Part shown: in pieces, positions 1-23,197 of the stretch
How the letters are laid out: each line of letters starts with the position of its first letter
How positions within the stretch are numbered: position 1 is the first letter of the stretch
DNA from: a virus
IMG/VR virus record: IMGVR_UViG_3300042564_001184
Location: 1 to 23,197 of that record
DNA length: 23,197 bases
Direction: 5' to 3' (one strand)
Position numbers and translations under genes: made by a program
The notes under the pieces: generated by a model
Seen by the model: the letters and a program-made list of their open reading frames with translations, nothing else
Databases searched by the model: none
Told to the model about the DNA's origin: nothing

Positions 1-184
1 ATAGCCCCATCTCAAAGCCACGCCACATCTTGACAGCAGGATGATTACGCCATCCAGCATGAGGATCGTCGTTTGATAGGACATTGAGGATTTGGTAGCA
101 CTCCAGGATTTGCTTGTTAAGTCGTTTATTGTCCAAAGCCTGGGCAGTGTTATAGAATGATTTGAATGGCATGAAAGTTTGCAT
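1..184 (-). CDS. Pyrimidine-dimer DNA glycosylase (endonuclease V-like), C-terminus cut by window edge
   Basis: This is the N-terminal 61 residues of a protein that runs off the left edge. It begins MQTFMPFKSF and carries LDNKRLNKQ, ECYQILNVL and GWRNHPAVKMW, a pattern I recognise from the pyrimidine-dimer glycosylase family of T4 DenV type (Pfam Pyr_excise), normally about 140 residues. Members cut the glycosidic bond at UV-induced cyclobutane dimers and nick the abasic site, using the N-terminal amine after Met removal. The ATG at 182-184 is preceded by a purine-rich GAGAGAAGAA stretch, and a good promoter lies at 219-247, so it is probably the first gene of a minus-strand unit. A UV-repair enzyme would suit a phage of sunlit water, but that habitat is inference. 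Confidence 0.8.
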   Translation of the reverse strand, partial: MQTFMPFKSFYNTAQALDNKRLNKQILECYQILNVLSNDDPHAGWRNHPAVKMWRGFEMGL

Positions 185-218
185 GTTCTTCTCTCGTTTA
201 ACGGAAACTTATATATAC

Positions 219-247
219 AGTATATCGTGGATAGTAGAGAATGTCAA
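219..247 (-). promoter_or_regulatory. Sigma70-type promoter for the dimer glycosylase gene
   Basis: On the minus strand, TTGACA (242-247) is followed by exactly 17 bp and then TATACT (219-224). This is a consensus -35 and a five-of-six -10. The predicted start is near 211, giving a leader of about 27 nt before the ATG at 184. The -35 box overlaps the right-hand part of a perfect hairpin (245-260). Confidence 0.8.
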
Positions 248-260
248 GCCTTTTGGCTTG
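245..260. repeat. Perfect 6-bp inverted repeat with TTTT loop overlapping a -35 box
   Basis: CAAGCC-TTTT-GGCTTG forms a perfect short hairpin between the stop of the 288-512 gene and the promoter of the dimer glycosylase gene. On the minus strand it is not followed by a T-run, so it is a poor intrinsic terminator. Because it overlaps the -35 (242-247) it could equally be an operator. Confidence 0.55.
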
Positions 261-287
261 TATTGTCCTCTTATTTACCGCCGAACT

Positions 288-512
288 TTACTGTATGTTA
301 TTCTTAACAGTGATTATACCTTGGCTCAACGCCGAGAACTTACTGCACCCATCGTGCTCGCATAGGTCATCAGCGAGGAACTCGTCGCAGACCTGCTTGT
401 CTAAAAGGGTAATTACTGTCTCAAGTGCAGCCCTAAAGCCTTTGTTATACTCTGCCTTGCCGATCTGCTCAAAGTCAGAGAGACGCATGTTTGCTATATT
501 ATTAATGTCCAT
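288..512 (-). CDS. Small hypothetical protein
   Basis: A 74-residue protein with no family I recognise. It is soluble-looking and mildly acidic, with a predicted helical stretch (FEQIGKAEYNKGFRAALETVI) followed by a CDEFLADDLCEHDGC segment holding three Cys and one His. These could bind a metal, but the spacing is not a standard zinc ribbon. The ATG at 510-512 sits five bases after the TAG of the upstream transglycosylase gene, and an AGGA-type ribosome-binding site lies across that stop codon. It is therefore probably cotranslated with the upstream gene. The N-terminal half looks like the small helical phage proteins that contain an AxxxGfxAAL pattern, which gives no function. Confidence 0.6.
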   Translation of the reverse strand: MDINNIANMRLSDFEQIGKAEYNKGFRAALETVITLLDKQVCDEFLADDLCEHDGCSKFSALSQGIITVKNNIQ

Positions 513-517
513 GGTTC

Positions 518-1054
518 CTATCCTGGGAATTGTGCTAGATATTCTCTAGTCCTGTCGGTAATGCCGTTCCATGCTGACCAGTTCTTTCCACCGTTAGACA
601 TCTTGAATGCTATCTTGGCATTGGTGTATGGGTCAAACAGGTCTTCGTTCCTGCTTAGATTAAACTGCTTTAGTCTTGCTGGTCCCAGAGAACCGATCAT
701 GTTAATCTGGAATAGACCGTATGAGTTGTCCCCTGTCTTGCTGTTCTTATTGTGTGCCATTGGTCGTCCTGTTGACTCCTTCATAGCAGTTGCCCAAGCC
801 GTCTTTAGACCATTACCACGGAAGCCAACTTCATGAAGAATGTTCTTCAGTTCGTGTGGCTTTAGCATTGTCTTCTTTGTATAAACAACCTTGACAGGCT
901 TTAGATTCTTAACAAAATTTAGGGTAGTGTCTGGCTTAACAACAACGCTACTGGTTGGCTCAACTACTGGGGAAGCCTGTGCTGGGTTGGTAATCGCAAA
1001 AGGCATTACGAACAGGGCAATAATTGTCTGGATTTTATGCTTATTGTTTTTCAT
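518..1054 (-). CDS. Secreted lytic transglycosylase-like lysis protein
   Basis: The protein has 178 residues when started at the ATG at 1052-1054. That start gives a clean Sec signal peptide: basic KNNKHK, a hydrophobic core to about residue 22, then an AQA-S cleavage site near residue 27. After a Val/Pro-rich linker comes a lysozyme-like transglycosylase (SLT) domain: AMKESTGRP with the probable catalytic Glu at residue 93, SYGLFQIN at 111-118 and a C-terminal NWSAWNG. Such domains cleave the MurNAc-GlcNAc bond. An upstream in-frame ATG at 1084 would add ten residues before the signal peptide and overlap the -35, so it is unlikely. The chosen start lies 6 nt behind a TATAAT box, which suggests leaderless translation. 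Export by signal peptide means it need not depend on the holin. Confidence 0.8.
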   Translation of the reverse strand: MKNNKHKIQTIIALFVMPFAITNPAQASPVVEPTSSVVVKPDTTLNFVKNLKPVKVVYTKKTMLKPHELKNILHEVGFRGNGLKTAWATAMKESTGRPMAHNKNSKTGDNSYGLFQINMIGSLGPARLKQFNLSRNEDLFDPYTNAKIAFKMSNGGKNWSAWNGITDRTREYLAQFPG

Positions 1055-1089
1055 CCTACAATTATACCAGGATACTATAGCCATGTCTA
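1055..1089 (-). promoter_or_regulatory. Promoter giving a near-leaderless transglycosylase mRNA
   Basis: On the minus strand, TAGACA (1084-1089, five of six) and TATAAT (1061-1066) are 17 bp apart. The -10 is followed by TGTAGG and then the ATG at 1054, so transcription would start at about the A of the start codon. It overlaps a divergent plus-strand promoter at 1078-1106. Confidence 0.7.
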
Positions 1090-1112
1090 CCCTGAAATGC
1101 TATAATTGTATC
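1078..1112 (+). promoter_or_regulatory. Divergent extended -10 promoter, leaderless configuration
   Basis: TATAAT (1101-1106) is preceded by TGC (an extended -10 TGn) and by a weak TAGCCA at 1078-1083 with 17 bp spacing. The next bases are TGTATC and then the ATG at 1113. The spacing of 6 nt puts the likely start point at the start codon. No Shine-Dalgarno sequence is seen. Confidence 0.65.
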
Positions 1113-1271
1113 ATGTCCAAGTTTAGGTACCCGATTTTCCCAGATAGAACATATACAATAGTATATGAAGACTTTGAATATGAGGTTACTGGCGAGGAGA
1201 TCGTTGCCATGTTTAGACGTGGAGCCTACCTAGAAAAGATACTTGAAGAAATTGAAACCGAATCCAACTAA
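1113..1271 (+). CDS. Small hypothetical acidic protein
   Basis: This 52-residue protein begins MSKFRYPIFP and ends EEIETESN. It contains TYTIVYEDFEYEVTGEEIVAMF, which reads like two beta strands followed by a helix, and no motif gives a function. The start was chosen because ATG 1113 sits 6 nt behind a TATAAT box; a longer reading upstream would run antisense through the transglycosylase gene. Its last 29 bases overlap the non-ATG start region of the following sulfotransferase-like gene, which suggests translational coupling. I would treat it as a real small gene of unknown role. Confidence 0.6.
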   Translation: MSKFRYPIFPDRTYTIVYEDFEYEVTGEEIVAMFRRGAYLEKILEEIETESN

Positions 1272-1788
1272 TACTATTATTCTTACCGTTCCTAGGTCTG
1301 GATCAAACCTGCTTGAAAATACCCTTGAGGCAATGGCACTCATAAGAATTACAAAGACTCATAGTTGCTGGATGGCTAAGAAGAACTTTGTTGTTACTAT
1401 TGTTAGAGATCCTCTAGATACCCTGGTATCCTGGGCAGCAATGAGAATGCACTATCGCAATGGCAAGATAGACAAAGACATAGTCGCACAGTATTGCTCT
1501 AGTTATAGGTATCTAATTAAAAATGCGTCTATTATATTAGACTACAACGAACTTGTTGAGGACCCATACAAAGTTACAAATAATATAATTAACTATATGG
1601 GAATGAAGACTTTCTTCCGTGCCCCCAAAATAAAAAGAAACCCAGATGTTCCGAAAAGAAGGTATTTGGTTTCTAGCACGTCATCAGATTATTATAAGGT
1701 TGCCAGAGAAATACTAGAGCAGGAAGATCTCTCAGAGTGCTACAGTCTTTATGAGCAAGCCCTTAGTCTGAAAACAAAGTTTGACTAG
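1243..1788 (+). CDS. Short sulfotransferase-like protein
   Basis: A 181-residue protein with both PAPS-binding signatures of the sulfotransferase superfamily. The 5'-phosphosulfate loop is PRSGSNLLE (about residues 17-25) after a beta strand IILTV. The 3'-phosphate motif is VRDPLDTLVSWAAM (about 54-67) with the conserved Arg and Ser. These enzymes move sulfate from PAPS to sugars or other acceptors. It is shorter than the usual 250-300 residues, so the acceptor-binding part is reduced. There is no ATG near the start: the TTG at 1243 or the TTG at 1252 is the likely initiator, overlapping the upstream gene. The end overlaps the convergent zinc-protein gene by 26 bp. The fold call is good; the substrate is unknown. 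Confidence 0.75.
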   Translation: MKKLKPNPTNTIILTVPRSGSNLLENTLEAMALIRITKTHSCWMAKKNFVVTIVRDPLDTLVSWAAMRMHYRNGKIDKDIVAQYCSSYRYLIKNASIILDYNELVEDPYKVTNNIINYMGMKTFFRAPKIKRNPDVPKRRYLVSSTSSDYYKVAREILEQEDLSECYSLYEQALSLKTKFD

Positions 1789-1972
1789 TATCTACTGGCT
1801 TGCCTGACACAAAAGCCTCGTGGCATCCGTAGCAGTAGTGTGTTGGGCTTCCGTAAAACTTCTTACCGCCCAGAGCAATACCCTCAGCCCTAGCCAACTC
1901 AATTAGTTTCTGAGATGGGGTGCCGTAGAAGATGTTGACAAGGTCATGGTTGCAATTAGTACAAATATTCAT
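1763..1972 (-). CDS. Small zinc-ribbon-like protein
   Basis: A 69-residue protein with CTNC at residues 4-7 and CYGC at 47-50, a paired CxxC arrangement expected to hold one zinc. Between them are YGTPSQKLIELARAEG and LGGKKFYGS, which I associate with small conserved actinophage and actinobacterial proteins of unknown role. The ATG at 1970-1972 lies 6 nt behind TATAAT. The gene is a single minus-strand unit inside a plus-strand island, divergent from the second sulfotransferase-like gene and convergent with the first, with a 26-bp overlap at the 3' ends. A DNA, RNA or protein adaptor role is possible but not shown. Confidence 0.65.
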   Translation of the reverse strand: MNICTNCNHDLVNIFYGTPSQKLIELARAEGIALGGKKFYGSPTHYCYGCHEAFVSGKPVDTSQTLFSD

Positions 1973-1984
1973 ATATTAATTATA
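1973..1984 (-). promoter_or_regulatory. -10 box in leaderless configuration for zinc-ribbon gene
   Basis: TATAAT on the minus strand (1979-1984) is followed by TAATAT and the ATG at 1972. The 6-nt spacing equals that of the neighbouring genes. No convincing -35 and no Shine-Dalgarno sequence are seen. Confidence 0.55.
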
Positions 1985-1989
1985 CCATG

Positions 1990-2004
1990 TGATAAAATTG
2001 TTAT
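1990..2004 (+). promoter_or_regulatory. Extended -10 box in leaderless configuration for second sulfotransferase-like gene
   Basis: TGA-TAAAAT (1990-1998) is followed by TGTTAT and the ATG at 2005, the same six-base gap and the same TGT that follow the other boxes. It is divergent from the box at 1979-1984, so the two genes share a short control region of about 30 bp. Confidence 0.6.
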
Positions 2005-2550
2005 ATGACAATAACAATACATAGCCACCAAAGATCTGGAACAATGTTCATACTTAATAATCTTTCCAGACTATTTGACATGGCTGGTCACAATCCTGGC
2101 ATACACAAAAGCCTGCTAGAAAACATTGACAATCCAGATAACTTTAAGATGGTGGTTCTCAGAGATCCAGTCAACACAATCCTATCTATCTATGTTCACA
2201 GCAAAGTCTTTATGCAAGACAAAGACATGTCACCAAACCTTGAGCATCTAAAGATGGCTATCGTTGGTTATGTTGAATACCACAAAGAAATTGAGAAACA
2301 TCTAGAGAATCTGCACGTTTACAAGTTTGGCAACCTAGAAGACATTGTGCTAGATATTGCGTCTAGGTTTGTAGAAATTCCAAAAGACTTTGTCTTCTTG
2401 AAAAATTCTGATTACGAAAACAATCCAGCCAGCGTTAAAGACGTGCCACTATACCAAGACACTATTAATAGCATTAGTGATTATGATATGTTTAAGCCTG
2501 CCATCGACATATACAACAGGCTAATTGAAAAGTCAAGTATAATTGTATAA
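2005..2550 (+). CDS. Second short sulfotransferase-like protein
   Basis: A 181-residue protein, the same length as the sulfotransferase-like protein encoded at 1243-1788, with the same two PAPS signatures. The 5'-PSB loop is HQRSGTMFILNNL (8-20), and the 3'-PB motif is VLRDPVNTILSIYVHS (51-66) with RDP at 53-55 and Ser 61. The rest differs strongly between the two, so they probably have different acceptors. The 5'-PSB residue usually written Lys or Pro is Gln-Arg here, as in some bacterial and viral sulfotransferases. The stop codon overlaps the next gene in a TAATG. A nucleotide-kinase-type P-loop is an alternative for the N-terminus, but the 3'-PB motif favours sulfotransferase. Confidence 0.68.
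   Translation: MTITIHSHQRSGTMFILNNLSRLFDMAGHNPGIHKSLLENIDNPDNFKMVVLRDPVNTILSIYVHSKVFMQDKDMSPNLEHLKMAIVGYVEYHKEIEKHLENLHVYKFGNLEDIVLDIASRFVEIPKDFVFLKNSDYENNPASVKDVPLYQDTINSISDYDMFKPAIDIYNRLIEKSSIIV
2538..2549 (+). promoter_or_regulatory. -10 box within the 3' end of the upstream gene
   Basis: TATAAT (2538-2543) followed by TGTATA and the ATG at 2550 repeats the leaderless pattern. Here the box lies inside the last codons of the second sulfotransferase-like gene, and the start overlaps its stop as TAATG. Readthrough from the upstream gene could also express the downstream gene. No -35 is seen. Confidence 0.45.
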
Positions 2551-2759
2551 TGGATCAAGAAGAAATCCAAAGAGAGATAGACAAGATTGTTTATCGCCTT
2601 GGACCTGCTGGCGAAGAGTTGTTCTCTTATGCCGTTGCCCTTGAGAGAATCCGTATATTTCAAAACCTTCAAACCCTGATTCAGCAAAAGGATTCTGCTA
2701 ATGACCAGATCGCTGCTGAGGTGCTGTCCTGGGCTTGGCAAGCACTAGCAGAACAATAA
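2550..2759 (+). CDS. Small hypothetical helical protein
   Basis: A 69-residue, probably all-helical protein (EEIQREIDKIVYRL, LFSYAVALERIRIFQNLQTLI, AAEVLSWAWQALAEQ) with amphipathic heptad-like spacing that suggests a coiled-coil or helical hairpin. I do not recognise a family. It starts in a TAATG overlap with the second sulfotransferase-like gene and ends 17 bp before the next start. Its place between modification enzymes and virion-type proteins does not settle a role. Confidence 0.6.
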   Translation: MDQEEIQREIDKIVYRLGPAGEELFSYAVALERIRIFQNLQTLIQQKDSANDQIAAEVLSWAWQALAEQ

Positions 2760-2764
2760 TACTG

Positions 2765-2776
2765 TATAATTGTCTT
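2765..2776 (+). promoter_or_regulatory. -10 box in leaderless configuration for virion-type gene
   Basis: TATAAT (2765-2770) is followed by TGTCTT and the ATG at 2777, again six bases. It lies in the only true gap (17 bp) between two plus-strand genes here. No Shine-Dalgarno sequence precedes the ATG. Confidence 0.6.
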
Positions 2777-3058
2777 ATGACTACTCACGCACTTGTAACA
2801 CTCAGCAACTCTACCGCCACTAGGCTTACCCCAGCAGTTCTACACTCTGGCATGGATATCACAATCCAAAACGTTCACGACTCTGCATACGTTTACCTCG
2901 GAGGAGAGGGCGTTACGTCTTCAAACTACGGATATCGCATTGCTCCTGGACACGCAATCTCTTGGGAACTACCTGGAAGAGATGCCATCTATGCAATCAC
3001 AAACACCAACAATTCTAAGATTGCTGTAATGAAAACCAATCTTGAGAGTGGTAATTAA
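2777..3058 (+). CDS. Small virion-type (decoration or fibre-associated) protein
   Basis: A 93-residue, beta-rich protein containing LTPAVLHSGMDITIQNVHDSA, YVYLGGEGVTSSNYGYRIAPG and ISWELPGRDAIYAITN. I recall this pattern from small conserved proteins coded beside tail-fibre genes in phages; it looks like a single jelly-roll or immunoglobulin-like fold. It has no signal peptide or membrane segment. The stop overlaps the start of the collagen-like gene in a TAATG, which implies the two are made in a fixed ratio and probably belong to the same virion structure. The structural role is inferred from context and composition; no enzyme motif is seen. Confidence 0.6.
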   Translation: MTTHALVTLSNSTATRLTPAVLHSGMDITIQNVHDSAYVYLGGEGVTSSNYGYRIAPGHAISWELPGRDAIYAITNTNNSKIAVMKTNLESGN

Positions 3059-3591
3059 TGTCTAGATTTACTAATCACACCGATGGTGTTCCTGGTCCAG
3101 AAGGTCCTGCTGGTCCTTCTGGCAGTGCAGCAGCACTTTACTACGGATCATTCTTTGACGAACTTCAACAGGATGCAGGTCAAGACACCATCCAGGCAAT
3201 GCGACTTAGAACTACAGACTTTGCAAATGGTATTTCTGTGACTGGAACTAATAGCACTAGGATTACTATGGGTCACAATGGCAAGTACAACATTGCCTTC
3301 TCTGCCCAACTTCACCAAACAAACAGTTCTGCCATTGTTAATATCTGGCTTGCTAAGAATGGAACCGCCATGGCTTGGACAAACACTAAGGCATCTATCA
3401 CTGCTAACAATCCTTATTATGTTGCTGCTTGGAACTTCTTTGTTGACGCTACCGCTGGAGACTACTACGAAGTGATGTGGTCTTCTAGTAGCGATCACAC
3501 CGTAATTGAAGTTGTTGCTCCTACTGGCACTGGTGCCAACCTACATCCTGCTGTCCCTTCTGTCATTCTTACTGTTAATCAAGTTGGATAG
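3058..3591 (+). CDS. Collagen-like fibre protein with C-terminal beta-sandwich
   Basis: A 177-residue protein. After a short N-terminus come about four G-x-y triplets (GVPGPEGPAGPSGS, residues 10-23), a minimal collagen-like stalk. The rest (about 27-177) is a beta-rich C1q/TNF-like head: ITMGHNGKYNIAFSAQLHQ and YYEVMWSSSSDHTVIEVV are characteristic, ending in VILTVNQVG. Such proteins trimerise and are found on phage fibres or head decorations, where they bind glycans or host surface. Translation is coupled to the preceding gene by TAATG. The glycosyltransferase-like gene that starts one base after its stop may modify this or another virion protein (inference). Confidence 0.75.
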   Translation: MSRFTNHTDGVPGPEGPAGPSGSAAALYYGSFFDELQQDAGQDTIQAMRLRTTDFANGISVTGTNSTRITMGHNGKYNIAFSAQLHQTNSSAIVNIWLAKNGTAMAWTNTKASITANNPYYVAAWNFFVDATAGDYYEVMWSSSSDHTVIEVVAPTGTGANLHPAVPSVILTVNQVG

Positions 3592-3592
3592 C

Positions 3593-4333
3593 ATGGACTT
3601 GGTATATGTTTGCCGTAAAGGCGATAATGAAGAACTTAGGTATTCATTACGATCCATTGAAAAATTTTCCCCGAACCATCGTGTCTGGGTTATTGGCTAC
3701 AAGCCATCCTGGTACACAGGAAACTTTATCCCACTACAAGATACGTCTACTAAGTTTAACAACATAAGGCTAGCCATGCTTGAGGTATGCAAGACTGCAG
3801 AGATCTCTGAAGACTTTGTTTTTATGAATGATGACTTCTTTCTAGTTGAGCCTGTTAATAAGTTTATTAATTATGACGGAGGTCTGCTTTCTGACAAGAT
3901 TAGTAGATACCGCCAAATAAGTCCAACTGGAACCTACACCATTTTGCTAAAAAAGACTTTTAGATATCTCAGAAGCCAAGGAATTAAGGCTCCAATTGAC
4001 TACGATATCCACGTTCCAATGGTATTTAGCAAGTCTAAACTGTTACCAATTGCTTATATGCCATTTCAGCCCAGGTCTTTATATGGCAACCTTTTGCAGA
4101 TAGCCTCAGAGACGATCACAGACGTTAAGAGATATGATTCTGCTAGTTCCATGAGCAGCCTATCCTACACTGAAAACAAGTATCCGTTTATTTCTAGTGA
4201 GGACAAGTCGTTTGCCCTGCTTAGAGATACTATCTTGGCAGACATGTTTCCAACGCCTAGCAAGTATGAGGTGCCCCTGGTAGGAATCGAACCTACGACT
4301 AAGAGATTAGAAGGCTCCTACTCTATCCACTGA
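3593..4333 (+). CDS. Stealth-like sugar(-phosphate) transferase; 3' end runs antisense through a tRNA gene
   Basis: The 246-residue protein starts at ATG 3593, one base after the fibre gene stop. The N-terminus MDLVYVCRKGDNEELRYSLRS and the later EDFVFMNDDFFLVEPV (74-88, with NDD at 79-81) match the CR1 and CR2 regions of Stealth-family proteins, which transfer hexose-1-phosphate or sugars to glycans. DIHVPMVF and PFQPRSLYGN agree with the following conserved region. The last 21 codons or so (PLVGIEPTTKRLEG...) are the reverse of tRNA-Arg at 4272-4344, an artificial-looking tail. The gene has apparently lost its own stop, so the functional domain probably ends near residue 224. A longer upstream reading inside the fibre gene is rejected because it overlaps it in another frame. 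Confidence 0.7.
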   Translation: MDLVYVCRKGDNEELRYSLRSIEKFSPNHRVWVIGYKPSWYTGNFIPLQDTSTKFNNIRLAMLEVCKTAEISEDFVFMNDDFFLVEPVNKFINYDGGLLSDKISRYRQISPTGTYTILLKKTFRYLRSQGIKAPIDYDIHVPMVFSKSKLLPIAYMPFQPRSLYGNLLQIASETITDVKRYDSASSMSSLSYTENKYPFISSEDKSFALLRDTILADMFPTPSKYEVPLVGIEPTTKRLEGSYSIH

Positions 4334-4344
4334 GTTACAGAGGC
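4272..4344 (-). tRNA. tRNA-Arg (anticodon UCU)
   Basis: A 73-nt cloverleaf read on the minus strand. The acceptor is GCCTCTG/CAGGGGC with one G-U pair, the D stem ACTC/GAGT, the anticodon loop CTTCTAA (UCU, decoding AGA), and the T arm GTAGG-TTCGATT-CCTAC. The anticodon stem GGAGC/TCTCT has a C-U mismatch at 31-39 and a G-U pair, so it is weaker than usual. CCA is not encoded. AGA is rare in many high-GC actinobacteria, so the tRNA would help this AT-rich genome. The Stealth-like gene overlaps it antisense by 62 bases. Confidence 0.85.
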
Positions 4345-4353
4345 TCAGGTAAT

Positions 4354-4758
4354 TTACTTACCCTTGTTATCTTCGTAAAACTTGCGAAGCCTATTGTCGT
4401 TAGCACAAAGGAACTTGAGTTGAGAGATGCTCCTCTTAGCCTCTTCAAACGTCTCCTGATCAACGACCGAGTTAATTAGTGCCAACTCTGCTGACTCGTC
4501 TACAAAGTCCATCTGACTGTGGTGCAGGTACTGTCCGCACTGAACACAAGGACGCTTAATCTTGTAGTTTTCAATATAGGTAATTACCTTGTCTGAATAT
4601 TCTGTGTTCTTTGCCACTTTATTTTCCTTCACTGAACTGTCTGTTGTTTCTTTTAGGTAGTACGCTACCGTTCCTTTGGAGCAGCCAAGTTCTTGACTAA
4701 TTTCTCCGTATGTTTTTCCCTCTGCTCTTAGGCGAAGGATGTCTTCCTTGTAACTCAT
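4354..4758 (-). CDS. HTH protein with degenerate HNH-like C-terminus
   Basis: The 134-residue protein starts at ATG 4758, with a GGAAAGG ribosome-binding site seven bases upstream; a longer reading would start inside the neighbouring tRNA-like gene. Residues 3-36 form a helix-turn-helix (YGEISQELGCSKGTVAYYL). The C-terminal part has CVQC (71-74), then HH (79-80) and D84, resembling the CxxC...HH..D.DH start of HNH nucleases that follow an HTH in phage and plasmid genes. Where the second Cys pair is expected, LCANDN (117-122) has only C118, so zinc and metal-ion sites look broken. It may be a DNA-binding regulator derived from a homing-type endonuclease. The gene lies between a tRNA and a tRNA-like gene. 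Confidence 0.6.
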   Translation of the reverse strand: MSYKEDILRLRAEGKTYGEISQELGCSKGTVAYYLKETTDSSVKENKVAKNTEYSDKVITYIENYKIKRPCVQCGQYLHHSQMDFVDESAELALINSVVDQETFEEAKRSISQLKFLCANDNRLRKFYEDNKGK

Positions 4759-4798
4759 GTTATACCTTTCCGTATATTTGTTAAAGCACTCTGCTGAG

Positions 4799-4875
4799 TC
4801 CTCCAGGTGGGGATCGAACCCACATGCCACCAATTACTCTTTCTACACCTTATAAGAGTGAGGAGATACTGGAGG
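4799..4875 (-). tRNA. tRNA-like gene with no recognisable D arm (anticodon uncertain)
   Basis: On the minus strand the ends are a perfect 7-bp acceptor (CCTCCAG/CTGGAGG, discriminator A) and a perfect T arm (GTGGG-TTCGATC-CCCAC). The 45 bases between them do not fold as D plus anticodon arms. One option is a hairpin CACT-CTTATAA-GGTG, with UAU as anticodon, leaving only seven bases for the D region and about 21 as variable arm. The other is a 6-bp stem ACTCTT/AAGAGT with a 12-base loop. It may be a decayed tRNA, a tRNA with a large variable region, or an unusual D-armless form. Confidence 0.5.
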
Positions 4876-4880
4876 CTTAA

Positions 4881-5216
4881 CTACTTAGTTAACCACTTAA
4901 CCAAATCTGGATTGTCTTGCATGATCATAATGAATGCGTTCTCGTAAATACCAATAAAGTGGTGCTCCCATTCATCGTATTCCGCCTTTTTCTTTGGCTT
5001 GCTAGAGCCTTCAAGAATCATTCGAGCAGAGTGTAGTACCTCATGTACCAGAGTTACCTTCTGCTTGTCTTCGCTGATATCTGATGCCACAACGATAAGG
5101 TTACCCTGGTCTAGGGTGTATCCGTAAGAGTTGTCATTGAGCATGCCGTCTTCACGAGTGCCACGAAACTCTACATCAAACACTTGTGGACCAATTTTAA
5201 CTGAAGCAATTGTCAT
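4881..5216 (-). CDS. Putative zinc metallopeptidase-like protein
   Basis: A 111-residue protein with VHEVLHSAR at 57-65, an HExxH zinc motif (H58, E59, H62). DEWEHHFIGIYE follows at 81-92, where E84, H85 or H86 could be the third ligand. The layout resembles small phage metallopeptidase-like proteins (ImmA/IrrE or SprT-like). An N-terminal beta-rich part (KIGPQVFDVEFRG, NLIVVAS) precedes the motif. Proteolysis has not been shown for this type in phages, so a regulatory role, for example cutting a repressor, is only possible. Its ATG overlaps the stop of dNMP kinase (ATGA), which places it last in a nucleotide-metabolism operon read from about 7772 leftwards. Confidence 0.65.
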   Translation of the reverse strand: MTIASVKIGPQVFDVEFRGTREDGMLNDNSYGYTLDQGNLIVVASDISEDKQKVTLVHEVLHSARMILEGSSKPKKKAEYDEWEHHFIGIYENAFIMIMQDNPDLVKWLTK

Positions 5217-5758
5217 AGGTATTCCTTAATAATCTTGTCTATCTTGTTGTATAGGTCTTCTTTAGAACCATCATTAACAATTGTACCATCAAACGCATGG
5301 TTGTCAAGTGCGGTTTCAGAGGAGTGCCCATTTATGGCTGATCTTCCAGGCTTAACTATCCTAAGAATGATCCCCTCTCGGCTCTTAATCGCACGATACT
5401 CATTGGGATATCTTACATCTGTCAGAACAGTTTTGTCAAATTTGCCAAGGCTGCCCATTGCCTGGTTTACCCAGAAATCTGGACCAAACATGTCTCTACC
5501 AACCTCAGTCCCCATTACCTGCAACAGCCTTCTGGTCTCTGGGGAAAGCCTCTTGGTCTCTTCCCAGCCCAGCCCATCTACTGCCTGTGCTAGATGGGTT
5601 GACTGAAACTCACCAACAGGGACCCTAGGATTCAGCCTGTAGAGTGCCTGCCTGATGGGATCCGCAAATGCAACTCTGCGATATCCATAGTTTGCAATAA
5701 GGTGTTCTGCTACGGTATCTTTGCCAGATTGGGCATACCCACTAAGACCAATAATCAT
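5213..5758 (-). CDS. Deoxynucleoside monophosphate kinase
   Basis: A 181-residue P-loop kinase. The N-terminus MIIGLSGYAQSGKDTVAEHL has the Walker A segment GYAQSGKDT (7-15), followed by VAFADPIRQALY and LLQVMGTEVGRDMFGPDFWV. The latter is typical of T4 gp1-type phage dNMP kinases, which phosphorylate dNMPs to dNDPs for DNA synthesis. TVLTDVRYPNEYRAIKS carries the conserved DVR. The length fits phage members. It overlaps the genes on both sides by ATGA (5755-5758 and 5213-5216), so the three are translationally coupled. ThyX just upstream in the same operon would supply dTMP for this kinase. Confidence 0.85.
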   Translation of the reverse strand: MIIGLSGYAQSGKDTVAEHLIANYGYRRVAFADPIRQALYRLNPRVPVGEFQSTHLAQAVDGLGWEETKRLSPETRRLLQVMGTEVGRDMFGPDFWVNQAMGSLGKFDKTVLTDVRYPNEYRAIKSREGIILRIVKPGRSAINGHSSETALDNHAFDGTIVNDGSKEDLYNKIDKIIKEYL

Positions 5759-5940
5759 TCTTTAATGTTGCTTCCTCTGTTGATTCCTGCAATGTACCCT
5801 GCCTGGAATGCCTTAATCTCAACTTCAGTAGGCATAACAGATAGGGTAGAAACCCACTTCTCCATATCAATCTTTGCCTTGCGAATGATTGCTGAGAGTT
5901 GTGCCTCCTGCTTACGCTTTTGGTGTCTATTATTACTCAT
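5755..5940 (-). CDS. Small hypothetical basic protein
   Basis: A 61-residue protein with a basic N-terminus (NNRHQKRKQEAQ) and a helical body (LSAIIRKAKIDMEKWV, EVEIKAFQAGYIAGINRGSN). The FQAGYIAGINRG segment is like the short AxxAGxxAG helices of other small phage proteins, and no function follows. It overlaps ThyX by 8 bp and dNMP kinase by 4 bp, so expression is tied to nucleotide metabolism. It could be a small accessory protein of the enzymes beside it (inference). Confidence 0.6.
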   Translation of the reverse strand: MSNNRHQKRKQEAQLSAIIRKAKIDMEKWVSTLSVMPTEVEIKAFQAGYIAGINRGSNIKE

Positions 5941-6625
5941 TGCTTAGTGCCTTAAGTGTCTCTGGGAATACCTGGTGTACTAGGTCCTTAACAGCCTTAG
6001 CATATTCCTGGATTTCAACCTGTGCGTCATGCTCTAGTCGCTGGTCAAGGAACGTCATTACTCCTTGTAGAGATACGGTCCAACGCCAACGGACATACAT
6101 TGCGTATGCTGGTAGGAATAGACGTGCAATCTCTGGTGCCACGTTGTCATTCATAGCCTCGTGGTACAACTTAGTGCCTTCGTCAATAATTCCATTTAGT
6201 TTGTTGGTGTAGAATGCACCACTGCTAAAATGAATTGGATCTCCGCTACCCTGCTTGCTATTCTCTGGCTTAGAACGCCATGACGATGCACTGGGAACGT
6301 AGAACTCTTCCTCTTCTGTGATATATCTACGAGAAGATTCGTTCCATCCGTTCTGGTCATCTACGTGCGTGGAGGCAACTGCGTACTTCCACCACTGTCT
6401 TGCGACAAAGAGCGGTGCGTAAACTTCCATGGTGACTGCTGCGTGGCGGAATGGAGAAGTGTGACCTTCTCTGACAAGGAACTTAATGAGTTTCGAATCT
6501 CGTTCAGTGAATTCGTCACTTTCCTTATCATAACTAACACGAGCAGCGTTAACAACGCTAAGGTCACTTCCAAGAGTGTCAACCAGTCTGACATATCCTT
6601 TATCCAATACATTAATTTGATTCAT
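5933..6625 (-). CDS. thyX: Flavin-dependent thymidylate synthase, variant signature
   Basis: A 230-residue ThyX. It makes dTMP from dUMP with FAD, NADPH and methylene-tetrahydrofolate. The framework VNAARVSYDK (25-34), REGHTSPFRHAAVTMEV (52-68) and ARQWWKY (75-81) followed by WNESSRRY (94-101) identify it. The usual RHRxxSxNxxSxRY motif is altered: RHR is replaced by KYA, and about eight residues (THVDDQNG) are inserted before NESSRRY. I believe this is a form known in phages, but check activity rather than assume it. The C-terminus with LQGVMTFLDQRLEHDAQVEIQEYA is normal. The start overlaps the stop of the small membrane-protein gene at 6612. Confidence 0.9.
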   Translation of the reverse strand: MNQINVLDKGYVRLVDTLGSDLSVVNAARVSYDKESDEFTERDSKLIKFLVREGHTSPFRHAAVTMEVYAPLFVARQWWKYAVASTHVDDQNGWNESSRRYITEEEEFYVPSASSWRSKPENSKQGSGDPIHFSSGAFYTNKLNGIIDEGTKLYHEAMNDNVAPEIARLFLPAYAMYVRWRWTVSLQGVMTFLDQRLEHDAQVEIQEYAKAVKDLVHQVFPETLKALSNE

Positions 6626-6785
6626 CTTTATTCTTTTCTACGAAACGTTTCTCTAACTTCTTAACAATAATTCTATACGAAATTACTGCAACTGTCAACT
6701 CATAAATGGTATTCCAAAAGAAGTCAACTACAATATGGTTTACATCTGTTATCATCCCGACAATGACGGACCAGTCAAACTCCAT
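6612..6785 (-). CDS. Small single-span membrane protein (paralogue of the 7324-7575 product)
   Basis: The 57-residue protein starts at ATG 6785, two bases after the stop of the preceding gene. An N-terminal amphipathic part is followed by a hydrophobic segment (about residues 16-39) and a basic tail KKLEKRFVEKNKDE. It shares the layout and key residues NH-IVVDFFWN of the 7324-7575 product (DHVISEFFWN), then a similarly spaced hydrophobic stretch and a Lys-rich tail. The two are probably diverged paralogues. The stop lies 14 bases inside ThyX. The function is unknown; the topology is compatible with a small holin-like or membrane-anchored scaffold protein, but nothing more can be said. Confidence 0.6.
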   Translation of the reverse strand: MEFDWSVIVGMITDVNHIVVDFFWNTIYELTVAVISYRIIVKKLEKRFVEKNKDESN

Positions 6786-6786
6786 G

Positions 6787-7008
6787 CTACTCTGTGTCTC
6801 TTGATAGCGGATCGTACAGTTCGTGCAACCTTGTAATCACATGCTTAATGTAATAGGCATAATACGGATCTTCGGTAGCGACAGCAAAGTGCTCTTTTTC
6901 AAACTCTTCAAGAAGTTCTTCGTATGCCTGCATCTTTCCCTCATTGACAAGAATCTGAATAACCACCTGCTGTTCGGGTGTCATGTCTTCAATAGATATC
7001 TTTGGCAC
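6787..7008 (-). CDS. Small hypothetical protein
   Basis: This 73-residue protein is read from a GTG at 7008, just behind the GroES stop. It is acidic and helical: PEQQVVIQILVNEGKMQAYEELLEEFEKEHF, then YYAYYIKHVITRLHELYDPL. No domain is recognised. Gene spacing of one base on each side places it in the GroES-ThyX operon. The ribosome-binding site is weak, so GTG initiation probably depends on translation of GroES. Confidence 0.55.
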   Translation of the reverse strand: MPKISIEDMTPEQQVVIQILVNEGKMQAYEELLEEFEKEHFAVATEDPYYAYYIKHVITRLHELYDPLSRDTE

Positions 7009-7009
7009 T

Positions 7010-7321
7010 TTATTTAGCCGTCATGTCTACGTGACCGACAACAGCAAAGATGTCTCGGTATGGCAAAATTATCAAGTTCTCACCCTGATGCTCGATCTCT
7101 GTCCCAGCGTACTTAGAATAGATAACCCTATCGCCTACGTTTAGATCGATTGTCATTTTTGTTCCGTCAGCAAAAGTGGCACCATTGCCTACGGCAACAA
7201 CCAAACCCTCTGTAGGCTTTTCCTTTGTTAGCGTTGAAATGATAAGACCAGATGAAGTTGTTTTCTCTGTCTCCTCAATTGGCTTTATAACTACCTTGTC
7301 TTCAAGTGGTTTAATGCTCAT
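7010..7321 (-). CDS. groES: GroES-type co-chaperonin
   Basis: A 103-residue Cpn10. MSIKPLEDKVVIKPIEETEKTTSSGLIIS is the classic N-terminal barrel with the mobile loop around residues 16-31, whose GLII segment docks on GroEL. VGDRVIYSKYAGTEIEHQGENLIIL and the final DIFAVVG complete the fold. It would cap host GroEL to fold phage proteins; no GroEL is in the window. T4 gp31 is a functional precedent, but this sequence is a bacterial-type GroES, so it was probably acquired from a host. It is followed by a small gene with a one-base gap. Confidence 0.9.
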   Translation of the reverse strand: MSIKPLEDKVVIKPIEETEKTTSSGLIISTLTKEKPTEGLVVAVGNGATFADGTKMTIDLNVGDRVIYSKYAGTEIEHQGENLIILPYRDIFAVVGHVDMTAK

Positions 7322-7323
7322 AT

Positions 7324-7575
7324 TTAGTACTCGTCTTTCTGGTGTGTTACACCGTGCTTATCGTCAATATATTTGTGGATCTTGCGTAGGGCAATTGCCT
7401 TTGACACGGCAAAACCCACCAATAGGAATACGGCATTCCAGAAAAACTCTGATATTACGTGGTCTAGTCCAAACATTACTTCCATAAGACCATCCATAGA
7501 GAATTCTCCATGTGCATGTTCGTCCGTATGCTCTTCTAGTTCTGTCTTGATTACAGAATAAACCTTGTTAATCAT
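7324..7575 (-). CDS. Small membrane protein with acidic N-terminus
   Basis: An 83-residue protein. The N-terminus is acidic (TELEEHTDEHAHGE). Residues about 34-63 form an amphipathic then hydrophobic segment (DHVISEFFWNAVFLLVGFAVSKAIAL), followed by a basic tail RKIHKYIDDKHGVTHQKDE. DHVISEFFWN and the spacing of the later Ser, Ile and Lys residues match the 6612-6785 product, so the two appear to be related. The ATG overlaps the stop of the gene before it (ATGA). The topology is one transmembrane helix with the C-terminus probably inside. The role is unknown. Confidence 0.6.
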   Translation of the reverse strand: MINKVYSVIKTELEEHTDEHAHGEFSMDGLMEVMFGLDHVISEFFWNAVFLLVGFAVSKAIALRKIHKYIDDKHGVTHQKDEY

Positions 7576-7772
7576 TGTTTTCCTTTACGTAGAATTTCTA
7601 TGGCTCTGTTGAGACCTGTCGTATAGTCAATTATACCCAAGTCTACTTCCTTAGTCAATAGTTTAATGAATACTTTTCTTGTTTCGTTTACCGCTTTTTT
7701 GCGACCAGTGTCAAACCCATCGTTCCAGGCTTGAGTCTTGATCTTTTCTAGTTTTGATTTTGATATAAACAT
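7572..7772 (-). CDS. Small hypothetical basic protein
   Basis: A 66-residue, Lys/Arg-rich protein (MFISKSKLEKIKTQAWNDGF, DTGRKKAVNETRKVFIKLL) ending in LNRAIEILRKGKQ. The AWNDGFDTGRKKAV stretch is another of the small AxxxGfxxGr helices that recur in this window. A clear ribosome-binding site (GGAGAGG) lies two bases before the ATG. It is the first protein gene after tRNA-Gln and the likely head of the GroES-ThyX-dNMP kinase operon. No separate promoter is visible between the tRNA and its start, so transcription may continue from the tRNA genes. Confidence 0.55.
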   Translation of the reverse strand: MFISKSKLEKIKTQAWNDGFDTGRKKAVNETRKVFIKLLTKEVDLGIIDYTTGLNRAIEILRKGKQ

Positions 7773-7785
7773 ACCTCTCCTATCG

Positions 7786-7857
7786 CTCCCCCACCTAGAC
7801 TCGAACTAAGAATGACGGTACCAAAAACCGTAGTGTTGCCAATTACACCAAAGGGGA
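7786..7857 (-). tRNA. tRNA-Gln (anticodon UUG)
   Basis: A 72-nt cloverleaf. The anticodon arm ACGGT-TTTTGGT-ACCGT is perfect and gives UUG, decoding CAA. The D stem is GTGT/ACAC and the T arm CTTAG-TTCGAGT-CTAGG. The acceptor TCCCCTT/TGGGGGA has a U-U mismatch at the inner pair and a U-G. CCA is not encoded. It lies four bases from tRNA-Glu. Confidence 0.88.
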
Positions 7858-7861
7858 TTAG

Positions 7862-7933
7862 CAGTCCCAAGGGGAGTCGAACCCCTCCTATCGCCGTGAA
7901 AGGGCGACGTTCTAACCGATAAACTATGGGACC
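7862..7933 (-). tRNA. tRNA-Glu (anticodon UUC)
   Basis: A 72-nt cloverleaf with anticodon arm TCGCC-CTTTCAC-GGCGA (UUC, decoding GAA), T arm AGGGG-TTCGACT-CCCCT and acceptor GGTCCCA/TGGGACT with a terminal G-U. CCA is not encoded. It follows the terminator at 7934-7988, so the pair probably needs leaky termination or a promoter not recognised here. Confidence 0.9.
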
Positions 7934-7988
7934 AAAAAGGAACCCCCACTGTGAAATCGTTCTTATGAGTGATGCTTGTGGAGGTTCC
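7934..7988 (-). terminator. Intrinsic terminator after GDP-mannose dehydratase gene
   Basis: On the minus strand, GGAACCTCCAC (7978-7988) can pair with GTGGGGGTTCC (7939-7949) with one mismatch, followed directly by TTTTT. The loop is 28 bases, longer than usual. It lies 37 bp after the stop of the 8026-9060 gene and just upstream of tRNA-Glu. Confidence 0.7.
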
Positions 7989-8025
7989 CTATACTATTGT
8001 ACCAGGGGTGAGCGTGAGAGTCAAG

Positions 8026-9060
8026 TTATTCTGCAGAATAATTTGGAAAGATCTTTGGGGTGTTTTCACACATGTCTTCTACTAAGTCTGTAAATGATCG
8101 CTTACGGAACCATCCCAATTGGGTCTCAGCCTTGCCAGGATCGCCTAGAAGGGTCTCAACTTCTGCAGGTCTAAAGAACCTAGGGTTAATCTTTACGATA
8201 GTCTTGCCAGTGTTTTTGTCAATGCCAATCTCGTCTACCCCAGTGCCATGCCACTCAATATCAAAGCCAAAATACTTAGATGCAATATTTACGAAGTCAC
8301 GGACGGAGTGCTGTTCACCTGTAGCAATAACGAAGTCATCTGGTTCATCAGCCTGAAGCATCAGCCACATAGCGTATACGTAGTCCTTGGCGTGACCCCA
8401 GTCACGAAGTGCGTCTATATTGCCAAGTTCCAGGGTGTCCATAGTACCCTCTTTAATGGCATTAAGAGACAAAACAATCTTGCTTGTCACAAAGTTTGCT
8501 CCACGTCTAGGTGACTCGTGGTTAAATAGAATTCCACTGGTAGCAAACATACCATAGGATTCACGATAGTTCTTTGTAATCCAGTGACCGTACAACTTTG
8601 CTACACCGTACGGAGATCTTGGGTAGAATGCAGTGGTCTCCTTTTGTGGGACTTCCTGTACCTTTCCAAACATCTCAGAGGTGGATGCCTGATAAAACCT
8701 TGTCTTATCTGTTAGTCCAGCACTTCTAATACCCTCAAGGATTCTTAAGACTCCAACTCCGTCTGCCTCTGCTGTGAACTCTGGTGTATCGAATGATACC
8801 TGTACATGGCTCTGTGCACCAAGGTTGTACACTTCATCTGGCTCAACAAGTTTAATAAGATTAGCAATAGATGCCGAATCGGTAAGATCTCCTTGGTGAA
8901 GGAATAGATTGTCATTGCTTAAAATACTTTTAAGTCTAATTAGGTTGTCCGTGGATGATCGTCTTACGATACCGTGCACCTGGTAGCCAATGTTAAGAAG
9001 TAGTTCTGCTAGGTATGAACCATCCTGACCAGTTATGCCAGTAATAATTGCTTTTTTCAT
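8026..9060 (-). CDS. gmd: GDP-mannose 4,6-dehydratase
   Basis: A 344-residue short-chain dehydrogenase of the GMD family. It converts GDP-D-mannose to GDP-4-keto-6-deoxy-D-mannose, the precursor of GDP-fucose, rhamnose and related sugars. [16 protein letters not shown] (7-22) is the NADP(H) loop. ASTSEMFG (125-132) supplies T127 and E129, and [10 protein letters not shown] (146-155) supplies catalytic Y151 and K155, each offset by five from the E. coli enzyme. [17 protein letters not shown] and [14 protein letters not shown] are also typical. The length is normal. The upstream gene ends 2 bp before. No partner epimerase/reductase is in the window, so the final sugar is unknown. It may feed the phage glycosyltransferases or alter host surface sugars (inference). 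Confidence 0.95.
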
Positions 9061-9062
9061 TG

Positions 9063-9857
9063 TTAGTCTTTCCAGATAACGTCAATTGAGGTTGGCTTGG
9101 TGTAGTCCTTACCAAACTCAGCAAACACTGACTTATCTTTCATACGGTTAACAATGCCACGAGACCAGGAGAATCCTGCGTCTCCACCCCAAGCAAGCCA
9201 CATGATGTAGCCATTAGATGGGTTAGCCTGGCTTCCCCAGTCCTTGCCCTTCTTATCTACCTCGTGACGTGAGAAATATGAGTACATACGCTTTACAGTA
9301 CTGAGCGAGAGTGTCTCTCCATTAGCCAACTGTCTAGCCCTAGTCCATCCAACTGCAGTTCCTGCTCCAGTGGCTTTGCCGTCTTCCTTGAACTTAATAG
9401 CACGACGAGCAGCAGACCTGGCACCAGCAGGAGGAGAGTAGCCCTCAGCCTTGTCCATATACTTTTCATCTTCATCCTCTTCTGCAATCTCGATATCAAC
9501 GATTATTGCGTCATTATAAAGCATACCGATTGAGTATGCGGTAGGACAGAACTTTCCATCCTCTTCTTGTTCAAACATTCTTACTGCCATGGCAGGATTC
9601 TCTGGAGTAGATTCAATGGCGTACTCTGTGCCTGGTGTGCCGTATGTACCACCCTCGGTCATGATGTGCTCTACTTGACCAACTACGATGCCCTCTGACG
9701 TTCCGCCCATTACATAGTCGCCCTCAGAGATTGGGCGATCTGCTTTTGCTACTGGAATGCAGTTAGGAACCATTGCACCTCCGTCGCCTGGCTTCATGCC
9801 ACGCTGAACGTAGCCATCCCAGCATGGGGCTTGCTTGTTTGTCATCTCGTTGTCCAT
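9063..9857 (-). CDS. Virion-associated-type protein with head-morphogenesis-like C-terminus
   Basis: A 264-residue protein. The N-terminal half ([16 protein letters not shown], then a beta-rich [20 protein letters not shown]) looks like a small barrel. The C-terminal half has [50 protein letters not shown] and [12 protein letters not shown], a conserved helical module I associate with phage head-protease or head-associated open reading frames (often next to prohead genes) and with toxin-like phage proteins. No catalytic residues can be named. The start ATG overlaps the stop of the Dps-like gene (TAATG), and an ATG four codons later is an alternative start. It shares an operon with a ferritin and a nucleotide-sugar enzyme, so a structural role is uncertain. 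Confidence 0.6.
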
Positions 9858-10306
9858 TAGTCCATCTCCTCTGTTTCCATGCTTACACGAATCTGCCAGC
9901 AGAACTTTTGAGATACAGCCTGACGTGCAGACAGGAAGTCAACTAGCCCATTCTCTCTGGCTGTAGTTGCAGTTGTAATTGCATCCTTTAGGTCTTCTAT
10001 GTGCTTCTCAATCGACATATAAAGATCGGCAAGCATTGGCTGAGGGTCCCCAACAAGTACAGGCTCTGGCATGGACGACATGTCGAAGAAGTCTGCTAGT
10101 CTGTATGGTGCATAAGTCTTAAAAATTCGTAGCCACTCTGCGTAGGTGTCTGTTGCTTCTTCATAATCTTCATAGATCTCTGAGAAAAAGTCGTGGAATT
10201 GCTTAAAGTCGTCTGACTCCACGTTCCAGTGGTATCCGTGTGCCCTAAACTTGAGAGCAATATTGTCTGCAAGAAGTTGCTTTAGTTGTGAGATTAGTTG
10301 TTCCAT
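9857..10306 (-). CDS. Dps-like ferritin
   Basis: A 149-residue protein of the Dps/ferritin-like superfamily. LKFRAHGYHWNV (18-29) and FHDFFSEIYEDYEEATDTYAEWL (37-59) correspond to the ferroxidase-centre helices. H26, H38, D53 and E57 match H51, H63, D78 and E82 of E. coli Dps; the D67 position is Ser 42, with E43 beside it. Dps proteins bind and oxidise iron and shield DNA from oxidative damage in a 12-subunit shell. The C-terminal half is divergent and ends METEEMD. The start is 7 nt behind a TATAAT box, near-leaderless. Its iron chemistry may be weaker because of the D67 change. Phage Dps could protect DNA during lysis (inference). Confidence 0.8.
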   Translation of the reverse strand: MEQLISQLKQLLADNIALKFRAHGYHWNVESDDFKQFHDFFSEIYEDYEEATDTYAEWLRIFKTYAPYRLADFFDMSSMPEPVLVGDPQPMLADLYMSIEKHIEDLKDAITTATTARENGLVDFLSARQAVSQKFCWQIRVSMETEEMD

Positions 10307-10319
10307 GGGTTTAATTATA
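10307..10319 (-). promoter_or_regulatory. -10 box for the Dps-like gene
   Basis: TATAAT on the minus strand (10314-10319) is followed by seven bases (TAAACCC) and the ATG at 10306. There is no Shine-Dalgarno sequence, so a leaderless or nearly leaderless mRNA is expected. The -35 is weak. Confidence 0.5.
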
Positions 10320-10339
10320 CCATAGTCTATGAGAGGTGA

Positions 10340-10366
10340 TATAATGGTTATGAAGAAAAGAGAGCC
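10340..10366 (+). promoter_or_regulatory. -10 box with short SD leader for the divergent glycosyltransferase gene
   Basis: TATAAT at 10340-10345 points right. Transcription from about 10352 would leave a leader of some 15 nt holding AAAAGAGAG, which can serve as ribosome-binding site for the ATG at 10367. This unit therefore differs from the leaderless genes. An ATG at 10350 is out of frame with the gene. Confidence 0.5.
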
Positions 10367-11101
10367 ATGTCAAAGCCAACAATCCTTGTTTATTCTGTTA
10401 TCAGAAATGAATCACGGTACATAGACCGATACTACGACCAGGTAAAGGAGATTGTATCTACCTTTCCAGGGTATAACTTTATCCTATCTATCTATGAAAA
10501 CGACTCCACAGATGATACCGTCGAAAAGATCCAGTCCAAAGATTGGTCATTTCTTAAGGACTTCTCGTTTATCTCTGAAAAACTAATGACAAACAACTAT
10601 GGCTCTGTAAAGTCCAAGGACAGAGTGAAGAACTTATCTATTGCAAGAAACAAGGCTATAGAGGTGCCTGGCTTTTTAGAAAGATCTGATTACGTAATGA
10701 TGATCGAATCAGATATGAGGTTTGACATGGACACCGTAAGGCAAATCCTAGAGTTTAAAAACCTAGAGCCAGACTTTGACATTGTGTCTGGTCTAACAGT
10801 CAACAACCATCCCATCTATGATAGTTGGGCTACTCGCAAGGGACCAAGGTTCACCAGTCACGAAGAGGTTAGGAAGTTTGACGTCACATCTAAGCCCTAT
10901 GATTGGTACTATGCAACATCTAATGGCATCTGCCTATACCGTGCACAGCCATTTAAGGATGGAGTTAGGTATGGATACATAAACCCAGTCACAAATAAGT
11001 TTGATTGTGACACTGTGGTTGTTTGTCAGAACTTCCACGCTGCTGGTTTTGATAAGGTATACATCATTCATACCGCTAAAATATATCACGAAGACTTTTA
11101 G
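10367..11101 (+). CDS. Glycosyltransferase (GT-A, CAP59-like mannosyltransferase family)
   Basis: A 244-residue protein. VIRNESRYIDRYYDQ (11-25), then SIYENDSTDDTVEKI (41-55) with a nucleotide-sugar-binding loop, and LSIARNKAIEV (90-100). YVMMIESDMRFDMDTV (109-124) contains the ESDM metal-binding stretch and follows the same order as CAP59/alpha-1,3-mannosyltransferase-like enzymes (GT69). KFDVTSKPYDWYYATSNGICLYRA and VVVCQNFHAAGFDKVYII complete the domain. It has no membrane anchor and is expected to act in the cytosol. It is a single plus-strand gene between two minus-strand operons, with its own promoter and a terminator, like an inserted moron. The sugar donor is unknown; a GDP-sugar made by GMD is one possibility. 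Confidence 0.8.
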   Translation: MSKPTILVYSVIRNESRYIDRYYDQVKEIVSTFPGYNFILSIYENDSTDDTVEKIQSKDWSFLKDFSFISEKLMTNNYGSVKSKDRVKNLSIARNKAIEVPGFLERSDYVMMIESDMRFDMDTVRQILEFKNLEPDFDIVSGLTVNNHPIYDSWATRKGPRFTSHEEVRKFDVTSKPYDWYYATSNGICLYRAQPFKDGVRYGYINPVTNKFDCDTVVVCQNFHAAGFDKVYIIHTAKIYHEDF

Positions 11102-11104
11102 GTA

Positions 11105-11138
11105 AAAGAAAAGCCAGGGTTTCCCCTGGCTATCTTTT
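11105..11138. terminator. Bidirectional intrinsic terminator between convergent genes
   Basis: AGCCAGGG-TTTC-CCCTGGCT (11112-11131) is a perfect 8-bp stem followed by ATCTTTTT on the plus strand. On the minus strand it is followed by TTTCTTTT. It lies between the stop of the glycosyltransferase (11101) and the convergent stop at 11147. Confidence 0.88.
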
Positions 11139-11146
11139 TGCTCTGA

Positions 11147-11446
11147 CTACTTCTTTGGTGTAGTCTTCTTTGCAGCAGGTGCCTTAGCAGTGGTAGCAGG
11201 CTTCTTTGCTGGAGCCTTTACCACCTTAACATCCTTTAGTGCCTCTGCAACCTCTTCTACAGGTGGCAGTGTTCTACCAAACGCTGGGTCCTTTGGGTTT
11301 ACGTAACGTAGTGCTACTGGAACCAAAGCAGCCAATAGAGAGTACAACAGATCCTCTAGTGGCACACCTGCTAGGTATAGTGCAAGACCAGCACCAAGGA
11401 CCGATCGTCCGTATGATGCCAAGAGTGCCTTTAGTTGTGTGTTCAT
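11147..11446 (-). CDS. Small holin-like membrane protein with Lys/Ala/Pro tail
   Basis: A 99-residue protein. Two hydrophobic stretches (about residues 13-27 and 31-48: SVLGAGLALYLAGV, LLYSLLAALVPVALRYV) form a hairpin. A Pro-acidic linker follows (PPVEEVAEAL), then a basic low-complexity tail (KAPAKKPATTAKAPAAKK). The shape is like small phage holin or antiholin proteins with a charged tail. The tail is also like histone H1, but that is composition only. The ATG is preceded by AAGGAG. The gene ends before the terminator at 11105-11138 and is last in its operon. It could be the holin for one of the endolysins; a second candidate is at 22695-22952. Confidence 0.55.
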   Translation of the reverse strand: MNTQLKALLASYGRSVLGAGLALYLAGVPLEDLLYSLLAALVPVALRYVNPKDPAFGRTLPPVEEVAEALKDVKVVKAPAKKPATTAKAPAAKKTTPKK

Positions 11447-11447
11447 T

Positions 11448-11807
11448 TTATTTCTCCTTGTTATTGTCTGGCAACATTTTGAATAGTTCTTTTAACGATT
11501 CATCAATTGCCTTTTTGTTATCGTATTTTTCTTTCAATACGAGAATTGTGCTCTGGACATTATCAATATAGTTAAACGCCCATTCACGAGAATCGGACAG
11601 GAACTTGATGAACCCATCTCCCTGCTCAGTGGAATCTTGCCTTGTTGCATGTAGAGATATCAGATCTTCCAAGGCACCTCTTTGTATGTGAAGTTCTATA
11701 ATTGCCTTCACCATTCTTCTGTTTTTGAAAAATAGGAAAGATGCGATCCCAGTAGAGACCAAACCTATAAAGCCAATAAGAATAAAGGCTATGATGTCAT
11801 ATCTCAT
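11448..11807 (-). CDS. Hypothetical protein with one N-terminal membrane helix
   Basis: A 119-residue protein. Residues 6-27 (IAFILIGFIGLVSTGIASFLFF) are a transmembrane helix followed by KNRR, predicting the C-terminus inside. The soluble rest is helical with coiled-coil tendency (NRRMVKAIIELHIQ, ATRQDSTEQGDGFIKFL). No enzyme motif is seen. The ATG overlaps the stop of the previous gene (ATGA), and its 3' end is spaced two bases from the holin-like gene, consistent with a small membrane-protein operon. A Rz-like or membrane-anchor role is conceivable but unproven. Confidence 0.5.
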   Translation of the reverse strand: MRYDIIAFILIGFIGLVSTGIASFLFFKNRRMVKAIIELHIQRGALEDLISLHATRQDSTEQGDGFIKFLSDSREWAFNYIDNVQSTILVLKEKYDNKKAIDESLKELFKMLPDNNKEK

Positions 11808-12043
11808 AGTTGTTCCTTTCCGCCCTCACGAATTAGGAGCACGATAGCCCCATTGTCCTCAAGAGCCTTCTTCACTCTTACCATGTATTCAATAGCAGAC
11901 CTCTTGTCTTCGTCTAGCAGACGCATAAAGGTGTCTTCTCTTGCAACCACACTAATAAAGTGATCGTTATCAATGAGTTCTACACCAAAGTTTCTTGGTG
12001 CAGGGACTGACCTAAACGCTCTACGCATTTCATCGGTATACAT
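11804..12043 (-). CDS. Hypothetical protein
   Basis: A 79-residue soluble protein. Features seen are RAFRSVPAPRNFGVELIDNDHFISVVA, then EDTFMRLLDEDKRSAIEYMVRVKKALEDNGAIVLLI. It has an alternating beta-alpha-beta look and could be a small mixed-fold domain. I do not recognise it. It is coupled to the WhiB gene before it (TAATG) and the membrane-protein gene after it (ATGA). Such tight linkage implies coordinated expression under the WhiB unit. Confidence 0.5.
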   Translation of the reverse strand: MYTDEMRRAFRSVPAPRNFGVELIDNDHFISVVAREDTFMRLLDEDKRSAIEYMVRVKKALEDNGAIVLLIREGGKEQL

Positions 12044-12333
12044 TATTTATCCTTATCCATAGTTAGAGTCTTCCATGTCTCTGACCAATCCTGCTTTGTC
12101 CTGTGCTTGTTGAATTCTCTAGAGATCTTTCCATTTTCAAAATAGATTCCTCCCCAGACTCCCCAACCCTTGTTAGTTACAGCAGATGCAAAACACTGCT
12201 TTCTTACAGGACATTCAGCACATATCGAGTCTACAAAACTCCTTGAATCTACGTCTTCTTCATAGTCATCAAAGAATGTGTTTATCTCCATGCCCAGACA
12301 GGCTGACTTTTTCTTCCAGTCATGTCTATCCAT
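12043..12333 (-). CDS. WhiB-family iron-sulfur regulator
   Basis: A 96-residue protein when started at the ATG at 12331-12333 (the TTG at 12342 would add three residues). The four cysteines (C12, C38, C41, C47) are spaced as CX25CAECPVRKQC, the signature of the [4Fe-4S] cluster. WGVWGG follows at about 57-62, the G-V/I-W-G-G turn that contacts sigma factor. WhiB-like proteins bind SigA region 4 and DNA and control transcription in Actinobacteria and their phages; mycobacteriophage TM4 WhiB is a known case. The basic tail (KHRTKQDWSETWKT) is short. It is the clearest host clue in the window and a candidate for reprogramming the host or the phage promoters described here. Confidence 0.88.
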   Translation of the reverse strand: MDRHDWKKKSACLGMEINTFFDDYEEDVDSRSFVDSICAECPVRKQCFASAVTNKGWGVWGGIYFENGKISREFNKHRTKQDWSETWKTLTMDKDK

Positions 12334-12334
12334 T

Positions 12335-12544
12335 TCAGCCAACTAACTTATTTGGAATCTCCCAACCATCAGTAGTTGCCTCGTAACGTTTCTGCACGAT
12401 CCACTTACCGTCAACGAGTGCTCCGTCTTTAGACATGGCACCGTTTTCTTTGGTCTTGTTTTCGATGACTGTCCAGCCATCCCATGAAAGATTGTCATTA
12501 TTCTTGACAATCTCTTCCATTGTTTCAAGTGATTTGATTAACAT
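12335..12544 (-). CDS. Small hypothetical protein
   Basis: A 69-residue protein with WDGWTVIENKTKENGAM and a short beta-rich end (GALVDGKWIVQKRYEATTDGWEIPNKLVG). The N-terminus is acidic-helical. It starts at ATG 12544 with a strong AAGGAG ribosome-binding site four bases upstream. The stop comes one base before the ATG of WhiB, so it probably opens the WhiB operon. No promoter is convincing in the 40-bp gap to the next gene upstream. The function is unknown. Confidence 0.6.
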   Translation of the reverse strand: MLIKSLETMEEIVKNNDNLSWDGWTVIENKTKENGAMSKDGALVDGKWIVQKRYEATTDGWEIPNKLVG

Positions 12545-12584
12545 TTCACTCCTTGTTGTGTAGGTTTGCTATTTGTGTTTTGCA

Positions 12585-12935
12585 TTAGAATCTGTACACC
12601 CAAAGATTTGCATCCTTGTCGTGTGCATTCTGTGCCTGCTTTGACCAGGTCTCCTTTGGTTTGGAGAAAAAGGCAAAGTAGTCTATATAGTTAAGGTTAG
12701 AGTCAATCCACTGTGGTGGAACCTTAACAAGTTTAATCTTAATTCCTTGCGACTTTAGGGTACGCTCGGTGATGTTAGAGAACTCCTGACCAAAAGAATT
12801 GATCTGCATCGGACCAGCAGAATAGATGATAAACTCCTTGTCATCTTCTGGCAAGTCTCTTAGTGCTGTCCCAATTGCTCTCAGAAATATCTGGTAGTCA
12901 TTAAAACCTTTAGTGCCCTGTATTGCTACTATCAT
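12585..12935 (-). CDS. SLOG-superfamily-like protein (DUF2493-like)
   Basis: A 116-residue protein when started at the ATG at 12935; a GTG two codons earlier is also possible. GGAAGGAA lies eight bases before the ATG. MIVAIQGTKGFNDYQIFLRAIGTALRDL and FIIYSAGPMQINSFGQEFSN read as a Rossmann-like nucleotide-binding fold with a GTKGF loop, as in SLOG proteins that bind nucleotide or ADP-ribose derivatives. IKLVKVPPQWI and YIDYFAFFSKPKE continue it. SLOG families often sense or bind nucleotides in conflict systems, but this small form is common in actinophages without known role. It overlaps the upstream membrane-anchored gene by 26 bp, a pairing I recall from other actinophages. Confidence 0.6.
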   Translation of the reverse strand: MIVAIQGTKGFNDYQIFLRAIGTALRDLPEDDKEFIIYSAGPMQINSFGQEFSNITERTLKSQGIKIKLVKVPPQWIDSNLNYIDYFAFFSKPKETWSKQAQNAHDKDANLWVYRF

Positions 12936-13329
12936 CGTCACTTCCTTCCGTCAGTCTTTCAACTATATAACTTATTCTATTCAATTCTACCTTATCCATA
13001 GCCATCGTGTCAATAGGTGTTCCAGAAGAATAGTCAACCATTCCCTCTTCGCTAATTGGAGCCGTGAACACGTTATTGTTCGATATCCAGTATGCGTTGT
13101 TTTCGATCACAGCAATGCGAACCATTTGAGATTTCTTGTGATTCCTTGCCTGGGACTCTTTTTCCTTGGGTGGCATGTAGGGAATTGCTGGCTTTATTCT
13201 CTCATAGATGTTGCTCTGACTGTGGAATACCCTGCTCACCCTTGGCTTGCTAGCACCAACTCTTTTAATTATAAACAGTATAGTCAGTGCTATCACGACG
13301 GTTGAGATGGAGCCAATTAAATATTCCAC
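12910..13329 (-). CDS. Membrane-anchored conserved phage protein
   Basis: A 139-residue protein started at GTG 13329 (MEYLIGSISTVVIALTILFII). Residues 4-22 form a transmembrane helix, followed by KRV. The cytoplasmic part has FHSQSNIYERIKPAI, then VRIAVIENNAYWISNNNVFTAP and TPIDTMAMDKVELNRISYIVERLTEG. This is a conserved actinophage protein without known function. It is cotranslated with the SLOG-like gene by a 26-bp overlap, so the two may act together at the membrane. The GTG has a weak ribosome-binding site. No enzyme motif is seen. Confidence 0.6.
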   Translation of the reverse strand: MEYLIGSISTVVIALTILFIIKRVGASKPRVSRVFHSQSNIYERIKPAIPYMPPKEKESQARNHKKSQMVRIAVIENNAYWISNNNVFTAPISEEGMVDYSSGTPIDTMAMDKVELNRISYIVERLTEGSDDDSSNTGH

Positions 13330-13337
13330 GGCTAAAC

Positions 13338-13745
13338 CTACTTGCCAGATTTAGCACGTGCTTTTGCTAGTGCTTCGAAGTCTTTTACTTTGGTATCGCC
13401 CAGGTATCCCCAGGCGTAGCCCTTCTCAATCATCTCGTGATTGACAGAGTTGCCATCACCGTCAAGATATAGCCAACCAAGAATGCGACCATACTTCTCA
13501 GACGAGTCCATCTTCTCGGTCTTAATAACAATATTCTTGGCAGCCTTAATGCGTTCTGCCAGATACTTCTTTGACTCTAGTCCAAGAGCCTTTTCTGCCT
13601 TGTCAGTTGTGCGTGACTCTGGGGTATCGATACCAGCCAAACGAACACGTGATGTAAAACTAATGTCAAATCCCAGATCAATTACAACGTCGATGGTGTC
13701 CCCATCTACTACGTTGGTTACTTGCTTTACGTAATACTCAAACAT
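13338..13745 (-). CDS. Staphylococcal nuclease-type (thermonuclease) protein
   Basis: A 135-residue OB-fold nuclease (SNase). VDGDTIDV (13-20) supplies the Ca2+-binding aspartates. RVRLAGIDTPE (33-43) gives R35 and E43, and EKYGRILGWL (83-92) gives R87; the positions happen to match Staphylococcus aureus numbering. The end GYAWGYLGDTKVKDFEALAKARA is a short version of the C-terminal helix. It lacks a signal peptide, so it should act inside the cell, where it might break down host DNA or RNA. Mature S. aureus nuclease is 149 residues, so the length is near normal. The start overlaps the DUF2061 stop by 8 bp. Confidence 0.88.
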   Translation of the reverse strand: MFEYYVKQVTNVVDGDTIDVVIDLGFDISFTSRVRLAGIDTPESRTTDKAEKALGLESKKYLAERIKAAKNIVIKTEKMDSSEKYGRILGWLYLDGDGNSVNHEMIEKGYAWGYLGDTKVKDFEALAKARAKSGK

Positions 13746-13947
13746 TTTTTAAACCCCATTTAATCTTGCTCCATATGCGTTCATGAAAGAAGTAGATAAC
13801 TATCTTTACCACAACTTCAATACTAACAATGGCAGTAGCCATATCTATTCTACCAGTAATCACTAAAGAAATTATAAAAGTATTTAGACTTTGCCAGAGC
13901 CTATAGGTAAGTGCTTTGATTATTGATCTGGTATTTGTTTCTTTCAA
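13738..13947 (-). CDS. DUF2061-type small membrane protein (copy 1)
   Basis: A 69-residue protein with two hydrophobic segments (about 16-32 and 37-52), ending FFHERIWSKIKWGLKN. The RSIIKALTYRLWQSLNTFIIS start and the HERxW end are the hallmarks of DUF2061. The start is TTG at 13947, overlapping the TGA of the kinase fusion gene. A GGGA lies just before. It is read as an accessory membrane protein, and the function of the family is unknown. A second copy lies at 15638-15841. The two differ through most of the sequence but share the same fold pattern. Confidence 0.75.
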   Translation of the reverse strand: MKETNTRSIIKALTYRLWQSLNTFIISLVITGRIDMATAIVSIEVVVKIVIYFFHERIWSKIKWGLKNV

Positions 13948-14696
13948 ATTCCCAGTTCCTTACGTTTCTGTGTGGCGGAGATAGCCTGTAGTTCTTGAGA
14001 CAGTTCAACCTTCTCAATCTTGTATCCTACATCACGACCATAAACAATGTTAGTGATGTTTGGCAGTCTAAGAATTAAAGTCCCCACTCGTTCCTTGCTA
14101 TTCTCACGTATATATCCGACAACTTCTTCATAAGTAAGCGGATCTTTTTCCGAAGTTCCATATGTATTCCTTACCCCAACCAATACCTGGTCAGTTCTCT
14201 TGTGAGCCTCGTCCTTGAGTGCCTCATGTCCTTCGTGCCACGGCTGATATCTTCCCAACTGTAGTGTTGTTGGTGCTGACCAGTCAAACAGTCCAAACCT
14301 TTCAATTACCCTGTCTACAGATAGGTCCGAGAACTCATTTATGACCAGGTCATGCTCGATTGGATCTTCCCACAGAGCGTTTGTGTCTTGGTACCTGCTC
14401 TCAGAAATTGTGTTAGTCCAGATCAATGCGTCTGGCTTTCCAAATGCTGCTCTCGTCTGCTCTGTCGGGCATACAAAGTCAACTATGACTGTCTGTCCCT
14501 GGCGTGACAGTAGCCTTGCCATTTCTCCAAGTCGTCTAGAGTGCTCTACCCGATTGGAAACAGAAAAGTCCAGATCGGAGTTTACTGTAGCCCTTACTTC
14601 GTCAGCGTTTAGGTGTATTGCCCCGATACGCTCCCTGAGTGCTTTTGCCAATGTTGTCTTGCCAGATCCTGGCAGACCAAGTATTTGAATTATCAT
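13944..14696 (-). CDS. APS-kinase-like / nucleotidyltransferase fusion protein
   Basis: A 250-residue two-domain protein. Residues 1-120 resemble adenylylsulfate kinase: GLPGSGKT (7-14), HLNADEVRATVNSDLDFS (28-45), RVEHSRRLGEMARLLSRQG (49-67), FVCPTEQTR (74-82). Residues 142-250 resemble HxGH nucleotidyltransferases: LGRYQPWHEGHEAL (147-160, HEGH 154-157), GRD (220-222) and ISATQKRKEL (239-248). If the second domain were ATP-sulfurylase-like, the pair could make PAPS from sulfate and ATP, matching the two sulfotransferase-like proteins. The GRYQPWHEGH form, however, is closer to NMN adenylyltransferase or cytidylyltransferase enzymes, so NAD or another nucleotide conjugate is an alternative. 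Length and order differ from CysNC and NadR. Function needs biochemistry. Confidence 0.75.
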   Translation of the reverse strand: MIIQILGLPGSGKTTLAKALRERIGAIHLNADEVRATVNSDLDFSVSNRVEHSRRLGEMARLLSRQGQTVIVDFVCPTEQTRAAFGKPDALIWTNTISESRYQDTNALWEDPIEHDLVINEFSDLSVDRVIERFGLFDWSAPTTLQLGRYQPWHEGHEALKDEAHKRTDQVLVGVRNTYGTSEKDPLTYEEVVGYIRENSKERVGTLILRLPNITNIVYGRDVGYKIEKVELSQELQAISATQKRKELGI

Positions 14697-14699
14697 TGT

Positions 14700-15254
14700 C
14701 TATCTTTCTTCTAATGGCATGATGTCTACCAAAAGATGTACTCTATCTGTCTGAGAGTTGTTTCTTACATAGTGGGTTCGTGTATTGTTTATCTCCCAGC
14801 ACTCACCCTCTTGCATGTTCAACTCTTCTATTCCAACTCCGAACATTGTATCAGATGATGTAATGATTGGCAAGTGGTGTCTTCTTGTTGTTGTTAGGTA
14901 GTCGCCAGAGTCCACGTGCTCTGGAATATCCTGACCTGCCAATAACTTTATCAACAGAACGTTCCCACGACTGCCGTTGTGGAGTGCCTCAAGATCCTGA
15001 ATGATATCCTCTACTGCGTCAAGCAGTTCTAGGTTTGCAACGTTAGTCTCTACAAAAAAGGGTTCGCCCTTCTGCCATCTAAGGTCCGCCTTGTAGACAA
15101 AGTAGGACAGCGTGTGTTTGTGGGTCTCAAAACTATCTTGTCTGGATGTATCCAGTAGCCACTCGTCGCCCATGCCCTGCACAATTGAAATTAGCCTGTC
15201 AACGTTAAAGTCAGCGATCTTTTTAAAATTAAAGTTTTCCAGTTCTTTAGTCAT
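14700..15254 (-). CDS. Aspartyl/asparaginyl beta-hydroxylase-like protein
   Basis: A 184-residue cupin-fold 2OG-Fe(II) dioxygenase-like protein when started at ATG 15254; a TTG at 15296 would add 14 residues. Metal ligands are H113 and D115 (PEHVDSGDY), with H161 (THYVRNNSQTDRVHLL) as the distal His and R171 ten residues later for the 2OG carboxylate. HHLPIITS (126-133) matches the conserved HLP of the family. The enzyme would add a hydroxyl to Asp or Asn, or another acceptor. Its start overlaps the DUF7455-like gene by 8 bp, and its stop is three bases before the kinase fusion gene, so the two may act in one pathway. No membrane segment is seen. Substrate unknown. Confidence 0.8.
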   Translation of the reverse strand: MTKELENFNFKKIADFNVDRLISIVQGMGDEWLLDTSRQDSFETHKHTLSYFVYKADLRWQKGEPFFVETNVANLELLDAVEDIIQDLEALHNGSRGNVLLIKLLAGQDIPEHVDSGDYLTTTRRHHLPIITSSDTMFGVGIEELNMQEGECWEINNTRTHYVRNNSQTDRVHLLVDIMPLEER

Positions 15255-15462
15255 TTCCCTGCAACCTGTTCTCAATAAGACGATCTCTCTCGTCAACTAC
15301 TTCAAAGGCAAACGACTCCAACTTTTCTCCGCTCGACTTGTTGTAGTGGTGAGAACAGAACATAAGTTCTCCAGAGATACCCCTGACCTGAACATATGCC
15401 TGTGCCCCACAACTGTCACAACGATCGGCTGCAGTAAGTACCCACTCTTGTGTCTCTACCAT
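15247..15462 (-). CDS. DUF7455-like small zinc protein
   Basis: A 71-residue protein. ADRCDSCGAQAYVQV (12-26) has C15 and C18, and GELMFCSHHYNK (31-42) has C36, H38 and H39. This layout is the small zinc protein of Actinobacteria (DUF7455), whose role is unknown but which is coded near housekeeping sigma factor genes. The tail FAFEVVDERDRLIENRLQ is helical. The ATG shares TAATG with the FmdB-like gene before it. The host-like nature suggests capture from an actinobacterium. It might help modify transcription, which is inference from the family context only. Confidence 0.75.
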   Translation of the reverse strand: MVETQEWVLTAADRCDSCGAQAYVQVRGISGELMFCSHHYNKSSGEKLESFAFEVVDERDRLIENRLQGND

Positions 15463-15638
15463 TACTTGTCCGTTCTGTAGAATCCGCTGCCCTTAAACTG
15501 AATGCCAACTCCACCAATAACTTGGCTCATTCGATACCCACAGTTTTCACAAAAGTGCTCTGGTGATGGGTCATGAATGCTTCTTGTTTCTACCAACTTA
15601 GTTTCACATTCTCTACATACATATTCATATGTTGGCAT
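15462..15638 (-). CDS. FmdB-type zinc-ribbon protein
   Basis: A 58-residue protein. MPTYEYVCRECETKL opens with the FmdB signature. C8, C11, C30 and C33 (CREC and CENC) form a four-Cys zinc ribbon, and QFKGSGFYRTDK is the typical C-terminus. Members are widespread putative regulatory proteins with an unproven role. The gene overlaps both neighbours by single bases (TAATG at 15638 and 15462), an extreme packing. I take it as real because the match to the family is full length. Confidence 0.88.
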   Translation of the reverse strand: MPTYEYVCRECETKLVETRSIHDPSPEHFCENCGYRMSQVIGGVGIQFKGSGFYRTDK

Positions 15639-15841
15639 TAGTTAACCTTTCTGCCAAACTTAGCCCACAAGCGTTCGTGGATAAAGTAGCCAATTGCTTC
15701 CCATCCGATATAAAGCAGTGCACCCCAGGTGGCGTACTCCCACTCACCAGTGAATAGATAGATGACTCCAGCAACTCCAACAAGATGAAAGGTTTCCCAA
15801 CTTGCAGTTTTTAGAAAACTACGCTTTTTAGAATCTGACAT
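15638..15841 (-). CDS. DUF2061-type small membrane protein (copy 2)
   Basis: A 67-residue protein (KRSFLKTASWETFHLVGVAGVIYLF) with two hydrophobic segments and the characteristic YFIHERLWAKFGRKV end. It is the second DUF2061 protein in this window. The start ATG directly follows the M23 endolysin stop (TAA-ATG), and it is coupled to the FmdB gene. A Trp-rich second segment (WGALLYIGWEAIGYF) differs from copy 1. The function is unknown; the small membrane hairpin beside an endolysin leaves a lysis-related role open, as does regulation. Confidence 0.78.
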   Translation of the reverse strand: MSDSKKRSFLKTASWETFHLVGVAGVIYLFTGEWEYATWGALLYIGWEAIGYFIHERLWAKFGRKVN

Positions 15842-16669
15842 TTACTTAATCTTTCCCCACGTTAGTGGACCAACAATACCATCGGCAGTTAGTTTATTCT
15901 TCTTCTGAAGGTCAACAACCGCTAGGTGAGTTTTCTCTCCAAAGGTTCCAGGAGTGTCTCCGACAACACCAAGAGAGTTTTGAAGATACGTTACCAAACC
16001 ATTCTTAGAGCCCTTCTTGAGGGTACCCTTGAGTGCTGGCTTTACAGGTGCCTTCGCTGTTGCTTTTGCAGGTGGCTTCGGTGCAGTTGTCGCAGGCTTA
16101 ACAATTGCTGCAGCACCCTTGGCATCGTGCGTTGGCTCTGGTGCCACTGGATCATCTTCTGTTGCAACTACCGATGCTGTGGCAATAATCTTTTCCTGTG
16201 CAATCAGTGCCTTAAAGAATGCAATTGGTTCAATATAGTTCTTGCCGTTTGCATCCCAGATGTGTTGCTTACCAAGACGAAGTTCCCAGTGCAAGTGCTT
16301 GCCAGTAGACATACCAGTGGAAGCCATTTTCCCTAGTGGAGTCCCTGCCTCAATCTTCTGACCCTTCTTTACCTTGATGGTTCCATCGCCCATGTGTGCG
16401 TATAGAGAGGTGTAGTCCTTACCATTAATCTTGTGAAGCAAGATAACGTAGTTACCAAAGCCACCACCAGCAGCAGTAGACTTCTTAGCCTCAATTACCT
16501 TGCCATCGTATGGAGCCTCGATCCAGCATGGCTCATGCTTAGACCAGATGTCGGTTCCGTTGTGATGCTTCTTCTTCTTTGTTACTGGGTGAATTCTCAT
16601 GCCCATTAGTGAGGTAGCCTTGAAATCTACTCCAGGTTTTCCGTCAATGGGGAATTGTGCTTTAGCCAT
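15842..16669 (-). CDS. M23 endopeptidase endolysin with peptidoglycan-binding domain
   Basis: A 275-residue endolysin. Residues about 10-140 form a LytM/M23 metallopeptidase: HNGTD with H36 and D40, H92, and HLH (H125, H127) as zinc or catalytic residues. It cuts peptide cross-links of peptidoglycan. A linker of Ala, Lys, Pro and Thr (about 165-215) is followed by a PG_binding_1 domain (GLVTYLQNSLGVVGDTPGTFG, KLTADGIVGPLTWGKI). No signal peptide is seen, so it needs a holin. The start is clear: AGGAGG lies five bases before the ATG, and a near-consensus promoter is just upstream. Together with the secreted transglycosylase at 518-1054 it gives two complementary wall-cleaving activities. Confidence 0.9.
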   Translation of the reverse strand: MAKAQFPIDGKPGVDFKATSLMGMRIHPVTKKKKHHNGTDIWSKHEPCWIEAPYDGKVIEAKKSTAAGGGFGNYVILLHKINGKDYTSLYAHMGDGTIKVKKGQKIEAGTPLGKMASTGMSTGKHLHWELRLGKQHIWDANGKNYIEPIAFFKALIAQEKIIATASVVATEDDPVAPEPTHDAKGAAAIVKPATTAPKPPAKATAKAPVKPALKGTLKKGSKNGLVTYLQNSLGVVGDTPGTFGEKTHLAVVDLQKKNKLTADGIVGPLTWGKIK

Positions 16670-16674
16670 AATAG

Positions 16675-16723
16675 CCTCCTAAATGCTCGTAACTATTCTA
16701 TCACTTATTGGTGATGCTGTCAA
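16675..16723 (-). promoter_or_regulatory. Strong promoter and ribosome-binding site of the M23 endolysin
   Basis: TTGACA (16718-16723) and TAGAAT (16695-16700) are separated by 17 bp on the minus strand. The predicted start near 16688 leaves a short leader, with AGGAGG (16675-16680) five bases before the ATG. The -35 begins four bases after the stop of the 16727 gene, so the endolysin can be switched independently of the genes before it. Confidence 0.85.
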
Positions 16724-16726
16724 GAC

Positions 16727-17383
16727 TTATTCTCTTCCGTCGGACTCTACAATGATCTCTCTGTTATGGAACCAATACGGCAAGGCGTAACGCTGACCAC
16801 TAGTCATTTTGTGGACCTCGTGTACGTACAAAAAGTTTGATGGGAAAAATATGATGCTACCTGCTGTGGGCTTAATTTTTACACCAGAGTTTACAAACTC
16901 GATCTCTCCGCCCTCGTAGTCATCATTGAGATACGTTACTGCAGACAGCACTCTGCTGCTAACGCCCTGATCTTGGTGAGCAGGAAGAAATCCATCGCTT
17001 GTATATCTGAGAACATGTATCTGGTTCTCCCTGCCCTTTATATTATTTTCAGCAAATGGATACAGGACCTGAGAGTAGTGTTTTAGTGCTAGGTTTAGGC
17101 TGGAGTCAAGTCGTTGATATATAGATGTCTGCTCTTTTGCATAGTAGTCTTCTTCAGAAATGTGCTTGTCTTCTAGCAGATACTTTTTGTCACAAAACTT
17201 GTTGTCCCCATATTCCCAAGTACCCCACGGCTTTAGTCGTGTTTCGTGTCCAGAGTGCTCATTGTTTTCATACCTACGGTCTAGGTCAAGAATGTCTTTT
17301 ATTATTTTATCTGGGTCGTTTACGACCCCCCTGTAGATTACTAGACCAAGATCTAGGATCTCAAAGTCAAGATTTTGGAACAT
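16727..17383 (-). CDS. 2OG-Fe(II) oxygenase (prolyl 4-hydroxylase-like), copy 1
   Basis: A 218-residue protein. The iron ligands are H136 and D138 (LPAHQDQG) and H188 (YVHEV), and R198 (GQRY) ten residues later binds 2-oxoglutarate. LNDDYEGGEIEF (152-163) is a common core strand. It would hydroxylate a protein or glycan group. The substrate may be a virion or host-surface molecule, as it lies beside glycosyltransferase genes. The ATG lies inside the tail of the upstream oxygenase gene (17-bp overlap). No signal peptide is seen, so the enzyme is cytosolic. Confidence 0.85.
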   Translation of the reverse strand: MFQNLDFEILDLGLVIYRGVVNDPDKIIKDILDLDRRYENNEHSGHETRLKPWGTWEYGDNKFCDKKYLLEDKHISEEDYYAKEQTSIYQRLDSSLNLALKHYSQVLYPFAENNIKGRENQIHVLRYTSDGFLPAHQDQGVSSRVLSAVTYLNDDYEGGEIEFVNSGVKIKPTAGSIIFFPSNFLYVHEVHKMTSGQRYALPYWFHNREIIVESDGRE

Positions 17384-17966
17384 ACTCTCGAGCCTTCCAG
17401 GTGTCTGCTTGTCCAGGCTCTAGGAAGTCTGGGTCTGCATGCTGTGGCAAACTTGTATGCATATATAGGGCGGTGAACCTATGTCCACTTGTAATTTTTG
17501 TTATGCCATGAACATATTCAGTGCCTGCACTTGGGAAGAACACTGCAGAATACTTCTTTGGCTTATATTCGTACCCCTGATTTGGAAAGTAGATAACTCC
17601 GCCCTCGTACTCTTCTGGATCATTGAGGTATATGACGGTGCTAAACTCAATAAAGTTTTCCTTACCGCTTGCATCGGTGTGCATTCCACCTTCTGTTCCT
17701 GCAACCCAGTGAGAGCCAAAGGTTTTGAACACGTAGATTGGATTCAAGAAACCGTTTGCATCTTTGTGAACATCATTAGATTTGTGACCATACTTAATCA
17801 GAATGTCCATTACACGCTTGTTATATGGGAACCCAGTGCCCCCAAAGTATGTGCTGTACCTTTCTGGGTATGGGTTAATCTCTGATGGACGCATCTGCTC
17901 TTCGATCAGCGTGGCAGCGTCTTCTGGCGTTATAAAGTTTTCAATGACTAATATTCTATGGCTCAT
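17367..17966 (-). CDS. 2OG-Fe(II) oxygenase (prolyl 4-hydroxylase-like), copy 2
   Basis: A 199-residue protein. H96 and D98 (MHTDASG), H153 (YVHGI) and R163 (GHRF) form the metal and 2OG sites, the last pair again ten apart. DPEEYEGGVIYFP (116-128) and AVFFPSAGTEYVHG are conserved core parts. It is alignable to the 16727 product only over the core, so the pair is an old duplication or two captures. The start at ATG 17966 lies 4 bp after the upstream glycosyltransferase stop. Protein hydroxylation before sugar transfer is a possible shared logic, since hydroxyl groups are glycosylation sites (inference). Confidence 0.83.
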   Translation of the reverse strand: MSHRILVIENFITPEDAATLIEEQMRPSEINPYPERYSTYFGGTGFPYNKRVMDILIKYGHKSNDVHKDANGFLNPIYVFKTFGSHWVAGTEGGMHTDASGKENFIEFSTVIYLNDPEEYEGGVIYFPNQGYEYKPKKYSAVFFPSAGTEYVHGITKITSGHRFTALYMHTSLPQHADPDFLEPGQADTWKAREYVPKS

Positions 17967-17970
17967 GATA

Positions 17971-18816
17971 CTATTCTACCACAGACTCTGCCGAATTCAA
18001 AACATTGACTTTTTGCACAAACTTCTTTGCACTAGCAGTAAAGAAGTTGTTTTCATGAACGTCATACTCAACATCGTTGATCAGGTCTGGTGACGGCAAA
18101 TAGTAATCCTTATCAAGATTATGATACTTAACAAAGTTGGCTGCTTTTCCAGAATTGATTGCCCTGTGAACATTGTTAAAGTTGTGATACTTTGAGAAGG
18201 TTGTGTACATATTTTCTATCGTCCTTGCTCCAAGGTCTGTGTATAAGTCTCCTGGTGCGTTGTAGATATCTATATTGCTATCCATTACGTTAATGCTAAA
18301 CATCTCTTCTTCTCCATAGTACTTTAACCTTGATGGATAATTCATGTTCTTTAGTAGTTCTGTTCTGGCAAAAATAAAGTTTCTATCTATATATTGGGAC
18401 ATTGAAAAATCATCTGATTCGGTTGGAACATTGATGATTGTGTATGGGTCCTTATAAGATACCTTCGCTGTAGCCCTGCCAGACACCACTACGTCTCGAT
18501 CTTTAAAAAATTCTGATAGCCTTGTGTCCCAGCCCTGATTAAACCAAACATCATCGGATACTATTGCAGTAAATGGAGAGTCGGACTCTTGTATCTCTTT
18601 GGTCTTTCTCATACATGGGCTCTCGATAGAGTCCCAATACACGTGTTCGTAGTTTAAATTGGCATAATCTTTAAAGGTAAAATGCTTGCGAATGTTGCTC
18701 TGATCAAACACCTTTATGGAAAAGTTTTTCATCTCTGAGGTTTCGTATATGTTATCTATCACTTCTTGTAGGCGTTTATTCTTGTAAGAATAAAGAATTA
18801 TCTTAGTTGTGCTCAT
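17971..18816 (-). CDS. Glycosyltransferase (GT-A-like, GlcNAc-transferase-type)
   Basis: A 281-residue protein. KIILYSYKNKRLQEVIDNIYET is a strand-helix start. YWDSIESPCMRKTKEIQ and TAIVSDDVWFNQGWD (83-97), with DD at 88-89 as the probable DxD-like metal site, are in the order found in GlcNAc-transferase-like GT-A enzymes. ARTELLKNMNYPSRLKYYGEEEMFSIN (150-176) has the acceptor-side acidic residues. The C-terminal 80 residues (ENMYTTFSKYHNFNNVHRAIN, NKV...) are less conserved. It is cytosolic. It ends 4 bp before the oxygenase pair and starts 14 bp inside the upstream unknown gene. The donor and acceptor are unknown. Confidence 0.72.
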   Translation of the reverse strand: MSTTKIILYSYKNKRLQEVIDNIYETSEMKNFSIKVFDQSNIRKHFTFKDYANLNYEHVYWDSIESPCMRKTKEIQESDSPFTAIVSDDVWFNQGWDTRLSEFFKDRDVVVSGRATAKVSYKDPYTIINVPTESDDFSMSQYIDRNFIFARTELLKNMNYPSRLKYYGEEEMFSINVMDSNIDIYNAPGDLYTDLGARTIENMYTTFSKYHNFNNVHRAINSGKAANFVKYHNLDKDYYLPSPDLINDVEYDVHENNFFTASAKKFVQKVNVLNSAESVVE

Positions 18817-19561
18817 TAGAACTTCCTCGATCTTTTGACCTAAATATCTTCTTTACCCATGCCGTCTTCTTGTAGTGGTGAAAAAGATCTATTCGCCTTA
18901 GTTCTGCACGAAGATCGTATTTGTCCAGTTCCTTTTGGTCGTTAGTAAACACCTCTAGTTCCCAATCATCTCGCTTAAATGGAATCATCTGAAACATGGG
19001 CGTTCCAGCAGGGATGGTTCCACGGAACCCTCTTTTAAGAAAGAAGGTAATAAAAACTGGCAGTCCCCAAGAGTCTGCGTCCACAACGCCAGACATTGTG
19101 TAGAATGGTAGGTCGTGCCTGTTCATTGGGTGCGTAATTAAAACAGAGTGTCCTGGTGGGGTCTCGTAGTGCCACTCCATTCTCCAGCCGAAGTGTAGTG
19201 GGTGACAGTTGTCTGGTACTGGAATATCCACCATATATCTTTGGTCAATTGGCATCTCGTCCCCTTCCCAGGTTAGCACTGGCTTTCCGTCCTCTGAGTA
19301 GTCTACGTAAATGTCTACTGGTGTTGGAAAGACGTAGCCCATTGTTAGTGCGTCAAAGAAGGGCATGCACAGTTTAGAGGATGTTGACGACCCATCGGTG
19401 CCGATATGATTTTCAATATTAAGATCAAAGTTGCTGTTGGAACTGTAAAACCTAGACAAGGACTTGTACCATTCTGGTATGTGTCCTACTGCAGGCTCTG
19501 GGTAAAGAAGTTCTCTATTCATGAACTTTTGCAGTCTTGTTAGAACTAACTTAAGTTTCAA
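18803..19561 (-). CDS. Unknown beta-rich protein, tandem paralogue A (DUF6065-like)
   Basis: A 252-residue protein started at TTG 19561, with AAGGA six bases before it; ATG 19522 is an alternative. HIPEWYKSL, CMPFFDALTMGYVFPTPVDIYVD, ETPPGHSVLITHPMNRHDLPF and GVVDADSW are followed by GTIPAGTPMFQMIPFKRDDWELEV. The same string of motifs occurs in the next gene, so the two are paralogues. I connect the pattern to DUF6065-type proteins, weakly. The predicted fold is a beta-barrel with no membrane segment. No catalytic motif is visible. It is embedded in an operon of sugar-modifying enzymes. Confidence 0.6.
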   Translation of the reverse strand: MKLKLVLTRLQKFMNRELLYPEPAVGHIPEWYKSLSRFYSSNSNFDLNIENHIGTDGSSTSSKLCMPFFDALTMGYVFPTPVDIYVDYSEDGKPVLTWEGDEMPIDQRYMVDIPVPDNCHPLHFGWRMEWHYETPPGHSVLITHPMNRHDLPFYTMSGVVDADSWGLPVFITFFLKRGFRGTIPAGTPMFQMIPFKRDDWELEVFTNDQKELDKYDLRAELRRIDLFHHYKKTAWVKKIFRSKDRGSSNEHN

Positions 19562-20292
19562 TTGTATTCCTTTTTAGCCCTAAAGAAATTCTTATATCCA
19601 TTTGCAAACACACTTCGAAGAAGCAACCCTTGCTTTAGTATAGTTTTCTTTGATTCTTCTGGAGATGTGATCTCCATCTCCCAAGACTCTCTTTGGAATG
19701 GCACCAACTGTACGAGTGGTGTTCCCCTCTTAATAGTGCCCTTGAAATTCTTTTCAACCAAGAATGAAAAGTGTCCATCAGTAACAAAACTATCAGTGTC
19801 TACGATTCCTGGAAATGCAACGATTGGTGATTCGTCTGTATGCATTGGCTGTAACACCATGCAACTATATCCTGGCGGAGTTCCTACTGCCCACAATGGA
19901 AAAACTCTTAGCAGGGTTCTGTGATACTTGTCGGTATCAATCGGGTAAGTTCCATACTGCTCCAGTGAGTGTGAAGAAAATACCCTACCTCTGATCGGAC
20001 CGAGTTGGTTTGGTGCAGAGAATTCTAGGTTGTCTGGGTTGGTTGCGTCCACATAAATATCACATGGTGCAAGCAAAAGGTACCCTGCAGTCATTGCATC
20101 AAAGATTGGCATGCACTTTTTTATTGTGCTGGTGGCTATTCCCTTGGATAAAAGATCCTTGCTTATTGTCGGTGGCTGTCTTTTATACCACTCTGGCATG
20201 TTCTTGCTCGCTGGTATTGGTTGTGGTGCAAAGTCAATTATGTTTTCGTCTGCTGGATAAAAAGTAATGCTTTTATTTTTCTTGTTCTTCAT
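19558..20292 (-). CDS. Unknown beta-rich protein, tandem paralogue B (DUF6065-like)
   Basis: A 244-residue protein. NMPEWYKRQ, CMPIFDAMTAGYLLLAPCDIYVD, GTPPGYSCMVLQPMHTDESPI and GIVDTDSFV are followed by GTIKRGTPLVQLVPFQRESWEMEI, matching paralogue A in order and spacing. Conserved CMP, TPPG, V-D-x-D-S and KRGTP-type loops may form a ligand site. The function is unknown. The gene overlaps the one before it by 20 bp and the one after by TTGA, so all three are coupled. Neither copy is degraded, which suggests that both are needed, perhaps as a heteromer (inference). Confidence 0.6.
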   Translation of the reverse strand: MKNKKNKSITFYPADENIIDFAPQPIPASKNMPEWYKRQPPTISKDLLSKGIATSTIKKCMPIFDAMTAGYLLLAPCDIYVDATNPDNLEFSAPNQLGPIRGRVFSSHSLEQYGTYPIDTDKYHRTLLRVFPLWAVGTPPGYSCMVLQPMHTDESPIVAFPGIVDTDSFVTDGHFSFLVEKNFKGTIKRGTPLVQLVPFQRESWEMEITSPEESKKTILKQGLLLRSVFANGYKNFFRAKKEYN

Positions 20293-20926
20293 AGAATTTC
20301 CTAACTCTCTCTACAATTATATCATTAGCCTCAAACTCTATGTTGAATGCTGGGGAGCCCCTATATATCTCTCCATATCGTCCATTATCCTTCATGTGAC
20401 TGCCATCTAACTTAAACTTAAAAGAAACAAACTGTGGAACGATATAGTCTTCCCAGTCTTGCACCTTATAGAACGACACAGTGGAATCTGGGACTTCGAA
20501 TGGAGAGCCATCTGGCTCAACAACCCTTGCGGTGATGTCAGCATCGATAATCCAGTAGGTGAATGTCTTATACGCAGGAGTTCTACTTAGGCTACCGCTG
20601 TCCCAAGAGTTTTTTGTCTGATAGTACTGTCTTATCCATGGTCGTTCGGAGTGGTAGTAGGGTCTATCCTTCTGCATTCTCAGGTATATGTCTGCAAAAA
20701 GTTGGTACTGAAGTGTAACAGTATTGTTAACAATGCTAATTAACTTTGGTGGAAAAGCCATGTACTCAAGATACTGGTTGACTGGCTTTATGATGGAGTC
20801 TTTGTATTTGCCGTCTATGTTCTTTGCAGTTAGCCACTTTTCTGGTACCCTGGATGCCCTGCACATCTCTGTAAATTGGGGATCGTACACTTCGTCCCAT
20901 AGATTAAAATTAAATTCTGGATCCAC
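20273..20926 (-). CDS. Conserved phage protein of unknown function
   Basis: A 217-residue protein started at GTG 20926, four bases after AGGAG; the longer reading would start in the tRNA-Thr gene. Regions are FNLWDEVYDPQFTEM, FPPKLISIVNNTVTLQYQLFADI, PWIRQYYQTKNSWDSGS, FTYWIIDADITARVVEP and VQDWEDYIVPQFVSFKFKLD. It is beta-rich and aromatic-rich with no signal peptide or helix bundle. I do not recognise it. It begins 18 bp from the tRNA cluster and is the first protein gene of the operon running down to 16727, so it is probably transcribed from the tRNA promoter at 21235-21263. Confidence 0.6.
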   Translation of the reverse strand: MDPEFNFNLWDEVYDPQFTEMCRASRVPEKWLTAKNIDGKYKDSIIKPVNQYLEYMAFPPKLISIVNNTVTLQYQLFADIYLRMQKDRPYYHSERPWIRQYYQTKNSWDSGSLSRTPAYKTFTYWIIDADITARVVEPDGSPFEVPDSTVSFYKVQDWEDYIVPQFVSFKFKLDGSHMKDNGRYGEIYRGSPAFNIEFEANDIIVERVRKFYEEQEK

Positions 20927-20943
20927 TGTTCTCCTACTGTTTG

Positions 20944-21016
20944 AGCCCCCGACAGGATTCGAACCTGCGACTTCGATATTACAAGTATCGCACTCTACCA
21001 ACTGAGTTACAAGGGC
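20944..21016 (-). tRNA. tRNA-Thr (anticodon UGU)
   Basis: A 73-nt cloverleaf. The anticodon arm CGATA-CTTGTAA-TATCG gives UGU (ACA codons). The D stem is ACTC/GAGT, the T arm GCAGG-TTCGAAT-CCTGT, and the acceptor GCCCTTG/CGGGGGC has two U-G pairs. CCA is not encoded. Confidence 0.92.
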
Positions 21017-21064
21017 GTAGCCTATTTTATCTCATACCCTTGAGAGCGGTTAGGCAACCGTTAG

Positions 21065-21138
21065 CGACTCCGATGGGACTTGAACCCACGACCTCCACCG
21101 TGACAGGGTGGCGTTCTAACCAACTGAACTACGAAGCC
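21065..21138 (-). tRNA. tRNA-Asp (anticodon GUC)
   Basis: A 74-nt cloverleaf. The anticodon arm CCACC-CTGTCAC-GGTGG gives GUC, the T arm is GTGGG-TTCAAGT-CCCAT, and the acceptor GGCTTCG/CGGAGTC has two G-U pairs. CCA is not encoded. A 48-bp spacer to tRNA-Thr holds a 5-bp hairpin (CGGTT/AACCG). Confidence 0.92.
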
Positions 21139-21151
21139 TTATTTTGTTTTG

Positions 21152-21224
21152 CTCCCCCTGCTGGACTCGAACCAACGACATTTCGGTTAACAGCCGAACA
21201 CTCTACCAACTGAGTTAAGAGGGA
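21152..21224 (-). tRNA. tRNA-Asn (anticodon GUU)
   Basis: A 73-nt cloverleaf. The anticodon arm TTCGG-CTGTTAA-CCGAA gives GUU, and the D stem is ACTC/GAGT. The T-loop is TTCGAGT, and the acceptor TCCCTCT/AGGGGGA has one U-G pair. It is the first tRNA behind the promoter at 21235-21263. CCA is not encoded. Confidence 0.92.
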
Positions 21225-21234
21225 TTGCTCTTTA

Positions 21235-21263
21235 ATTATACAGGATCAGATTCCTATTTGCAA
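21235..21263 (-). promoter_or_regulatory. Promoter of the tRNA cluster and downstream operon
   Basis: TTGCAA (21258-21263) and TATAAT (21235-21240) are 17 bp apart on the minus strand, with the -35 lying inside the last codons of the GT4 gene. The predicted start near 21228 is a few bases before tRNA-Asn. Confidence 0.72.
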
Positions 21264-22445
21264 CTTAATGTCCTGCCACTTTTTGAGAACTGATTCTTGT
21301 GAGCAAAAATTTTCTACGTTCTGTTTTGCCTTATCTATCATAGCAGCCTTCTCTTCTGGTGTCAAGGATATTGCTTTATTTAATGCATCCAGGATTGTCT
21401 GCTCACCAACATTAAACCATGAAAAGCCCCAGAAGTCCTTGTATTTATGTGTGGATTCATCTATGGTCCAAGTGTTAGACTCTAGTATGATTGCAGAATC
21501 ACTAGTTACATAGTCACTCATTGATGTATGATCTGGAGTTATGCATACCCTTCCAGACACCATAGCCTCACATAGCGGAAGATTCTGACCTTCGGCACGG
21601 CTAGGAGACACATAGTTTTGACAGGAGTTCATCAGCATCTGCAGTTTACTATCTGACAATCTCTGTGGAATAAAATAAACATTGTCGAATGCTGTTTCTG
21701 GGAATGACGGAAACTCTCTTCTAAAAGCAGTTGCTTGAAGTTTGCTAAGATCTCCCTGTGCGGTCATCTTAAGTAATAGAATTGCTTCGGGGTGCTGCTC
21801 TCTAAACTTTACAAAGGCTGTGACTAGGTTACCAAAGTTTTTTCTGATGTCGTGTGGGTTAAGAATGTATAAGAATCTTTTTTCATATTCTGAGTTATCG
21901 AACAAACTCTTTAAAGACTGTGGCTTGTGGTCAGAATAGTAGCCACTTTGAGTGCTTAGTGTATAGCAGTTTATGTCGTCAATAGACTCGTCATCCTCTA
22001 TTGCTTTTTCGGTTACTGCTGATGGCAGGACGGAAGACTCTATGCCATATGACTTAAGGGTTGATTGCGAATAGGATGACAATGTTAGAACATGGTCAAA
22101 CCTGTTGAGTGTTGCTGCATAATCCTTCTTAAAAATACCGTTATTGCCATCACTCTTGGGTGGCAACTTGTCAAATTCCCAGGCAAAATAGCATATGTTC
22201 TTGTGTTTAGGAACAAGCAGGGCAACGTCTGGTGGAAGAAAAGATATGTTAACTGTGTTTGGCACCTGCCTCATTATAGTTCTAGCAGATCCAACGTGAA
22301 ATGGATATGAGAATGTGCCAACAACATTGTCGGTATTCTTAATCGTATCGTTAAATGATTCCATAGCAAAGCCATAAGAGTAGTGGGCATAACCCCATCC
22401 CTTACCCTTATAGTCAAATGGTCCGCTTAAGAATATATTTGTCAT
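21246..22445 (-). CDS. GT4-family glycosyltransferase
   Basis: A 399-residue GT-B enzyme (Glycos_transf_1). The N-terminal domain starts FLSGPFDYKGKGWGYAHYSY, where a Gly-rich loop binds the acceptor. HVLTLSSYSQSTLKSYGI (118-135) is a linker region typical of GT4. The C-terminal domain has NPHDIRKNFGNLVTAF (196-211, R201/K202 phosphate contacts) and VSPSRAEGQNLPLCEAMVSGR (279-299) with the E-x7-E pair E285/E293. The start is ATG 22445, overlapping the stop of the small acidic-protein gene (TAATG); a longer reading would run through that gene. It is cytosolic, uses a nucleotide sugar, and the acceptor is unknown. Confidence 0.9.
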   Translation of the reverse strand: MTNIFLSGPFDYKGKGWGYAHYSYGFAMESFNDTIKNTDNVVGTFSYPFHVGSARTIMRQVPNTVNISFLPPDVALLVPKHKNICYFAWEFDKLPPKSDGNNGIFKKDYAATLNRFDHVLTLSSYSQSTLKSYGIESSVLPSAVTEKAIEDDESIDDINCYTLSTQSGYYSDHKPQSLKSLFDNSEYEKRFLYILNPHDIRKNFGNLVTAFVKFREQHPEAILLLKMTAQGDLSKLQATAFRREFPSFPETAFDNVYFIPQRLSDSKLQMLMNSCQNYVSPSRAEGQNLPLCEAMVSGRVCITPDHTSMSDYVTSDSAIILESNTWTIDESTHKYKDFWGFSWFNVGEQTILDALNKAISLTPEEKAAMIDKAKQNVENFCSQESVLKKWQDIKLQIGI

Positions 22446-22624
22446 TACTGAATAATTTTGATTACTGGGGCACACGGATCTCCGCCGTCTTCCCATTCTT
22501 GCTCTTCTTCTTCAGTCATGTACGGATCTCCGTCATGCGTATAGCAGAATGGTTCTGTGACCCAGCCTCTGTCAATGCCAGTCTGGAGCCAATCTCCAAA
22601 GCCAGCGTCGTTTATGTTTTCCAT
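22445..22624 (-). CDS. Small acidic conserved protein
   Basis: A 59-residue protein. MENINDAGFGDWLQTGIDRGW, VTEPFCYTHDGDPYMTEEEEQ and EWEDGGDPCAPVIKIIQ are its parts. I recall a GWVTEPFCxTHDG-xPMTEEEExEWEDGGDPC pattern from many actinophage proteins without assigned role. The two Cys and nearby His could form a metal site. It starts seven bases after GAGAGGG, and the promoter at 22653-22681 lies upstream. The stop overlaps the GT4 start (TAATG), so the two are coupled. Confidence 0.72.
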   Translation of the reverse strand: MENINDAGFGDWLQTGIDRGWVTEPFCYTHDGDPYMTEEEEQEWEDGGDPCAPVIKIIQ

Positions 22625-22627
22625 GTA

Positions 22628-22678
22628 AAAACCCTCTCTAGGTAGTATATCTATTTTACACTAAAAAGAGAGGGTTTT
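22628..22678. repeat. 12-bp perfect inverted repeat with 27-bp loop, spanning promoter and SD
   Basis: AAAACCCTCTCT (22628-22639) and AGAGAGGGTTTT (22667-22678) are perfect inverted copies. On the minus strand the downstream arm contains GAGAGGG, the ribosome-binding site of the 22445-22624 gene. In readthrough RNA from the holin-like gene the arms would pair and hide it. The A and T ends also make it terminator-like. RNA starting near 22646 lacks the upstream arm and leaves the site free. Confidence 0.75.
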
Positions 22679-22681
22679 CAA
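22653..22681 (-). promoter_or_regulatory. Promoter for the small acidic protein and GT4 unit
   Basis: TTGAAA (22676-22681) and TAAAAT (22653-22658) are separated by 17 bp on the minus strand. The -35 overlaps the upstream arm of the 12-bp inverted repeat, and transcription would start inside the loop near 22646. Confidence 0.78.
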
Positions 22682-22694
22682 GGGGTTGTCAGAA

Positions 22695-22952
22695 CTATTT
22701 TCCGTCTTCTTCTTCAGCCCTGCTGTGTTCCTTACGGAATGCCGAGTTAATCTCAGCCTGGGTCAACTTGCCATCTTGAAGGAATGACTTTGCCAAGTCC
22801 TCTAGGACACGTGCAACACCAAGCAATCCTGCCATTGCCACTGCCTGTAGAACATCTACTCCAGCGATAGCACCAGCACCCAAAACTCCAAGTGCTGAGA
22901 TCACAAAGACTGCAACCATTCTTGCAAAAATATCTGCAATTTGCTTTACCAT
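22695..22952 (-). CDS. Holin-like membrane protein (r1t-type)
   Basis: An 85-residue protein. MVKQIADIFARMVAVFVISALGVLGAGAIAGVDVLQAVAMAGLLGVARVLEDLAKSFL has two hydrophobic helices (about 11-30 and 33-48), and a charged end (DGKLTQAEINSAFRKEHSRAEEEDG) follows. The VDVLQAVAMAGLLGVARVLEDLA stretch is like r1t-type holins of phages of Gram-positive hosts. The start has a strong AAGGAAGGGG. It probably lets the M23 endolysin cross the membrane, but the two genes are 6 kb apart. The tail could be a regulatory EF-hand-like or simply charged region. Confidence 0.72.
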   Translation of the reverse strand: MVKQIADIFARMVAVFVISALGVLGAGAIAGVDVLQAVAMAGLLGVARVLEDLAKSFLQDGKLTQAEINSAFRKEHSRAEEEDGK

Positions 22953-22953
22953 A

Positions 22954-23094
22954 TTAAATCACCCCTTCCTTTACATTGATGTTTGTGGTGGAAACATGTT
23001 TGTCTACATAGTTTCCCCTGGCTCCATTGTGAGCCGTCTTTCTGGGGTTTCCTGATTTAGGCTCAGAGTGTGCCTTTAGATAATTAATCATCAT
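22954..23094 (-). CDS. Small hypothetical basic protein
   Basis: A 46-residue protein beginning MMINYLKAHSEPKSGNPRKTAHNGARGNYVDKHV and ending NINVKEGVI. Its Lys/Arg/His content suggests nucleic-acid or membrane-surface binding, but no family is known to me. The stop comes one base before the holin-like ATG, and the start overlaps the upstream stop (ATG 23094 or the adjacent 23091). An AAAGGA lies just upstream. The overlap and the ribosome-binding site support a real gene. Confidence 0.55.
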   Translation of the reverse strand: MMINYLKAHSEPKSGNPRKTAHNGARGNYVDKHVSTTNINVKEGVI

Positions 23095-23197
23095 TATCCT
23101 TTCTTAGCGGATACGTTAGAGTCCATAGAGCAAGGGTGCCCATGATACAGTATCCTACTATTGTTTTTGCAGATCCTTCTAGAACTACCCAGGCTAC
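23084..23197 (-). CDS. Partial membrane protein, C-terminus only
   Basis: The last 37 residues of a protein that enters from the right edge. VAWVVLEGSAKTIVGYCIMGTLALWTLTYPLRKDNDD is a hydrophobic helix (VGYCIMGTLALWTLTY) followed by a basic then acidic tail, predicting the C-terminus inside. The stop is inside the next gene (11-bp overlap). It is a small membrane protein upstream of a holin-like gene, perhaps part of the same lysis module. Nothing else can be said from this fragment. Confidence 0.5.
   Translation of the reverse strand, partial: VAWVVLEGSAKTIVGYCIMGTLALWTLTYPLRKDNDD

Follow-up and report, generated by a model that had tools for sequence, protein, structure and literature searches.

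The window, which comprises an entire IMG/VR virus record of 23,197 bases, contains a set of genes in which the hexamer TATAAT lies exactly six bases before the ATG, an arrangement retained in the homologous genes of many related viral loci. These sites are very probably host-type promoters fused to the start codon and giving rise to leaderless mRNA. A first-pass annotation had proposed such promoters for several genes, and all of the sites that it quoted (minus 1054, plus 1113, 2005, 2550 and 2777, minus 1972 and that of the Dps-like gene) are present at the distances that it reported (Table 1).

Table 1. Predicted leaderless promoters of the window and the WhiB-family gene.
Feature	Position	Strand	Gene and remarks
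Predicted leaderless promoter, TATAAT-TGTAGG-ATG	1052..1066	-	Secreted lysozyme-like (SLT_3) gene 518-1054
Predicted leaderless promoter, TATAAT-TGTATC-ATG	1101..1115	+	Conserved 52-aa gene 1113-1271; extended -10 TGC
Predicted leaderless promoter, TATAAT-TAATAT-ATG	1970..1984	-	Conserved 69-aa gene 1763-1972; extended -10 TGG
Weaker candidate, TAAAAT-TGTTAT-ATG	1993..2007	+	Putative sulfotransferase-like gene 2005-2550; extended -10 TGA
Predicted leaderless promoter, TATAAT-TGTATA-ATG	2538..2552	+	Conserved 69-aa gene 2550-2759
Predicted leaderless promoter, TATAAT-TGTCTT-ATG	2765..2779	+	93-aa gene 2777-3058, phrog_30212-like
Predicted leaderless or one-base-leader promoter, TATAAT-TAAACCC-ATG, 7-base spacing	10304..10319	-	Dps/ferritin-like gene 9857-10306
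WhiB-family gene	12043..12330	-	Pfam Whib 2.5e-12
Probable leaderless promoter, TAGAAT-AGTATC-ATG	17964..17978	-	2OG-Fe(II) oxygenase gene 17367-17966; absent from the first-pass list

The individual sites differ in their surroundings. The 1113 gene is divergent from the lysozyme-like gene, whose own promoter has TGG before the box and TAGACA 17 bp upstream of it; TGG also precedes the box of the Dps promoter, and the box of the 2550 promoter falls within the preceding gene, at its 3' end. At 2005 and 17966 the box is not an exact TATAAT. The product of the 2005 gene is probably sulfotransferase-like, as judged by reading the protein, for which there is no Pfam match, and a search for homologues of this gene found none; TANNNT at six bases recurs in two of three homologues of the 17966 gene. 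At minus 20321 a further TATAAT is followed by TGT and does not lie at leaderless distance from any ATG.

The distance is also fixed in related viruses. Among loci found through the lysozyme-like gene and reduced to 46 non-redundant members, TATAAT is followed by an open-frame ATG at a spacing of 6 in 97 cases, the other spacings yielding 0-18. Searches with the 2777 gene and Dps enlarged this collection to 145 non-redundant related viral loci (1.13 Mb), in which ATG follows the box 274 times at spacing 6, 53 times at 7, 47 times at 9 and about 10 times at most others; the reversed sequence gives about 2, and 0-6 at any spacing. GTG stands at spacing 6 in these loci twice, as against the 274 of ATG, a dominance that may simply mirror how often each start codon is used in general. 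Likewise, the pattern is commoner than in the reversed control across 25 related records, three of which have none, and TGNTATAATN6ATG matches 57 times in 12 large related contigs compared with 0 in the reversed control. The Escherichia coli phage T4 (34% GC) shows no peak at spacing 6.

The box is also retained when homologues are collected without regard to it. For 24 window genes, tblastn was used to locate homologues, and the DNA upstream of each was taken whether or not it contained the motif. In the 38 non-redundant homologues of Dps, TANNNT stands at six bases in 30 and at seven in 8, together accounting for all 38. The 37 non-redundant homologues of the 2777 gene include 27 with TATAAT and 30 with TANNNT at six bases, and 4 more with a seven-base spacing bring the number to 34. 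The 1972 gene has the box at six bases in 8 of 9 non-redundant homologues and at seven in the ninth, and the 2550 gene has TATAAT-N6-ATG in all five of its own. The operon-internal gene at 11446, by comparison, has the box in 0 of 28 homologues and a Shine-Dalgarno match in 27 of them, and the M23 peptidase gene, also operon-internal, has a Shine-Dalgarno site in 6 of 6. Taken over all sets, 80 upstream regions have the box only, 68 a Shine-Dalgarno site only and 7 both (Fisher p ~1e-17), an exclusion that is partly mechanical as both elements fill the same bases. Two distinct modes of starting genes are still evident within one phage family, and the first-pass observation that the boxed genes have no clear Shine-Dalgarno sequence is borne out by the 80 box-only cases against 7 with both.

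The bases around the box resemble those of a familiar promoter type. At 188 unique exact-TATAAT sites, T occupies position -15 in 66% and G position -14 in 76%, and the full extended -10 element TGn is found at 115 (61%). A pyrimidine occupies position -1 in 76% of these sites, which fits a transcript beginning at the A of the ATG. As judged from its bases, the motif TGn-TATAAT-N6-ATG is an extended -10 box of the ordinary host sigma type. A subset of sites also has a TTGACA-like -35 element, in most cases separated from the box by exactly 17 bp; matches at five or more of its six positions number 8 versus 1.4 expected in the first set of loci, and a -35 element common to all sites was rejected, as only a minority have one. 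A trade-off between TGn and the -35 element is not significant (p = 0.4); the four sites with perfect TTGACA are nevertheless all without TGn. Sigma70_r2 (PF04542) was found in none of 12 related contigs of 92-118 kb, in a search whose control was positive. A phage-encoded sigma factor was set aside on this absence, although a divergent one may have escaped the search or the contigs may lack the part of the genome that encodes it, and use of the host housekeeping polymerase would be the simplest account. The proposal of leaderless promoters is therefore supported by a spacing fixed at six, by a box kept in homologues, by the absence of Shine-Dalgarno sites and by a -10 element of actinobacterial character.

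The mechanism suggested by these features is one in which promoters of the sigma-A/HrdB-like host type are joined directly to the start codon. TATAAT would be read by RNA polymerase, usually together with the upstream TGn and only in some cases with a TTGACA lying another 17 bp upstream, and transcription would begin about 6-7 bases downstream of the box, on the A of the ATG. The resulting mRNA would have no 5' leader, and the ribosome would begin on the 5'-terminal AUG, as is common in actinobacterial hosts. This leaderless mode would serve first genes or single-gene units, such as those for the lysozyme-like enzyme, the small conserved proteins and Dps, while genes inside operons would use Shine-Dalgarno sites.

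Other explanations of the pattern fare less well to differing degrees. That the sites are chance matches in AT-rich DNA can be practically dismissed. In 1000 dinucleotide-preserving shuffles of the window, TATAAT-N6-ATG occurs on average 0.26 times compared with the 6 observed, a number reached in none of the shuffles; one of the six, at minus 1684, precedes a frame of three codons and is itself a chance match. The comparison with shuffled sequence, which the first-pass annotation had proposed, thus finds the motif more frequent than chance would make it. A chance origin could draw on the bare hexamer, whose 20 occurrences in the window do not significantly exceed the 14.8 expected, and on the loose form TANNNT-N6-ATG, which is at background level (22 versus 16.9 in the shuffles, no enrichment), so that the signal resides in the exact box; against it stand, in addition to the shuffles, the spacing peak among relatives and the conservation of the box in homologues. 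It is less easily dismissed, though still unlikely, that the promoters are real and that their transcripts carry very short leaders of 1-3 bases. The secondary ATG peaks at spacings 7 and 9 and a recurring TATAAT-AGAAANACT-ATG class in the relatives would agree with such leaders, but the main peak at 6 puts +1 on the A, given the usual distance from box to start, and the preference for a pyrimidine just before the ATG also favors fully leaderless transcripts.

A further alternative concerns the three bases following the box. The first-pass annotation had noted that these are TGT at several genes and had suggested a fixed initiation signal or a recognition site for a phage factor such as WhiB, in which case the promoters would form a phage-controlled regulon. 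In the window itself the observation is striking: TGT follows the box at four of the five TATAAT leaderless genes with a spacing of 6, TATAAT-TGT-NNN-ATG thus occurring 4 times against a shuffle expectation of 0.002, and it is found also at the TAAAAT site and at the TATAAT of minus 20321. Moreover, the nearest relatives (L005, L173) show GT at -5/-4 with some frequency, and TGTATC recurs unchanged in the relative G026, at a site that would by sequence be the 1113 promoter. Across the related loci, however, the first set has 73 unique sites, 3 of them with TGT after the box, and the larger set 188, of which 8 (4%) have it. Orthologous promoters keep TATAAT and its spacing and change these bases, having TAT, AGT, GGT, AAT, AGA and others in place of TGT. 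The homologues of the 1054 promoter in L005, L006 and L173 keep TATAAT-N6-ATG with TATAGG after the box, those of the 1113 promoter have AGTACC in L005 and GGTATC in L006, and GGTAGG, AATAAG and AGTAGC also occur at such promoters in close relatives, with box and distance intact. In the set for the 2777 gene only the window copy has TGT; TATAAT-TGT is found in none of the homologues of the 1972 gene and in two of those of the 2550 gene. Information content in the sets for the 2777 gene and Dps is 0.0-0.6 bits after the box versus 0.7-1.9 within it. WhiB proteins, in addition, exert their effect through sigma region 4 and through DNA on the upstream side of the -10 element, and are not known to act downstream of it. 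A fixed initiation signal is largely refuted by the changes at orthologous promoters, and a WhiB or other phage-factor site is unsupported, TGT not being conserved there; the regulatory reading as a whole is very improbable. The excess of TGT is real in this contig and looks like a local bias at the level of the lineage, without a demonstrated role.

The reading as host-type leaderless promoters can be extended, tentatively and with somewhat less than even confidence, to suppose that TGn-TATAAT-N6-ATG acts as a self-contained promoter-plus-start cassette of about 18 bp by which small accessory genes may be gained by, or moved among, these actinophages and yet be expressed, and that the slot at -12 to -7 may evolve between a -10 box and a Shine-Dalgarno sequence. 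As a -10 box, the slot would make a gene leaderless with a promoter of its own; as a Shine-Dalgarno sequence, it would make the gene operon-internal. A Shine-Dalgarno-like sequence occupies the slot in the 2777 homologues of L188 and L197 and in the lysozyme-like homologues of L032, L037 and L069, and these would be such switches.

Leaderless starts of this kind are already known in actinobacteria, and the present promoters are very probably another case. A TANNNT box about 12 bp before the start codon marks leaderless genes, to which more than 20% of actinobacterial genes belong (Zheng et al. 2011, PMC3160421). Mapping of starts in Mycobacterium tuberculosis confirmed leaderless genes (Cortes et al. 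2013, PMC3898074) and showed a preference for C at -1, comparable to the pyrimidine found here, and for T at +2. The viral sites resemble the TA-led genes of Actinobacteria and Deinococcus-Thermus in that a sigma-70-like TANNNT/TATAAT box precedes the start codon by about 12 bp, with no Shine-Dalgarno site and a -35 element that is weak or absent; they differ in that the full TATAAT is common, in phages of 40-43% GC, and in that TGn is present at 61% of unique exact-TATAAT sites as opposed to 7% of the TANNNT promoters of M. tuberculosis. Among phages, leaderless SigA promoters PL1, PR2 and PL2 have been predicted for Cluster O mycobacteriophages such as Corndog (PMC4351075). There too +1 is predicted to coincide with the first letter of the start codon, as would be the case here, and PL1 and PR2 point away from each other across an AT-rich intergenic region, like the promoters at 1054 and 1113. 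Cluster O, however, is another phage group with a few predicted sites per genome, whereas the pattern described here spans many uncultured relatives. The Streptomyces phage Karimac (Stanwilliamsviridae, MH590599) has TATAAT-N6-ATG at the annotated starts of structural genes at 22695, 29689 and 43831 and TATGAT-N6-ATG at that of 24495. It differs in having fewer exact boxes, several of them directly 3' of terminator-like hairpins ending in TTTTGCTTT; TTTTGC upstream of the Karimac structural genes, considered as a special -35 element, would be more simply explained as the T-tail of such a hairpin. The present sites add to the known cases by how sharply the arrangement is conserved among uncultured relatives, by how strongly TGn is preferred and by orthologues with a -10 box or a Shine-Dalgarno-like sequence in one and the same slot.

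Two genes point indirectly to the host. The WhiB-family gene would mark an actinobacterial host, and nothing ties this gene to the promoters. The ThyX gene resembles, at the DNA level, that of Karimac-group Streptomyces phages, and together the two genes mark the virus as a probable actinophage. 'Ca. Nanopelagicales' are known to have freshwater actinophages that encode WhiB and have a GC content of about 45% (PMC10202952), and the GC content of the contig and its resemblance to freshwater actinophages suggest a freshwater origin. A genome scan with the GDP-mannose dehydratase had no actinobacterium among the matches listed.

Very probably leaderless starts are conserved across many uncultured actinophages related to this contig, and the earlier suggestion of a new phage-specific signal is removed. 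Start codons and promoters of metagenomic phage contigs can be placed with the help of this motif, as finding an exact TATAAT six bases ahead of an ATG is strong evidence of the one and the other, and the motif would support an actinobacterial host.

Between the divergent promoters of the lysozyme-like gene and the 52-residue gene lies a conserved element, GGGTAGACATGG, found 5' of the lysozyme-like gene in the window and in the related viral loci L005, L006, L009 and L010. This element contains a -35-like TAGACA belonging to one of the two divergent promoters, and it may be an operator as well. Elsewhere in the window, the promoter of the conserved 69-residue gene that starts at 2550 sits within the final codons of the upstream sulfotransferase-like gene, with the ATG overlapping the stop codon of that gene. 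TATAAT boxes also occur away from the leaderless distance of six bases before the ATG (see table).

Coordinates of promoter features in the window and in related viral loci (L numbers)
Feature	Locus	Position	Strand	Context
GGGTAGACATGG	window	~1079-1093		between divergent promoters
Promoter of 69-residue gene starting at 2550	window	2538-2552	plus	end of upstream gene
TATAAT-TGTAGAG, not at leaderless distance	window	20321	minus	upstream of gene start near 20292
TATAAT, not at leaderless distance	window	21240	minus	about ten bases before tRNA-Asn gene
TATAAT or TATGAT six bases 5' of ATG	L165 (Streptomyces phage Karimac)	22695, 24495, 29689, 43831		structural genes
TATAAT-N9-ATG	L013, L016, L038, L041, L045, L057-L060, L062, L068, L071, L073, L077			gene starts

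In Karimac, several of the structural-gene starts come immediately after a GC-rich hairpin whose tail resembles TTTTGCTTT, an arrangement that appears to place a terminator and a leaderless promoter in one compact unit. Relatives exhibit a second class of gene start, repeatedly preceding similar proteins, in which TATAAT is separated from the ATG by nine bases, frequently AGAAANACT or AAAANNACT; this class may give a 3-base leader.
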